The notes beneath the pieces were generated by a model. That model made no database searches and was not told where the DNA came from. It saw nothing but the letters and a program-made list of their open reading frames with translations. The position numbers and the translations under genes are program-made. From the NCBI GenBank assembly GCA_022701275.1, contig CP031740.1, forward strand, positions 259,001 to 323,000: a stretch of DNA of 64,000 nt. The letters are read 5' to 3'. Source of the stretch: Microcoleus vaginatus PCC 9802. GTDB lineage: Bacteria; Cyanobacteriota; Cyanobacteriia; Cyanobacteriales; Microcoleaceae. Every line of letters begins with the position of its first letter. The first letter of the stretch is position 1. Positions 1 to 64,000 of this stretch are shown one piece after another.

Positions 1-2622
1 GAGAAGCTGGAACGGTGGGATGAGTCGATCGCCGCTTACCGCCGCGCTGCGGAAATTCAGGCTGATTTGCCGTGGCTTTCGCAAAAGTTGGCTGATGCTT
101 TGAGGATGCGATCGCAGTGGGATTTGAAGGAGGCGATGCGTTTGTACCGGCGGGCGATTCAAGAGAATCCTGATGACGTGCAGTTGTATCACAAGGCGCT
201 GGAGATTGCGCCGAATGATGCTGACCTTTATGTTGAGTTGGCTGATGCTTTGGTGCGGCACAGTTGGCCGGATGGGGCGATCGTCTTTTATCAGATGGCG
301 TTGCAGATTCGGCCTGATGACAAGGCTATTTCTGGGCGGTTAGAAGAGGTGTTAAAAAAAAAGGGTGTAAGTAGGGGGGCGGAAAAGAGCGATCGCGGTG
401 TTCGCGGACACTCTGGAAAGGCGATCGAACACAGCCCTGGGATAGCTGCGGAGTACCACGAATTAGGGGCGTCTCTGCAAGAAGAAGGTAAATTGACCGA
501 GGCTGTGGCCGCCTACCGCAAAGCAATTTCAATTAATCCGAATTACTTTGGAACTCACCACAATTTAGGCGATGTCCTGAAATGGCTCGGTAAAGTTGAT
601 GAGTCTATTAAAAGCTATCAGAAAGCTGCAGAACTGAATCCAAGTTTTGTTTGGGCGCACCACAACTTAGCTGATGTATTTCAAGAAGAAGGTCGGCTTG
701 ATGAAGCTGTTGCTGCTTATCGGAAAGCGATCGAGGTTGCTCCTGACTTTGGCTGGTCTCACTACAATCTAGCGAAAACTCTAGCTAAACAAGATAAGCT
801 TTCGGAAGCTTTGGAAGAGTATCAGACGGCAAGCAAACTCGATCCGAAACTTTTTGGTTTGGATTATCAAAACGTACGAGATTCGCTATTCCTCGGTCAA
901 GACCCAGCTTACACCAAGTGGCGCGCTAAGAACAGCCCCAGAGAAGCTGACTTGCGAAAAATGGCGGAAACATTAGAAATCTTTAACTACAAGCCGCTGA
1001 TTAGCATTGTCATGCCGGCTTACAATACGCCAGAAAATTATTTGCAGGAGGCAATAGAATCAGTTCTCAATCAGATATATCCTTATTGGGAATTGTGCAT
1101 TGCGGATGACTCATCAACCGCGCCTCATGTCAAGCAAGTTTTGCAAGAATATGCAGCCAAAGATAGCCGGATCAAAGTAGCTTACAGAACCAAAAACGGT
1201 CACATTTCTCACTGTTCTAATTCTGCTTTGGAGTTGGCGACGGGTGAATTTGTATCTTTATTAGACCACGACGATACGCTGACACCAGAGGCTTTGTATG
1301 AAGTGGTGCTGCTGCTGAACCGCCACCCGGAAGCGGACATGATTTATTCAGATGAAGACAAGATTTATCAGGATAAAGAACTGATAAACCCTTTCTTCAA
1401 GCCAGAATGGAGTCCGGATTCATTTTTATCTCGGATGTACACTTGCCATTTGGGAACTTACAGGCGATCGCTAATTAATGAAATCGGCGGTTTTAGAGCG
1501 GGTTTTGAGGGAGCTCAGGATTATGATTTGGTTTTGAGGTTTACGGAAAAAACTGACAAAATCTTTCACATCCCTAAAATTCTTTACCACTGGAGAATGC
1601 ACGCAGGTTCAGCGGCTGGCGGTGTAGAGGCTAAACCTTATGCCTATGACGCAGGGCAAAAAGCTTTGCAAGAGGCGATCGAACGCCGGGGCGAACCGGG
1701 GAAAATTGAAGGCGTTCCCTACTTTTTGGGACACTTTATTGCACGCTACAAAATTGCCGATTACAAGCGGGTCAGCATCATTATTCCGACGCGGGATTTA
1801 GGCGATGTTTTGGACAATTGCTTGGAGTCTATCTTTACTAAGAGTGTCTACCCCAACTACGAAGTTATCGTCATCGATAACGGCAGTCAAGAGAAACACA
1901 CGGCGGAAATTCTGGCTAAATGGACGGCTAAGGAATCAGCGAGGTTTAAAAGTTATCGCCTAGATATTCCGTTCAATTTCTCTAAGATTAACAACTACGC
2001 TGCTAGCAAGGCGGAGGGAGATTACTTGCTGTTTTTGAATAACGATACAGAGGTAATTACTCCCGATTGGATTGACGGGATGGTTGAACAAGCTCAGAGA
2101 AGCTCGATCGGGGCTGTGGGCAATTTGTTGATATATTCAGACAACAAAATCCAGCACGCGGGAGTGGTGATGGGACTCGGCGGCGGAGTTGCCGGTCACA
2201 GTTATTACCATATGCCGCGATCGATTCCTGGCTATTTCGGGAATGTGGTAGGCATGAATAATGTTTCAGCGGTAACTGCTGCGTGTTTAATGTGCCGCCG
2301 CGAAGTATTTGAAAGTGTTGGGGGGTTTGACGAAGAACTAACAGTGGCGTACAATGATGTGGATTTGTGTTTGAAAATGCTAGAGAAAGGGTACCGAAAT
2401 ATTTACCTGCCTCATGTAGTTCTCTACCACCACGAATCTAAAAGCCGGGGTTACGAAGACTCGCCTGAAAAGAAAGAGCGGCTGAGGAAGGAATCGAAGC
2501 TGATGGAAAGCCGGTGGCAAAAATATATTGAGAATGACCCTTACTACAGCCCTCATTTAACCAGAGCTTGTCAAGACAGCGGTATTAGATTGGAGGACGA
2601 GAATTGGCGGCCGACGAATTAG
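1..2622 (+). CDS. TPR protein with two GT2 glycosyltransferase domains (5' end outside window)
   Basis: The reading frame is open from base 1, so the true start lies left of the window. The visible part has an N-terminal run of tetratricopeptide repeats (about nt 1-870, with LG..L...G..-EA-..YR.AI..NP units), then two family-2 glycosyltransferase domains. The first (about nt 994-1640) starts at PLISIVMPAYN and has the metal-binding stretch SLLDHDD near nt 1258. The second (about nt 1762-2560) starts at VSIIIPTRD and has LFLNNDTEV near nt 2032. Tandem GT2 domains suggest a polymerising or two-step transferase that builds a surface glycan from nucleotide sugars in the cytoplasm; the TPRs probably mediate protein contacts. 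The acceptor and sugar cannot be read from sequence. A leucine-codon-like TTG at 67 could be called as a start, but the TPR motif continues upstream of it, so it is not the real one. Confidence 0.85.
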   Translation, partial: EKLERWDESIAAYRRAAEIQADLPWLSQKLADALRMRSQWDLKEAMRLYRRAIQENPDDVQLYHKALEIAPNDADLYVELADALVRHSWPDGAIVFYQMALQIRPDDKAISGRLEEVLKKKGVSRGAEKSDRGVRGHSGKAIEHSPGIAAEYHELGASLQEEGKLTEAVAAYRKAISINPNYFGTHHNLGDVLKWLGKVDESIKSYQKAAELNPSFVWAHHNLADVFQEEGRLDEAVAAYRKAIEVAPDFGWSHYNLAKTLAKQDKLSEALEEYQTASKLDPKLFGLDYQNVRDSLFLGQDPAYTKWRAKNSPREADLRKMAETLEIFNYKPLISIVMPAYNTPENYLQEAIESVLNQIYPYWELCIADDSSTAPHVKQVLQEYAAKDSRIKVAYRTKNGHISHCSNSALELATGEFVSLLDHDDTLTPEALYEVVLLLNRHPEADMIYSDEDKIYQDKELINPFFKPEWSPDSFLSRMYTCHLGTYRRSLINEIGGFRAGFEGAQDYDLVLRFTEKTDKIFHIPKILYHWRMHAGSAAGGVEAKPYAYDAGQKALQEAIERRGEPGKIEGVPYFLGHFIARYKIADYKRVSIIIPTRDLGDVLDNCLESIFTKSVYPNYEVIVIDNGSQEKHTAEILAKWTAKESARFKSYRLDIPFNFSKINNYAASKAEGDYLLFLNNDTEVITPDWIDGMVEQAQRSSIGAVGNLLIYSDNKIQHAGVVMGLGGGVAGHSYYHMPRSIPGYFGNVVGMNNVSAVTAACLMCRREVFESVGGFDEELTVAYNDVDLCLKMLEKGYRNIYLPHVVLYHHESKSRGYEDSPEKKERLRKESKLMESRWQKYIENDPYYSPHLTRACQDSGIRLEDENWRPTN

Positions 2623-2795
2623 GAACATCCCCATGAATTAAGGGTGTCAATTTAAGACTGAAACCCTCTGTATCTCTGGTTTGTACCAAAGTCTTGATGC
2701 CCCTCGCATCCCCCTTAAGAAGGGGGAATTTGAACGCTTATTGTTCACCCCTTGTAGAGGCCGGGCCCCCGTACCGGGTCTGGACTAGGGAAATA

Positions 2796-2896
2796 GAGAG
2801 GATTGTGACTCAGACTCAAGAAGAGGGACGTTGAACGCTCTTGTCCCCCCCTTGCTAAGGGGGGCTAGGGGGGATCGAGAGGATTGTGACTCAGAC
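2796..2896. repeat. 20-bp perfect direct repeat pair
   Basis: GAGAGGATTGTGACTCAGAC occurs at 2796-2815 and again at 2877-2896, 81 bases apart. The intervening segment contains C- and G-runs (CCCCCCC, GGGGGG) that can pair with one another. Confidence 0.85.
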
Positions 2897-2924
2897 AGAA
2901 AACCGATACAATTCACCTGAGGGT

Positions 2925-3034
2925 ACCAATGTCAAAAACCTGTAGGGGCGGGTTCACCGATAGCTTCAAGGAATACCCAAAGACTAAAAAACCCGCCCCC
3001 ACCCCGCGCGAGAATCCTGAAGATTGACATTGGT
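2925..3034. repeat. MITE-like nested inverted repeat
   Basis: Outer arms ACCAATGTCAA (2925-2935) and TTGACATTGGT (3024-3034) are perfect 11-bp reverse complements. Inner arms GGGGCGGGTT (2945-2954) and AACCCGCCCC (2990-2999) are also perfect. The whole 110-bp unit could fold into one long stem. No protein is encoded. It resembles a small non-autonomous palindromic element; a sequence with related GGGCGGGGGTGGGTTTACCAAT and CCTGCCCCTAC arms lies near 58785-58856. Confidence 0.6.
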
Positions 3035-3111
3035 GCAAGTTCTCAGATACAAGGTAGTTATAAACCCAGCCTCAACCAAGCTAAAAAAAATGAAATCTCC
3101 GGTAGAAAATT

Positions 3112-4749
3112 ATGAATAACTCATTACAAGTGCATGAAGAGACAGCTTCTAATTATTTTCATAGAGGCAACCTCCTAAAGCAGTCGCATAAATTAGAGGA
3201 AGCCGCCGCCGCCTACCAGCGCTGTACAGAACTCAACCCGGATTTTTCCTGGTATCACCACAATTTGGGTGAAGTTTTGGCGAAATTGGGGCAGCGGGAT
3301 GGGGCGGAGAAAAGTTACCGCAGGGCCTGCGAACTTAACCCGAATTCGGCTTGGTCTTGGCATAATTTAGGGGAGGTTTTGGAACAGCAGGGCAATCTTG
3401 ATGAAGCGGTGGTGGCGTACCGCAAAGCTGTGGAAATATATCCAGATTTTTATGAGTTTTATAACAGCTTGGGTAAGGGTTTGTGTTTGCAAGGTCAACT
3501 GGATGAATCTATAAGTTGTTTGCAAAGAGCGATCGAGCTTGACTCGGAATCGGCTTTGCCTTACCAAAATTTGTGGGAGGCTTTGGCAAGACAGGGACGG
3601 GTTGATGAAGGGATTGAGTGCTTGCGTCATGCGATCGAGCTAAATCCGGGCGAGGGAGATTTGTACCTGAAGTTGGCAGAGGCTTTGCAAGGTAAGAATG
3701 AATTAGCAGAAGCCGTGGGTTATTACCGAAAGGCGATGCCGTTGAAGCCTGATTTCCATTGGCTTTACTATAAATTGGGAACGGCTTTATCGGCTCAGGG
3801 TCAATGGGAGGAGGCGATCGCATCTTACTCGAAAGCTGCTGAGTTGGAGCCGGGTTCGGCGATCGTCCACCACTATTTGGGGCATACTTTGTCGATCGTG
3901 CAGCGCTGGGAGGAGGCGATCGCATCTTATCGGAAAGCGCTTGATATCGTACCGAATGCGGCAGTGATTTACCAGCATTTGGGCGATGCTTTGGCGAAAC
4001 TGCAAAAGTGGGAGCAAGCTGTGGGGGCTTACCGCAAGTCGGTTGAGTTCGAGCCAAATTCGCTGGAGGCTCAGGATCATTTAGGGTTTGCTCTATATCA
4101 GTTGGGGCGTTACGATGAGGCGATTTCTGCCTATCGCAGAGCGCTGGAAATTGCTCCTGATTCGGATGTAGTTCACTGTCATTTAGGGGAAGCCCTGCAA
4201 AAAAGAGCTCGCGTCCAACCGCTTCAGAAAGATGTTGAGCTGGATTTAGATGAGGCGGTAAAGTGTTATCGCAGGGCAAGCAAATTGAATCCAAGTAATT
4301 TGGAGGCGGCTCAAAAGGCTGTGGAGATTAAGTCTGAGGACTCGGAGCTTTATTTGCAGCTAGGTAAGGCTTTGGCAGAACAAGGGCAGTTTGATGGGGC
4401 GATCGCTCAGTACCGCCGCGTTCTCGATCGAAATTCTGACTCTTGGGAGGCGCAGCATTATTTAGGCGAAGCTTTGGCAAAACTGGGGCGGTGGGATGAG
4501 GCGATCGCTTCCTACGATCGGTGTGTGAAGCTTCACTCTGAGGATTTTATGTCTTACGCTGGTTTGGGTGATGTTTGGCTGGGTAAGGGAATGCCAGAGA
4601 GGGCGATCGAGTTTTATCAAAAGGCGATCGATCTTAATCCTAATTTAGCTGAGGTTTATGATAAGTTGGGTGATACCTTGGCTAAGGTGGGGCGACAAAA
4701 AGAGGCTAGTGTTTGTTATCGTCGGGGGCTGGAATTAAAGGCGAAGTAA
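3112..4749 (+). CDS. Tetratricopeptide repeat protein
   Basis: This 545-residue protein is almost entirely TPRs, roughly 14-15 units of 34 residues such as LGEALAKLGRWDEAIASYDR. No catalytic domain, signal peptide or membrane segment is visible. It is probably a scaffold for the neighbouring glycosyltransferases, an inference from context because TPRs are also fused directly to GT domains in the gene upstream. Four HIP1 octamers (3814, 3916, 4399, 4501) each sit exactly on the codons for the EAIA/GAIA motif of a repeat. The gene is followed by a strong hairpin and faces the giant minus-strand gene. Confidence 0.85.
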   Translation: MNNSLQVHEETASNYFHRGNLLKQSHKLEEAAAAYQRCTELNPDFSWYHHNLGEVLAKLGQRDGAEKSYRRACELNPNSAWSWHNLGEVLEQQGNLDEAVVAYRKAVEIYPDFYEFYNSLGKGLCLQGQLDESISCLQRAIELDSESALPYQNLWEALARQGRVDEGIECLRHAIELNPGEGDLYLKLAEALQGKNELAEAVGYYRKAMPLKPDFHWLYYKLGTALSAQGQWEEAIASYSKAAELEPGSAIVHHYLGHTLSIVQRWEEAIASYRKALDIVPNAAVIYQHLGDALAKLQKWEQAVGAYRKSVEFEPNSLEAQDHLGFALYQLGRYDEAISAYRRALEIAPDSDVVHCHLGEALQKRARVQPLQKDVELDLDEAVKCYRRASKLNPSNLEAAQKAVEIKSEDSELYLQLGKALAEQGQFDGAIAQYRRVLDRNSDSWEAQHYLGEALAKLGRWDEAIASYDRCVKLHSEDFMSYAGLGDVWLGKGMPERAIEFYQKAIDLNPNLAEVYDKLGDTLAKVGRQKEASVCYRRGLELKAK

Positions 4750-4769
4750 TAGACTTGAGCTTTTTTGTG

Positions 4770-4801
4770 AAACCCGGTTTTTGGCAAAAACCGGGTTTTT
4801 T
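4770..4801. terminator. Bidirectional intrinsic terminator
   Basis: A perfect 13-bp stem, AAACCCGGTTTTT (4770-4782) with AAAAACCGGGTTT (4786-4798), closes a GGC loop. T-runs follow on the plus strand and A-runs precede it, giving T-runs on the minus strand. It lies between the stop codons of two convergent genes (4749 and 4805), so it can serve both. Confidence 0.85.
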
Positions 4802-4804
4802 GGG

Positions 4805-7800
4805 CTAGGATTTACCGATGGGGAAAGCCGATCGATCTAATTGTGACTGGGCTTGTTTCAGTTTTGAGCGCGATCGATCCAATTCTATCTGCATTTCTTC
4901 TGCTGTTTGTTTCCAGCTATTCAACTGAGATTTCACCCCTTCCTTTTCCGATTGAGTCGCCTCTAATTTAGCTTTTACCTCCTGAGTCGATCGCTGCCAA
5001 ATTTCCACTTGCGCTGATAACTCAGATTTTTCTGCTTGATTTTGCTGTAAATGTGACTCTTTTTCTTCTAACTGAGACTGTAATTTATCCAGAGATTGGG
5101 TAAATTGTGCTTGTATCTGCTGTACTTGCTGGGCTAACTCTTTTGCTTCTGCGATAAAAGCCTCTTTTTGAGCCTCTAAAATAGCGGGGTTAGCCTCAGC
5201 ATAGTGGCGATATTGGTTAAAAATAATCTCCCTAGTGCGAGTAAAATCGCCTCGATTATGGCTACTGGTGTTAGTGCCATCATTTCTTTGGGTAAATTCG
5301 CAGGTAGTTTCCTTAATATGGGCTATGTCAAATTTGCGAGATAGCCGAATTATTAAATCCCAATCTTCATGGGTTGATAGGGTTTCATCAAATAAGCCCA
5401 CTTCATCTAAGCAGGATTTTTCGTGCATTAGACATAAGTTAGGAGTGCAGTTACTCACTAAGATTTTGTCCTTGTCAAAGTCTAGGGAGTAGGGCACACT
5501 ACGGTGAAGTGTCACATATTCACCATTTTGTTTTTCCTGTTGCGCCATGACAGCATCGGTGTAGGCGATTTTATATTCGCCATTTTCTAGGAATTTGACT
5601 AGGGTTTCGATGTGATTGGGGTAGTAGTTATCGTCGTCGTCTAAGTAGGCGATGTATTTACCACGGGCGGCGCGGATGCCAGTGTTACGGGCGGCGGATC
5701 GCTCGAGAGTGCGATCGTGTTTTTTATAGACAATGTTACCTTTCGCATTGAGGCGTGAGATGACTGATTGTACGTCAACGCCCCCATCGTTGACAACAAT
5801 GATTTCTAATTCTGTAAAGGTTTGATTGAGAACGCTTTGGATAGCTTGGGTAAGCATTTCGGGGCGGTCTTTAGTGGGGATGATGACGCTCACAAGCGGG
5901 CGACCTATGTTAACAGTTGATTGCCCTATTTGGCGATAGGGTAGTGCGTTTAGTTCTGATGGAGAAATAGCCACAGGGATGGAAGTTTTTGGGATGACAC
6001 CCCGTTGGGTAATACCATATTCTTCTAGTATCTTTTGTGTTTCTTGTTGTCCGACGCTTGAAGAATGTTCTAACCCTTGTGGATTTTCGTAGTATAATCC
6101 CAGGGGTTCGGGAATGCGAGCAAAGTTTTCTGTTTTGCCAATTCTCAGCCAAAATTCGTAATCACCAGCCGATGTAAATTCTGGGCGGAAGTAACCATAT
6201 TTTTCATGCAGAGATTTTCTCCACATTGGTTGAGAACCTATAATACAGCGGCTCTCTAATTCGTTGTAGTTAAATGATGGCCAATTCCAGCGCCGATTAG
6301 CCTTAGTTGTTGCCCAAGTATCATTGGGAGTATTAGTGATTAATTGATCTGGATATATTAGGCTAACTTCTAGGTGATTATCTAGGTAGTTAGCCATGAT
6401 TTCTAAAGCATCTGGGCGCAGGATATCGTCCGTATTGGCATTAGTAATGTAAATTCCTCGCGCCATCTTAATTGCTCTGTTCCAGGAGGCGTAGAGGGTT
6501 TCCCGTTGCGAGGTTCGTTCATAAATAATGTTGGGATATTGCGCCTGGAACTCTTTGACAATGGATTCCTCGTTTTGTGGCGATGCACTATCAATAACAA
6601 CAATTTCTAGTTCACCTTTTTGATAAAGAGTTTGGTTGACTAGATTTTCTAAACAACCGCGTATGAATTTAGCAGAATTGTAAGTCGAGACAATAGCTGA
6701 CACTTGGATGATTTGTTTAGCTTGCTGTTTGACCGCGACAATTTCTTCCGCACTCAGAACTACTCGATGAGGTGCGGGTAAAGAAGTTTGATGGAGTCCA
6801 CTAGCAATAAGAGCTTGTTCTTTCGCCAGCACTTCATCAATTTCCTCCATGCAACGCTCCCAAAACACTCTTGACCGTTGTTTTTCATGCCAACGAGCCC
6901 CGCCTAGCAAAGTATCAATGAAGTAAAGTTGTGCATGGCGAGAAAACCTCACCCATAGTTCAAAATCTGCTGTTACCATAGGCGGATCTAACTGCAACTG
7001 ACCGCCTGCTTTGTTCCATAAACAGCGTTTCCAAAATGTACTTTCTTGTTGAATCCACTGACCGCAGGATTTCCATGTTTTACCAAGGAGAAACTCTCGT
7101 GACCATTGTGGTTCATATTCAGCAATAAACTGTGCATTGCCATTTAGTCCATCCCAAGCATTCGGACGACCCATTAGCCATTCCATTTGGGGGTACTTAT
7201 TGAAAGCTGCTGCTACTTTTAAAAAGGCATCAGGGTGATATTTATCATCAGAATTAATCCAGGCCATAATCTCGCCATTTGTTTTAGCGAAACCCTGATT
7301 AATCCCGGCATACTGACCCCCATCTGGTTGACTTTGCCAATAATTCAGATGCTTTTCATACTTTTTAATAATCTCTACCGATCCATCTGTGCTACCGCCG
7401 TCCATAATTACATATTCAAGATTGGGGTAGCCTTGACTGAGCACCGAATCAATACATTCTTCTAAATACTCTCCCTGATTAAAGGACGGAGTAACAATTG
7501 ATATTTTCGGCAAATATTTGCTAATACGAATATTGAAACTAGAGGCTAATTTTTTAATTTCCTTGGTGGCAATAATAGCACTATCACTGCTAGATTTATT
7601 AGTAGCATTGAGTAATGCTTCTCTAACTATCTCTGCCATTTTAGACCAAGAAAACTTCTTAGCCTGTTCTAAGCCAGCAGAAATTAGTTGATTGCGTAAT
7701 TCGGGTTTTTGTACTTCTTGCAAAGCATTAACTAATTCACTGACATCAAAGCCACTTATATATAAAGCTGCTGTCCCTGCGACTTCTGGAAGTGATGCCC

Positions 7801-10800
7801 GTTTAGACGCAATTACTGGACATCCACAAGCCATCGCTTCTATAACTGGCATCCCGAAGCCTTCATAAAGTGAGGGATAGACTAAAACAACCGCACCCGA
7901 GTAAGCAACTCTTAGCTCTTCATCCGTCAAATACAACTTATGTACTTGAACACCAGAAGTGTACTGCCAAAATTGCTCCTCAATAGTCGGTTCCCCACCT
8001 GTGCAAACAATTTCAAAATCATGCTTGTTAGCTAATTGGGCAAATGCTTTAAAGAACAATATGCCATTTTTGTACCCGCACCAGCCCGCTCTATCTCCTA
8101 CCAATAAAAAGTATTGCTTAGAAATGCCATATGTACTCTGAAAAGCAGAGATCTCTTGAAAATTTGCAGGGAATAAGTTGGTTTTTACACCGCAATGTGC
8201 GACAGTAATAGAACTTGGTGAAATGTGGGGAAAACAACCAGCCAAGTTATAGGCGGTATTTTCAGAAATGGTGATGTATGCAGATGCGTGTTTAATCCCA
8301 TAATGCTTTTCTCTCCACATAGGCTCATTATCAAGATTCTTCCCAATTAGTTCTGGAATCATGTCATATCCCATGAATACAGAAGGGGTGGATAGGGGAG
8401 TTGTATAGTATGTGGAGATAAAGATATCTGCACCCTCTTCATCACATATTTGCTGTAGGATTTGTCGATCGGCATCAGTAGCGCCATAATTATAAGCTTC
8501 TACAGTTCGATATTGGACACCATTAATCTTAGGAGCCGTCCCTGCGCGATCGAGAACTAGCACCTGTTTAGCAAATCCACTGATTACCCACTCTTCTAGC
8601 AATGAATTCCACAGACGGGCAATACCCGTGTGATTTAGCTGGAAAAAGACACCATCAACTATTACCTTTATAGAATCTTTAATCTGAGCTTTACTCTGTT
8701 CTGAGATGGCAATTATTTCACTATCTTTGGCCAAGACTTCTTGAGAGCCTATTTTAAACCGCCAGTTAATCCCATCTGCTGCTTTGGATAGAATTGGTAA
8801 CAGCCCCATTGAAGTAGCTGTGTTAACCATTGTCTCATCGTGTACCCAACCCACATACTGACGCAAAAGAACTGGGAATTGAGTTTGTTTCTGTAATTGA
8901 CTCCATTGCAAGACAGCATCTTTATAACCGTAGTATATTTCTTTAAACTGCAATTGCTTAATCATCACATAAGCAAAGTGTTGAAACACTAATCCCTGTT
9001 GTTCTGTTTCCTCATGTCGGAATGGATTAACAGCAGCTACATCATGCCATTCTCCATCACCACCTAATTCTTCTAAGCAGGGCGGTTCATGTTTTTGCCA
9101 CTTCATACATGGTTTGAAACGCCAAGTTCTTAACCACTCTTGATTAGGATTATGAGCGTAACAGTTCCGGGTACTGATTACCAGGTTTTCTCCCACAAAA
9201 TACCAGCACCAATACCATGCTGCTGTTTTAGTTGGGTTATCAATGAACATCTGTCGTGTGGTGCAAATCTGCTGTGTTGTCCATAGTTCATCTACATCTA
9301 CTTGCCATAGCAAACATTCCTCATTTATGCGACCCAAAGGAGCATTTACCATTTCCCGTTTACCATCCCAAAAGATACCTTCCGGCTTGCGGTAAATTGT
9401 AATATTGTCTGGATACTCTTGTTTGAGTTTGTCTAAATATTCAGTAGTGCCGTCATTGCTACGACCATTTCGATGAATTTCATTAGTAACTTTTCCCCCC
9501 AGTGATAAACTCCAAGCTGTGTCGTGCTTGAGTTCTGCCACACCTTCAACTATATGCCAATGCCATTTGAATGGGAGTTGCTTGAATACTTGGATATGAT
9601 AGCGGATAAATGGTTCACCGTTAAGGACTATCGTGAAGAAATTAACAGGTAGAGATGGAGAACTTAAAACTGTATTTGCTCCCCTTGCTTCTGCTAAAGA
9701 ATGTTGAGCGATTAAACTTTCCCGCAAAATTGGGTAGTCATTCCAAGGATCAAAAGGAATTAGTTTTTCTTGAAACAAGTGAGGTCTAACAAACAACTTG
9801 CCCTCCTCATTAAGCATACAAGCTGCGAAGGAAAACGAGCTATTCGAGATAGCGACTATATCACATTGACTCAATAAATAGAAATCTGGATAAAAGGGGG
9901 CTTCGGGTAACTCAATGCCTAAATCTTTCGAGGTAATCGGATTATACTCTCTAAAATCACCGATAACTTTGTCAATTTCATCACTAGCAATAAACAAGAC
10001 GGGCTGTTCTAAATTTTCCCATATTTCTTGCAGCCATTTTTTGTACCATTCATTGGGAGTAAGGAAAAATTCATTATATCCATAGTCACCCCGACGCAAA
10101 TGCAAACCAACTACTGTTTTACCTTTTGCATGAAGAGACTGGACAGCTAGTTGCAACTTAGTTGTGACTCCGGGTACGGGCTGAAAAAGACTACAAAAAT
10201 AATCTTTGTGGGGTGCGTAGCAACTTGTATGGTATTGGAAATAACCCCAAAAGTCCACATTAGTGTATGGTGTTGTAGAGTTTTCCTTGAGAGATTTAGC
10301 AAGGTCATCAATCTCACTGTATGGGTCTTTAACTTGAGGTAACTCACGCGAAACTACTGGTTCTTGATGACCAAATAAATATTGACCAATCCATTCAGAA
10401 GTTTGTAGTTTTAATTGGTGTTCTTTAGCATAGATTCTTAGGAAAGCATATTGAAATATTTGATTAGCAAAACGCCCATTTGTACCAAGAGTTGACATAG
10501 TGATTACTGCTGGCAAGGCAGGTGGAGTGATATCTCCCCATGAAGGATAAAATAATTCAGAAGGATAACATGGATTACTCTCTATTAATGAAATTGGACG
10601 TGATTCCAACACCTCAGAATACCAAATTTCTTTCCCTTCACCCCAAATATAATTAATATCTTTTTCACTAATTAAGTATTTAAAAGGAAGAAGAACCTGT
10701 GCTATTTTTAGGGAAATCTTGTGTTCTTTTGAATAGCGAATATAATAAGACTCCCAGCCTTGACGATGATAATAACAAGAATTTGGCATCGACATCATTT

Positions 10801-12295
10801 TCGTACCAGTTGCCAATTGCCGCAAACCAAATCCGTGGGTATCATAACCACCTGCAAACTCTGGATAACCACCCGCCCGCATCCAACTTTGTTTAGTAAA
10901 CAGATAGTTACCACTAGCTCCTGGAATCATGTGAGTTTTAAGAGCATCAGCCCACGTAGTGATATCTTTAAACTCCCACTTGTTGCCTTCTGCATAGTTT
11001 TCTATTCTTTCGTTAAAAAACCTTTTTTCCTTAAAAACAGCAACATCAGCTCCTGAAGTCAACATAAACTCTTTTAGCTTTGGTATACTTCCTGGTACTA
11101 ATATATTGTCTGAATCTAAACAAAAAATAAGTGAGTGTGTAGCGTTTCTAACAGCAGTATTTCTCGCTGGTGCCCCACCCCGGTTTTGAGGATGGTGAAA
11201 AGCTTTGATCGATGGGTAATTTCTTCTTAATTTTTCTAAAACCTTCTCGGTATTATCTGTAGAACCATCATTGACAATAATTAGTTCATCACCTGCGATG
11301 AAATTACCATTCATTATCGAATCAACAGACTCTTCTATTGTGTCGGCGCAATTATAGGCTGGCATGATAAAACTGATATTTGTTTTCATGTCCTGAACCT
11401 GCTGGTTGTGAGTTGTCAACTGATTGAGTCTGGCTTTAGACTTTGCTAATTCAGCTTTAATTTTTTCTAAATTAGACGCATCTTTCCTATTAATTGGTAT
11501 TTCCTTCACGACAGGGCTTGGGATGGTAATAGTTACATCGGGCCGATTACCTGAAACAAATGAGTGGACTCGCTCGCCTACGGCTAAAAAATTATTGTAC
11601 CCATAGTTTTCATGTTGCTCCAAAAAAAATGGTTTATCCTCTAATCCTTGAGGCAATATTTTAAATATTGAGAAACCGAATTCATGTAAGTAATCAAAAA
11701 CATCCTTTAACGTTATTGAGGCGTCAATGAAAGTTGCACCGTACTCGAACTGAATGTAATCCACTTCGCCTCTGCGTAATAAGTTCCTTGCTCCATAAAG
11801 CACATCTAACTCAGCGCCTTCCACATCTATTTTAAGAAAGTTGATTCGCTGAATGCCGAGTCGCTCGCAGTAACTATCAATATTTAATGTCGGAACAACA
11901 ATTTCATTGGGAGCTTTATGCCATCCCATTTGTTCTACAACCTCTCTGCGGTAAAATGTACTCCAAGCGGAAGCATTCTCGTAGTAATAAAATGTCTTAT
12001 ATTCATCATTTTCATTTTTAGTTAATGCTAAGTTGTTAGCGGTAATTTTTGGCGCGTTTGTATTTTCTGCGAGGTTTTCTAAAAGGGTATTATATACTTG
12101 AGGAATTGGCTCAAATAAATGCACTTCTACATCTGTGAGTCTACTCAAAACTTCTTTTGTCCAATCACCAACATTGGCACCTACGTCAAAAACAACAGAT
12201 CCCTCGGAAATAAACTGTTGGATAATCGCAGTTTCGCCGCTGGTTTCTACACTGCCTTGGGAGCTTTGATTAGACTGGGGCTGTTCGATTTTCAT
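4805..12295 (-). CDS. Giant eight-module methyltransferase/glycosyltransferase protein
   Basis: This 2496-residue protein carries these modules in order. (1) FkbM-type SAM methyltransferase, about residues 20-245 ([27 protein letters not shown]). (2) GT2, about 305-590 ([15 protein letters not shown]). (3) GT11-like alpha-1,2-fucosyltransferase, about 598-860 (HLRRGDY). (4) A second GT-A-like domain, about 880-1185 (WQVDVDELW). (5) GT4, about 1205-1555 ([19 protein letters not shown]). (6-8) Three further GT2 domains near 1595, 1865 and 2135 (WINSDD, NANTDD, YLDDDD). A coiled-coil tail of about 120 residues follows. The start ATG has AGGAAA seven bases upstream. It probably builds a defined oligosaccharide as a one-chain assembly line; this is inferred from module content. 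There are no membrane segments, so it is likely cytoplasmic or membrane-associated. Confidence 0.85.
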
Positions 12296-12365
12296 TGCTA
12301 TTTTCCTGTTTTTAAGTTTATAAAATTAAAGCCTTGGTTTTTGACCAAAAGTGAGACATCCTACT
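12296..12365 (-). promoter_or_regulatory. Duplicated 5' leader of the giant gene
   Basis: The ~65 bases upstream of the giant gene closely match the ~65 bases upstream of the truncated GT2 copy (13492-13561), including ATAGCAATG at the start codon, TTTTAA(A/C)TT.ATAAAATT and the tract around TTTTTGACCAA. The shared leader shows that the duplication included the translation start region. It also fixes the start of the downstream copy. Confidence 0.65.
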
Positions 12366-12441
12366 TGATGGCAATTAAGTAGTAGTGGTTTAGCTTTTTC
12401 TCGCCCAACTCGTCATGGCCAGAAGAGTGGCTAGGCCCACG

Positions 12442-13491
12442 TCATGAGCCTCCCCCATTAGTGTCAAGGGTTGACATAGTGATTACTACTGGCAAGACAG
12501 GTGGAGAGATATCTCCCCATGAAGGATAAAATAATTCAGAAGGATAACATGGATTACTCTCTATTAATGAAATTGGACGTGATTCCAACACCTCAGAATA
12601 CCAAATTTCTTTACCTTCACCCCAAATATAACTAATATCTTGGTCGGAAATTAAATGTTTAAAAGGCAAAAGAACCTGTGCCATTTCCAGGGAAATATTG
12701 TGTTCTTTTGAATACCGAATATAATAAGACTCCCAGCCTTGACGATGATAATAATAAGAATCGGGCATCGATACCATTTTCGCACCAGTTGCCAGTTGTC
12801 GTAAACCAAATCCGTGGGTATCATAACCTGTCAACTCTGGATAACCACCCGCCCGCATCCAACTTTTTTTGGTAAACATATAATTACCACTAGCTCCTGG
12901 AAATATGTGAGTTTTGAGAGCATCATCCAACGTAGTGATGTCTTTAAACTCCCACTTGTTGCCTTCTGCATAGTTTTCTATTCTTTCTGTAAAAAACCTT
13001 TTTTCCTTAAAAACAGCAACATCAGCTCCTGAAGTAAACATAAACTCTTTTAACTTTGGTACAGTTCCTGGTACTAATATATTGTCTGAATCTAAACAAA
13101 AGATAATTGAATGTTTAACATGACTCACAGCCATGTTTCTAGCTGGTGCCCCCCCTCGGTTTTGAGGATGGTGAAAAACTTTGATTGAGGGGTAATTTCT
13201 TCTTAACTTTTCCAAAACCTTTGCTGTATGATCCGTCGAGCCATCATTAACAATAATTAATTCATCACCATCTGTAAAGTTGCCGTTAAAGATTGAGTTA
13301 ATAGACTCTTCTATTGTGTCGGCGCAGTTATAGGCTGGCATGATAAAACTGATATTTGCTTTCCTCGCCTGAATTTGCTGGATGTGAGTTTGGAACTGAT
13401 TAAGTCGGGCTTGATAACGTGCTAACTCAGCTTTAATTTTTTCTAAATTAGACTGTGAATCTTTTATTTTAATTGGTATTTCCTTTTGCAT
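12442..13491 (-). CDS. GT2 glycosyltransferase, truncated duplicate of the giant protein's second module
   Basis: This is a single GT2 domain ([25 protein letters not shown]) preceded by a short [10 protein letters not shown] coiled linker. It is nearly identical, in DNA and protein, to residues ~275-605 of the neighbouring giant protein. It ends abruptly at ITMSTLDTNGGGS, exactly where the giant continues into its fucosyltransferase module ([15 protein letters not shown]), so it is a 3'-truncated copy. I chose the ATG at 13491 rather than an in-frame ATG at 13554: GGAG precedes it by seven bases, and the 5' leader is homologous to that of the giant gene at this point. The GT2 core itself looks intact, so it may still be active. 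Confidence 0.8.
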   Translation of the reverse strand: MQKEIPIKIKDSQSNLEKIKAELARYQARLNQFQTHIQQIQARKANISFIMPAYNCADTIEESINSIFNGNFTDGDELIIVNDGSTDHTAKVLEKLRRNYPSIKVFHHPQNRGGAPARNMAVSHVKHSIIFCLDSDNILVPGTVPKLKEFMFTSGADVAVFKEKRFFTERIENYAEGNKWEFKDITTLDDALKTHIFPGASGNYMFTKKSWMRAGGYPELTGYDTHGFGLRQLATGAKMVSMPDSYYYHRQGWESYYIRYSKEHNISLEMAQVLLPFKHLISDQDISYIWGEGKEIWYSEVLESRPISLIESNPCYPSELFYPSWGDISPPVLPVVITMSTLDTNGGGS

Positions 13492-13563
13492 TGCTATCTC
13501 CTTGCTTTTAAGTTGATAAAATTCAAGGCCAGCTTTTTGACCAAGCCAAGGCATCCAAAGGGA

Positions 13564-13962
13564 TTACCCTTTATTAATGTACAAACTGACTAATTGCTTC
13601 ATCTCCTCTCTTTGAACAGGGTCTACGATCTCTTTTTGCAATTGCCCAATTTTTAATAGCATATCATCTGATGGAACACGATGATATCTGTCAATGTAAT
13701 TGAGGAGTAGAAAGAGGGTTTTATTCCACGTTATACCATGTCGCTCACATATTATTTTTTGAACTTCTGTTGCAAAATCAAAACGCTCTGATGGCTCTAA
13801 GCATTCATATATAGGCGAAAAAAGAATGTCATTAAAAGCCGATATTGATGTACTCAAATGTGGATACTCTCCCTGAAATCTTGGAAGACCACTCCGCGCA
13901 GCCCCATGTTGGTAGCCACCATTTGTTGGGCCATACTTTGAAAGATGAATGTGTTCAACCAT
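13564..13962 (-). pseudogene. Probable C-terminal fragment of a GT2-family protein
   Basis: This open frame of 132 codons has no recognisable catalytic domain. Its sequence (SGLPRFQGEYPHLSTSISAFNDI, in parts) resembles, from memory, the C-terminal extension that follows the GT2 domain in cyanobacterial proteins like the neighbour at 14085-15104. That neighbour ends prematurely just after VKTLENV, where such an extension would begin. The simplest reading is that the two frames are remnants of one gene split by a frameshift or rearrangement in the 122 bases between them. It could instead be an independent small protein. Its ATG has no clear ribosome binding site. Confidence 0.4.
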
Positions 13963-14084
13963 AAATCACAGATATTGCATTGAATGAACAATTAACTGGA
14001 ATTAATTAGAGTTGAAAGTTTTTAGGACATTTCAATTTCTAAAAAAATTACCGGGAAAGTTTTATAGTTGCCTCCCATGAAAAA

Positions 14085-15104
14085 TCATTGACGTGATCTC
14101 TTAAGAGAGACATTTTCCAGGGTTTTCACTTTCCCCAAAAAAGCAATTGATGCTATAAACAGCCAATCTCCTCCCATTGTATGATTCATAGAACCCCTCA
14201 ATAATTGATTGCGACGATACAGACCATAAAACACTCCATTATCTAATACCTGTTGATAATAAGCTTTAACTCTTTCTGTTGCCTTCTCCTGCCAGAGATT
14301 GAGTCTTTCACCTTCAAAAATAAACTCTTTTTCACTGAAGTCTTGTTCGTTGTTTTCTCGGAAATAGAATGTTTGTCCACAGACTAAAGAATAATCTGGA
14401 TTTTCTTGTAAAAAATTGACACACTTGCTGACATAAGAAGAATCTAAGTAATCATCATCAGCAAGCCACATAAAAAACTCTCCATCAGAATGAGCTAAAA
14501 CTTCTTTAAAGTTCCTTGTTGGCCCATAATTAGTAGGTTGACGTATATATTTAATTCTTTCAGATTGTTTACACAATTCTTGACACATCAATGAAGTGTC
14601 ATCCGTTGAGGCATTGTCTGAAATGACTATTTCAATATTATCATAGTCCTGGTTAATAAGTGAATTAATAGAACGTTTGATTAGATGAGCACGATTGTAA
14701 GTTGGAATGCCAACACTAACCAAGGGCTTAATATTTAGCTTTGTTTTTGGCACATGACTAGAGGATGCGATCGCATCTTTTATCCTACCTACTTTAGCTA
14801 AAGCAATACCCAATTGTTGGTAATATTTGTGACAGTTAGGCTCAATCTCTATGGCTCGTTGGTAGTAAAGTATAGCCTCTGACCATCTTTCTAAATTGGC
14901 TAAATTATCACCAGCCTTCACCCAAACTTCCGCTTTATGATAAATATCCTCACTATCGTCTAATTTTAGCTCTAACGCGAGCGCTTTTTCTAACGAGGCC
15001 ATCGCCTCTGTTTTTTTGTCCAACTGTAACCATACTTGCGCTAGTTCAGCATAAAGCATCGCCATTTCAGCATGGGCTTCCGCTAATTGTTGGTTTATTT
15101 CCAC
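14085..15104 (-). CDS. TPR-GT2 glycosyltransferase, probably C-terminally truncated
   Basis: Residues 1-~115 form about three TPRs (YYQRAIEIEPNCHKYYQQLG). Residues ~127-330 form a GT2 domain with VSVGIPTYNRAHLIKRSINS, SDNASTDDTS and the metal-binding LADDDY. The frame stops at VSLKRSRQ, shortly after GGDWLFIASIAFLGKVKTLEN. In the adjacent frame the sequence continues for 17 codons (RDHVNDFSWEATIKLSR). This suggests a frameshift, with lost C-terminal material now represented by 13564-13962. The GT-A core residues are present, so some activity is possible. It lies in a minus-strand group with the coiled-coil and sulfotransferase genes. Confidence 0.75.
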   Translation of the reverse strand: MEINQQLAEAHAEMAMLYAELAQVWLQLDKKTEAMASLEKALALELKLDDSEDIYHKAEVWVKAGDNLANLERWSEAILYYQRAIEIEPNCHKYYQQLGIALAKVGRIKDAIASSSHVPKTKLNIKPLVSVGIPTYNRAHLIKRSINSLINQDYDNIEIVISDNASTDDTSLMCQELCKQSERIKYIRQPTNYGPTRNFKEVLAHSDGEFFMWLADDDYLDSSYVSKCVNFLQENPDYSLVCGQTFYFRENNEQDFSEKEFIFEGERLNLWQEKATERVKAYYQQVLDNGVFYGLYRRNQLLRGSMNHTMGGDWLFIASIAFLGKVKTLENVSLKRSRQ

Positions 15105-15183
15105 GGTTTAATCACTGTGCGAATTACTTAGTTTGTTGTTTGTTTTTCCCAGTATATTGACGCAATCGCGACCCGAAGATGAC

Positions 15184-16713
15184 TCAGGCATGACTGATAG
15201 TAAACCTCCCTTGCATCAGTTGTTTCCACTCTTGTGAGTTAGTCAAAGTGTAGGTATCAAAGGGCTGTCCCTTTTCCTCCGATAATTTGCCAAAACTCTC
15301 TAACCAGTTGACTACACACTCGGTTCGTGAAATAGGTGTGACTTTCAAAGACTCCTGCAAACACTGTTGCATTCTCTTTAAATCACCACTTTGATAAGCA
15401 TACCACGCATCCCAGACTAGAAGTGTGTACGGCATCTGACTCTCGACACCTCGATCACTAACCGCATATTGCTGGAAATGCGATCGATCCAACTCTTCCT
15501 GAACTTGGACAAGTTGAGACTGATAATGCTGGGACTCTTCCAGAACTTGGGCAAGTTGAGACTGATAATGCTGAGATTCTTCCAGAACTTGGGCAAGTTG
15601 AGACTGATAATGCTGAGATTCTTCCTGAACTTGGACAAGTTGAGACTGATAATGCTGAGATTCTTCCAGAACTTGGGCAAGTTGAGAGTAGGAACGCTTC
15701 AATTTATTTTGAAGTTGATGCTTTTGAGACTGTGACTGCTGCAATATTGCTTCTGCCTGACGCTGCTGAACTTGGGACTGTTCCAATTCTCCTAGAACCT
15801 GGACAAGTTGAGAGTGCGATCGCTTCAATTCCATGCTGCTGCTGCGAAGTTTAGACTGCGAATGTTCTAATTCTCCCTGAACTTGTCCAATTTGAGAGCC
15901 CAATCGCTCCGCTTCCAACTGAATATGCTCTACTTTGGAGTTGCACTGTGCTAATTCTGCCTGAGACTGTGCTAATTCTGCCTGAGTTTGATGCAGTTGA
16001 AAACGAGTTCGCTCTAATTCCCACTGACTCTGATGCAGTTGAGAATTCTTGTGTGCTAACTCTGCTCTATTCTGATGCAGTTGTGACTGCGACTGTTCCA
16101 ATACTACCTCAGTGGAGTGCAGTTGTGACTGCGACTGTTCCAATACTGCCTGAGTCGAGTGCAGTTGTGACTGCGACTGTTCCAATACTGCCTGAGTCGA
16201 GTGCAGTTGTGACTGCGACTGTTCCAACTCGGCCTGAGTCGAGTGCAGTTGTGACTGCGACTGTTCCAACTCTGCCTGAGTCGAGTGCAGTTGTGACTGC
16301 GATTGTTCCAACTCTGCCTGAGTCGAGTGCAGTTGTGACTGCGACTGTTCCAACTCTGCCTGAGTCGAGTGCAGTTGACCTTGATACTCTTGCAACAGTG
16401 TCTCAGCTTGTTGAATTTTATCTTGGAATTGTTCCAATACTTCCTGAGTTTGATGCAATTGACTTTGATACTGCTGCACTTCCCCCTGAGTTTGATTTAG
16501 CCGAGCCTTATGCTGTTCCAACTCCTCCTGAGCCGCGTGGAGTTGACTCTGCGACTGCTGCAATTCCTCCTGAGTGGCGTGGAGTTGACTCTGCGACTGT
16601 TGCACTTCCCCCTGAGCCGCGTGCAGTTGCGCCAGATAGTATTGCCATTCCCCCTGATTATGCTGGGGAAGTCCATAAGGCATAGTCGAAAACTTATTTT
16701 CTGAATCACTCAT
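15184..16713 (-). CDS. Coiled-coil protein built of 14-residue repeats
   Basis: This 509-residue protein is rich in Gln, Ser, Leu and Glu. Residues ~25-400 are an almost unbroken coiled coil made of 14-residue (two-heptad) units of two types: QLHSTQAELEQSQS and QLAQVLEESQHYQS. The last ~95 residues (from about SQMPYTLLVWDAWYAYQSGD) are globular and may be TPR-like; the domain is unrecognised. No signal peptide or membrane segment is seen. Its place between a glycosyltransferase and a sulfotransferase suggests a spacer or scaffold for glycan enzymes, an inference only. The start ATG at 16713 has no strong Shine-Dalgarno (GGGGAAATAATA precedes it). Confidence 0.75.
   Translation of the reverse strand: MSDSENKFSTMPYGLPQHNQGEWQYYLAQLHAAQGEVQQSQSQLHATQEELQQSQSQLHAAQEELEQHKARLNQTQGEVQQYQSQLHQTQEVLEQFQDKIQQAETLLQEYQGQLHSTQAELEQSQSQLHSTQAELEQSQSQLHSTQAELEQSQSQLHSTQAELEQSQSQLHSTQAVLEQSQSQLHSTQAVLEQSQSQLHSTEVVLEQSQSQLHQNRAELAHKNSQLHQSQWELERTRFQLHQTQAELAQSQAELAQCNSKVEHIQLEAERLGSQIGQVQGELEHSQSKLRSSSMELKRSHSQLVQVLGELEQSQVQQRQAEAILQQSQSQKHQLQNKLKRSYSQLAQVLEESQHYQSQLVQVQEESQHYQSQLAQVLEESQHYQSQLAQVLEESQHYQSQLVQVQEELDRSHFQQYAVSDRGVESQMPYTLLVWDAWYAYQSGDLKRMQQCLQESLKVTPISRTECVVNWLESFGKLSEEKGQPFDTYTLTNSQEWKQLMQGRFTISHA
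15501..15690. repeat. 42-bp tandem repeat array (QLAQVLEESQHYQS units)
   Basis: Four full 42-bp units begin at 15501, 15543, 15585 and 15627, and a diverging fifth begins at 15669. Each encodes 14 residues of the coiled coil, so unit gain or loss preserves the reading frame. Confidence 0.9.
16080..16373. repeat. 42-bp tandem repeat array, seven units (QLHSTQAELEQSQS)
   Basis: Seven consecutive 42-bp units start at 16080, 16122, 16164, 16206, 16248, 16290 and 16332. The middle units differ at only a few positions. Each unit is two coiled-coil heptads, so slippage would change rod length in 14-residue steps without a frameshift. Confidence 0.92.
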
Positions 16714-16728
16714 TATTATTTCCCCACT

Positions 16729-17742
16729 CTACTCAATGAATTGATGAATTGATGAAATTAGTTTTGTAAAATACTGTTGATCTTTCCAGTCTTTACTGTT
16801 TTGCGGGTCTTCTACCAGTACGTCTAGGGGAAGTGTTCGCCATAAATCAAACCATTGAGGACGTTTTGCATCTAGGAGATTTCGCATCTCTTCGTAAGAA
16901 TAACCCAGTTGAAGGAATTTTTCCACTCCTAAAAATTCTAAATAATCATTTACTATTCTCCAGACTTGAGGATTTTCTAGAGCCATAATCCATTTATCTA
17001 AATTTTGGGAATCTGGTTTGGTGTCCTGGTAAACCTTATTCTGATCTCCGTATCTCCACACAGGCTGATCTTTGGTCCTTCCATAATCTATCATTTCTGG
17101 TGAAAATTGAAGTCCTAACCAGCTACAAATCTTATTTACTTCCGATTCGGGATTCAACAGTAACCATTCATAATGTAATACCATGCAGTTATTATTTAAT
17201 AAGTTTCTACCAGCGATTAATCGAGCGGGAGCTTCTAACAAATCTTGCTTATACAGATGGAGTCTAAAGTAGTCGTCTTGCGTCCAAGTATTGATCATCG
17301 AACATAAAACTGCTAAAGGATTTCGCAGTAAAATAATAAAATGCGCTTCTGGAAAAGTTTTGTAAAGTTCGGATATTATCAAATAGTAGCGCGGTGTTTT
17401 ATCCAAAAAAAAATTTTTTCCTGAACTGGTGGCTGCACAGTTATACAAGTAAGAATACATTCGGCGCAAACCATTGAAATAAGCTTCTTTCCCATCTGGT
17501 AATTCGTCCACAAAACCTTGGACAGCATTCCTAGCCCATTGAGCATTATACTCTACTTCATATCCCTCTGAGCGCAGAGCATATAAAGGATGAAGCATTA
17601 ACCAAGGTTCAGAAACTGTATGAATTTCACAGTGGCGGCCCAACATCCGTTGTGTTAATGTTGACCCAGCACGAGGCTGAGAAATTAAAAAGATTAGGTT
17701 TTTGCCTTGTAAGAGACTCTCGTCAGAAAATCCAAGTGTCAT
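16729..17742 (-). CDS. Sulfotransferase family protein
   Basis: The N-terminal motif SQPRAGSTLTQRML is a canonical 5'-phosphosulfate binding loop for PAPS, and LLRNPLAVLCSM fits the 3'-phosphate binding region. The protein probably transfers sulfate from PAPS to a glycan or other acceptor in the cytoplasm. The neighbourhood suggests a sulfated surface polysaccharide, which is an inference. The frame can be extended to a TTG at 17802, but the ATG at 17742 gives the usual short lead before the PAPS loop; neither has a strong ribosome binding site. The length, 337 residues from this ATG, is normal for the family. Confidence 0.8.
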   Translation of the reverse strand: MTLGFSDESLLQGKNLIFLISQPRAGSTLTQRMLGRHCEIHTVSEPWLMLHPLYALRSEGYEVEYNAQWARNAVQGFVDELPDGKEAYFNGLRRMYSYLYNCAATSSGKNFFLDKTPRYYLIISELYKTFPEAHFIILLRNPLAVLCSMINTWTQDDYFRLHLYKQDLLEAPARLIAGRNLLNNNCMVLHYEWLLLNPESEVNKICSWLGLQFSPEMIDYGRTKDQPVWRYGDQNKVYQDTKPDSQNLDKWIMALENPQVWRIVNDYLEFLGVEKFLQLGYSYEEMRNLLDAKRPQWFDLWRTLPLDVLVEDPQNSKDWKDQQYFTKLISSIHQFIE

Positions 17743-18210
17743 ATTTTTTTTATGTTTCCCGATGCTTTCACCGTATATTCCTGTCAATCCAACCCCAAAC
17801 AACGAAACGCTTCGGTCACAAAATCCTCTAGAGTATAACTTTCCCTATTCCCCCCGAGCGCACTTTCGTAACCGATTCTACTACAACCTCAAATAACGAC
17901 CTCTACATATCCGTCTCAAACTCATTCCCGATCAACAGAAACATCACCTAACAGGAATTTTTCAACTCCCTGTCGCCCTTGGACAACCTACTCCTAAACA
18001 TGGTTTCTCAAAAGCTTACCACAAATGAGGGTAATTTTTGCCCGATCGCGCGCAATGAACTCAAGCCATCGCCTCCCCAAGAATATCAGACTTCAGCTCT
18101 CTGAGGATGTTCCCGCACGCACCAGGCATTATGCACAAGCGATTTGTGCGAAGCGCTAGGTACTCTAGCTTGGCGCAGTAAATTTATCCACAAAATAAAT
18201 AAGCGATTGA
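17743..18210. other. Intergenic region with a dispersed repeat
   Basis: No intact gene is visible here. The segment separates the sulfotransferase from a gene remnant and holds one copy of a ~120-bp repeat that recurs at 24893-25018. Confidence 0.55.
18017..18132. repeat. Dispersed repeat, copy A
   Basis: This segment, from TACCACAA to CATTAT, matches 24893-25018 in the same orientation. The best-conserved core is 18083-18132, which differs from its partner at only two or three bases over 50. Both copies lie on the 5' side of minus-strand glycan genes. Read on the minus strand, both contain a short open tail (ACGNILR-LKSDILG) ending in TGA. Confidence 0.8.
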
Positions 18211-18561
18211 CGAACATCCGCGATCGCTACATTCAGCGCGATCGGTGCTACAACTTATGAAACAGTCGTTTGGGCTAAGGCTATAGATTTACACATATCA
18301 CCAGTCGGAGCGGGACTGATTTATCCAGTATGGATAGGTCACCAACCAGGGGTGTTATATGCACACACTCAAATACTTAATGACTTTGGACAATCCTATT
18401 ATGCGACCTCAAATGCACCCCATTTGGAAAAAATGTTAGCACAGGTATTTATACCCAAGGATAGTATCGTTGATTTACCAGGCTTTAACTATAATTGTAA
18501 TTGGCAGGCAATTTATACAGAAGTTATTAAAATATTAAACCAGTTGAATGAGAAAAAATAA
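18211..18561 (+). pseudogene. 3' remnant of a larger gene, possibly a GT61-like glycosyltransferase
   Basis: The frame is open from just after a TGA at 18208 to a stop at 18561, but it has no usable start until a GTG at 18352, well inside conserved-looking sequence. The readable peptide includes AIDLHISPVGAGLIYPVWIG and GFNYNCNWQAIYTEVIKILN. The pattern 'L.I.P.GAGL.....W....PGV' resembles the C-terminal acceptor-binding region of GT61/DUF563-type transferases (from memory). With no N-terminal half, it is best read as a decayed gene end. It is convergent with the DegT operon. Confidence 0.5.
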
Positions 18562-18583
18562 CCATATGATAAAAAATCTTGTG

Positions 18584-18615
18584 AGAGGGGTATTGACTTT
18601 TCAACCATCCCCTCT
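18584..18615. terminator. Possible terminator hairpin
   Basis: AGAGGGG (18584-18590) and CCCCTCT (18609-18615) form a 7-bp stem between convergent reading frames. No strong T-run follows, so this is a weak call. Confidence 0.35.
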
Positions 18616-18665
18616 ATGAAACACTCTTAAGGTCAGTCTAACTTCTTCTCAAGCCCCCATTTTTT

Positions 18666-19787
18666 TCATGGAGATGCCAAGCATTTCGTTAAAGAATCCG
18701 TAATATAGTTGACTTGCTCTTGAGTGAGATTCAGTGCTGAAGGTAAATTTATGCCGAAGGGCGATAGACTCAAAGATACCGTATTTTGGGGTTGAGGTTT
18801 TCGTAAAACTCCTTGGTACGCTGGTAGAGTGCTGAGGGGATTAAAGAAAGGTCTAGCATCAATACCTTTTTCCTTGAGCCTCTCAATCAACTCTGGGTTT
18901 TGAACTCCCAACTTTTCATCCAGAATTGCTGTCACCATCCAGTAAGTATTTTTTACCCACTCTGCCTCATGGTTGAGATTTATACCCGAGAAACCGCCTA
19001 AAGAGTCTTTGTACCAATCAAAAATCTCGCGCTTGCGATTAATCAACTCTTCAATCCGCTCAAGTTGAGCTAACCCCAAAGCTGCTTGCATACTGCTCAT
19101 TTTGTACTTGTACGCCACTTCGGTATTCCAAAACATTTTACTGTGGGGATCTCTACCGTGATCCCGAAGGAAAAGACAACGCTGATAGATATCGTCGCTG
19201 TCTGTTACCAGCATCCCCCCTTCACCAGTCGTCAAAGTTTTGGAGCCATGAAAGCTAAAGGTACTCACTTCACCAAAACTGCCAGCTTTTCTACCCTTAT
19301 ATTCAGAGCCGATCGCCTCTGCTGCATCCTCTATCACAGCAATACCATGTTTGTCAGCAATTTCCTGAATCGCATCCATATCTGGCATATTGCCATATAA
19401 ATCAACGATGATGACTGCCTTAGTTTTCGGTGTAATCCGATCGGCAAAAGATTGAGCTGAAAGACACCAAGACAGCTCATCAATATCTGCAAAAACAGGA
19501 GTAGCACCCACATAACTAACAGGTGCCGAGGTGGCTATCCAAGTAATATCAGGAAGAATCACCTCATCTCCAGTTCCTACGCCAACAGACAGTAATGCTA
19601 AATGCAGACCTGATGTACAAGAAGGTAAACTAATCGCGTATTTTCGCCCTACATAATTCGCAAAAGCTTTTTCAAACCGATCGTGGTAGATATTAGCGTT
19701 GCTGTACCAAGCATTAGTAACAGCATCAGTAACATAGTCAATTTCTTTTTGAGTGATCCAAGGGCCAGCAACAGGAATACGTTCCAT
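18666..19787 (-). CDS. DegT/DnrJ/EryC1/StrS sugar aminotransferase
   Basis: A PLP-dependent transaminase of about 373 residues, of the type that converts a 4-keto (or 3-keto) nucleotide sugar to the amino sugar with glutamate as donor. SCTSGLHLALLSVGVGTGDEV and the PLP-lysine segment STFSFHGSKTLTTGEGG are clear. The lysine is present, so this is an aminotransferase rather than a ColD/RfbH-type dehydratase, in which it is replaced. The ATG at 19787 is preceded by GGAGGATTAAAA, a strong ribosome binding site lying in the last codons of the upstream gene. It is the last gene of the CDP-sugar operon and probably supplies the amine that the NeuD-like enzyme acylates. Confidence 0.88.
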   Translation of the reverse strand: MERIPVAGPWITQKEIDYVTDAVTNAWYSNANIYHDRFEKAFANYVGRKYAISLPSCTSGLHLALLSVGVGTGDEVILPDITWIATSAPVSYVGATPVFADIDELSWCLSAQSFADRITPKTKAVIIVDLYGNMPDMDAIQEIADKHGIAVIEDAAEAIGSEYKGRKAGSFGEVSTFSFHGSKTLTTGEGGMLVTDSDDIYQRCLFLRDHGRDPHSKMFWNTEVAYKYKMSSMQAALGLAQLERIEELINRKREIFDWYKDSLGGFSGINLNHEAEWVKNTYWMVTAILDEKLGVQNPELIERLKEKGIDARPFFNPLSTLPAYQGVLRKPQPQNTVSLSLSPFGINLPSALNLTQEQVNYITDSLTKCLASP

Positions 19788-19789
19788 TT

Positions 19790-20485
19790 TTAATCCTCCA
19801 GACACTTAAGATAACCGTCAGGCGCAACACTAATTAGCAACTTAGCTTCTATATCTTTATCAACTTTAAAACGTTTATTCTTCTTAAGAAATTCCCAGAC
19901 AGCGGTTTTAGGATTGTTGCCTTTTCCCCAAGGTCTATCTGGGAAAAAGTCTTCAGGCATATCCTCTACCACTGTATCGAAAACGACTAAGTAACTATTT
20001 TTAGTTACCAGTGGCGAGTAAAGTTCCAATTCTTTCAATACATGGTCATGGGTATGATTGGAGTCCAGCACTAGCAGTATCCGACTTTTGCCTTTTGCTA
20101 AATCATAAACCTGCTTTGCTATTTCTTCATCAATGGACGAACCCTCAATCATTGTAATGCGTTTAAACATCGGATGTTGTTCAATTTCCACCCGATTGTG
20201 CTGGCGGATGTCAACATCAATACCCAAAACTTGCCCTTCACCAATCAGCTCAAGCATTGAGGCATAAAATATCAGGGAACCTCCATGAGCAATTCCTGTT
20301 TCGACAATCAAATCCGGCTTAACCTGCCAAATAATTTCCTGCATAGCCATAATATCTTGAGGAAACTGAATGATTGGACGTCCCATCCAGCTAAAGTTGT
20401 AAGAGTATTTGTGTTTACAACTTTCAACAAACCACTGATTCGTTAGTTCTTGTAAATTGTCCTTGTTATTCATCGTATTCATCAT
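19790..20485 (-). CDS. CmcI-like SAM-dependent methyltransferase
   Basis: This 231-residue protein resembles the cephalosporin hydroxylase (CmcI)/rhamnosyl O-methyltransferase family: IIQFPQDIMAMQEIIWQVKPDLIVETGIAHGGS (in parts), GIDVDIR, VLDSNHTHDHVLKELELYSPLV. The metal and SAM region ETGIAHGGSLIF and LDSNHTHDHV are family hallmarks. It probably O-methylates a sugar hydroxyl. It is two bases upstream of the aminotransferase start, hence translationally coupled. AAGGA lies nine bases before the ATG. Confidence 0.82.
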   Translation of the reverse strand: MMNTMNNKDNLQELTNQWFVESCKHKYSYNFSWMGRPIIQFPQDIMAMQEIIWQVKPDLIVETGIAHGGSLIFYASMLELIGEGQVLGIDVDIRQHNRVEIEQHPMFKRITMIEGSSIDEEIAKQVYDLAKGKSRILLVLDSNHTHDHVLKELELYSPLVTKNSYLVVFDTVVEDMPEDFFPDRPWGKGNNPKTAVWEFLKKNKRFKVDKDIEAKLLISVAPDGYLKCLED

Positions 20486-20522
20486 TTTTTGAATCCTTGT
20501 TTAAACTTGTGCATTGATTACT

Positions 20523-21182
20523 TTACTTTCTTGGGAGTTCCTTAATAACTCTAGCTGGATTTCCTACAACAACACTATAGGAAGGAACATCTTCTATGAC
20601 TACAGCACCAGCACCAACTATAGCCCCTTTACCAATCCTGATCCTTGGCAAAACAACTGCACCAGTACCAATCATCGAATAAGGTTCAACCTGGACGCAG
20701 CCAGCTAAAGTAGCGCCCGGACAGACATGAACACCATCATCAAGATAGCACTCATGGTCTACAATTGCACCTGTGTTGACAATACAACCGCGACCAATTG
20801 TAGTTTCTACACAAAGTGTAGAATTTGCTAATATCTGAGAACCACTCCCAATTTTTACATTATCTGCTATGACGGCAGTTGGATGCTTAGCAATCAGTGC
20901 AATCAAACCATAGGACTCTAAGTATTCTTGTATTTCTATTCTATCTTTACCCTTGTCTCCTCCGATAGCCACCAAGAAACCAACAGGGTTGTTGAGTTTT
21001 CTTCCTGTTATCCAAGCTTCCAACTCTTTTTTCCCGAAATATAGGGGGACATCCTCAAATGGTGCTACCAAACTTTCATTATTGTCAAATAAAGAAACCA
21101 GTTTTATTCCCGATAATTTTAGACACTCTCTTAAAACTTTAGCTTGTCCAGTGGCCCCCCAAAAAATCATTTCTTTAAGCAT
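20523..21182 (-). CDS. NeuD/PglD-family sugar O- or N-acyltransferase
   Basis: An N-terminal Rossmann-like part (MIFWGATGQAKVLRECL, LVSLFDNNE) is followed by left-handed beta-helix hexapeptide repeats (from ~residue 95, e.g. IGSGSQILANSTL, IGKGAIVGAGAVV) ending in GNPARVIKELP. This is the layout of NeuD/PglD enzymes, which transfer an acetyl group from acetyl-CoA to an amino or hydroxy sugar. Together with the DegT enzyme it suggests an N-acylated amino sugar, an inference. Length 219 residues is normal. It follows the epimerase by five bases. Confidence 0.85.
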   Translation of the reverse strand: MLKEMIFWGATGQAKVLRECLKLSGIKLVSLFDNNESLVAPFEDVPLYFGKKELEAWITGRKLNNPVGFLVAIGGDKGKDRIEIQEYLESYGLIALIAKHPTAVIADNVKIGSGSQILANSTLCVETTIGRGCIVNTGAIVDHECYLDDGVHVCPGATLAGCVQVEPYSMIGTGAVVLPRIRIGKGAIVGAGAVVIEDVPSYSVVVGNPARVIKELPRK

Positions 21183-21187
21183 GGTAA

Positions 21188-21739
21188 CTACTCATTCTCA
21201 CCAACCACAAAATCATTGAATAGTGAATGACATCGATCCGGGGCTGAGATGACTAACACTTCGTTGGGCCATTCCACTCCAAAAGTAGGATCGTCCCATC
21301 GCAGACCCTTGGCAGACTCAGGATGATAAAATTCAGCCATCTGATAGAAAACCTCCGTATTATCCATTAAAGTTTGAAACCCACTGGCCATGCCTTTAGG
21401 AACGTAAAGCATCTTACGGTTTTCAGAAGTTAGCTCAACTGCTACCCACTGCTTAAATGTAAACGAGTCTGGTCGGATGTCGATCACTACTTGATAAATA
21501 GCACCTCTTGTACACCTAATCAACTTCGCTTCTTGATAGGGCTTAGCCTGGTAGTGCATCCCCCGCAAAGTACCTTTCTTCAGGTTAAAAGAAATATTGC
21601 ACTGCACTAGATTAGGATTCAAACCATGTTCTGCAAACTCCTTTTGACACCAACTGCGGCCAAAAAATCCTCTCTCATCTGCTAGGGGTTCTACCTCAAT
21701 AACATAAGCTCCCTTAAGCTTCGTTTCAGTAAACTTCAC
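21188..21739 (-). CDS. rfbC: dTDP-4-dehydrorhamnose 3,5-epimerase-like (RmlC/RfbC family)
   Basis: A cupin of 183 residues with the RmlC motifs RGFFGRSWCQKEF, GTLRGMHYQ (catalytic His) and a YVPKGMASGFQTLMD stretch. The family epimerises C3 and/or C5 of 4-keto-6-deoxy nucleotide sugars. Here the surrounding genes make a CDP sugar, so the likely substrate is CDP-4-keto-6-deoxyglucose or its C-methylated form. The symbol reflects the family, not a proven dTDP-rhamnose role. It overlaps the C-methyltransferase gene by four bases. Confidence 0.85.
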   Translation of the reverse strand: MKFTETKLKGAYVIEVEPLADERGFFGRSWCQKEFAEHGLNPNLVQCNISFNLKKGTLRGMHYQAKPYQEAKLIRCTRGAIYQVVIDIRPDSFTFKQWVAVELTSENRKMLYVPKGMASGFQTLMDNTEVFYQMAEFYHPESAKGLRWDDPTFGVEWPNEVLVISAPDRCHSLFNDFVVGENE

Positions 21740-22968
21740 CCTATCACCTCCACTTGAGGAATCAGCACCACAAACTTACCTCCCCACTCGCGGATATAAT
21801 CCATCTGACTTACTATCTCATCTTTAATGTTCCAAGGCAATATCGCCAAATAATCCGGTTTAGTCTCCCGAATTTTGTCGGGATGATATATCGGAATCTG
21901 AGTTCCAGGCAAAAACAAACCCTGCTTGTGCGGGCTTAAATCCACCGTATAATCAATCAAATCCGTGCGGATACCGCAATAGTTCAGCAGCGTATTAGCC
22001 TTCGCCGGCGCACCGTAGCCCGCAATTGATTTGCCCTGGTTTTTGGCATCTATTAGGAACCTGAGCATTTGGCGCTTCGTAGACTTAACCTGTTCGCAGA
22101 ATCCTACATAAATTTCAATCTGATTTAGCCCTGCTTGCACTTCCTTAGCTTTCAGTTGGGAAATGCGATCGCCAGCTGCTATACTATCAAAACCCTCATG
22201 CCTCCCGTAAATCCGCAGAGAACCGCCGTGCGTCGGCAATTCCTCCACATCAAACAAAGTTAAACCGTGACTTGCAAAAACTTTCTCAACCGTCAACAGC
22301 GAAAAATAAGAGAAATGCTCGTGGTAAATCGTGTCAAACAGATTGTATTGAATTAGTTGCAATACATGAGGAAACTCCATTGTCAAGACGCCGTTTGGTT
22401 TCAGGAGAATTTTCATCCCCGCCACAAAATCATTCAAGTCAGGCACATGAGCCAACACATTATTTCCCAGCAACAAATCTGCCTTTTTGCCTTGTAACAC
22501 CAACTCTTTAGCCGTTTGAGCGCCAAAAAACTTTACTAAAGTGGGAATCCCTTTTTCCTCAGCCACCTTAGCTACATTTGCAGCAGGTTCAATCCCCAAT
22601 ACGGGAATTCCTTTCTGCTGAAAATACTGGAGTAAATAGCCATCATTGCTAGCGAGTTCAATTACCTGACTGGTTTCGTCAAATCCAAAGCGCTCTACCA
22701 TCAAATCAGTGTATTTCTGAGCATGACGCAACCAAGAGTCTGAATAGGAAGAAAAATAAGCATAATCGCTAAAGATGCTATCCGGGGATTCAAACTCTTC
22801 TAACTGCACTAAAAAACAATTAGCACACACATAAGTATGAAGCGGATAAAATTTCTCTGCACAATTCAGATGCTGTTGAGATAGAAAAGCATTCGCCAGC
22901 GGCGACATCCCCAGATTTACAAAAGTATGCTCCAATGGGTGACTGCAAAAACGACATTTAGATGGCAC
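21736..22968 (-). CDS. NDP-hexose C-methyltransferase
   Basis: This 410-residue protein has the three-part layout of sugar C-methyltransferases such as TylC3. A Cys-rich N-terminal zinc-binding segment (CRFCSHPLEH, later CANC) is followed by a SAM domain (SQVIELASNDGYLLQYF) with HEHFSYFSLLTVE, then a C-terminal domain with GYGAPAKANTLLNYCG. It probably adds a methyl group to C3 of a 4-keto-6-deoxy CDP sugar, giving a branched sugar. It is preceded by rfbG with a 67-bp gap and overlaps the epimerase gene. Confidence 0.87.
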   Translation of the reverse strand: MPSKCRFCSHPLEHTFVNLGMSPLANAFLSQQHLNCAEKFYPLHTYVCANCFLVQLEEFESPDSIFSDYAYFSSYSDSWLRHAQKYTDLMVERFGFDETSQVIELASNDGYLLQYFQQKGIPVLGIEPAANVAKVAEEKGIPTLVKFFGAQTAKELVLQGKKADLLLGNNVLAHVPDLNDFVAGMKILLKPNGVLTMEFPHVLQLIQYNLFDTIYHEHFSYFSLLTVEKVFASHGLTLFDVEELPTHGGSLRIYGRHEGFDSIAAGDRISQLKAKEVQAGLNQIEIYVGFCEQVKSTKRQMLRFLIDAKNQGKSIAGYGAPAKANTLLNYCGIRTDLIDYTVDLSPHKQGLFLPGTQIPIYHPDKIRETKPDYLAILPWNIKDEIVSQMDYIREWGGKFVVLIPQVEVIG

Positions 22969-23035
22969 CGAATTAGCCCCCTTGACTATCCAATAAGAGA
23001 AAGAAAATTAAAACCCCAGTCACAGAACTCCTCCA

Positions 23036-24034
23036 TCACACGCTGATGACACAGGTGTTTTCCTCCATCAAAAAGTTTTTATACCATTCAATTGTTTCTT
23101 GCAACCCTTCTTCTAGAGGATACTTAGACTCCCAACCGAGCATTTTTCGCGCCTTATCTGCCGAGAGATACTGATGTTTGATTTCATTCTTGGCCCGATT
23201 CAATATGACAGGCTCTAAATGAGTCTTATCCATCAATTCCAAAACCTTATCTACCATGCCCCGCACTGAAATTTGCAATTCGTTGCTGAAATTAAAGGCC
23301 TCTCCCAAAATTTCTTTCCTGTCCATTTGTTCAGCCAAATGGAGATAAGCTAAAACCCCATCCTTCGCATAGAAATAGTCCCGGATAAAAGTGCCATCAC
23401 TGCGAATGACTACCGGCTTGTCTCGTAATGCTGATCGAATAGTAGATGGAACGATGCGATTAAAATTCAAGTCTCCGCCGCCGTAAAAGTTGCCGCAGCG
23501 AGTAATGCACACAGGCAAACCATAACTGACGTAATAAGCCCGACTGATTAAATCAGCACAGCTTTTAGAAACATCGTAAGGGTGTTCTCCTTGCAGCGGA
23601 GTTGTTTCGCTGTAAGGCAACACTAGCTGGTCTCCATAGGCTTTATCGCTGGATGCTATGACAATTCGACTCACACCACCGACGCGGCGACAAGCTTCTA
23701 GAATATTCCAAGTACCTTTAATGTTCGTTTCAAAAGTTGCCAGGGGCTCTCTATTTGCAACTCCCACAATTGTCTGAGCTGCTAAGTGAAACACTGTATC
23801 TACTTCATACTCATTAATCGCTCGTTCTACCGTTGACAAATCTTCGACACAACCGCGAACGATATTAATTTGCCGATACCACTCTCCAGCATAAAGTCGG
23901 GATTGGGGCACCAAGTCACGGACTAATCCCGTTACCAAGGCTCCTCTTTCCAGCAACTCAGCCACTAACCAGTTACCCAAAAGGCCTGTGCAACCAGTCA
24001 CCAATACCGATCGATCACGCCAAAACTCACTCAT
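23036..24034 (-). CDS. rfbG: CDP-glucose 4,6-dehydratase
   Basis: A short-chain dehydrogenase-like enzyme: [17 protein letters not shown] is the NAD-binding glycine motif and [11 protein letters not shown] contains the catalytic Tyr-x-x-x-Lys. It converts CDP-D-glucose to CDP-4-keto-6-deoxy-D-glucose. The identification as the CDP form rests on the adjacent cytidylyltransferase gene. The ATG at 24034 overlaps the stop of that gene (ATGA). A TTG five codons upstream also opens the frame but coincides with the ribosome binding site GGAGGGTGTGGGA. Confidence 0.88.
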
Positions 24035-24807
24035 TCCCACACCCTCCAAGGAGCCTCTCCATTATCCCAAAGTTCGTTCAAATATTTATACTCGCGGTAA
24101 GTATCCATCGCAAAAAAGAAACCTTCGTGGCGGTACGCCATCAATTGTCCCTGGGCCGCTAACTGCTCTAGTGGCTCTCGCTCAAAAAAACAATCATCCC
24201 CGCTCAAAGCCTCAAATATGCTGCGGTGAAGTACCAAAAATCCTGCACTAGCCCAGCCATCTATTTGAGGTTTTTCCGTAAATTCCAGAACTTTGCCTTG
24301 GCTGTCCACATCTAAAATACCATATCGGGATATCGGACGAACTGTACTAACAGTTGCCAGCTTACCATGAGCCTTATGAAAATCCACCAAAGCTCCAATA
24401 TCGATATCAGCAACTCCATCACCGTATGTCACCATAAAGGTATCATCAGTGATGTATTTCTCCACCCGTTTCACCCGCCCTCCCGTCATAGTGTCCGAGC
24501 CAGTTTCTGCCAGTGTCACCTTAAAATCTTGTTCTTTATGATCCTCGTGATAAGTAATGCAATTCTGGCGGCCCAAGCAAATAGTAAAGTCATTATTCAT
24601 CGCTTCATAATTGAGGAAATACTCCTTAATCATGTTGCCTTTGTAGCCCAAACACACAATAAAGTCTAGGAATCCGTAGTGGGCATAAGTCTTCATAATG
24701 TGCCAGAGAATCGGACGCCCGCCCACATCAACTAGGGGCTTGGGACGAAATTCTGTTTCTTCTCGGAGACGTGTCCCCAAACCGCCGGCTAATATAACTA
24801 CTTGCAT
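24031..24807 (-). CDS. rfbF: Glucose-1-phosphate cytidylyltransferase
   Basis: It makes CDP-glucose from CTP and glucose 1-phosphate. The nucleotidyltransferase signature is [23 protein letters not shown] (in parts) at residues 4-26, followed by [17 protein letters not shown] and the typical RfbF features [11 protein letters not shown] and [10 protein letters not shown]. Length 258 residues matches the family. It is the first gene of the seven-gene minus-strand CDP-sugar operon. Its upstream region carries dispersed repeat copy B. Confidence 0.92.
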
Positions 24808-25209
24808 TGTTTCACCGTTTTAAAATGGTAGATAATTTTCAGTTCCTAGTTGCCCTGACACAAGCGACTGGCACAAATCTTTTTGAGGAGTCTACCACAA
24901 CTTTGGGGGAATTTTGTCCGATCGCCCCAATGAACTCCCAATGAACTCAAGCCGTTGCCTTGCCAAGGATATCAGACTTCAGCCCTCTGAGGATGTTCCC
25001 GCACGCACCAGGTATTATAGATGGGCGATCGCCCGCAAGCCCTAAGCCATCGAGCTTAACAATAGATATTACCCCAAAAATCAACACACGAAGACGATCG
25101 TACTCAAGCGATCGACCAACACGCGCGATCGGGTAAACTAGAAAGGTCGATCGGGCTCCACCCTGTACTGAGGAGTCAAATCCCAAATCGCAAGACAAGA
25201 CAATAAATT
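24808..25209. other. Intergenic region between divergent units, with dispersed repeat B
   Basis: These 402 bases separate the minus-strand CDP-sugar operon from a plus-strand methyltransferase. They must hold both promoters, but none is clear enough to call. A minus-strand open frame (24947-25198) overlaps the repeat and has no supporting features. Confidence 0.5.
24893..25018. repeat. Dispersed repeat, copy B
   Basis: This is the partner of 18017-18132 in the same orientation, 6.9 kb away. Relative to copy A it has a small internal duplication (CAATGAACTCCCAATGAACT). The two copies lie on either side of the CDP-sugar operon. Confidence 0.8.
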
Positions 25210-25893
25210 ATGGATTTGTACGCAAAAAGAAGAGAAATAGCTTCTCAATACTTAAAAGGTGAGGGAATTGAGGTGGGCCCGCTAAATGCTCCCCTCGAAG
25301 TTCCAGCAGGCGTTAAAGTTCATTACATAGATCGGATGTCGGTACAAGAATTAAGGAGACACTACCCGGAGCTAGCTGGGGTCAATCTCGCAGAGGTTGA
25401 TATTATAGATGACGGTGAAACTCTTGCAGGCACACCAGATAACTCCTGGGATTTTGTCATTGCCAATCACATGATAGAACACTGTCAAAATCCGATCGGC
25501 GCTTTGGAAAACTTTTTGAGAGTTGTCAAACCCGAAGGAATTGTGTACATGGGCGTGCCGGAAAAACGTTATACATTCGATCGCGATCGGCCCCTGACTT
25601 CCCTGGACCACCTAATTCGGGACTACAAAGAAGGGCCGGAATGGTCAAGAGTGCCTCATTATGAAGAGTATGTCAGGCTCGTGGACAAATTTCCTGAAGC
25701 ACAGGTGGCTGAGCGGATGCAGTATTTACTTGACATAGATTACAGCATTCATTTTCACGTCTGGACGGCGGAGACTTTCCCAGAATTTCTCGACTACTGT
25801 CAAAAAAATCTATTTTTTAGTTTTGATATTCAACTTTTCCAAGAAAATTTTGGAGAACTTATTTGTATTCTCAGAAAAAGAACAAAGGAGTAG
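25210..25893 (+). CDS. Class I SAM-dependent methyltransferase
   Basis: This 227-residue protein reads like a small class I methyltransferase: GEGIEVGPLNAPLEV (motif I region), HYIDRMS (acidic end of strand 2), SWDFVIANHMIEHCQNPIGAL (motif IV and following) and LRVVKPEGIVYMGVPE. These are common in glycan and O-antigen clusters. The acceptor is unknown. AAAGGAG at its 3' end serves a following gene remnant. Confidence 0.78.
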   Translation: MDLYAKRREIASQYLKGEGIEVGPLNAPLEVPAGVKVHYIDRMSVQELRRHYPELAGVNLAEVDIIDDGETLAGTPDNSWDFVIANHMIEHCQNPIGALENFLRVVKPEGIVYMGVPEKRYTFDRDRPLTSLDHLIRDYKEGPEWSRVPHYEEYVRLVDKFPEAQVAERMQYLLDIDYSIHFHVWTAETFPEFLDYCQKNLFFSFDIQLFQENFGELICILRKRTKE

Positions 25894-25896
25894 CTT

Positions 25897-26084
25897 GTGC
25901 AATATCTTAAACTGGATATAGACTGTGGTGGCAACAAAAAACCAGGAACACTTGGATTGGATTATGTTCAACAACCGGGTGTTGACTATGTAATAGATTT
26001 GCAGACTTAGAAATTACCCTTTGCAAGTCTGAGCGTTGAATATATTCACTCTTCTCATTTTTTAGAACAATGGAAATCCTAGAT
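25897..26084 (+). pseudogene. 5' fragment of a SAM methyltransferase gene with nonsense codon
   Basis: A good ribosome binding site (AAAGGAG, 25884-25890) is followed six bases later by GTG at 25897. The frame reads LDIDCGGNKKPGTLGLDYV, a typical motif I of small methyltransferases. It is stopped by TAG at 26008 in the middle of an otherwise continuous motif (VDYVIDLQT-stop-KLPFASLSVEYIHSSHFLE). The frame then runs into the start of the next gene, and the rest of the enzyme is missing. It is a truncated remnant with a point nonsense mutation. Confidence 0.75.
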
Positions 26085-26858
26085 TATTATGTTAAGTCCG
26101 CCCCTAGTGTACAGAATACGCTGGATATTTTTCAAGGTGAATGGGCATCTAAGTTGCCGGGGGATTTGTCATTACTAAATGCAGGACAAAGCGGACTGTT
26201 TGAAGATGCTCGCATCACTTGGGCTATTGAGCAATTAGGGGGAGTTACAGGTCAAACAATCCTCGAACTCGGACCACTGGAAGCGGGGCATACCTATATG
26301 TTGGAGAAACTGGGAGCAGCATCGATTACGGCAGTTGAGGCCAGCACTCGCGCTTATCTAAAATGCCTAATTGTTAAAGAAGCTGTAGGACTTCGCAATG
26401 CTCGCTTTCTGTGCGGTGATTGTGTAGAATATCTGCGGTTAAATCCCGGCAAGTTTGATACTTGCTTCGCCAGCGGCATACTGTACCACATGACAAACCC
26501 TGCTGAGCTGATCGGCTTGATTGCTAAAGTTTCAGACCGAGTTTTTATATGGACTCACTACTATGACGGGAATATAATGCGCAGCACTCCTTACCTTTCC
26601 GCAAGGTTTGCCGAGAAGACTGCTGCTGAGTATCAAGGCTTTAAACATATGCTTTACCGTCAGGAATATGGAGAATACAAAGGTGAAGTAAAAGCTACTG
26701 GTTTCTGCGGGGGCAGCAGTCGATTTAGTAACTGGATGAGCCGTGAAGATATCATGTCATGTTTGACCTATTTTGGGTTAACCGACATCCGCATCAACTT
26801 CGATCAGCCTCACACTCCTCACGGGCCGTGCTTTGCTTTAGTAGCAATGAGGCGGTGA
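26070..26858 (+). CDS. SAM-dependent methyltransferase (DUF1698/CmoB-like fold)
   Basis: This 262-residue protein has a methyltransferase core with QTILELGPLEAGHTYMLEKLGA (in parts, motif I), ITAVEASTRAYLKC and FDTCFASGILYHMTNPAELI (motif IV region), resembling class I methyltransferases with a CmoB-like 'GILYHM' segment. The target is unknown; the context suggests glycan modification. Its ATG overlaps the tail of the preceding gene remnant. It is convergent with the 1490-aa protein. Confidence 0.72.
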   Translation: MEILDYYVKSAPSVQNTLDIFQGEWASKLPGDLSLLNAGQSGLFEDARITWAIEQLGGVTGQTILELGPLEAGHTYMLEKLGAASITAVEASTRAYLKCLIVKEAVGLRNARFLCGDCVEYLRLNPGKFDTCFASGILYHMTNPAELIGLIAKVSDRVFIWTHYYDGNIMRSTPYLSARFAEKTAAEYQGFKHMLYRQEYGEYKGEVKATGFCGGSSRFSNWMSREDIMSCLTYFGLTDIRINFDQPHTPHGPCFALVAMRR

Positions 26859-26881
26859 GTTCTAGATTGGTGCTGGAAGTT

Positions 26882-26908
26882 CGATCGCTTTTTGAGAATA
26901 AGCGATCG
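26882..26908. terminator. Hairpin between convergent genes
   Basis: CGATCGCTT (26882-26890) and AAGCGATCG (26900-26908) form a perfect 9-bp stem with a 9-base loop, followed by CTTT. It uses a HIP1-like sequence. It lies between the stops at 26858 and 26916 and is a plausible but weak terminator. Confidence 0.45.
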
Positions 26909-26915
26909 CTTTACC

Positions 26916-29900
26916 CTACTCCCCAACAACAGACATAACTTCACTTAACTTGTCATGAGCCTCAGACAAATTTGGGTTTAAATAAACAGCCCTGCGGTAA
27001 CATACGATCGCCCGCTCCTGCTTACCTTGCTGTAACAGAGTATTGCCAAGGTTAAAGTATTCCTCTGCCGTTGTTTCCGGTTCCAAAATCACGGCTGCAT
27101 AACAACACTCGACAGCTTCATCTGGCTTGCCAATTTGCGAAAATACCCTAGACAAGTTCCGGTAAGCGCCAGCAAAATTCGGTTGAATCGCGAGTGCTTT
27201 TTGGTAACAGGCGATCGCCTCTTGCCAATGTTGCTGCTGTGCGTTAATAGTACCCAGGTTTGCTAAAGCTGGAGCAAAATCCGGCTGAATTTCCAGAGCG
27301 CGAAGGTACCAACTCTTGGCCTCCTCCAGTTTACCCTGAGCTTGCAAGGCATTCCCCAAAGTCTTGTAGGGTGGAGCAAATGTGGGTTGAATCTTTAATA
27401 CTTGCTCACAAACTGCGATCGCATCTTCTAACTTTCCTTGAGTCAAATACAATTCGGCCAGTTGACTTAACGGAACCGCTGCGCTCTCAATCTCTTGCAT
27501 TTTAGTCTGAATTGCCCTTAGCTGACACTTAGTTTTTTCTAGTTCTTCCTGAGTAAGACGGTCCTTAACCTGCCGGCATTCCAGTTCCTCTTTAATTGGT
27601 TCAAGTTCATCTTTAACTTGTTGCAGTTGAGTTGTAAATTGCTCAAATTCCCCCGAAGTTTGGTATGGTGTTGTCAGAGATTTTTCTAATTCAATTTGCA
27701 TCTGGTACAGCTTAGATTGCAAGCACCACTGTGCCCTTAAAATCTGCGCTATTCGAGATTGAGATATAATTGAATCAACAGCTTGCCTCAACTTAGGAAC
27801 AAAACGTTGAATCGTTAAATCTTCAACTTCATTGCGATCTGTGGTATCAAACATCCAAGGTCGGGGAACAAGTGCATCGGCTATACCTCGAAGCATTTTT
27901 TCTTTGTTTTCTTGTAACGAGCGAGTCGTATAATGATTTATCCGTATCTTTTGCACTGAATTTGTTGTAGACCAAGGCCCCACTATTGGTTCTTTATTTT
28001 CTGTGATGGCAACCCGATCGTTCAAGTATGTAAAATCGTGAGGTGAAAGAGGGCGCATAGCCTCTACAGGACGCACGATTGATTTGATATGCTTGTTGAT
28101 TTCCCACTCGTTTACACCTCGTTTAGTAAAATTTTCTATTTGCAAGCCCTCAGGTCTAGTTTTGTGACCCGAAGAGCCAAAAACCAGCCAATTAACTGCT
28201 ACTGCTGGACAATCATAAAACTCCTCTAATACCTCTTTGAGATCGTCCTTTTCTGTCGGAAATAAAAACTCATCCAAATCAATAAAAGCTATCCACTCCG
28301 AGCCTTGTCTGTAGGTTTCTAGACAATGTTCATAAGCTTGAAGTTGTCCGGGTATCAACGGCCAATCGTGCCAAATAACTTCCCCTGATTTAATGTAAGG
28401 TTGAACAATATCAAAAGGGTTGTCTGTGCTGTTGTTGTTGTATAAATAAAACCTTTCAACACCAACTATTTTATGAAACTCCAACCACTCTATCAAATAT
28501 GGAGCTTCATTTTTAAGAATCGCGCATACACTCAGTTTGCACTTATTTCTGATATTTTCTTGATCCGGCTGAGATGCTGGTTCCCCATGAGGATTATCCC
28601 GCAGCAACGGCTCGCTATTCCAAGGGTCAAAGGGAATCAGTTTGTTTTTTTGTAAATTCGGCCGGAAGAAAAATTTGCAGCGTTTGTTCAGCATTGCTGC
28701 AGCAAAAGAGAACGTGCTATTTGAAGTAGCCAAAACATCGCATTGACTCAATATGTAAAAATCCGGATAAAAAGGTGCTTCTGGCATCTCTACACCCAAA
28801 TCTTTGACTGTTATGGGGTTGTAATCCGCAAAATCCCCGACCACATTTTCAATTTCATCGCTAGCTATAAACAAAACTGGTTCATCTAGCGTTTCCCACA
28901 AACCGTCCAACCATTCTCTGTACCATTCATTTGGAGCAATAGAAAGATATGGAACTATATCGCTTGCCCAGCTATAGTCGCCGCGACGCAAATGCAATGC
29001 CACAACTGTTTTGCCTCGTTCTCGCAAGCGGTTGACAGCTTCTTGCATCTTAGCTTCAACTTCCGACACTGGTTTGAACAGCGAACAGAAATACTCTTTG
29101 TGCTGAGCGTGATACTTAGTGTGAAACTGAAAAAATCCAAAAAAATCAGCGTTCCTAATTGGTTCCGGTGAATTCAGTATTGCCGATTCTGAAAGTTTAT
29201 AGGGATATTGTTGCTCCACAACTTGAGGTAATGGATGAGCAATTGGCGGCTCATTGTGACCAAAAAGATATTGACCGGGCCACGCTGGCAACTCAAGCCG
29301 CATCCCGTGTTCTTTGGTGTACATTTTCAAGAAAGCATAGTCAAATATCTGATTGCCAAATCGCGCTATCTCAAATGCTGCCATCGTAATCAGAGGCTTC
29401 TTGACATAGAAAGCATCGCCCCAGTAGGGATGGTGGGTTATCGTCGCCACCCGCTGAAAGCCGTGCTTTTCGAGAAATTCGTCCAACTGGTCAATTAAAG
29501 CGCAGCCGTCATACAGTTCTTCATAATTAACCTCGGTGTTAATTCCTGCCACATATTTCAACCAGTTAGCTGCTCCTTGCAAAGCCAACAGTTCTGCCCC
29601 TTGAATATCTATATTTAAGATATTAAAGTCATAAGGGTTGAGTTGCAGTTCTTCCAGCAGCGTATCAATCGTTCTTGACTGTACTTCAACTTGATGCGTT
29701 TCTTGAATGCTTGGATAAAGTTCTAGATGACGCTTCAGTTGCAAAATAGAACTGCTTTGATCGATCGAAGTCACGCGCAAGTTTACCGTACCATTTTCAT
29801 TGCTAACAGCACAGTTCACGGCTTGAACATTTTGCACCCCAACAATATTAGCTTGCAACCGTTCAAACACAACCGGGTTAGCTTCCACAAACAGCACTTT

Positions 29901-31388
29901 TTCCACACCCATTGCTTGATAAGTGCTGATTTCTGTGCCCTCGTGAGCTCCAACGTGAATAACTCCGTGCGGCACGATTCCATATTGGCGGAAAATTTGC
30001 TGCAAGTCCAGCATTCGGGGTACTTCACCCAAAACATTTTGGCGGAATCGCTCATTTACTGCCAAAAAATTACTGAACTCAAAATTTTCATCCTCTGGCT
30101 GCCAAGTAGGTTTGTATTCTAACTTATCAGGGAAAATTTTGAAAAGTGAATACCGGAATCTTTGCAAATACTCAAATGCTTCTTTCAAGCTCGTTTTAGC
30201 ATCTAGATAAGTTCCTCCATATTCAAACTGCACATAATCTATTCGGCCTGTTTCTAGAAAATATTTTGCTCCATAAAGAACTTCTAATTCGCCACCCTCA
30301 ACATCTATTTTGAGAAAATTAATTCTCTTAATGCCGTGGCGCTGACAGTAATTGTCGATATTAGTGGTCAAAACAGTAATTTCTTGGGGTGTATTGAGCA
30401 ACCCTTGTTTTTCAACATCTACTCTGCGGTAAAAGGTACTCAATAGTGGATTGACTTCGTAATAATAAAATGTCTTAACTTCTTCCTTCTGCCCTACAGC
30501 TAGATTGTTGGAAATTACTTGTTTATCCAGGTTCTGAATCAGCTTTTTGTAGACATGAGGAATTGGTTCAAACAGGTGAATTTCTACGTCATGTCCTTGG
30601 CTCAACACTTCCGCTGTCCAATCCCCAGCATTAGCACCTACATCAAAAACCACATTCCCTGCATTAATAAATCTAGCGATAACTTGGCTCTCACCACTAC
30701 CTTGAAAGCTGCTATTTATTATTTTTTCTGTTTCTTTTTTCTCTTCTGGATGCTTTGGCAAAGCAGTAGCTACCCGGAACTCACCTGTTCGCGAAAACTC
30801 TTCCCATGCCTTAGTATTAGCATCTTGACAAAACTGAGCTAAAACTGATTTTGCTCGTTCAGGCACAGAAACTATGGCATCTTCAAAAATAACGGTATAT
30901 CTGCTTATTTTCGCCGATAGTGTAGCCATTATTTCATTAAGGCTTGGCCACTGTTCTATACGGTGAGGACTTGGTGGGGGAGACAAAAACAATCGAGCAT
31001 CGTCAATCAGGATAAAATGTTCGCATTCAGAATTATTGATTATTTCCAATTCTTCAAGTAGCGGACACTCATCATTTTCTCCCGCTGTACCACCGCCCAT
31101 CCAATGAGCATCCAACCAAAACAGAGCAGGCTCATTGAGTTGAGGAACGACTAATTTAAGTTGTTCTTTTGTATGACCCCACAAAAATTCTATATTTTTT
31201 ACATGGCTATAAGCACTGGATGTAGATTCGTATATATGCTTAGCAAATTCTATTGTGAATACCTTTTGAAAATGCTCTGCCGCCCACACAGATGTGCTGC
31301 CTTGAAAAGTCCCCGTCTCTACAAATGTTGGCAAATTATATTCATTTTTCAGCACCAATATTAGCTGTTTGCAATCTCCCAAACCCAT
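26916..31388 (-). CDS. Five-module methyltransferase/glycosyltransferase protein with TPR tail
   Basis: This 1490-residue protein has these modules in order. (1) A class I methyltransferase-like domain, residues ~15-200 (FVETGTFQGSTS, LFWLDAHW, ILIDDARLF). (2) FkbM methyltransferase, ~230-450 ([27 protein letters not shown]). (3) A second FkbM, ~460-663 (GVIHVGAHEGTE, ILNIDIQGAELLAL). (4) GT11-like fucosyltransferase, ~665-926 (HLRRGDYSW). (5) GT92/GT2-like domain, ~948-1205 (SVCAILKNEAPYLIEWLEFH, FIDLDEFLF). A coiled coil (~1225-1310) and four TPRs close the protein. It shares the FkbM and GT11 module types with the 2496-aa protein, so the two probably serve the same glycan. This role is inferred. 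Confidence 0.85.
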   Translation of the reverse strand: MGLGDCKQLILVLKNEYNLPTFVETGTFQGSTSVWAAEHFQKVFTIEFAKHIYESTSSAYSHVKNIEFLWGHTKEQLKLVVPQLNEPALFWLDAHWMGGGTAGENDECPLLEELEIINNSECEHFILIDDARLFLSPPPSPHRIEQWPSLNEIMATLSAKISRYTVIFEDAIVSVPERAKSVLAQFCQDANTKAWEEFSRTGEFRVATALPKHPEEKKETEKIINSSFQGSGESQVIARFINAGNVVFDVGANAGDWTAEVLSQGHDVEIHLFEPIPHVYKKLIQNLDKQVISNNLAVGQKEEVKTFYYYEVNPLLSTFYRRVDVEKQGLLNTPQEITVLTTNIDNYCQRHGIKRINFLKIDVEGGELEVLYGAKYFLETGRIDYVQFEYGGTYLDAKTSLKEAFEYLQRFRYSLFKIFPDKLEYKPTWQPEDENFEFSNFLAVNERFRQNVLGEVPRMLDLQQIFRQYGIVPHGVIHVGAHEGTEISTYQAMGVEKVLFVEANPVVFERLQANIVGVQNVQAVNCAVSNENGTVNLRVTSIDQSSSILQLKRHLELYPSIQETHQVEVQSRTIDTLLEELQLNPYDFNILNIDIQGAELLALQGAANWLKYVAGINTEVNYEELYDGCALIDQLDEFLEKHGFQRVATITHHPYWGDAFYVKKPLITMAAFEIARFGNQIFDYAFLKMYTKEHGMRLELPAWPGQYLFGHNEPPIAHPLPQVVEQQYPYKLSESAILNSPEPIRNADFFGFFQFHTKYHAQHKEYFCSLFKPVSEVEAKMQEAVNRLRERGKTVVALHLRRGDYSWASDIVPYLSIAPNEWYREWLDGLWETLDEPVLFIASDEIENVVGDFADYNPITVKDLGVEMPEAPFYPDFYILSQCDVLATSNSTFSFAAAMLNKRCKFFFRPNLQKNKLIPFDPWNSEPLLRDNPHGEPASQPDQENIRNKCKLSVCAILKNEAPYLIEWLEFHKIVGVERFYLYNNNSTDNPFDIVQPYIKSGEVIWHDWPLIPGQLQAYEHCLETYRQGSEWIAFIDLDEFLFPTEKDDLKEVLEEFYDCPAVAVNWLVFGSSGHKTRPEGLQIENFTKRGVNEWEINKHIKSIVRPVEAMRPLSPHDFTYLNDRVAITENKEPIVGPWSTTNSVQKIRINHYTTRSLQENKEKMLRGIADALVPRPWMFDTTDRNEVEDLTIQRFVPKLRQAVDSIISQSRIAQILRAQWCLQSKLYQMQIELEKSLTTPYQTSGEFEQFTTQLQQVKDELEPIKEELECRQVKDRLTQEELEKTKCQLRAIQTKMQEIESAAVPLSQLAELYLTQGKLEDAIAVCEQVLKIQPTFAPPYKTLGNALQAQGKLEEAKSWYLRALEIQPDFAPALANLGTINAQQQHWQEAIACYQKALAIQPNFAGAYRNLSRVFSQIGKPDEAVECCYAAVILEPETTAEEYFNLGNTLLQQGKQERAIVCYRRAVYLNPNLSEAHDKLSEVMSVVGE

Positions 31389-31461
31389 CTCAATTACTCC
31401 TATACATTTTTTTTCAACACATAACTACAGTCTTTCTGAACCAGCTTTTTTTTTGCACTGT

Positions 31462-31746
31462 TTAGAGATTAACATATCTTGGCTGCCAATCATGAGATTT
31501 CAAAGACCTCATCGTGACAGGATAAAACCTAACTGGTTCCACAAATTCACTTTCATATACGCGCTCGAGCGCGTAACCCAATTTATTATGTAGATCAGCC
31601 GGAATCCCGTCCTTCATCTTTCGATAATCGCGATCGCGACTAATCACCCCTTGATGATTATAAGCTATCCACTCACCTGGATATTTTTTTAACTGACGGC
31701 GATTGGCTTTATACCACTCCTTAGCCGTTGGATATTCGCCCTCCAT
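31462..31746 (-). CDS. Small DUF5678-like protein
   Basis: This 94-residue protein contains KKYPGEWIAYNHQGVISRDRD (in parts), the pattern of the short DUF5678 domain common in cyanobacteria (family recalled, not searched). Its function is unknown. No membrane segment is seen. It lies 22 bases downstream of the gmd-like gene and may be cotranscribed with it. Confidence 0.6.
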   Translation of the reverse strand: MEGEYPTAKEWYKANRRQLKKYPGEWIAYNHQGVISRDRDYRKMKDGIPADLHNKLGYALERVYESEFVEPVRFYPVTMRSLKSHDWQPRYVNL

Positions 31747-31768
31747 ATTTTCACCCCATACTTTTCCC

Positions 31769-32722
31769 TCACATCATCCTCGCTTCGACCATCATCCGCA
31801 CCACATCGGGCATTTTATATTTTGCCTCCCAGCCCAATTTTTCTTTTGCCTTACCCGGATTTCCCCTCCCAACTGCAATCTCCGTCGGTCTGTAAAGACT
31901 CGCATCGGTTACTAAATGTTCCTGCCAATCCAAACCTGCAGAAACAAACGCTGTCTGCACAAACTCCTCCAAAGGATAACTTACACCCGTGGCAATTACA
32001 TAATCGTCCGGTTCTTCCTGCTGCAACATCAAGTACATCGCCTCCACATATTCCGGCGCCCAACCCCAGTCCCGCTGCACTGAAATATTTCCCAAATGCA
32101 GTTTTTCGGAACTACCCGCAGCAATTCGGCACACAACAGATACAATTTTTTGGGTGACGAACCTCTCCGGCCGCAGCGACGACTCGTGATTGAACAAAAT
32201 ACCAGAACATGCAAACAAATTGTACGCTTCCCGATAATTCGCTACTTCCCAAAATGCCGTTGCTTTCGCCACCGCGTAGGGACTTCTGGGGCGAAAAGGC
32301 GTATTTTCATCGGCTGCACTGCCTCCGGTATCGCCAAAACATTCGCTAGAACTGGCATTGTAAAGTTTAATTTTGCCACCTGTAAACCGAATTGCTTCTA
32401 ACAGATTCAATGTGCCTGTGGCAATGCTTTCGAGGGTTTCTACGGGTTGTTCAAAGGACAGACCGACGGAACTTTGACCCGCTAGATTGTACACCTCATC
32501 TGGCTCTATTTTGGCAAGCACTTGCAAGACGCTGCGAAAATCGTTGAGAGACATGGACTCTAGTTTTACTCTGTCTCGGATGCCCAAACGGGCCAGGTTT
32601 CCGAAACTAGACATTTGGGCGTCCCTGGAGGTGCCGCAAACTTCATAACCTCGATCGAGTAACAGTTTAGCTAAATAAGCTCCGTCTTGACCTGATACAC
32701 CACAAATTAGCGCTTTTTTCAT
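31769..32722 (-). CDS. gmd: GDP-mannose 4,6-dehydratase-like NDP-sugar dehydratase
   Basis: An extended short-chain dehydrogenase with the NAD(P) motif GVSGQDGAYLAKLLL, the sugar-dehydratase stretch NLAGQSSVGLSFEQP, YAVAKATAFW (catalytic Tyr-x-x-x-Lys) and NHESSLRPERFVTQKI, characteristic of GDP-mannose 4,6-dehydratases. The product, GDP-4-keto-6-deoxymannose, is the precursor of GDP-fucose, which fits the two fucosyltransferase-like modules nearby. No fucose synthase gene is visible in this window. The ATG at 32722 is preferred over a TTG at 32740; neither has a clear ribosome binding site. Confidence 0.82.
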   Translation of the reverse strand: MKKALICGVSGQDGAYLAKLLLDRGYEVCGTSRDAQMSSFGNLARLGIRDRVKLESMSLNDFRSVLQVLAKIEPDEVYNLAGQSSVGLSFEQPVETLESIATGTLNLLEAIRFTGGKIKLYNASSSECFGDTGGSAADENTPFRPRSPYAVAKATAFWEVANYREAYNLFACSGILFNHESSLRPERFVTQKIVSVVCRIAAGSSEKLHLGNISVQRDWGWAPEYVEAMYLMLQQEEPDDYVIATGVSYPLEEFVQTAFVSAGLDWQEHLVTDASLYRPTEIAVGRGNPGKAKEKLGWEAKYKMPDVVRMMVEARMM

Positions 32723-33131
32723 ATCAGATTTTGTTGGCAAAACTACACGGTAGCTGTTGCTATTTTTCCAGTTTTTTAAATTTTATAGTCGGAATTTTTA
32801 TTTTTTTAATATTTGGGGTTGTCCGAGAACTTAACTAAAGCAATTTTAAGCGCTTACTACAAACAACAAATTTATCATCCAGCAGACCCGAAAGGCCGAG
32901 CTATTATGGCAAAAAGTTCGATAGCTGGGAGTAGCAGCTTACCACTATCGTAGGGACACGGGACTGCCCTGTCCCTACGATATTTCATCTTCTACTCGCC
33001 AACTATCAACTGCCAAAAGTCTCTACCGCTCGAAAACAGAAATAACCAGTCACCTAGAAATCGACTCAAAAGTACAAAATATCAGGATTTTTACCTTCTG
33101 CCGAATGACTAAAGCCTTCTGCCTTCGGGTA
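32723..33131. other. Intergenic region
   Basis: No gene is seen in these ~400 bases. They contain a palindromic element (listed separately) and AT-rich sequence near 32780-32820. Confidence 0.5.
32946..32982. repeat. Palindromic repeat with 13-bp perfect arms
   Basis: TATCGTAGGGACA (32946-32958) and TGTCCCTACGATA (32970-32982) are perfect reverse complements around an 11-base loop. The GTAGGGACA/TGTCCCTAC core is a common cyanobacterial interspersed palindrome; a related GGACACAACA unit ending in TGTCCCTACGG occurs at 58919-58945. Confidence 0.8.
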
Positions 33132-34151
33132 CTAGGCTTCCCAACGTTCGGCAACCAATTCAGCCAAGTCAACCACCCGCTGACTGTAGCCCCACTCATT
33201 GTCGTACCAAGCCAAAACCTTTACCATGTCGCCATCCATCACCAGCGTTAAGCTGGAATCCAGAATCGAAGAAGCATCACTTCCGCGATAGTCGCATGAA
33301 ACTAAAGGCAAATCGTTGTACTCCAAAATCCCTTTCATGGAGCCAGAGGCAGCTTCTTTGAACACTTGATTTACTTGCTCGGTAAAAGTCTTTTTCTCTA
33401 CCTGAGCCACAAAATCAACTACCGACACATTAGGAGTCGGGACGCGCATGGCGATACCATTTAACTTGCCTTTCAATTCCGGAATCACCAAAGCCACAGC
33501 TTGGGCTGCTCCGGTAGAAGTCGGCACAATATTCATTGCTGCCGCCCGGGCCCGCCGCAAGTCGCGGTGGCTGGCATCCAGCAAGCGCTGGTCGCCAGTA
33601 TAGCTGTGGGTAGTGGTCATCATGCCTTTGACGATGCCAAAATTTTCGTGCAGCACTTTCAGTACAGGAGCCAGACAGTTGGTAGTACAGCTAGCATTGC
33701 TGATGACTGTGTAGTCACTGTGCTTGTAGTTGTGGTGGTTGACTCCCATCACATAAGTGCCAACTTCCGAACCCTTGCCGGGAGCAGTAATTAGCACTTT
33801 TTTAGCGCCGGCAGTGATATGCTTCGATGCACCAGCTTGGTCAACGAAGACGCCGGTCGATTCAATAATCAGATCAATACCCCAATCTTTCCAAGGCAAG
33901 TTTAGCGGGTTGCGATCGCTCACGCATTTAACTGTCTTGCCGTTGAGAGTAATGGAATTTTCATCCGCACTGATGTCCACATTCTTCAACGTTCCCATCA
34001 TGGAATCGTATCTCAGCAAGTGAGCATTACTTCTGGGATCGGAAGTGTCATTAATAGCTACCAACTCTAGCTGGCTGTTTTCTCTGCCCAGCCAGCAGCG
34101 CGCAAAACTGCGCCCGATACGTCCAAAACCATTGATCGCGACTCTAATCAC
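33132..34151 (-). CDS. gap2: Glyceraldehyde-3-phosphate dehydrogenase, Calvin-cycle type
   Basis: It interconverts 1,3-bisphosphoglycerate and glyceraldehyde 3-phosphate. Key features are [15 protein letters not shown] (nucleotide binding), [12 protein letters not shown] with the catalytic cysteine near residue 155, [24 protein letters not shown], and [25 protein letters not shown] and [13 protein letters not shown] resemble cyanobacterial Gap2 and plastid GapA, which accept NADPH and work in carbon fixation, rather than glycolytic Gap1. The start codon is GTG with a strong AGGAGG six bases upstream. Length 339 residues is normal. Confidence 0.93.
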
Positions 34152-34157
34152 CTTGTA

Positions 34158-34163
34158 CCTCCT
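34158..34163 (-). promoter_or_regulatory. Shine-Dalgarno AGGAGG for gap2
   Basis: A consensus AGGAGG lies six bases before the GTG start at 34151. It settles this GTG as the initiation codon and suggests strong translation. Confidence 0.85.
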
Positions 34164-34341
34164 AACGATGGCAGCCTCTAGCTCAGGCTTAAATTTTGGA
34201 AAAATTTAAGAATTGACTTATGAGACAAGATCATATCGCAAAGGTCGATCCTTTCTAACTTTTTGTGTCAATCAAAAAAGCTTGAACTTTTCTAGAAGGC
34301 TGAAATTGCAAGGCAGAAGGCATTAGGCTTTCTGCCGCTGG

Positions 34342-35058
34342 TTACTGGTAAAGCTGATGGGCTGCAATATAAGTCCCGACAACTTCCGGGACTAAGTAGC
34401 GGAGGTCGATCCTTTCGGCGCAGCAGCGGCGGATGTGGCTCGACGAAATCTCGATCGCAGGCATGGACAGCACCTGCCAGCGAATTTCCACGTCCAAAAG
34501 AGCCATTTGTTCGGCAACTCGTCGGCCCACAGCATTTGCCTGAACCTGCATCCTGTCCCCCGCGGACGCGAGGGGTTTTCCACCCGGACAATCTCCCCAC
34601 TCGGACAGTTCCTCAATCTCCCCGCTTTTTGCTGTCTCTCGATCTCCCTGAGTCGGACGTGGGGCCACCAACCAGTCGCACAACCCGGCAATTTCGCCGC
34701 ACCGGTGCCATTTGGGGAGAGTAAGGAGTGCGTCACTACCAATAATCCAGTACCAGCGATGATCGCCTGGATACAATTTTTGCAAATACAGCAGGGTGTC
34801 GATCGCAAAAGAACTGTCGGAGGGATTTGCCGACCGCGGCGAAATTAGGAAGTCGGGGCGATCGCCGATCGCCAGAGCGAGCATTTCCCGCCGCTGCTCA
34901 AAACTTGCCAAATCCGGGCGCCACTTGTGAGGAGGAGAGCGATCCGGTACCCAAATGACTCGATCAAGAGCAAATTGACTCGCAGCCGTCTCGGCTACCA
35001 ACACGTGACCCCAGTGAACCGGATCAAAAGTCCCCCCCAAAATCGCTATTTTCCCCAT
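34342..35058 (-). CDS. nadD: Nicotinate-nucleotide adenylyltransferase
   Basis: It makes deamido-NAD from nicotinate mononucleotide and ATP in NAD biosynthesis. GKIAILGGTFDPVHWGHVLVAE contains the (H/T)xGH-type nucleotidyl site, WVPDRSPPHK, RWYWIIGSDALLTLPKW and ISSSHIRR match the family. The 238-residue length is above the usual ~190-215. The extra residues, about SGEIEELSEWGDCPGGKP onward (nt ~34530-34640), look like an in-frame insertion. Confidence 0.85.
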   Translation of the reverse strand: MGKIAILGGTFDPVHWGHVLVAETAASQFALDRVIWVPDRSPPHKWRPDLASFEQRREMLALAIGDRPDFLISPRSANPSDSSFAIDTLLYLQKLYPGDHRWYWIIGSDALLTLPKWHRCGEIAGLCDWLVAPRPTQGDRETAKSGEIEELSEWGDCPGGKPLASAGDRMQVQANAVGRRVAEQMALLDVEIRWQVLSMPAIEISSSHIRRCCAERIDLRYLVPEVVGTYIAAHQLYQ

Positions 35059-35490
35059 ATTTCCCCAAAATCAGGATTAATACAGACATCGCGCCAATTT
35101 TATGTTTATACACTTTTAACCATAAGCTCGTTTATTAGAAAACCCTCGCTTTACATCGGGGACCAACCCCTGGACGACCCTAGTTTCGACGATCGTCCTG
35201 GACGCTAAAACCGATTTTGTTAACCCCCTTAATTCGTTCAAACCTTCAATCCGAGTTCAACAACCCGGTTCTGAGCGTCGGAGTGGTTCCGGGACTCGGT
35301 GATTAACCTTGGCAATATTAATCCCAACTTGTTTTGATTGCGCGATCGACCGCCTGAGCATTCGTTGGTTGGCGGGTCAAAAAGTTGTGACAGTAGATAT
35401 ACTTTTTAGCGCAATGGTAAAAACTTTCAGGGCTGCCAAGAGGGTTCATCGGCTTCTCGATCAAGCCCATGATTTGGTTTGCTCAATGGG
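35059..35490. other. Intergenic region beside the group II intron
   Basis: No supported gene lies here. The segment is upstream of nadD and downstream of the intron's 3' end. GGGGACCAACCCC (35158-35170) is a small palindrome. Short open frames exist but show no domain or ribosome binding site. Confidence 0.5.
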
Positions 35491-35532
35491 GTAGGGTCGA
35501 GAGAGGATATTACTACCCTCTCCCTCCCATTC

Positions 35533-35570
35533 GGAACCGTGCTTGCAACTTTCACTGCACAGGGCTACTC
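35533..35570 (-). ncRNA. Group II intron domain V
   Basis: On the minus strand an AGCCC catalytic-triad region, the loop-proximal GTGC...GCAC helix and the internal AGTGAAAGTTGC stretch closely match domain V of cyanobacterial/bacterial group II introns. The maturase stop codon (TAG at 35567-35565) lies inside the 5' strand of this segment. Confidence 0.7.
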
Positions 35571-37412
35571 GGGTGTACTCTTGTCATTTGAGGGCTTCCC
35601 CTTCTTCCGACTTGCTTGAGATTTCTTTCCTGAAGATACGATTTCCAGGTTGTGTTTCCTGATTGATTCCAAGTCGATTTTAGTTTTAACATCGTGACAA
35701 TGCCGATGCAATAGTTGAAGATTTTTGTACTCATCCTTACCTCCAATGGCTCTGGGGACGATGTGGTCAACTTCCATTACATCTTCATTTCTGAAAATAA
35801 ATTCGCAATGAGGGCATTTCCCTTTTTGCCATTTTAGGAGTTTTGATACTGACGTAGGCAAATCAGGATTTTTCCCCATTCTTGAACTCCAATAAACTAG
35901 GTCGCCATCATAGGGACTTTTATCACCTTTAACTTTCACATAGTCGGTGCTGCTACACTCGAATTTACCATGTCTTAGTAACCGAAGGGGGTTCGATCCC
36001 TCTTCTCTGGTTGAGAATGCCCAGTTTTTACCGCCAATGGTGTGCCAATACAGTTGATGTCCTGTTTTGATGTTTCCACATCGGCGTTTTGCCCAACGTC
36101 GAAGTTTCAGGTATGTGAGGTTATCTTGTTTAGATAGTTCTCCAACGGTTTTAGCGTCAGAGTTTGTATAGAAAGAAGTCCATCCCCTTATTACAGGGTT
36201 TAAGTCTCTAATTAACGCCGATTGTGGCGATGACCTATGTTTTTTGATGATTCTTCCGATTTCCTCTTGGTGTGCCTTACTTGACTTCTTATTTGGGGTA
36301 ATGAGTGTGTTAAAACCTAATATTTCACCGTGCGTACCTAAACTGCTTCGGTGTTTTCCGGCAGGGTATTGCCTTATGTGATGACCTAAAAAGTCAAAAC
36401 CAGCTTTACCATCCTCACTTAATTCATCCTTGAAAGTGTGAGTTAGCCTCGTCTTCTCAGGTTTTAATTCTAAGCCCATGCCAGCTAACCATTCCGAAAT
36501 TATCTCTCGGCATCTTTGGACTAAGCTTTTTTCTTCACATAGAATTACAAAGTCATCAGCGTACCGGATAATATTTGGTCTGCCTACAAATTTCCCAAAT
36601 CTGGAAATTGACTTTTTTAAGTATCCATTTCCATTTACAGGAAACTCTTTTTCTATGTGTTGCTCCAAACCGTGGAGGGCAATGTTCGCCAGTAACGGAG
36701 AAATGACCCCACCCTGTGGCGTACCCTCAGATGTTGCAGTGAATACTCCATGGTCAATTACTCCAGATTTTAGCCAGGATTTTACTTGCCTCCTGACTTT
36801 GCCTTTTATGTTCAACTTTTGGAGTAGTTCATAATGGTTGATGCGGTCAAAACACTTAGCTATGTCTGCATCTAATACAAACTTCGCTTTATGTTGAATA
36901 CAGGCTTTAATTTGCCAAATCGCATCGTGACATGACCTGCCGGGTCTAAAACCATAGCTGTTTGGCTCAAAAATTGCCTCCCATTCCGGCTCAAGTGCGG
37001 ATTTTACTACGGCTTGTAAGCCTCTGTCGTACATTACAGGTATTCCTAGTGGGCGTTTTTCCTTACTTCCTGGTTTTGGTATCCAGACTCTTCTAGTAGG
37101 TTTGGATTTTCCGGTTAGTTTTAATTCCCTTGCCAGTTCTAGGCGAGCTACTGGGGATAGGCTTTTCAACCCGTCCACTCCTGCCGTCTTTTTTCCCTGG
37201 TTGTCCTGAGTTACCCTTCTGACTGACAAAATCCTATTAGACCATGACCTCATCAGCGTCTTCTGAAGTTTACGAACTTTCTTGACATCTCCACAACGGT
37301 TAGCCGCGAAAATGCGCTTTTGTAACTTGAAAACATATCTTTCGGCTTGACGCCAATTGATAGCTTTCCATCCCTCTGTATTTGTTTCCAAATCAGACTT
37401 AGGTTTGTGCAT
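35565..37412 (-). CDS. ltrA: Group II intron reverse transcriptase/maturase with HNH endonuclease
   Basis: This 615-residue intron-encoded protein helps the intron splice and retrohome. Residues ~25-110 hold the RT-0 region (VRRVTQDNQGKKTAGVDG). The reverse transcriptase follows, with GTPQGGVISPLLANIALHGLE and the catalytic YADDFVIL near residue 285. Then come the maturase domain X (about 365-450, GWTSFYTNSDAKTVGELSKQD in parts) and an HNH nuclease at ~530-590 (CPHCEF, VDHIVPRAIGGKDEYKNLQLLHRHCH in parts). All catalytic motifs look intact, so the intron may be mobile. Confidence 0.93.
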   Translation of the reverse strand: MHKPKSDLETNTEGWKAINWRQAERYVFKLQKRIFAANRCGDVKKVRKLQKTLMRSWSNRILSVRRVTQDNQGKKTAGVDGLKSLSPVARLELARELKLTGKSKPTRRVWIPKPGSKEKRPLGIPVMYDRGLQAVVKSALEPEWEAIFEPNSYGFRPGRSCHDAIWQIKACIQHKAKFVLDADIAKCFDRINHYELLQKLNIKGKVRRQVKSWLKSGVIDHGVFTATSEGTPQGGVISPLLANIALHGLEQHIEKEFPVNGNGYLKKSISRFGKFVGRPNIIRYADDFVILCEEKSLVQRCREIISEWLAGMGLELKPEKTRLTHTFKDELSEDGKAGFDFLGHHIRQYPAGKHRSSLGTHGEILGFNTLITPNKKSSKAHQEEIGRIIKKHRSSPQSALIRDLNPVIRGWTSFYTNSDAKTVGELSKQDNLTYLKLRRWAKRRCGNIKTGHQLYWHTIGGKNWAFSTREEGSNPLRLLRHGKFECSSTDYVKVKGDKSPYDGDLVYWSSRMGKNPDLPTSVSKLLKWQKGKCPHCEFIFRNEDVMEVDHIVPRAIGGKDEYKNLQLLHRHCHDVKTKIDLESIRKHNLEIVSSGKKSQASRKKGKPSNDKSTPE

Positions 37413-38225
37413 TACTAATTACACCTTTTCACTTAATCACCTTAGCGGTTTACGTCAGCATATCCTGGGCATTACCCCATCCCTTTTTCGGCATTACCTG
37501 TTATTTCAGGTTAGGCATTAGCTTCTTAAACCATCCCAGCCTTTTGCAGCTTGTAGCCTGACAGCCTACCTCAACAATGATTTGATGGGGAGCGTACAAA
37601 AGGATTACTTCGTTCCTACTATCCATTGATTAAATCCGTTAGGGTTTATCTCTCCGCCCGGGTTATAGGTTGTGCGCTATCTCGGTAGTAGAATACTGAT
37701 AGTCCTTACCCTTTTCAGATATTCCTGATCCAGAAGCTCAGATTTCTCTGATTAGCTTATATCCTCTGGTAATAGTTTACGACGGTTGTATTGATAATTC
37801 GTTAGCTTGCGCTTCTACCCCACGACTTCATTACTTTCGCAATGATTCGGTTATAGGATTTTTGCTTGCGGTGTCGGTATTCAGCTATCCCGATTGACCG
37901 CTTTCACCCTCGCTTTACATAAAGGTTGTCAATCTTTGTGTAGAGGAAACCAGATTTTATCTCTGGTTCTTTGTGTGCTTTCAATCACGCACCATGATGT
38001 CAGGACTTGATTTATTTTGGATTTTGGTTATGATGTTGGTTTGCACTTTCATCTTTCCCGTTTTCCCCTAATTGTCTTAGCTAGATTGCTCGACTAGGTT
38101 TTCTCACCTGCATGGATAGTAAGTTGTCGGCGATAGGGGATTAAAGTGCGAACTCTAACCCTGATGGGTTTACCCTATCACTGCTAGTCATCCCCCCTTT
38201 CGGGTTTCGACTAAACGAATCGCAC

Positions 38226-38757
38226 CTATTCGACTATTCCGACTAACTACATAACTTATATATACAATATAGTAAAAATATATACTATAGCTGCGTTCGT
38301 GTCAATCTCTGACTTGGGGGAGAAAAGGACTGTAAAGGTAGATTTATCACTATAAAAGGAGCGAAATTTGGTCATACGTGGTAGTGTTTGTAAATCCTTA
38401 TGGGTTTTACCCTCAATCTTGGTAAAAAGGTTGTGGGGCTTTTGCTGCCGTATCCGAGCACAGCAGGCGGATAGAAATAGAAAGAATGCAGGAGTATGCA
38501 AGCACCCAAAATTAGTCTGTTGGGCCAGACCCCAGACCCCGTTTTCTGTTACCTGCTATTTTCGAGCTGTGACTGTTCCGGAAAACTACTCGGTACTAAG
38601 TCATATAGGATACAAGACAAACATCTCTACAAGTCCCGCAAATCAAGGGACGCGCAGAGAATTTTGTACAAAATCTCTAGCGAACTGTATCCTGAAAAAA
38701 CAATTCTTGATATGATATCGCGTGTTATTGGCGTGGTGTGGTGTGTGAGGAGCAAAG
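38226..38757. other. Intergenic region upstream of murC
   Basis: There are 532 bases between the intron's 5' end and murC. An AT-rich block (38255-38295) could hold a promoter but no clear -35/-10 pair was assigned. A plus-strand open frame of 115 codons (38368-38715) has no recognisable features and a GTG start, and is not called. Confidence 0.5.
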
Positions 38758-40314
38758 ATGCCGAGTTCTGTTGATTTTAGCGGTAGACCATTTCATTTCA
38801 TCGGCATTGGTGGGATTGGGATGTCAGCCCTTGCCTACATTCTAGCTAAACGCAAGTTGCCTGTGTACGGCTCCGACATTAAATCGAGTCACATAACCGA
38901 GCGCTTGCAAGGAATGGGAGCTCATATTTTTTGGAGTCAAGACGCCAGCAATTTTGAATTATTTCAAACGGCTCTTAACGGTAGCAGTCCCGACTGCGGC
39001 CAACAGGAAAGGGCAGTATCCTCGATAGTCGCGGGTACGGTAGGGACTTCTGTCGCGACAGCCGAAACTCTCCAATTGAACGGCAACGGTTCAAGCGCCC
39101 AAGCAATTGGAGGATTGCCTCAAGTAGTATGTTCGACGGCTATTCACCCAGCCAATGCCGAATATCGAGCTGCTTTAGATTTGGGCTGTCCGATTTTTCA
39201 TCGATCGGATGTGTTGGCAGCGTTAATTCAAGATTACCAAAGCATAGCGGTAGCCGGGACTCACGGCAAAACTACTACTAGCAGCTTAATCGGCTTCATG
39301 CTGATGGCGGCGGGTCTAGACCCGACGATCGTGGTAGGAGGCGAGGTAAATGCTTGGGAAGGCAATGCCCGTTTGGGAGAAGGCCCCTACTTAGTTGCCG
39401 AGGCTGATGAATCCGACGGTTCTCTCGTCAAGCTGGTTGCCAAAATTGGCATAGTGACGAATGTGGAACTGGATCATCCAGACCATTACGATACCCTTGA
39501 CCAGGTAATAGACACATTTAAGGTGTTTGCCCAAAACTGTCAAACCTTGGTGGGCTGCATTGACGACCAAATCGTCAAAGACTGCCTTCAGCCTCATGTC
39601 AGTTATAGCTTGCAGCCGGACAGCGGTGCTGACTACACGGTTTCGGGCGTGGAGTACGGAGCAGAAAGCACCAAAGCACGGATTTGGGAGCGAGGAACTT
39701 TCCTAGGGGAAATCGAGTTGAAGTTGCTGGGCACACACAATCTCAGCAATGCCCTAGCTGCGGTAGCGGTAGGCCGATTGTTGGGGTTAGAGTTTTCGGC
39801 GATTGCCAAAGCGATTGCTGGCTTTGAAGGAGCTCGTCGCCGTTTTGAGGTGCGGGGTTTTCACAATGACATCCTGTTTGTGGACGACTACGCCCACCAT
39901 CCTAGCGAAATTCGTGTCACCTTGGCGGCGGCTCGCTTGCGGATCGAAGGTAGCGAAAAAAATCCCAAATCCCGAAGAGTAGTGGCAATTTTTCAACCCC
40001 ACCGTTACAGCCGGACTCTGACATTTTTGCCAGAATTTGCTCAATCTTTTGGGGATGCTGATTTGGTTGTGGCTTGCGATATTTATAGTGCTGGGGAACC
40101 GAATTTAGGAGAGATTAGCGGGCAGCAGGTTGCTGATTTGATTGCTAAAGAAGGCCGAGAGGTTGAGTTTGCGCCTTCCCTGGAGTCAGTCACTAAGTTT
40201 TTAACCAAAAATCTGCAACCGGGGGATTTGGCTCTGTTTTTGGGTGCTGGTAATCTGAATCAGATTATTCCAGAGGTTATGGCTTTTTATCAACAAGCCG
40301 AGCGCCCCGATTAG
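38758..40314 (+). CDS. murC: UDP-N-acetylmuramate-L-alanine ligase
   Basis: It adds L-alanine to UDP-MurNAc in cytoplasmic peptidoglycan synthesis. FHFIGIGGIGMSALAYIL is the UDP-binding motif, AVAGTHGKTTTSSLIG the ATP P-loop near residue 164, and FVDDYAHHPSEIRVTL the C-terminal Mur ligase domain. GAGGAG lies five to six bases before the ATG. The 518 residues exceed the usual 460-490; the extra ~45 residues, around GTVGTSVATAETLQLNGNG (nt 38985-39120), look like an in-frame insertion. It is followed by murB in the same direction. Confidence 0.93.
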   Translation: MPSSVDFSGRPFHFIGIGGIGMSALAYILAKRKLPVYGSDIKSSHITERLQGMGAHIFWSQDASNFELFQTALNGSSPDCGQQERAVSSIVAGTVGTSVATAETLQLNGNGSSAQAIGGLPQVVCSTAIHPANAEYRAALDLGCPIFHRSDVLAALIQDYQSIAVAGTHGKTTTSSLIGFMLMAAGLDPTIVVGGEVNAWEGNARLGEGPYLVAEADESDGSLVKLVAKIGIVTNVELDHPDHYDTLDQVIDTFKVFAQNCQTLVGCIDDQIVKDCLQPHVSYSLQPDSGADYTVSGVEYGAESTKARIWERGTFLGEIELKLLGTHNLSNALAAVAVGRLLGLEFSAIAKAIAGFEGARRRFEVRGFHNDILFVDDYAHHPSEIRVTLAAARLRIEGSEKNPKSRRVVAIFQPHRYSRTLTFLPEFAQSFGDADLVVACDIYSAGEPNLGEISGQQVADLIAKEGREVEFAPSLESVTKFLTKNLQPGDLALFLGAGNLNQIIPEVMAFYQQAERPD

Positions 40315-40464
40315 CTCGCGAACTGAGTAGAGTTGATCGACATTATGGCGTGGCACGTTGTGCCGAAACTTCTGTCGGGCGGCTCGCTCAAACGGGCGAC
40401 ATAAGTTAGCTAAATGGATTTTCAACCACGTCTTCGAGCGAAGGTATTTTTAAGGATTTTCAAG

Positions 40465-41421
40465 ATGGTGACTATCTCGAATGACTCCTCTGTTAAGGAC
40501 AATCGGCGAGTGTATTCTCCTATTTCTTTGCGGGGAACTGATTGCAAGATTAACTCCCAAGTTTCGCTGGCTGGCCTGACTTCCTTCCGAGTCGGTGGCC
40601 CCGCCGAGTGGTACGTTGCTCCCCGCAGTATGGAGGCTTTGCAAGCGAGTTTTGCCTGGGCTGACTCTGAAGGACTGTCCGTGACTCTGCTGGGTGCGGG
40701 TTCTAATTTGTTGGTGAGCGATCGGGGTTTGTCCGGTTTGGTCGTCGGCACTCGCTACCTGAAACAGGTGAATTTTAATCCAGAAACAGGTCAAGTTACA
40801 GCCGGGGCCGGGGAGTCAATTCCCCGCCTTGCTTGGTTGGCGGCTAAACGGGGCTGGAAAGGTCTAGAATGGGCAGTTGGCATACCGGGCAGCGTGGGAG
40901 GGGCTGTGGTGATGAATGCAGGCGCTCACAGAGGCTGTACTGCTGATATTCTAGTCAACGCTCGCGTCCTATCCCCCGGCGGCAAGATGGAAATTCTGAC
41001 TCCCCAAGAGTTGGAGTACCGCTACCGGACTTCGGTGCTGCAAGGGGGCGATCGGCTAGTAACAGAAGCGACTTTCCAGTTGCAGCCGGGATTCGACCGA
41101 TCGCAAGTAATGGCAGAAACTAATGACCATTTCAGCCAGCGGCGGACAACTCAACCTTACCACTTACCGAGCTGTGGCTCAGTCTTCCGTAACCCTGGCC
41201 CCAAGACGGCAGGTTGGTTCATCGAACAAGCGGGACTGAAGGGATATCAGATCGGTGGCGCACAAGTAGCTCAGCGCCATGCTAATTTTATTCTTAACTG
41301 CGGGTCGGCAACGGCCAATGATATTTTTCAAGTGATCCGCCACGTTCAACAGCAAGTCGAGCAGCGGTGGTCGCTGTTGTTGGAGCCAGAAGTTAGAATA
41401 CTGGGAGAGTTTCCCTTCTAA
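40465..41421 (+). CDS. murB: UDP-N-acetylenolpyruvoylglucosamine reductase
   Basis: A flavoenzyme that reduces UDP-GlcNAc-enolpyruvate to UDP-MurNAc, the step before MurC. TSFRVGGPAEW, LGAGSNLLVSDRGL (FAD binding), GIPGSVGGAVVMNAGAH, YRYRTSVLQ and the active-site Ser region LPSCGSVFRNP mark a type I MurB. An ATG at 40414 would add 17 residues; I prefer 40465 because AAGGA lies nine bases upstream and the length (318) fits the family. Confidence 0.9.
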   Translation: MVTISNDSSVKDNRRVYSPISLRGTDCKINSQVSLAGLTSFRVGGPAEWYVAPRSMEALQASFAWADSEGLSVTLLGAGSNLLVSDRGLSGLVVGTRYLKQVNFNPETGQVTAGAGESIPRLAWLAAKRGWKGLEWAVGIPGSVGGAVVMNAGAHRGCTADILVNARVLSPGGKMEILTPQELEYRYRTSVLQGGDRLVTEATFQLQPGFDRSQVMAETNDHFSQRRTTQPYHLPSCGSVFRNPGPKTAGWFIEQAGLKGYQIGGAQVAQRHANFILNCGSATANDIFQVIRHVQQQVEQRWSLLLEPEVRILGEFPF

Positions 41422-41483
41422 GGCATCATTGAAGTAATACGGAAACGGCAGACTGCCAGCCCACACACCATCACAAAGTAGTT

Positions 41484-41834
41484 ATGACAAAATCAGGACA
41501 AGGATTTGGCTTCGGCCTGGGAAAAATGAAAGAACTGACTGAAGCTTTCAAAAAAGCTCAGCAGGTTCAAGAAGGAGCTAAAAAGCTCCAAGAAGAGTTG
41601 GATGTAATGGAAATTGAGGGAACTGCCGGCGGCGGCTTGGTCAAGGTTTTTCTCAGCGGCAACCAAGAACCCCGCCGCGTGGAAATCTCACCGGATGCCC
41701 TCGGTGAAGGTGCTGATGTGGTTTCTGAACTCGTCACGGTGGCGATGCAGGATGCTTACGCTAAGTCTACGATGACGATGCGGGAGAAAATGGAAGAACT
41801 CACCGGTGGACTAAATCTCCCCGGTTTCGGTTAA
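41484..41834 (+). CDS. YbaB/EbfC family nucleoid-associated protein
   Basis: This 116-residue protein has the YbaB pattern: a basic N-terminus, a helix [21 protein letters not shown], then [28 protein letters not shown] (each in parts) and a C-terminal helix [16 protein letters not shown]. The family forms dimers that bind DNA without strong specificity. It follows murB closely and may be cotranscribed with it. Confidence 0.88.
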
Positions 41835-42007
41835 TCATGAGTCATCAGTCATGAGTCATCAGTCATTAGTTGTTAGCTATCTCTGTTTAAAAAGGAATCT
41901 ATAACTAATGACTGATTGATTTCTATGATGCACGAAACTTTGGGAAAAAGGGGAAAGGAAAAATTTTCTTTCTTCCTTCCCATTAAAAATTACTAATTAT
42001 CAATTAA

Positions 42008-42511
42008 ATGTCTTATAAATTATTGTTTGTCTGCCTTGGAAACATCTGCCGATCGCCCTCAGCAGAAAATATTATGAATCACTTAATTGAACAAGCTGGT
42101 TTGAGCGATCGCATTACCTGCGATTCCGCCGGAACTGCTAGCTATCACATTGGCCGTCCCCCTGACAGGCGGATGGCCTTAGCGGCAAAGAAGCGGGACA
42201 TTGAATTGTTAGGCGAAGCCCGCCAATTTGCCAGGAAAGATTTTGAAAATTTTGATTTGATTCTGGCTATGGATCGAGACAATTATCGCAATATTCTTGC
42301 CCTGGATGGGGCTGGAAAGTATAAAGATAAAGTACGGCTGATGTGCGAGTTTTGCCAGAAATACGACCTTAAAGAAGTGCCTGATCCTTACTACGGTGGC
42401 CCGGAGGGATTTGATCGAGTAATTGATTTGCTGCTGGACGCTTCCGAGGGTTTGTTGGAGTACGTTGCCAGTCAAGAAAAATTAAGAGTTGGCGGTCAGC
42501 AATCAATTTAA
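42008..42511 (+). CDS. Low-molecular-weight protein-tyrosine phosphatase
   Basis: The P-loop VCLGNICRSP (C-x5-R-S) is at residues ~7-16, and the general-acid loop is VPDPYYGG near residue 125. Such phosphatases dephosphorylate tyrosine kinases of polysaccharide export (Wzb type) or act on other phosphotyrosines. No BY-kinase gene is adjacent, so the partner is unknown. Its stop is one base from the stop of the convergent membrane protein gene. Confidence 0.92.
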   Translation: MSYKLLFVCLGNICRSPSAENIMNHLIEQAGLSDRITCDSAGTASYHIGRPPDRRMALAAKKRDIELLGEARQFARKDFENFDLILAMDRDNYRNILALDGAGKYKDKVRLMCEFCQKYDLKEVPDPYYGGPEGFDRVIDLLLDASEGLLEYVASQEKLRVGGQQSI

Positions 42512-42512
42512 A

Positions 42513-43913
42513 TTAAAAAAGTTCCTTTTTCCGCCCGAATATTAGCAATGCTGTAGGGGGGACAACGCTAACAAAACTCGTAACTAGGGATATCACAGTT
42601 GTTCCCGATCCCGCGCCCAAAATGAGACTGGGTGACAAAGAAAAAGTTAAACTTGTCAATACAAAATGGGGATAATTGATACTCAAGGCAGCAATTGGCA
42701 ACAAAATAGATGGATACCAAGGCATTAGCCAAGGTGTAGCAAACAAAAACAAAGTCAGAGTCGTCCATCCAATATCTGATACCAAAGTAATTTCCGAATC
42801 TTTTTTGCGGAATAAGGATTTAATTAACGTCCCTGCATAGTAAACAATCCAGCTTAAATACGCAAAATATTTGAGGAATGATAGAATACTTTCCCTAGTT
42901 TCAACACTTACACTTGGCAAAAAATTCAGAAATAAATTGATCCCATGGTGAAAAGATCGAGCCGTCGCCCCGGCGGTTCCCGGATTTAAAAGACTTCTCC
43001 AAGCTGAAACTGTTGGCATAAATGTATAAGTTATCACCCCGATAATTAATAAAGAAAGCAAGACTGATGCTGCTAAATCTTTCCACCGACGCTGCTTGCA
43101 GAGGAAAGCAAAAACTAAGGGTAGCCAAATTATAGGTAAGGTTTTTACTAAAAAACCTACCCAAATTGCAAAAATTGCCAAAACATAACGTTGGTAATAA
43201 ATACATCCTATTAAAACGATCAATGTATTGGCAAGAAGAACGTCAAGGTGAGCATTAGCTATTTGCTCGTTCAATAGCATGGGATTGACTAAATAGGCCA
43301 GTGTTATGAGGTTACGGTTTTCAGCATTTGTTAGCAACCGCCAAATTAAGTAGCCATTGAGCGTGTGTACCAACACGCAGATTATTTTAAAAATATAAAC
43401 TGCTAGTAAAGGGCTAATTGATCCACCAAGTGCTGATAGGGCAAAAAAGAATAAAGAAACGGGGCCGTAGGTAGAAGTTTGCCCCCAGTGGAGGAAGGGA
43501 GATACGTTAGAAATTAAGGTATCAGGATTATTCAAATAAGGATTAATTTTTTGTAAGCTCATCGCTCCGTAATGCAAGTACATATAAATGTCACTGCTTT
43601 GGGGATAAGCTATGAGGGCAAGTGCCAGAAAGGGGATTGCATACTTGCAAATGTCTAGAAAGCTGTAACTTGTCTGTTTTTTTTGAATTAACCAGATAAT
43701 ATATGTAAATGTTGCTATCCAGTAGGAACCGTTAATTAGAACTCGGATGAGGCTGAAACCGCTGGTAGGGAAATCGTTATAGTTGTCTCCACCCTGTAAA
43801 ACGCTGTAATACTTGGTGATTCCCATGGAGGTCATGGCTATACAGAAAATTATGGAAGCTGCTAATGCTGCAGCATATAGAATTTTCTGATTTTTTAAGT
43901 AATTGTTGACCAT
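42513..43913 (-). CDS. Polytopic GT-C type glycosyltransferase (polyprenol-sugar dependent)
   Basis: This 466-residue hydrophobic protein has about 11-13 membrane segments. It carries an acidic loop SSDIYMYLHYGAMSLQKINPYL (in parts) after the second or third segment, followed by STYGPVSLFFF. This is the pattern of GT-C/GT87 and MptA/B-like mannosyltransferases, which use a polyprenyl-phosphate sugar as donor on the outer face of the membrane. The exact sugar is unknown. Confidence 0.68.
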   Translation of the reverse strand: MVNNYLKNQKILYAAALAASIIFCIAMTSMGITKYYSVLQGGDNYNDFPTSGFSLIRVLINGSYWIATFTYIIWLIQKKQTSYSFLDICKYAIPFLALALIAYPQSSDIYMYLHYGAMSLQKINPYLNNPDTLISNVSPFLHWGQTSTYGPVSLFFFALSALGGSISPLLAVYIFKIICVLVHTLNGYLIWRLLTNAENRNLITLAYLVNPMLLNEQIANAHLDVLLANTLIVLIGCIYYQRYVLAIFAIWVGFLVKTLPIIWLPLVFAFLCKQRRWKDLAASVLLSLLIIGVITYTFMPTVSAWRSLLNPGTAGATARSFHHGINLFLNFLPSVSVETRESILSFLKYFAYLSWIVYYAGTLIKSLFRKKDSEITLVSDIGWTTLTLFLFATPWLMPWYPSILLPIAALSINYPHFVLTSLTFSLSPSLILGAGSGTTVISLVTSFVSVVPPTALLIFGRKKELF

Positions 43914-43971
43914 GATGTTATTTATTCAGCGTGGTAAGTGCAGGTAATTTTCTTGCCCAGAGCGTTGGCGG

Positions 43972-44706
43972 TTATCTGACTAAATGGTGTTCCATCGCAA
44001 AGCGAACGAGTTCTGCTCGGTTGTTGCTGTCAGTTTTTCTGAACAAGCTGCTGACGTGCTTTTCGACAGTTCGAGGGCTGAGGTGGAGTGTGGAGCCTAT
44101 TTGAATATTAGAAAGACCTTCTGTCAGCAAATCTAGCACTTGTCGCTCTCGCTGGGTCAAACTCGGGGCATTTTGACTTGGAGATGCCCGTGAAGCGGAG
44201 CTATCCCGTAGGGAATCGCCTGTGTTTGACTTTTGAGTTAAAAAATCTTCTTCTGGCTTGTCATTAGCTCTGCTGCGTGCCTCTGTTGGCGTCGGTTCGG
44301 GTTCCGGGGAACGAGAGGGTGCCTGAGCGATTAGAGCGTAGCGATCGAGCAAGGAGCGAATAACGGCCCCCAATTCCTGGAGTTCAAAAGGCTTAGCCAG
44401 ATAATTGTCGCACCCCATCTGATAGCCGCGAATCCGTTCTTGCGTGCTCGTGCGTTCCGTCAAAAAAATCACCGGCAGCAAGCGGAAAGCGGGACGAGTC
44501 CGAACTCGCCGCACGAATTCGTAGCCATCCATCTCGGGCATTGTAATGTCGGTAACAATCAAGTGAGGCTGAAATTCATCTACCAAGCCTAAAGCTTCTT
44601 TGCCGTTCTCAGCAGCGATTACAGAGTATCCGGTAATTTCTAGATAATCGGTAATTGACAAGCGAGTCGCGAAATCGTCGTCAGCAACCAGAATAGTTAA
44701 TGGCAT
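43972..44706 (-). CDS. LuxR-family two-component response regulator
   Basis: The receiver domain spans residues ~1-120 with VADDD (acidic pocket), LIVTDITMPEMDG (phosphoacceptor Asp ~52) and YLAKPF (conserved Lys). A linker of ~60 residues follows, then a LuxR HTH (LTQRERQVLDLLTEGLSNIQIG, SPRTVEKHVSSLF). It probably activates or represses genes in response to a histidine kinase not encoded here. It resembles the cyanobacterial/plastid Ycf29-type regulators, an uncertain resemblance. The linker (nt 44183-44222) appears to be encoded by a dispersed repeat. A large palindrome lies just upstream of its start. Confidence 0.88.
   Translation of the reverse strand: MPLTILVADDDFATRLSITDYLEITGYSVIAAENGKEALGLVDEFQPHLIVTDITMPEMDGYEFVRRVRTRPAFRLLPVIFLTERTSTQERIRGYQMGCDNYLAKPFELQELGAVIRSLLDRYALIAQAPSRSPEPEPTPTEARSRANDKPEEDFLTQKSNTGDSLRDSSASRASPSQNAPSLTQRERQVLDLLTEGLSNIQIGSTLHLSPRTVEKHVSSLFRKTDSNNRAELVRFAMEHHLVR
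44183..44222. repeat. Dispersed palindromic repeat inside the response-regulator linker
   Basis: GGCGATTCCCTACGGGATAG followed by CTCCGCTTCACGGGCATC (minus strand) resembles the short G/C-rich repeats that pepper Oscillatoriales genomes (recalled pattern). Here it is in frame and encodes TGDSLRDSSASRASP. Confidence 0.45.
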
Positions 44707-44718
44707 GGGGGAATTAAA

Positions 44719-44762
44719 AATTAAACATTAAAAGTGACTAATTTCACTTTTAATGTTTAATT
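44719..44762. terminator. 19-bp perfect inverted repeat between pgi and the response regulator
   Basis: AATTAAACATTAAAAGTGA (44719-44737) and TCACTTTTAATGTTTAATT (44744-44762) are perfect reverse complements around a 6-base loop. The element sits eight bases after the pgi stop and 13 bases before the response-regulator start (minus strand). It can act as a terminator for pgi, as an attenuator, or as an operator for the regulator itself. Confidence 0.6.
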
Positions 44763-44769
44763 CTACTGT

Positions 44770-46362
44770 TTAATTTTCTTGATAACTTGCAGTTAAAGTA
44801 GCCGGTTGTCCTAATTTGCCCTCCAAAGCTACGCCACGCCCGTTGGCTGCTAAATGTCGCAGAGTTTTGTAAATTGTCTCGATTTGCTCTGGTATTCCTG
44901 CTTTTTTGGCTAGTTCTTCTATAGACAGAGGTGTTTGAGCGTCTTTGAGCACTTGCAGTACCCGCTGCTGTAAGTCCAATACAGCAGCGGCAGCTTTTTT
45001 GCCTGCTTCGACGCCCGGCTGGTGATAGGCATTGACATTCACCAAGGAACCGTAAAAACCTACGGCTCTTTCGTAGAGGGCGATTAATGCTCCTACTGTC
45101 CGAGGGTTGACTTGGGGAATTGTGACAGTAATGGAATCTCGGTGATTTTCGTACAAAGCTTGTCGAGTTCCCTGCAACAAACCTGACAAATAATCTCCGG
45201 AAGTCACGCCGGTTTCTACTTCTGGGGAAATGCCTTGCCTGTCTTGCAAAACTTCGATAAATGTTAGGAAGAAATTCGGCACGCCGTCTCGCAGTTGCTG
45301 GACGTAAGCGTGTTGGTCGGTGGTGCCTTTGTTGCCGTAAACTGCGATACCTTGATGAACTGTATTGCCGTCTAAATCTTCCTGTTTGCCTAGAGATTCC
45401 ATGACTAATTGCTGCAAGTAGCGGCTGAACAATAGCAGTGAATCTTTGTAAGGCAAAACTACCATATCTTTTTCGCCACGTCCGTTGCAAGCAAAATACC
45501 AGGACATTGCTAACAAGGCAGCGGGATTATGTTTGATTTCGGTGGTTCTAGTAGCTTCGTCCATGACTTTAGCGCCGTCGAGCATCGCCCCAATGTCGAT
45601 GCCTTGCAAAGCTGCTGGCAAAAGTCCTACTGCTGACAGTTCCGAAGTGCGTCCTCCCACCCAGTCCGCCATCGGGAAGCTGCCAATCCAGCCTTCGGAT
45701 TTGGCTAATTTGTCTAGTTTGCTGTCTGTTCCAGTGATGGCAACTGCCTGTTTGGCGAAGTCGAGTTTTTGGGCGGCGAAGGCTTTTTGAACTTCAATCA
45801 TGCCGTTGCGGGGTTCGGGGGTGCCGCCGGATTTGGAGATAGTAATTACTAGGGTGCTGACGAGTTTGTCTTTGATTTTGTTAAGGATTCGATCGATCCC
45901 AGCCGGATCTGTGTTGTCGATAAAATGTATTGCTAGGGGCGGAATGTCTGGGGATAAAGCTTCGGAGACAAATTGGGGGCCGAGGGCGGAACCGCCGATG
46001 CCGATCGAAATTATGTCGGTAAATTGCGGAGCAAAGGGCGGTTTAATATCGCGGTTTTGAACTTTCTTGACAAATGCTTCGACTTGTGCTATGCCTTCGA
46101 CTATTTCTTGTTTTAATTCTGGAGTGGGAGCTAAATCGGGGTTTCGCAGCCAGTAGTGGCCCACCATCCGGTTTTCGTCGGGATTGGCGATCGCACCTGC
46201 TTCCAAAGCTGCCATGTCTTTGAAAGCTTTGTCAAATTTGGGCTTCAGTGCTGCTGTGAAAGCGTCGTCGAATCCCATGCGGCTGATATCGAGGTAAAGT
46301 CCCAATCCCTCGTGATAGTAAAGCCAGTCTTGATAGCGTTGCCAGAGTGCTGCGGCGTCCAT
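44770..46362 (-). CDS. pgi: Glucose-6-phosphate isomerase
   Basis: It interconverts glucose 6-phosphate and fructose 6-phosphate. [19 protein letters not shown] and [14 protein letters not shown] are the sugar-phosphate binding SIS motifs, and [18 protein letters not shown] holds the conserved catalytic region. It belongs to the shorter cyanobacterial/bacterial branch (530 residues). The product feeds sugar-nucleotide synthesis, so it is metabolically but not genetically linked to the glycan locus. Confidence 0.92.
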
Positions 46363-46824
46363 AGGAATTCTCTACAATTTTTTTAATGTTCGATCGGCGT
46401 CGTCAGGAATCCACCAATTGTAGTTTAAAACGATCTGATGTACGGCTTTTGCAGAATCCCAATAAATTTAAGCATTAGTCGTCTGAAGATAGCCGAAGCC
46501 AAAGGCAGGCAGAGCATTCGGCAGAATTAAACAATAAAAATATGACTTGGGCAACACTCTTAGTAGGTAGATCCCTCATTAATGGTCACACCCCATAGAT
46601 AGATCCAAGCGGCACAGAGATTTAACTGTGGTCGGCGTTGGCGTTTGGGCCTTGGTTTCACAATATTCAAATTCGGGCGATCGGGATGTGTAAAATAGGC
46701 ATTGCGGTCAGGTTAAATATACTTTTAGCTTCACTCAATAATTGGCTAAAAATATAATTAACAACTGTCAACTATCTGAAGTGTAGTATAATATACAGAT
46801 ATTATAATTAAAGTGCGATCGACT
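46363..46824. other. Intergenic region between divergent pgi and dus
   Basis: No gene is visible in these ~460 bases. A plausible promoter for dus is near the right end (46765-46792). The promoter of pgi must lie near the left end but is not clear. Confidence 0.5.
46765..46792 (+). promoter_or_regulatory. Predicted sigma-70 promoter of dus
   Basis: CTGTCA (46765-46770, 4/6 match to TTGACA) and TATAAT (46787-46792, perfect) are 16 bases apart, 32 bases upstream of the chosen ATG. Confidence 0.5.
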
Positions 46825-47835
46825 ATGCTTGCTCTATCTCCAGAATTAAAAGAAAGGTTAGCAACTCCGCTCAAAATCGGCGATTTTGAAGTTAAAAGCC
46901 GCGTCCTGCAATCGCCCTTATCCGGCGTTACCGATTTGGTATTTCGCCGCCTGGTGCGCCGCTACGCGCCGGATTCGATGATGTACACGGAAATGGTGAA
47001 CGCTACGGGTTTGCACTACGTGAAGCAACTGCCGAGAATTATGGAAGTTGACCCGAACGAGCGCCCGATTAGCATTCAATTGTTTGACTGCCGACCGGAT
47101 TTCTTGGCAGAAGCGGCCCAGAAAGCAGTGGCAGAAGGAGCCGATACTGTTGATATTAATATGGGCTGTCCGGTTAACAAAATTACTAAAAACGGCGGCG
47201 GTTCTTCCCTGCTGCGAGATCCGGGAACGGCCGAGGCAATTGTGCGGGCTGTTGTGGAAGCAGTAGATGTTCCTGTCACCGTTAAAACTAGGATCGGTTG
47301 GACTGACAAAGAAATTAATATTTTAGAATTTGCGAAGCGGATGGAAGATGCGGGAGCAAAAATGATTACCGTACACGGCCGCACTCGATCGCAAGGTTAC
47401 ACCGGCCCGGCAAAATGGGAGTGGATTCGCCGAGTGAAAGAAGTTTTATCGATTCCAGTTATTGCTAACGGGGATATTTTTTCAGTGGAAGCAGCGATGC
47501 GATGTCTGGAAGAAACCGGCGCAGATGGAGTGATGTGTTCGCGGGGAACTTTGGGCTATCCTTTTTTGGTGGGAGAAGTTGATTATTTCTTGAAAACTGG
47601 TGTGGAAAAGATAGCTCCGACACCAATTGAACGCCTCGAATGTGCTAAGGAACATTTGCGGGCTTTGTGGGAATATAAAGGTGAAAGCGGTGTCTCCCAA
47701 GCGCGCAAGCACTTAACCTGGTATGCTAAGGGTTTCCCCGGCGCTGGGGAATTGCGGGGCGTGTTGGCTGTGGTAGAAACGGTTGAACAAGGTTGCGATT
47801 CGATCGATCGCGCGATCGAGCAATTGCCCGCATAA
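46825..47835 (+). CDS. dus: tRNA-dihydrouridine synthase
   Basis: A flavoenzyme reducing uridines in tRNA D-loops. SPLSGVTDLVFRRLVRRY, MGCPVNKITKNGGGSSLLRDP (in parts; catalytic Cys in GCP), VTVKTRIGW, TVHGRTRSQGYTGPAKW and IPVIANGDIFS match the DusB-like family. The ATG at 46825 (MLALSPELKERL) is preferred over a GTG four codons upstream. Confidence 0.92.
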   Translation: MLALSPELKERLATPLKIGDFEVKSRVLQSPLSGVTDLVFRRLVRRYAPDSMMYTEMVNATGLHYVKQLPRIMEVDPNERPISIQLFDCRPDFLAEAAQKAVAEGADTVDINMGCPVNKITKNGGGSSLLRDPGTAEAIVRAVVEAVDVPVTVKTRIGWTDKEINILEFAKRMEDAGAKMITVHGRTRSQGYTGPAKWEWIRRVKEVLSIPVIANGDIFSVEAAMRCLEETGADGVMCSRGTLGYPFLVGEVDYFLKTGVEKIAPTPIERLECAKEHLRALWEYKGESGVSQARKHLTWYAKGFPGAGELRGVLAVVETVEQGCDSIDRAIEQLPA

Positions 47836-47934
47836 ACCTTACCCGCAGATGTCAACTAGGGATTACAGAAACAAAACCCACCTCTGCGGGCTAAGATTTA
47901 AGACACAGTTAAAAATTTGTGTGTGGGGGAAAGC

Positions 47935-48855
47935 ATGGACTCATTAAAAGGGCGAGATTTATTAAGTCTGGCAGATTTAAGCATTGACGAATTAAATTAT
48001 TTGCTGGATCTAGCAGCCAGTTTAAAATCCGGAATGGTCAAGCTGAAACGCAATAAAGTTCTCGGCTTGTTATTTTCCAAAGCTTCAACGCGAACGCGGG
48101 TAAGTTTTACGGTGGCTATGTATAAATTGGGAGGGCAAGTGATTGACCTCAATCCCAACGTTACACAAGTCAGCCGCGGTGAACCGTTGGTAGATACAGC
48201 CAGGGTTTTAGACAGATATTTAGACATTTTGGCGATTCGGACGTTCGAGCAAAAGGATTTAGCAACTTTTGCTAACTATGCCAAAATTCCTGTGATTAAT
48301 GCACTGACAGATGACGAACACCCATGCCAAGTGCTGGCGGATTTAATGACAGTAAAAGAGTGTTTTGGCAAGTTGGAAGGGGTGACTTTGACTTATTTGG
48401 GCGATGGTAATAATATGGCAAATTCCCTGATGTTGGGCTGTGCAATGACGGGAATGAATGTAAGAATTGCTTGCCCTCAAGATTTCCAGCCCAATGCTGA
48501 GATAGTGGAAAAAGCTAAGAATATTGCTAATGGAAAAACAGAAGTTACTGTGACTGCTGATGCGGAAGCTGCTGTGAAGAATGCTCAAGTGATTTATACT
48601 GATGTTTGGGCGAGTATGGGACAGGAAGAGGAAGCAAAAATCAGGATTCCTTTGTTTAAGCCATATCAGGTAAATCAACAATTGCTGAAGTTAGCAGATA
48701 AGAATGCAATTGTATTGCACTGTTTGCCCGCACACCGGGATGAAGAGATTACGGATGACGTGATTGAGGGCAGTCAATCGCGCGTTTGGGATCAAGCAGA
48801 AAATCGGATGCACGCTCAGCAAGCTTTGCTGGCAAGCATTCTGGAAAGCGATTAA
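47935..48855 (+). CDS. argF: Ornithine carbamoyltransferase
   Basis: It converts ornithine and carbamoyl phosphate to citrulline in arginine biosynthesis. SKASTRTRVSFTVAM is the carbamoyl-phosphate site, DDEHPCQVLADLM and VLHCLPAHRDEEI (ornithine site, Cys-Leu-Pro) are diagnostic, and GDGNNMANSLM follows the family. The ATG at 47935 has GGGGGAAAGC upstream and gives 306 residues, the normal length. An upstream TTG at 47917 is less likely. Confidence 0.94.
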   Translation: MDSLKGRDLLSLADLSIDELNYLLDLAASLKSGMVKLKRNKVLGLLFSKASTRTRVSFTVAMYKLGGQVIDLNPNVTQVSRGEPLVDTARVLDRYLDILAIRTFEQKDLATFANYAKIPVINALTDDEHPCQVLADLMTVKECFGKLEGVTLTYLGDGNNMANSLMLGCAMTGMNVRIACPQDFQPNAEIVEKAKNIANGKTEVTVTADAEAAVKNAQVIYTDVWASMGQEEEAKIRIPLFKPYQVNQQLLKLADKNAIVLHCLPAHRDEEITDDVIEGSQSRVWDQAENRMHAQQALLASILESD

Positions 48856-49065
48856 GAATGGACAAGAGGAAGGGGAAGGATAAATCAAACAAGAATCAGC
48901 AGTTGAAACCGCGTCTCCACAAACTCTCATCCGCCGACGCTTACTGAAAAGGGGAAAGCCATTCTCTCTATCTCTATCTCTTCTCTTTCTCTGCGCCCTC
49001 TGCGCCCTCTGCGGTTAATAAAAAAAATCTTACTCACAAATGAAATAGAATTGATACAGCCGTTT

Positions 49066-49650
49066 TCAATTTGATACCAGAGGGGGCAACATGGCCTGAA
49101 TTGCGATATTGAAAGCGGGAAATTCTATCGGTGAAATGCTCGCAGTTTCCCCTAAAATTACTTCGCTTTGATAGCCATTTTCAGTAGGTTCTCGAAAAAC
49201 GTGGAGTTGTCGCTCATTCACATTTAATACCCAATAATCGGCAATTCCCGATCGCGCATAAGCTTTGGCTTTAATTTCGCGATCGAAAGTTAAGCTGCTG
49301 TCTGCCACTTCGATAATGAGATATACCTCTGAGGGAGTGGGATGGTGAGTCGCATAGTCAAACGGATCAATTCTGACTACGGCGATATCCGGTTCGGGTT
49401 CGGAATTGTCATCAAGGGCGATCGGATCTTGCATACGTACCCAGGCCAGATTTCTAAAAATGTATTGCAGCAATCTATCTGTACGCCCTAAAGCGGAGGT
49501 GTGAGCAGTTCCTTTTGCACTCATTTTGATGATATTTCCTGAAAGTAATTCGACTCGTTCCTCTGGGTGAAAGAATCCCAACTCTCCCAATTTATGATAC
49601 TCTTTAACTGTCCATTTACGGAGCGTGAAAGCAGCTTCTGTTGTTAGCAT
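49066..49650 (-). CDS. Uma2 family (DUF820) putative nuclease
   Basis: This 194-residue protein has the Uma2 layout: YHKLGELGFFHPEERVELLSGNI (in parts), EPDIAVVR, and YLIIEVADSSLTFDREIKAKAYARSGIADYWVLN (in parts), with the PD-(D/E)xK-like Asp/Glu-x-Lys pattern. The family is greatly expanded in cyanobacteria. The biological role is unknown; it is often described as an endonuclease-like fold. Confidence 0.88.
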   Translation of the reverse strand: MLTTEAAFTLRKWTVKEYHKLGELGFFHPEERVELLSGNIIKMSAKGTAHTSALGRTDRLLQYIFRNLAWVRMQDPIALDDNSEPEPDIAVVRIDPFDYATHHPTPSEVYLIIEVADSSLTFDREIKAKAYARSGIADYWVLNVNERQLHVFREPTENGYQSEVILGETASISPIEFPAFNIAIQAMLPPLVSN

Positions 49651-49713
49651 ATTTCGATTGATAAATTTATAATTTGATGTGGGATGATTTTATTTTAGCT
49701 TATGATATCAAGT

Positions 49714-49825
49714 GGTTCCCAGGGTAGGCCTGAGAACCGAGATATAGAGGCTCTGCCTCGGAAGGTTTTAAGGAAATTGGAGGCTCTGCCTCCGGATATG
49801 CTTTACCAGGCAGAGCCTGGGAACC
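49714..49825. repeat. Composite palindromic element
   Basis: GGTTCCCAGG (49714-49723) is inverted at 49816-49825 (CCTGGGAACC), giving terminal inverted repeats. Inside are two copies of GAGGCTCTGCCTC (49747-49759 and 49780-49792) and GGCAGAGCC. It resembles a small cyanobacterial interspersed element with terminal inverted repeats and no coding capacity. Confidence 0.75.
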
Positions 49826-49855
49826 AGTTGATACGTCGATCGCACTACAAGTTGA

Positions 49856-51469
49856 TTAAGACGCTCCAAAACTGATTTTTGTGACTTCGCCCGCGACAAC
49901 ATTAACTGTTTGTTGAATTTGACTACCGTCAACTTTCAACTGATAAGTTCCCGGAGAAAGCTCGATCGCCCCAAACCATCCTTTACCATCGGCGCGCAGT
50001 TGACGCACCTGGGCACCAGCATCGATCGACTGCAATGTCAAGCTCGCACCGTCGCAAGTTTGAGCGCACCGCTGCAAATTTCCGGCGATCGCACCTGTAG
50101 TCGGCCGCGACTTCCAAGGCATATCGGGAACCGCTGCTGCTGTCGCCCACACAGGCTGAGTTTCATAGGTTTTGCCCGTCGCAGCGTCAACGTATTGACT
50201 CGGCTGCGACAGCGCGGTGTAAAACAAATCGTTGCTTTGAGGAACGTATTTCCAAGGCTGGCGGGGCAAATCACCGCTGCCGCCCGATCGCAGTTCCACA
50301 TTCGTGTACACGTTGCTGCTAGCGTAGGAATAGAGCACCGTACCTGCGACGTGATTTCCTTTCGCAGACGGCTGTTCGGCGCGACGAATCTGGTCTAGAG
50401 TGTCTTCGATGTAGTTGAGGTAATTGCCGGGGCCGATCGCAATTTGGCGGTTGTACTGGTGGTCTTTGGCGTACTCGATCCAGTTGTCGTAAGCGAGTTT
50501 TTGCTGCCGTTTGTACTCGCGCTGGTAAGTCATCGGCATCGCCATGTCTACGATCCCTTCTTCCAGCCAAGCGCGCCAATCTTGCAATACTTCTTTGTAA
50601 GGCTGCGTTTGATACCATCCTGCATCGTTTGTTGGGCCGTCTCCCCAGGCGATCGTGGCGGCGGTAATTTTAACACGCGGTTTAATCGCAAGGCTTTCTA
50701 CATAAAGCTTCCGCACTAAATTTGTCACCTGTTCGCGCCGCCACTGCATCCACGCGGGATCTGTGGGTGCGGGTTTGCCCGATCGACCTGTTTGCTGATT
50801 GAAACGGGCGATCGCAGTCGGATTGTAGCCCCAAGTCGGCCCACCGTAACGCACATAATCCAACTGTACGCCGTCCACATCGTAGCGCTTCAGCAAGTCC
50901 AAATAGACGGAAACAGTATAATCTACGGCGTCTGGATGGCCGGGATCGAGATAGCCTTGGGCTTCCCCACCGTAAGTCAGCATTGCCCAATTGTCGCTGC
51001 CGGGGGCCGAAGGCCCGTGTTGTTGCCAAACGTGACCGGCGGGAAGTTTGGTACCCGAAACCACAGGCAGCGTCACCATCCAAGCGTGTACTTCAATGCC
51101 TGCGGCGTGGGCTTTGTCAATCAAATCTTGCAGGGGATCGAAACCGGGGGGAACGTTGGGATCGAGGGTGCGGGGTTCGATCGCACTCGTGTAAAAAGCA
51201 TCGCCACGGCGGCGGACTTGGGCGACGATGGCGTTGGCATTTGCCCGCTGCGCGTCTGCGATCAATTTTGTGACTTCTTGAGGGGTTTTGAAGCCGGGGT
51301 TGAAGGCGTCCACCCAGAAGGCGCGAAATTCGGCGGTTTGGGTTTGCGGGGGCATAGTTGCGTTAGCGCGGGATGGGAAGTTTGAGAACCAACCAGGAGC
51401 CAGCAGAAAACTAATTGTTAAGCCAATCAGGAACAAGCTTGACAAAAAGAATGTTTTGGTATTTCGCAT
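49856..51469 (-). CDS. Glycoside hydrolase-like (GHL10/DUF187) secreted protein
   Basis: This 537-residue protein starts with a signal peptide-like segment (MRNTKTFFLSSLFLIGLTIS, cleavage perhaps after ANA at ~37). It continues with the GHL10/YngK pattern EFRAFWVDAFNPGFKTPQEV, NANAIVAQVRRRGDAFY and RYDVDGVQLDYVRYGG, a TIM-barrel hydrolase-like domain. The substrate is unknown; a cell-envelope glycan is likely. A C-terminal beta-rich domain of ~80 residues follows (PGTYQLKVDG). Confidence 0.83.
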   Translation of the reverse strand: MRNTKTFFLSSLFLIGLTISFLLAPGWFSNFPSRANATMPPQTQTAEFRAFWVDAFNPGFKTPQEVTKLIADAQRANANAIVAQVRRRGDAFYTSAIEPRTLDPNVPPGFDPLQDLIDKAHAAGIEVHAWMVTLPVVSGTKLPAGHVWQQHGPSAPGSDNWAMLTYGGEAQGYLDPGHPDAVDYTVSVYLDLLKRYDVDGVQLDYVRYGGPTWGYNPTAIARFNQQTGRSGKPAPTDPAWMQWRREQVTNLVRKLYVESLAIKPRVKITAATIAWGDGPTNDAGWYQTQPYKEVLQDWRAWLEEGIVDMAMPMTYQREYKRQQKLAYDNWIEYAKDHQYNRQIAIGPGNYLNYIEDTLDQIRRAEQPSAKGNHVAGTVLYSYASSNVYTNVELRSGGSGDLPRQPWKYVPQSNDLFYTALSQPSQYVDAATGKTYETQPVWATAAAVPDMPWKSRPTTGAIAGNLQRCAQTCDGASLTLQSIDAGAQVRQLRADGKGWFGAIELSPGTYQLKVDGSQIQQTVNVVAGEVTKISFGAS

Positions 51470-51520
51470 CAGAAATGTGTGAGAGAGCGTTTAACAATCC
51501 TTTACGGACTTTTAGTTTGA

Positions 51521-51546
51521 GCGTCCGCTTGACATTTTCGCACATC
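51521..51546. repeat. 26-bp direct repeat, left copy, flanking an R-M pair
   Basis: Starts GCGTCCGCTTGACATTTTCG and ends CACATC. The identical 26 bases are at 54004-54029, in the same orientation. The two copies bracket the restriction endonuclease and C5-methyltransferase genes. Confidence 0.9.
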
Positions 51547-51644
51547 TTTGCGTTAAAGCAACTTATGGGGCCAAGCTGTGTTCTGGAATAGCGATCGCTT
51601 ATACTGAACTCTGGTATTTTGTATACGATCGCTCTATTTTTTCA

Positions 51645-52775
51645 ATGTACGAACGCACTGATAGTGAGATAGAAGCAATTCAAGAACTTCTTTCGCCACA
51701 CTTTGGGACTGGCTTTGAGCCTGGCGAAGTAGCAAATAGCGAACAGATAATAATCCAACAGGTATTGGAATACGTAGGTAGCCGATTTACCCGGATGAAG
51801 TATATCCTCGGTCTTGCCCTTGATTTTGCGATCGTCGCACAGCGTCTATCTAATGTTGATGACTCTGCCAAAGAATTAAGAGAGCAGCTTACAATTGAAG
51901 AATTATTTAAACGTTACCAAGTTGTCACTGAACGGGGAGAACAACAGGCAAATACACTAACTTTAAAATTTGCTCAATCTACTCAAGTAGGTATCCGACG
52001 TATAGAAGAGTCAATTGTTCAATTTTTTCACAGTCTAAATCGTTCTAAATATCCCAGTGCTTATGTTTACAATACAGGTCAATGGCAAAAGTTTCAAGAC
52101 CTGCTGATTCTCTGTTTTCGTCTGTCCGAGTCTGGACGCTTTCAACTCTGCCAAAAACTTATTGATTTTGGTCTTGAACGATTGCAAAAGAACATATTTG
52201 TTACTAGAGAATCGTTACGAGTTCGTTTATTTCCCGAAATAATAAACAATTACCCGCGCAGCGATCCAGATGAGAATGGGGGTTTAGTTTTTCAAGCCAT
52301 TGCTTGCGGCTATTTCAAAGCCGATCGGCCTCATCTCAGCTTTGTCGTTGATAAGGTACGAACAGGGTCGTCCAGACAGCGCCGTTTTGGAGATATTGAC
52401 TGTTATTACGGTCTGGATCTAGAAATATCAATAGAAGTAAAAGACTGCCACATTTCGCTTAAAAACCTCAAGCAACAATTGGGAAGTTTCCAGAAACAAG
52501 TAACAGGTAATCAAATTCTTGGCGTGGCTTTTGTACTTTCCATAGACAGCGAAGCGCGTTCTCTACTTAGCGACGACGGCATCATTTCGTTCGCACAAGA
52601 CGAGCTAATTAGATCCGTGAGGATCTGGGATTGGCAAAAGCAGGATGCTGCAGTGCATGAAATGCTTCACTATCTTGCTCACGTTGAACAGAATCCTAGT
52701 GCTGTTGCCAGGCTACTGGCATTTATCGGCGAGCGAGATCCCGAACACAACTCTCTTACTTATTATCAAAGTTAA
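51645..52775 (+). CDS. Type II restriction endonuclease
   Basis: This 376-residue protein contains RRFGDIDCYYGLDLEISIEVKD (in parts, nt ~52378-52445), a PD-(D/E)xK-type site with an aspartate followed by EVK. It overlaps tail to tail by four bases with a C5-methyltransferase gene, a common layout for type II R-M systems. The overall pattern may belong to the SacI family, but this is recalled and unsure. The recognition sequence is unknown. The ATG is at 51645. Confidence 0.75.
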   Translation: MYERTDSEIEAIQELLSPHFGTGFEPGEVANSEQIIIQQVLEYVGSRFTRMKYILGLALDFAIVAQRLSNVDDSAKELREQLTIEELFKRYQVVTERGEQQANTLTLKFAQSTQVGIRRIEESIVQFFHSLNRSKYPSAYVYNTGQWQKFQDLLILCFRLSESGRFQLCQKLIDFGLERLQKNIFVTRESLRVRLFPEIINNYPRSDPDENGGLVFQAIACGYFKADRPHLSFVVDKVRTGSSRQRRFGDIDCYYGLDLEISIEVKDCHISLKNLKQQLGSFQKQVTGNQILGVAFVLSIDSEARSLLSDDGIISFAQDELIRSVRIWDWQKQDAAVHEMLHYLAHVEQNPSAVARLLAFIGERDPEHNSLTYYQS

Positions 52776-53956
52776 ACTATGATTTCAAGAGCAACCTGAA
52801 TGGGAAACTTTAAGTCTGCATTGAGCGACTTTACTTTTTGCGATCGGGCTCTAAAAATTTCATCATCTGAGTGGCTTTGATAAGCCTTGACAACTTCCTT
52901 GCCTACCGCCAATCCTAGTAGTGGCGGTACGGCATTTCCGACTTGAAGGTACTGTGATGTTCTCGAACCCATAACCTCAAAATCATCATCAAAAGATTGC
53001 AGCCTCAATCCTTCGCGGACAGTCAATCCTCGATGCTGACTAGGATGAGTAGCTCGTGCAGACGAAGGTTTTCTCATGTTAGATGTTACAGCAATAGCTG
53101 GTTTATTACTAGCTAGTCGAGCATAGCTATTGTGAAAACCGCTGGCTGGTTGAAGGCGATCGGGAATAGACTTTCGGTTTCCACCATCTGGGATATACTT
53201 CAGAATTTCAATTAACTTTTGTGAATGATTGGCAGCCTCGTGATGTAGCAGTATGTTGGCGGTCTTGCGCCTAGCTATTTGATAGTCAGTTTGTGGCATA
53301 CTCTGGTAAGATTTACATATTTCTCCAGCATTTAATGGCGGTAGATCTGAAATGGCATCAGCTACAGTCACATAATAGTGAGAAATTGGCACTGGAAACT
53401 CAGGCGGCAGCAATCCATCAAGCCAACCTATAAAAAAAGCACGTTTTCGCAGTTGGGGTACGCCGTAGTCAGCCGCCTTTAAAAGGCGACATTTCATGTG
53501 ATAGCCGATATCAGCAAAGCTAGCGATGACTGAATCGCGCACTTTGCCTCCCTGCATTACCAGCATTCCTTCAACATTCTCGATAATGACATAAGCAGGA
53601 CGAATTTCAGCCACCAAGTCGCGAAAATTGCGCCATAAAGAATTGCGAGGATCTGTTATCTCTCGCTTGCCAACAGTGCTGAATCCTTGGCACGGTGCTC
53701 CCCCCGTAATAATGTCGATTTCTGCTGCCGAAATTTTAAAGAATTCCTCTATTTCGGAAACAGTTGTCTGCGTTAAGTCAGATACCAGACACGGAAGGGG
53801 AGATAGGTTGCGTTCAAAAGTTTGTTTGGCGTTTTCACAGTAATCTATGCCGCCGATCGCTTGGATGCCAGCACGTTTAAAACCCAGAGTTAACCCTCCC
53901 ATGCCGCAAAATAAGTCAAGGCTACGCGGAAAACGCTTGGTTTGAGTTTTTGTCAT
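52772..53956 (-). CDS. C5-cytosine DNA methyltransferase
   Basis: All key C5-MTase motifs are present in order: motif I DLFCGMGGLTLGFKRAG (residues ~15-31), motif IV GGAPCQGFSTVG with catalytic Cys, motif VI ENVEGM, motif VIII (YGVPQLRKRAFFIG), motif IX near RLQSFDDDF, and motif X QVGNAVPPLLG. The length of 394 residues is typical. AGGAGG (53966-53971) lies nine bases before the ATG. It presumably protects the sites cut by the convergent endonuclease. Confidence 0.93.
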   Translation of the reverse strand: MTKTQTKRFPRSLDLFCGMGGLTLGFKRAGIQAIGGIDYCENAKQTFERNLSPLPCLVSDLTQTTVSEIEEFFKISAAEIDIITGGAPCQGFSTVGKREITDPRNSLWRNFRDLVAEIRPAYVIIENVEGMLVMQGGKVRDSVIASFADIGYHMKCRLLKAADYGVPQLRKRAFFIGWLDGLLPPEFPVPISHYYVTVADAISDLPPLNAGEICKSYQSMPQTDYQIARRKTANILLHHEAANHSQKLIEILKYIPDGGNRKSIPDRLQPASGFHNSYARLASNKPAIAVTSNMRKPSSARATHPSQHRGLTVREGLRLQSFDDDFEVMGSRTSQYLQVGNAVPPLLGLAVGKEVVKAYQSHSDDEIFRARSQKVKSLNADLKFPIQVALEIIV

Positions 53957-53974
53957 CGTCAGCTACCTCCTAAT

Positions 53975-54012
53975 AGTTTCCACCGGGAAAGTTGTAGATT
54001 TTCGCGTCCGCT
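53975..54012 (+). pseudogene. Fragment of an N6-adenine methyltransferase coding sequence
   Basis: Bases 53975-54012 match 55710-55747 at 35 of 38 positions. The latter encodes VSTGKVVDFRVR in the large R-M fusion protein, a conserved segment of this methyltransferase type. The fragment keeps the same reading frame (VSTGKVVDFRVR) but is followed by unrelated codons. It ends within the 26-bp repeat. Confidence 0.65.
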
Positions 54013-54029
54013 TGACATTTTCGCACATC
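54004..54029. repeat. 26-bp direct repeat, right copy
   Basis: Identical to 51521-51546. Its left 9 bases overlap the methyltransferase gene fragment at 53975-54012. Confidence 0.9.
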
Positions 54030-54041
54030 GGTGAAATTTTG

Positions 54042-54060
54042 GGCGAAAATAAACTGAACT
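54042..54060. repeat. 19-bp direct repeat, left copy, flanking the toxin-antitoxin pair
   Basis: GGCGAAAATAAACTGAACT occurs here and at 54659-54677 in the same orientation, and in both places a GCGATCG-type sequence follows. The two copies bracket the toxin and antitoxin genes. Confidence 0.9.
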
Positions 54061-54078
54061 GGCGATCGGCAGCATCAC

Positions 54079-54360
54079 CTAATTTTCTGGATACTTTCTT
54101 GAACTGTGAAGGATACGGAGAATTTCTACGTTTTCTTCTTTTACTCGATAGATGATGAGATAAGAGGTATTGGAAATGACAAGTTCTCTAGTAGCTTCTA
54201 CGCGACCAACTCGACCCATAAAAGGAAATTCGGCGAGTTGACCTACAGCACTCTGAATCCTTAAAATTAATTGCCTTGCTGCTTCTGGATCGTCTTTGAC
54301 AATATATGCGTGAGCCTGTTCTAGATTTCGCAAAGCTTGTCGCAGCCACTTAATTTTCAT
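54079..54360 (-). CDS. ParE/RelE-family toxin
   Basis: This 93-residue protein matches the RelE/ParE fold: ALRNLEQAHAYIVKDDPEAAR, LAEFPFMGRVGRVEATRELVISNTSYLIIYRVK (in parts) and a C-terminal ILRILHSSRKYP. ParE toxins poison DNA gyrase; RelE toxins cleave mRNA on the ribosome. The ParE reading is favoured by the LxxFPxxGR pattern and the RHH partner. Its start overlaps the antitoxin gene by 11 bases. Confidence 0.88.
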   Translation of the reverse strand: MKIKWLRQALRNLEQAHAYIVKDDPEAARQLILRIQSAVGQLAEFPFMGRVGRVEATRELVISNTSYLIIYRVKEENVEILRILHSSRKYPEN

Positions 54361-54592
54361 TAGTCAATTTGGCAAAAACTGCTTGAACTTCATCATCGCT
54401 GGCAAAGTCTCCAGCTTCGGCCTCGGCAACGCCTTTATTAATCTCATCAAGCAGCCATTGATAGATGTCCAGGTAAGAAGCGATCGCTTCGTTCAAAACA
54501 TAAGTTAAATCGCGATCGGTGACAGTAGCGATCGCCTTCAGCGCCTCTTTTTTTTCGCTATCAAGGAGAAATGTAAAACTTTCTTGACTCAT
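54350..54592 (-). CDS. Ribbon-helix-helix antitoxin
   Basis: This 80-residue protein starts with SFTFLLDSEKKEALKAIATVTDRDLTYVLNEAI (in parts), a ribbon-helix-helix DNA-binding domain of the CopG/ParD type. The C-terminal half (EGDFASDDEVQAVFAKLT-like) would bind the toxin. It presumably represses its own operon and neutralises the downstream toxin, with which it overlaps. Confidence 0.85.
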   Translation of the reverse strand: MSQESFTFLLDSEKKEALKAIATVTDRDLTYVLNEAIASYLDIYQWLLDEINKGVAEAEAGDFASDDEVQAVFAKLTNEN

Positions 54593-54658
54593 GGCTGCCC
54601 TTTGCTGTTATGGGAAGAGAGTAAACTGGTACTATGATAGCGTATAGAGTCCTATTTT

Positions 54659-54677
54659 GGCGAAAATAAACTGAACT
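54659..54677. repeat. 19-bp direct repeat, right copy
   Basis: Identical to 54042-54060. It lies 22 bases upstream of the R-M fusion start. Confidence 0.9.
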
Positions 54678-54699
54678 CGCGATCGCACTTTTTGAACAA

Positions 54700-57264
54700 A
54701 TGATAGTACAGAACTTTCAAACCCTAGCCCTTCCGGGTAACAGCTACTCAACTGCAAGCAATTTACTCGATCGAGTAGATGGCTGGCGCCAAGAAGCAAC
54801 CCGAAAGTTGCAGCAAAGCCAGAGAGGAGAAAAGGGACAATTTTTAACACCTTCCTCAGTCGCAAGTTTGATGGCGGGAATGTTTGAATTTAACTGTCCC
54901 GATATATCGCTTTTAGATGCTGGTGCTGGTATTGGTTCCCTGTTAGCAGCCGTTGTTTGCGAACTTTGCCAGCGCCCAAACAAACCGCGCAGCCTGCACG
55001 TTACAGCTTATGAAATAGACCTTATTTTGATTGAATACCTCAAGCAAACTTTAGAATTATGCAGTATTGAATGTCAGCGTTTTGGGATATCTTTTACCTG
55101 TGAGGTTCGCGAAATAGATTTTATTCAAGACAGCGCCGATATGTTGCAGCCCAATCTATTTACACAACCAGTAAAACTGGAATTTACCCATGCAATTATC
55201 AATCCTCCCTATGCCAAGATAGACGCTAAATCCCAAGCCCGAACCTTGCTGCGTTCTATAGGACTAGAAACCAGCAATCTCTACGCTGGTTTTACAGTTG
55301 CTGCTGCTCACCTGCTCAAACCAAACGGTGAATTAGTGTCGATTACTCCCCGCAGCTTTTGCAACGGTTTATACTTTCGAGATTTCCGCAAAGTATTCCT
55401 TCAAATGATGGCTTTACGCCAAGTACATATCTTTGAATCCCGACAGTTGCAATTTCGCGATGATGCGGTGCTGCAAGAAACTATTATTGTTCGCGCCACC
55501 AAACAAATAGAACCACCAGATACTGTACTAATTACCTCAAGCAGCAGCGTGGGCGACGACCTGGTATTGTCTCACCAACTGCCCTATACCGCCCTAATTA
55601 ATCCCAAAGACTCCGAGCAATTTATTCGGATTCTACCGGATTCGGTCAGCCAGAAAGTAGTCGATCAAATGGCTCAATTTACTTGCACCCTAGAGGAATT
55701 AGGTTTAACAGTTTCTACCGGGAAAGTTGTAGATTTTCGTGTTCGCTCTGACTTGCGGCTAAAACCTGAGAACGGTACAGTTCCGCTGATTTATCCCGCA
55801 CACTTCTCGGCTGGCGGTGTTGAATATCCCACCGCAACGAGAAAGCATCAAGCTTTAGCTGTCACGGAAAAAACTGCTGCACTCCTCGTACCTAACGAAC
55901 ATTATGTTTTGAGCAAGCGCTTCTCGTCAAAGGAAGAGAAAAAGCGAATTGTTGCAGTTGTCTGGGATGCCAATAAAATTAATAGTTCTAGCGTGGGTTT
56001 TGAGAACCATTTGAATTACTTTCACCAACAGGGACGCGGATTAGACCTCACCCTCGCGCGGGGATTGGCTGTTTATCTAAATTCGAGCTTGGTAGATGCG
56101 TTTTTCCGACTGTTCAACGGACACACTCAAGTTAATGCTACGGATTTACGCACTTTGAAGTATCCTAATGTAGAGCAATTACTTTTACTTGGCGCTCAAA
56201 TAGGAGAAATATTTCCTACACAGCGGGAGATTGATCAACTTGTCGAGAGACAACTGCTGAACGCGACAAATCCGTTAGAAAATAGCCCAATGACAATCAA
56301 GAACCGTATTGATGAATCTCTAGAAATACTTGCAGCGCTGGGTTTTCCAAAAGGTCAGCTTAACGAACGTTCCGCCTTAACCCTTCTGGCTTTGCTTGAC
56401 CTCAAGCCAAAGGATGCTTGGGAATTGGCAAAATCTCCACTTCGGGGAATCACACCAATTATGGAATTTATGGAGCAGCAGTACGGTAAAAAATATGCAC
56501 CAAATACGCGGGAAACTGTGCGCCGCCAGACTGTGCATCAGTTTCTAGATGCAGGTTTAATTGTTGTTAATCCTGACAGTCCCGAACGTCCGGTGAATAG
56601 TCCAAAAACTGCATATCAGATAGAAGAAAGTGCTTTGGAACTACTGCGAACCTATGGCACTTATGATTGGGACAAGAATGTTCGCGCTTACCTCGCCTCC
56701 GTCGAAACGCTGAAGAAACGATATGCACAAGAGCGAGAAATGGCGCGAATCCCAATTACAATCGCAGGTGATGTAAAAACTCTTTCGCCAGGAGGTCATA
56801 ACGTCTTAATATCAAAGATTGTCAGTGAGTTTGCTGAGCGATTTACTCCTGCTGGCAGCCTCCTTTATGTCGGAGATACCGATGAGAAGTTTGCTCATTT
56901 CAATGAAGCATCGCTAACTGCATTAGGGGTTACAGTCGATGCTCACGGTAAGATGCCAGATGTAATTGTTCACTTCACAGAAAAAAACTGGTTGGTGTTG
57001 ATTGAAGCTGTTACTTCTCACGGCCCGATTAATCCAAAACGCAAAACAGAGCTTGAGAATCTTTTTAGAAGTTCGACAGTACCTCTGGTGATGGTGACAG
57101 CTTTCCTCAGCCGCAAGGCAATGGCGGAATATCTATCTGATATTTCCTGGGAAACTGATGTCTGGGTAGCAGAAGACGCTACTCACCTGGTTCATTTTAA
57201 CGGAGAACATCTTTTGCAGGCTTATTCCAAAAATGAAAATATTTGTGAGTCAGAAGGATGCTAA
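54700..57264 (+). CDS. Fused N6-adenine methyltransferase and BsuBI/PstI-type restriction endonuclease
   Basis: This 854-residue protein joins two halves. Residues ~20-500 are an N6-adenine methyltransferase of the Eco57I/BsuBI type: LLDAGAGIGSLLAAVV (motif I, ~72-87) and HAIINPPYAKIDAKS (motif IV NPPY, ~168). Residues ~530-854 match BsuBI/PstI endonucleases: RIDESLEILAALGFPKGQLN, NERSALTLLALLDLKP, TVHQFLDAGLIVVNPDS, RPVNSPKTAYQIE, and the catalytic region MPDVIVHF...LIEAVTSHGPINPKRKTEL followed by WETDVWVAE and HLVHFNG. In known systems these are separate genes of about 500 and 320 residues, which sums to the length here. By homology the target may be CTGCAG, which is unverified. Confidence 0.85.
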   Translation: MIVQNFQTLALPGNSYSTASNLLDRVDGWRQEATRKLQQSQRGEKGQFLTPSSVASLMAGMFEFNCPDISLLDAGAGIGSLLAAVVCELCQRPNKPRSLHVTAYEIDLILIEYLKQTLELCSIECQRFGISFTCEVREIDFIQDSADMLQPNLFTQPVKLEFTHAIINPPYAKIDAKSQARTLLRSIGLETSNLYAGFTVAAAHLLKPNGELVSITPRSFCNGLYFRDFRKVFLQMMALRQVHIFESRQLQFRDDAVLQETIIVRATKQIEPPDTVLITSSSSVGDDLVLSHQLPYTALINPKDSEQFIRILPDSVSQKVVDQMAQFTCTLEELGLTVSTGKVVDFRVRSDLRLKPENGTVPLIYPAHFSAGGVEYPTATRKHQALAVTEKTAALLVPNEHYVLSKRFSSKEEKKRIVAVVWDANKINSSSVGFENHLNYFHQQGRGLDLTLARGLAVYLNSSLVDAFFRLFNGHTQVNATDLRTLKYPNVEQLLLLGAQIGEIFPTQREIDQLVERQLLNATNPLENSPMTIKNRIDESLEILAALGFPKGQLNERSALTLLALLDLKPKDAWELAKSPLRGITPIMEFMEQQYGKKYAPNTRETVRRQTVHQFLDAGLIVVNPDSPERPVNSPKTAYQIEESALELLRTYGTYDWDKNVRAYLASVETLKKRYAQEREMARIPITIAGDVKTLSPGGHNVLISKIVSEFAERFTPAGSLLYVGDTDEKFAHFNEASLTALGVTVDAHGKMPDVIVHFTEKNWLVLIEAVTSHGPINPKRKTELENLFRSSTVPLVMVTAFLSRKAMAEYLSDISWETDVWVAEDATHLVHFNGEHLLQAYSKNENICESEGC

Positions 57265-57392
57265 AATACACTGTTTATATGGCTGCCGCTGGCATCGGAA
57301 TGACATATACTGTGATGCAAGCGGTTTAATTGACCGGAATTGTCGATCGCACTCAGTAAATCAAATAAGTAACTAGGTAAAATATCTCTGCA

Positions 57393-58757
57393 ATGGAAAA
57401 AAAGCATAACGCTGGATTGTGGGTATCAGTATTATACTTCGCTCAAGGTCTCCCTTACACCGTCGTTAATTTAATGTCGGTGATTTTTTTGAAAGGTATG
57501 GGAACCAGCAACGAACTCATCGGATTGACAAGTCTGTTGTCTTTTCCTTGGGTTTTAAAAGGTTTGTGGGGACCCGTCGTTGATTTGTATTTCACAAAAC
57601 GCAAATGGATTTTAACAACCGAAATCATTTGTGCTTTTCTGTTTGCTTTCCTAGCTTTTGGTGTATTGACGCCGACACCGATTATTATATCACTTGTGAT
57701 CTTTACGGCGATCGCCTTTGTGTCCGCTACTCACGACATCGCCATTGACGGATTTTATTTAAACACTCTCAATAAAGACCAGCAAGCCTTGTTTGTCGGG
57801 GTTCGCAACACCGCTTATAGAGGTGCTGTCATTGCCGGTAGCGGTGTATTGGTGTTCTTAGCCGGGAAACTGGCCGAAAACCATTTAGTCACCGGAAATA
57901 CAGGCGACACCAAAATATATCAAGACATTCCGCTGTCACTTTTCGGTTCCTCTTTTAGCGTGTCTGCGCTTAACTACGGATGGGCGACAGCCTTTGGCAT
58001 GTGTGCGATTATGTTTGTGCTGATATATCTCTTTCAGCGGTGGTATCTTCCCTATCCTAGAAATTACGCTCTGGAATCCGACGCCCCCCAACAAACAACA
58101 AGCTTTCTCGAAGCATTTAAAACTTATTTTCAGCAAGATAAAATTGGTTGGATTGTGACTTATGTCTTGATTTTTCGCTTGGGCGATGCCTTGACGTTTA
58201 AAATGGCTCCGCCATTTTTAATGGATAAAGTGGAGAAAGGAGGATTAGCAGTTTCTACATCGGACATGGGTCTGTTATCGGGTACGATCGGGGTAATATT
58301 TCTGTTAATTGGAGGGTTGCTGGGCGGCTATTTGATTGCCAAACAAGGATTGAAAAAATGGATGTGGCCGACGGCAATTCTGCAAAATTCAACTAACGTG
58401 CTGTATTGGCTGTTGGCAATCAATCAACCGGGGATTGAATGGGCTTATGCTGTAAATTCGATCGAGCAATTTACCTATGGACTGGGCGTAGCTGCCTATA
58501 CAGTGTTCTTGATGCGGACTGTCCGCCCGGAATACGAAGCATCCCACTACGCGATTACAACCGCCTTCATGGCCGCCGGAGTGCTGATTCCTGGCGTTTT
58601 TAGCGGCTACTTGCAGGCGAATCTCGGCTATCAAAATTATTTTTTGATGAGCGCGCTGGCTGTGATTCCCGGTATGCTAACCATTTTCTTTCTGCCCCTA
58701 GAAGATGAGAAAAAATTAGCATCCATGCCCAGGCCTGGACTGGACGATTTCGATTAA
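57393..58757 (+). CDS. AmpG-like MFS permease (PAT family)
   Basis: This 454-residue membrane protein has about 12 segments. LYFAQGLPYTVVNLMSVIFLKGMG and SFPWVLKGLWGPVVD are typical of the AmpG/acetyl-CoA transporter family, as is ATHDIAIDGFYLNTL. AmpG imports muropeptides into the cytoplasm for recycling. The substrate here is unproven. It is an isolated gene followed by palindromic repeats. Confidence 0.82.
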   Translation: MEKKHNAGLWVSVLYFAQGLPYTVVNLMSVIFLKGMGTSNELIGLTSLLSFPWVLKGLWGPVVDLYFTKRKWILTTEIICAFLFAFLAFGVLTPTPIIISLVIFTAIAFVSATHDIAIDGFYLNTLNKDQQALFVGVRNTAYRGAVIAGSGVLVFLAGKLAENHLVTGNTGDTKIYQDIPLSLFGSSFSVSALNYGWATAFGMCAIMFVLIYLFQRWYLPYPRNYALESDAPQQTTSFLEAFKTYFQQDKIGWIVTYVLIFRLGDALTFKMAPPFLMDKVEKGGLAVSTSDMGLLSGTIGVIFLLIGGLLGGYLIAKQGLKKWMWPTAILQNSTNVLYWLLAINQPGIEWAYAVNSIEQFTYGLGVAAYTVFLMRTVRPEYEASHYAITTAFMAAGVLIPGVFSGYLQANLGYQNYFLMSALAVIPGMLTIFFLPLEDEKKLASMPRPGLDDFD

Positions 58758-58918
58758 TATCAAGTCCGGTCGTTATAACTATAAGATTCGGGCGGGGGTG
58801 GGTTTACCAATATCTGCACTACTTTTTCGATATTCAGCCGAACCTGCCCCTACAGGAATATGGATGTTTTTAATCACTAACTGGTATAAATTGTGCGTGC
58901 CTTCATAAGATAAAATAA

Positions 58919-58939
58919 GGACACAACATTGTTGTGTCC
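58919..58939. repeat. Palindrome GGACACAACA-T-TGTTGTGTCC
   Basis: Perfect 10-bp arms with a one-base loop lie between two convergent genes (stops at 58757 and 58970). It belongs to the same family of short palindromes as 32946-32982 and may end transcription. Confidence 0.75.
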
Positions 58940-58969
58940 CTACGGAATATCTGTATTGCCAGCGCCCAA

Positions 58970-60328
58970 CTAAATCGCAATAAAATCAGTGGCTGTTAGC
59001 GGACTACTTAGAATGCTAGGAATACTGGCAAGAAGTTGGCCGTTACGGGCAATTTCAATCGTCGTTGAAAAATCGCCTTCAGTAACTCTCAGTTGGTTGA
59101 AGGTCAAACCTCCGCTCAAACCCATTAAATCTTGACCCTTTTGAAAGTCTACAAGTGTATCTGTACCGGCACCTACTCCTAACACCAATACGTCGCGTCC
59201 AGCGCCACCAATTAAGAGATCTGTACCCCCTGCGCCAATGAGCGTATCGTCTCCTTCTCCCCCGCTCAAATTGTCATCCCCTTTGCCACCTAATAGCTGG
59301 TCGTTGCCGGTGCCACCGCTGATAATATCGTTGCCTTGGTTACCGCTGAGACTGTCGTTTCCTGCATTGCCAGTGATAATATCCTCCCCTGCAAAACCAG
59401 AGGCTGTATTGTTGGCACCATCGCCGACTAAATTATTAATTTGGGATGGACCGAGAGCAGTTTTCATTGCCACAACGTTTCCTAAAAAGGAGGTTCCCGG
59501 AGTGGTTCTTAATTGCTCTAAACTGCTGCGCGATTCCAGCGATGTTCCCAAGGCAGGCAGTGCAAAGTCTAAGCCAGCTAACAGCTCTAAATAATCGGAA
59601 TCTGTGAAAGTGAAATCCGGGCGGTTCAACTGGTCTACAGAGATTTCAGTCTGAGTCAAGCCGGGAGGAGGAGAACTTAACAAACCGCTTTGGGTGTGCT
59701 TGTCTAAGACAAGTAGCGGGTCAATAATCGGGTTAGTAAATGTTTGAAGAACTACTTTTCCTGGGAGAAAAGCTTCTCCTCCCAAACTCACAAAATCGCC
59801 GCTAACGATGTAGTGAGTTACATTTTTTCCGGCACCGACTTTCTGCTTGAATGTATTGACAGTGTTCTGATCAACTCCGGGAGAATTGAAGGTGACAACA
59901 TCTCCGATAGTAGAGGTAAATTCAGTGGCGGCTAGTTGCGTTATGGCGCCGCCCAAGCTGTGTCCGAGAAGGTCTGGTGGCAAGCGGCTGGGGTTTTTGG
60001 CTGTATCTTGACTGATTTCTGTCAACCAATTTCCTAATGCTTGTTTGTTGGCTTCAAATTGGTTGAAACCGGCGCCGCGCGGGTCTGCGTTGGCAAGATC
60101 GTCTACGGGCGAGTCGGTGCCCCGAAATACCAAAAGGGGCGGTTTGTCTGGGGTAGTGGAAATTAAGCCGATCGCGTGAAATCCAGTCGCCGGATCGTCA
60201 AAAGTGCGATCAATTTGGTAGCCAGCAGCGCTCAAACCTGTTTGAACTAAGGTTTGAGACTGGGGGTTGTTATCTATGTAAACAAGTTGCTTGGCTATAG
60301 TTTCGTAAGCGGCGGGGGATGAGGGCAT
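58970..60328 (-). CDS. Lipase-like hydrolase with RTX calcium-binding repeats (copy 1)
   Basis: Residues ~1-280 form an alpha/beta hydrolase-like domain with the nucleophile elbow LLGHSLGGAITQLA (GxSxG, ~residue 125). Residues ~300-395 contain RTX nonapeptides (GNAGNDSLSGNQGNDIISGG and similar), which bind calcium outside the cell. RTX proteins are usually exported by type I secretion through a C-terminal signal; none of the transporter genes is in this window. The activity is unproven. Its paralogue is next to it. Confidence 0.83.
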   Translation of the reverse strand: MPSSPAAYETIAKQLVYIDNNPQSQTLVQTGLSAAGYQIDRTFDDPATGFHAIGLISTTPDKPPLLVFRGTDSPVDDLANADPRGAGFNQFEANKQALGNWLTEISQDTAKNPSRLPPDLLGHSLGGAITQLAATEFTSTIGDVVTFNSPGVDQNTVNTFKQKVGAGKNVTHYIVSGDFVSLGGEAFLPGKVVLQTFTNPIIDPLLVLDKHTQSGLLSSPPPGLTQTEISVDQLNRPDFTFTDSDYLELLAGLDFALPALGTSLESRSSLEQLRTTPGTSFLGNVVAMKTALGPSQINNLVGDGANNTASGFAGEDIITGNAGNDSLSGNQGNDIISGGTGNDQLLGGKGDDNLSGGEGDDTLIGAGGTDLLIGGAGRDVLVLGVGAGTDTLVDFQKGQDLMGLSGGLTFNQLRVTEGDFSTTIEIARNGQLLASIPSILSSPLTATDFIAI

Positions 60329-60543
60329 ATTTTTTTATTTCCTGTCGTTTGATGGGGAATTAGTTTTTCAGCTACTTAACTAAGTTTACAATAAACTTCG
60401 TTTATTAACCATATTAATGGGTCATTTTTAGTAGCTTTTTAGGGGGAATTCAAGCGCCATTTTTTTGTTAAAAACAACAATATCGCTACAAAACCCACCC
60501 GGGTTTCGCGCTACCAAAACTACAAATTTTTCTCGCTCTAAAG

Positions 60544-61905
60544 CTATACAAAATCTACCCGCGTAATATCGCTTGCCACTACGCCTCTGAGAGTAGCAAG
60601 AACTTCACCAGTAATCGGGATAGTAATTAAAGCTCCGTCACCCGCTTGGGTTACTCTAATTTGAGGAAAAGTTAGACCCCTCGACAGTGTAATTAAATCT
60701 TCACTATCTTGAAAATCTAAAATCACATCTTCTCCGCCGCCGGATTCCAATACAAAGCGATCGCGCCCCGCACCACCAATTAAAAAATCGTTGCCAAACT
60801 CGCCGGAAACCAAATCGTTTCCGTCGCCACCCTCCAAATAATCGTTATCTCTGCCACCGTACAAGAAGTCGTCGCCATCACCACCAGTGATGCTGTCATT
60901 ACCTCGATTGCCTCTGAGAGTATCGTTACCGCGATTGCCGATAACTGTATCCTCTCCAGGGCCGCCGGTAGCAGTATTGTTGCGATCGTCCCCTGATAAG
61001 TAATTCGGTTGTAAGGGAGCTAAACCGTATTGCATTTGTCTGATTAACTGCACGAAAGAAAATTCTGGTGCTGTTCTCAAACCCTCTGCACCGCCTCTGG
61101 TTCTGATTGGGATTGACACATTGGCCAAGGGAAAATTTAGGGCAGCGATAAATTCGTTAAAATCCGAGTCGTTGTTATAAGTAAATTCGGGACTGTTTAA
61201 TTGTTCTACGGAAATTTGCCTCTGCAAAAAACCCACGGGCGGAGTAGTTAACAAATTTTCAGCTCGATGTTTTGCCAAAACAGTTAAGGGATTAATACTC
61301 GGGTCTGTAAAACTTTGGATAAATACTTTACCCGGAATAAATGCTTCCCCAAACAAGCTAACTACATCTCCGCTGACAATGTAGTGAGTGACATTTTTGT
61401 TGCCTGCCCTGCTGAGATTTCTCCGAAAACTGGTGAATGTACTCGCTGACACTCCCGGAGAGTTGAAAGTAAAGATATCGCCGGTCAGAGATGTGTATTC
61501 GGTTGCTACAATTTGAGCGACTGCTCCGCCCCAACTGTGCCCGATGACATCGGGCAATAATTTGCTGGGGTTTTTACCTGTATCTTGACCGATTTCTGTT
61601 AGCCAGTTTTTGATATTATCTTTGTTCTTTTCAAATTCAGGTAAACCAATGTCTCGGGAGTCGGAAAAGATAGGGTCGCCGTCGATGAAGTCTGTACCTT
61701 TAAATACGAGGGCGGGCGGGTTTTCAGGATTGGAGGAACCGAACCCGATCGCATAAAAGTTTGTTTCTGGGTCGTCGAATATGCGATCGATATAGTAGCC
61801 ATTAGTATCTAGGAAACGCGAAACTTCATTGGCTGCGCTTGGCTTTTGATTCAAAAAAACAATTGATTTAGCCAGAGCTTCATAAACAGCAGGCGAGGCA
61901 CTCAT
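60544..61905 (-). CDS. Lipase-like hydrolase with RTX repeats (copy 2)
   Basis: It has the same architecture as its neighbour: GHSWGGAVAQIVATEY near residue 125 and RTX units such as GNRGNDTLRGNRGNDSITGG near residues 305-400. The central segments NYHYIVSGD-type (VTHYIVSGDVVSLFGEAFIPGKV) match the neighbour almost word for word, so they arose by tandem duplication. The elbow has Trp in place of Leu (GHSWGG versus GHSLGG). The 215-base gap between the genes has no other gene. Confidence 0.83.
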   Translation of the reverse strand: MSASPAVYEALAKSIVFLNQKPSAANEVSRFLDTNGYYIDRIFDDPETNFYAIGFGSSNPENPPALVFKGTDFIDGDPIFSDSRDIGLPEFEKNKDNIKNWLTEIGQDTGKNPSKLLPDVIGHSWGGAVAQIVATEYTSLTGDIFTFNSPGVSASTFTSFRRNLSRAGNKNVTHYIVSGDVVSLFGEAFIPGKVFIQSFTDPSINPLTVLAKHRAENLLTTPPVGFLQRQISVEQLNSPEFTYNNDSDFNEFIAALNFPLANVSIPIRTRGGAEGLRTAPEFSFVQLIRQMQYGLAPLQPNYLSGDDRNNTATGGPGEDTVIGNRGNDTLRGNRGNDSITGGDGDDFLYGGRDNDYLEGGDGNDLVSGEFGNDFLIGGAGRDRFVLESGGGEDVILDFQDSEDLITLSRGLTFPQIRVTQAGDGALITIPITGEVLATLRGVVASDITRVDFV

Positions 61906-62040
61906 AATATTATCTTTTCTGTTTGTTGGTATTGGCGATCGCTCAGGCTTGAGCTAATTGTCCAATGGCAGCCATTATAGCTGACAAGATTTGTATGGTA
62001 CACTTGATAATATCAACTCAAGAATTAAGTTTTTGCGGTT

Positions 62041-62244
62041 ATGGCTATCATTCGTCAATACATTGCTCCATTTATAGCGATATTAGTATTTTTCCTGGCT
62101 CTGGTAGCAGTCAGCGCTCGCATCTTTTTGCCTGCTGACATGGCTGCCCCGGCGCCGATTGAGGAAGCGATCCCCCAAAAGCAAGCGGCAGTAGTGAATC
62201 CAATTTTCTTGGGGCTAAATTATTCCGCTTTCGGTGTCCGGTGA
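62041..62244 (+). CDS. Small membrane protein
   Basis: This 67-residue protein has one N-terminal hydrophobic segment (IAPFIAILVFFLALVAVSA) and a proline/alanine-rich tail. Its function is unknown. It overlaps or abuts the GNAT gene start (62234-62249), suggesting cotranscription. The start ATG at 62041 has no strong ribosome binding site. Confidence 0.55.
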   Translation: MAIIRQYIAPFIAILVFFLALVAVSARIFLPADMAAPAPIEEAIPQKQAAVVNPIFLGLNYSAFGVR

Positions 62245-62248
62245 GCTG

Positions 62249-62785
62249 ATGTCTGGTCAACTAATACCGGGCTATCGGCTGCGCTCAGGATCGGGACTCG
62301 ATCGAGCAAAACTGGTAAAGTTTATGCACCGGACATACCAAGAGCTTTACCCCAATGGCGAATTGGGACATTTGGCTCAAACTGTCGAGCAGTATTTTTC
62401 TAACCAGACGCCGGTTTGGTGGGTAGAGTGCCAGAAAAACAGCCAAGAAGAGGCAGAAATTTTGCCGGCGCTTCCCTCGCAGTATCTCAATCCCCAATCT
62501 CAAGTCCAAAATCTAACATCGGTTGTCGGATGTTTGTGGTTGGGAAATGCGATCGACCAAACCACGGGAGAACGCTACGCTCACATTTTTTTGCTGTACG
62601 TAGCACCGGAACATCGCCGTCTAGGAGTGGGTGCAGCTTTAGTTATTCATGCTGAAAATTGGGCGCGGGAAAGGGGCGATAGGCAAATTGGTTTGCAAGT
62701 ATTTGTGAGCAATCAGCCTGCGGTGAATCTCTATCAAAAATTAGGATATCAAAGTCATTCCCTCTCGATGCTCAAATCCCTTTAA
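62249..62785 (+). CDS. GNAT family N-acetyltransferase
   Basis: This ~178-residue protein has the GNAT core: HIFLLYVAPEHRRLGVGAALVIHAENWARERG (in parts, with the acetyl-CoA loop RRLGVGAA) and QVFVSNQPAVNLYQKLGYQ. The acceptor amine is unknown. The frame also opens at GTG 62234; the ATG at 62249 is five codons later. It is coupled to the small membrane protein upstream. Confidence 0.85.
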   Translation: MSGQLIPGYRLRSGSGLDRAKLVKFMHRTYQELYPNGELGHLAQTVEQYFSNQTPVWWVECQKNSQEEAEILPALPSQYLNPQSQVQNLTSVVGCLWLGNAIDQTTGERYAHIFLLYVAPEHRRLGVGAALVIHAENWARERGDRQIGLQVFVSNQPAVNLYQKLGYQSHSLSMLKSL

Positions 62786-62808
62786 AATATAAATTCTACT
62801 GGTTTGGA

Positions 62809-63030
62809 ATCAGGGCTAAAGCCCTGATTCATCCCAATTATGAGGACTTCAGTCCTCACTACCAACTTAAGTAACAGCAGAGATATTGGTTTGTAGTAAG
62901 GATTTTAGTCCTGATTCATCCAAATTATGAGGACTTCAGTCCTCACTACAAACTTAGGTGACAGCAATTGTGAGGACTGAAGTCCTCGCTACCAACTGAG
63001 GTGACAGCAGAGGTATTTGTTTGTAGTAAG
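62809..63030. repeat. Cluster of palindromic intergenic repeats
   Basis: This stretch holds CAGGGCTAAAGCCCTG (62811-62826) and three copies of the TGAGGACTTCAGTCCTCA type (62841-62858, 62928-62945, 62971-62988), each able to form a hairpin. They are embedded in a longer tandem unit (CACTACCAACTTAAGTAACAGCAG and variants). This is a common cyanobacterial intergenic repeat. Confidence 0.85.
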
Positions 63031-63115
63031 GTACTGCGCGTGCACCCTACAATTATTGACTGCTGAGTGCTGACTGAGTTGCTTAGGAGCATCCTCTGTG
63101 CGGTAAAGTTTTTTT

Positions 63116-63862
63116 ATGAACAATAACGACTACTCCAACGCCCTTGATACTGACACGGAACTGGAAAGCCCTTTGGATCAAATTTATGAATCCGAACCCC
63201 CGCTGCCAGATCCCGAGGAAATGCTGCCTTTGCTGGAATCCCCGGAACCTCAGCACCGGATGATTGCGGCGCGGGCTTTTTGCGAACTGCAGGACGATCG
63301 AGCAATTTCGCATTTAATTAATTTGTTGAGAGACGGTTGCCCCTTGGTGCGGGTGAGCGCAGCTTATGCGTTGGGGCGAAATCCGAGTCCCGATGCTGTG
63401 GAACCGCTGATTCTTCAGCTTAACTGCGACTGGAACGGTTACGTTCGCAAAGGGGTAGTTTGGGCCCTGGGAAATTGCAGCGACCACCGCACTTTGCCAT
63501 CTTTAATTGATGCTCTGAAAACTGATATTTCGGCGGTGCGTTTGTGGGCGGCGAGTTCTCTGGGTCAAATGGCAAAAGTTGGTTACTCTGTGGTGATTGC
63601 TGCGATTCCGCCGTTGATTGAAGCGCTGCGCGGAGATTCTGTATCTGCAGTGCGGAGCAACTGCGCTTGGGCGATCGGGCAACTGGCTCGCGAATTACCG
63701 AATAATATAGTGTACGCTGGGGCGATCGACGGTTTGATTGAAGCTTTAGAAGAAGATGAAGACATGGGCGTGCGGGAAGATGCTAAATCTTCGCTCTTGC
63801 GAGTCGGCGACCCGCGCGGATTGCAGATAATTGAAGATTTAGAAATGGAAGGACTTTTGTGA
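63116..63862 (+). CDS. HEAT-repeat protein (PBS lyase-like)
   Basis: This 248-residue protein is made of HEAT repeats of the PBS-lyase type: HRMIAARAFCELQDDRAISHLINLLRDGCPLVRVSAAYALG and following units (cited in parts), with GVVWALGNCSDHRTLPSLIDAL and LWAASSLGQMA. The N-terminal 40 residues are acidic and probably disordered. In cyanobacteria such proteins may be chromophore lyases or scaffolds; nothing here distinguishes these. It is preceded by repeats. Confidence 0.85.
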   Translation: MNNNDYSNALDTDTELESPLDQIYESEPPLPDPEEMLPLLESPEPQHRMIAARAFCELQDDRAISHLINLLRDGCPLVRVSAAYALGRNPSPDAVEPLILQLNCDWNGYVRKGVVWALGNCSDHRTLPSLIDALKTDISAVRLWAASSLGQMAKVGYSVVIAAIPPLIEALRGDSVSAVRSNCAWAIGQLARELPNNIVYAGAIDGLIEALEEDEDMGVREDAKSSLLRVGDPRGLQIIEDLEMEGLL

Positions 63863-63934
63863 TATCATTAACAATTAAACACCACTTACTAATTCTCAAT
63901 TATCAATTTCATCAATCCTAAGACCGAATTTGGT

Positions 63935-64000
63935 TTACCCCAGAGCAAAGACATTTTGATTAGCTTCCTCAATGCTATGCTGTATGACGCACAGCCAACC
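63935..64000 (-). CDS. Possible 3' end of a gene running off the right edge
   Basis: On the minus strand, 21 open codons end at a TAA (63937-63935), with the last residues IEEANQNVFALG. Too short to identify, and the open frame could be chance. Confidence 0.25.
   Translation of the reverse strand, partial: GWLCVIQHSIEEANQNVFALG

Follow-up and report, generated by a model that had tools for sequence, protein, structure and literature searches.

A BsuBI/PstI-type methyltransferase and endonuclease in one frame in Microcoleus vaginatus PCC 9802, and a putative embedded start codon in its relatives

Type II restriction-modification systems face one central problem, the timing of methylase and nuclease relative to each other. 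In the 64,000-nucleotide stretch of Microcoleus vaginatus PCC 9802 analysed here (hereafter the window), a methylase (M) and a nuclease (R) of the BsuBI/PstI type are read in a single frame. The locus raises the question of whether this frame is genuine, whether both of its halves are likely to work, and whether the nuclease can be made apart from the methylase.

A single frame with two restriction-modification halves

The frame at 54700..57264 (+) runs without interruption from an ATG at 54700 to a stop codon at 57262-57264 and encodes a product of 854 amino acids, in exact agreement with the position and 854-codon length given in a preliminary description of this DNA. Its first part (residues 1 to ~519; 54700..56256, +) has the layout of a gamma-class N6-adenine methyltransferase, in which motifs X and I precede NPPY and the target recognition domain is C-terminal, and it is matched by the Pfam families Eco57I methylase (4e-10) and N6_Mtase (1e-4). 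In the AdoMet-binding motif I, DAGAGIG (residues 73-79; 54916..54936, +), D73, G75, A76, G77 and G79 are invariant among 28 fused homologues, as is the catalytic motif IV, NPPY (residues 168-171; 55201..55212, +). The second part begins with a winged-helix/HTH DNA-recognition domain (PF17728, 4e-52; residues 534-672; 56299..56715, +), which is followed by a PD-(D/E)XK-type catalytic domain (PF06616, 1e-55; residues 685-836; 56752..57207, +). Both matches are far above the curated cut-offs, and their order is that of a BsuBI/PstI endonuclease. The catalytic stretch from P753-D754 to E769 (56956..57006, +) lies within the segment MPDVIVHF...EAVTSHGPINPKRK (residues 752-782), and P753, D754, E769 and K780 are invariant in 28/28 fused homologues, window included. 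No second PF06616 gene is present in the genome (6.70 Mb, one contig).

Sequence comparison finds just one close relative of solved structure, SdaI (PDB 2ixs), which aligns with residues 536-843 (E 1.2e-65) and has the same two-domain R fold there, but is a stand-alone endonuclease chain on a distant branch of the R tree. An AlphaFold model made from the 28 fused homologues (mean pLDDT 81.6) matches M.BseCI, CamA and M.TaqI in its N-terminal half (Foldseek) and the SdaI fold in its C-terminal half. The preliminary description had placed NPPY in the N-terminal half and the MPDVIVHF segment in the C-terminal half and had read the gene as a BsuBI/PstI-type endonuclease naturally fused to its methyltransferase; both motifs were found, and the Pfam domains of the two halves and the intact active-site motifs support that reading. 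The loss of catalytic residues in either half, which it had raised as an objection, is contradicted by their invariance. Compared with the nearest intact copy (L002), dN/dS is 0.13 for M and 0.13 for the whole of R, indicating purifying selection on both halves. A pseudogene or a dead active site was considered for the window copy and rejected on the same invariant motifs and dN/dS of 0.13.

Fused, split and nuclease-deficient relatives

A search of genome contigs retrieved 79 related loci, in 63 of which both halves stand in one intact frame; the remaining 16 are R-truncated, interrupted or M-only. Among 386 cyanobacterial genomes, PF06616 was found in 40, and by frame length these 40 comprise 18 fused (two with an in-frame stop), 9 stand-alone and 13 fragments. 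Rather than being exceptional, the fused form is the commoner intact form in the sampled cyanobacteria. It is old and is spread over about eleven phyla (Cyanobacteriota, Armatimonadota, Acidobacteriota, Planctomycetota, Myxococcota, Verrucomicrobiota, Gemmatimonadota, Latescibacterota, Chloroflexota, Bacillota and WOR-3), of which single labels may be wrong because many of these members are metagenome bins. The PADLOC profile PDLC03359 (840 positions, 'Type II methyltransferase') covers residues 20-842 of the window protein (E 6e-264); since it spans both halves, the fused form is already present in a defence-gene library. PDLC03359 thus profiles the fused family as such, but it is named only as a methylase, and its entry says nothing of a fusion, a target or an internal start. 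Taken singly, the two halves are ordinary members of known families, and the fusion is new to the literature searched, not to sequence libraries.

In plasmid, phage and some cyanobacterial homologues, M and R are two genes whose stop and start codons overlap, mostly as ATGA or GTGA. Because the R frame of these split relatives is one base off the M frame, a small indel can fuse the genes. The same 4-nt overlap gives some substance to the suspicion, raised in the preliminary description, that a false frameshift in assembly or sequencing joined two genes in the window, since a single indel could produce such a joint; against this, the joined frame is intact in the 63 of 79 independent loci, across the phyla listed above and with a common linker length, and L002 carries it at the same locus. 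A sequencing frameshift is excluded by this recurrence, a false joining having a negligible probability, and the window gene almost certainly encodes one fused restriction-modification protein.

In the M+R tree (51 rows), one branch divides fused from split members (bootstrap/SH-aLRT 78/76), which corresponds to one fusion/fission change, the direction of which the tree leaves unfixed. This topology is compatible with a single origin of the fusion but does not prove it. Several independent fusions were also considered; they are not needed by the M+R tree, and the R-only tree, with its poorly resolved backbone, does not decide the matter. In two cyanobacteria, a stand-alone R (L100:2321-4479 and L101:2391-4467) is 59-61% identical to the window R half and has a C5-cytosine methylase, not an N6-adenine one, as its upstream partner, which is a swap of partners.

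The flanks of the fused gene match other Microcoleus and Tychonema genomes, and several of these strains have lost the nuclease and kept the methylase at this locus. In L003, L069, L004 and L028, a common deletion junction near window positions 56695/57182 removes the catalytic nuclease domain. The deletion is in-frame and 495 nt long in L003, L069 and L004, taking D754 and E769 in L003, and in L028 the junction is followed by an early stop. L039, L043, L047 and L049 keep the M frame and have no complete R. Pairwise M-M dN/dS among the R-loss strains is ~0.2, indicating purifying selection, part of which predates the loss of R. Given that R has been lost repeatedly in sister strains, it may not be strongly needed. 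The window protein could then be an orphan methylase in function, with an R half that is dispensable or inactive, as the catalytic-domain deletions at the same locus and the selected M frames without a complete R would suggest. However, R is intact in the window and in L002, the window copy retains all R catalytic residues, and its full-length R has the low dN/dS given above, so that we regard an orphan methylase as unlikely. Judged by the conservation of the sequence, both activities of the window protein are likely to be functional.

The neighbourhood of the gene is also variable. A second Type II system adjoins it at 51645-53956, where a gene for a distant SacI-like endonuclease (+; PADLOC REase profile, E 6e-40) overlaps a C5-cytosine methylase gene (-) convergently by 4 nt; this cassette is absent from the matching place in L002, L004 and L028. 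Between the two restriction-modification systems lie a ParE/RelE-type toxin gene and a RelB-like antitoxin gene (54079-54592, -), which are missing in L003 and L069; the island therefore gains and loses modules. Elsewhere in the window, two similar genes with RTX calcium-binding repeats (58970-60328, -, and 60544-61905, -), the former with weak lipase-like matches, are probably a tandem duplication.

The joint between the halves and a putative embedded start

The two halves are connected by a flexible linker of ~14 residues (residues 520-533; 56257..56298, +) with low column conservation and, in the AlphaFold model, a pLDDT of 60 for the block 521-530. In an alignment of 89 fused genes, most have a methionine at the position of window residue 522, in a linker that is otherwise variable. 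Counted on 88 genes, with three codons' alignment slack at this position, a start codon is found at the joint in 82 (ATG in 78, TTG in 4). The six genes that lack one make up precisely the Microcoleus group; in the window gene, which belongs to it, codon 522 (56263..56265, +) is GCG. Thus, codon alignment points to a putative embedded start for free R in fused relatives outside Microcoleus that has been lost in the window. When the set was thinned to <75% identity, ATG stood at the joint in 24 of 29 genes against a chance expectation of ~12%, and other columns of similarly low conservation had ATG in at most 9/29, except for a block near residue 323 (20/29). In this block of the M half (residues 321-325), a second well-kept methionine lies in a weakly conserved stretch and is possibly structural. 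All four non-ATG joint codons are TTG, which is also a start codon, although it makes up only 14-22% of the Leu codons in those genes; the substitution represents at most two events, because three of the four genes belong to one clade.

A strong ribosome-binding sequence often precedes the joint start. The mean anti-Shine-Dalgarno duplex energy upstream of this start is -5.2 kcal/mol, whereas the remaining in-frame ATGs of these genes average -2.1 (paired Wilcoxon p 0.002, a nominal value because the genes are related), and in the lineages with the strongest ribosome-binding signals the joint almost always carries the strongest signal of its gene. The annotated R starts of split genes range from -0.1 to -8.1. 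Against a synonymous-codon null, a ribosome-binding sequence at the joint is in modest excess (paired test p 0.014; Fisher 0.38 for all genes and 0.05 for G+C-rich genes, likewise nominal); the excess is only modest because the encoded Glu-Glu already favours GAGGAG. Cyanobacterial fused members lack a ribosome-binding sequence of this kind at the joint. A fused gene held out from the analysis set (L166, on a viral contig) has ATG at the joint with AAAAGGAAA upstream.

Free R can probably be made from most fused genes as well, and we lean towards the embedded start being functional in the fused relatives. In the ancestral fused gene, the former start codon of R would have stayed on inside the frame, and with this embedded start kept in the relatives, one mRNA would yield both the fusion and free R. 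In the Microcoleus lineage of the window, the start at codon 522 is gone, which would leave the gene with only the fusion, or with a weak start moved to codon 531. The latter codon, ATG (56290..56292, +), is a candidate R start from which the window gene, too, might make free R beside the fusion: M531 is present in the Microcoleus-group copies, the very lineage without the codon-522 start, and lines up with the position where R begins in the split gene L083. The sequence upstream of codon 531, however, has no ribosome-binding sequence (duplex energy +0.2), and a second product of the window gene seems doubtful. The statement in the preliminary description that neither activity can be made alone fails as a general rule, in view of the putative embedded R start in relatives outside Microcoleus and the M-only descendants at the locus, but it may hold for the window protein, the lineage of which lost the codon-522 start.

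We thus propose, as a reading for which the chances appear about even, a widespread two-product gene in which one frame would give a bifunctional fusion, with free endonuclease made in addition from an embedded start codon conserved at the joint, and of which the Microcoleus lineage has lost the start, with the nuclease half decaying in several strains. For an internal start that gives a C-terminal product tuning activity, the long and short forms of McrB are a precedent among restriction systems (PMC12707154), but their proteins and function are unrelated to the window fusion. To our knowledge, the embedded start and its loss in the window lineage are undescribed; no published BsuBI/PstI fusion and no internal start in such a gene were found in the open-licence literature.

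Target sequence, enzyme class and known counterparts

In E. coli O145, a prophage BsuBI/PstI system goes together with methylation at 98.8% of CTGCAG sites, and its relative M.EcoGIII is CTGCAG-specific (PMC3893438). The EcoGIII-type systems of E. coli prophages have homologous M (~42% identity) and R (57%) with the same domains in the order M then R, but as two genes with an ATGA overlap instead of the one frame of the window. The M/R pair of an E. coli wrbA prophage (L125), probably EcoGIII itself, is 57% identical to the window protein across the R recognition domain; for the C-terminal part of M the identity is 47-60%. By analogy with these systems, CTGCAG is the likely target, and R would cleave at CTGCAG (or CCTGCAGG).

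Site avoidance was also tried as a guide to the target, on 864 kb sampled from the window genome and, for CTGCAG, on 38 whole cyanobacterial genomes, and it does not discriminate. CTGCAG is avoided in the 864 kb (96 observed vs 336 expected), and ATGCAT and many other palindromes are avoided more, some of these hexamers to an extreme degree (GTCGAC 1/130 expected, CAGCTG 2/182, TTCGAA 2/168, ATGCAT 1/75). The 38 genomes have between 2 and 1238 CTGCAG sites each, whether or not they carry the fused gene. Being lineage-wide and unlinked to carrying the gene, site avoidance is not diagnostic of the target. The far stronger avoidance of ATGCAT than of CTGCAG could be taken to mean that an active fused enzyme recognises another TGCA-centred sequence such as ATGCAT; but many unrelated palindromes are equally avoided, the R recognition domain has its 57% identity with a CTGCAG-type pair (PMC3893438), and blocks of the M recognition region are conserved with the same pair, all of which makes a different target of this kind improbable.

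The window protein is likely a single-chain Type II enzyme of subtype IIC, of the BsuBI/PstI family, that would both methylate and cut CTGCAG. Its R and M domains lie in a single polypeptide at the sequence level, as in Type IIC, and it lacks the one shared recognition module of Type IIG, a class in which AdoMet stimulates cleavage or is required for it, because R brings its own domain (PF17728). In the working proposed here, an M.TaqI/M.BseCI-like N-terminal methylase would be tied by the flexible linker to an SdaI/PstI-like C-terminal endonuclease; the M half, as a monomer, would methylate the adenine of CTGCAG at newly made sites, and the R half, as a dimer, would cut unmethylated CTGCAG. 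As methylation by the monomer would precede cutting by the dimer, timing would be set by assembly and not by separate promoters. Gating by assembly is the Type IIC model of a review (PMC12707154), and by analogy it may apply to the window protein.

Like the window protein, the Type IIC/IIG enzymes Eco57I, MmeI, BpuSI and BtgZI carry R and M in one chain, most of them with a gamma-class methylase (PMC4081073). The reviewed Type IIC/IIG enzymes, however, mostly have an N-terminal nuclease, recognise DNA through a single shared module and cut some distance away (PMC4081073), whereas R of the window protein is C-terminal with its own recognition domain. BtgZI is a stated exception in domain order, but it has an alpha-class methylase (PMC4081073). 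Another parallel is RM.Eco29kI, built in 2011 as a model, in which a separate palindrome-specific R and M were fused into a functional Type IIC enzyme (PMC3039593); in contrast to the window protein, it is artificial, has the order R-M and contains a C5-cytosine methylase. The authors of that study suggested that natural fusions yet to be discovered might include BsuBI (PMC3039593), and the open-licence papers searched contained no biochemical work on a naturally fused palindrome-specific (Type IIP) pair.

If the two-product reading is true, fusion would guarantee a methylase-linked form of the nuclease, and internal initiation would set the dose of free nuclease. Within this fused-gene family, what is probably the same enzyme pair occurs naturally in split, fused, fused-with-embedded-start, fused-without-start and nuclease-lost versions. 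Comparison of these natural versions, and not engineering alone, can therefore be used to test how linkage affects host protection.
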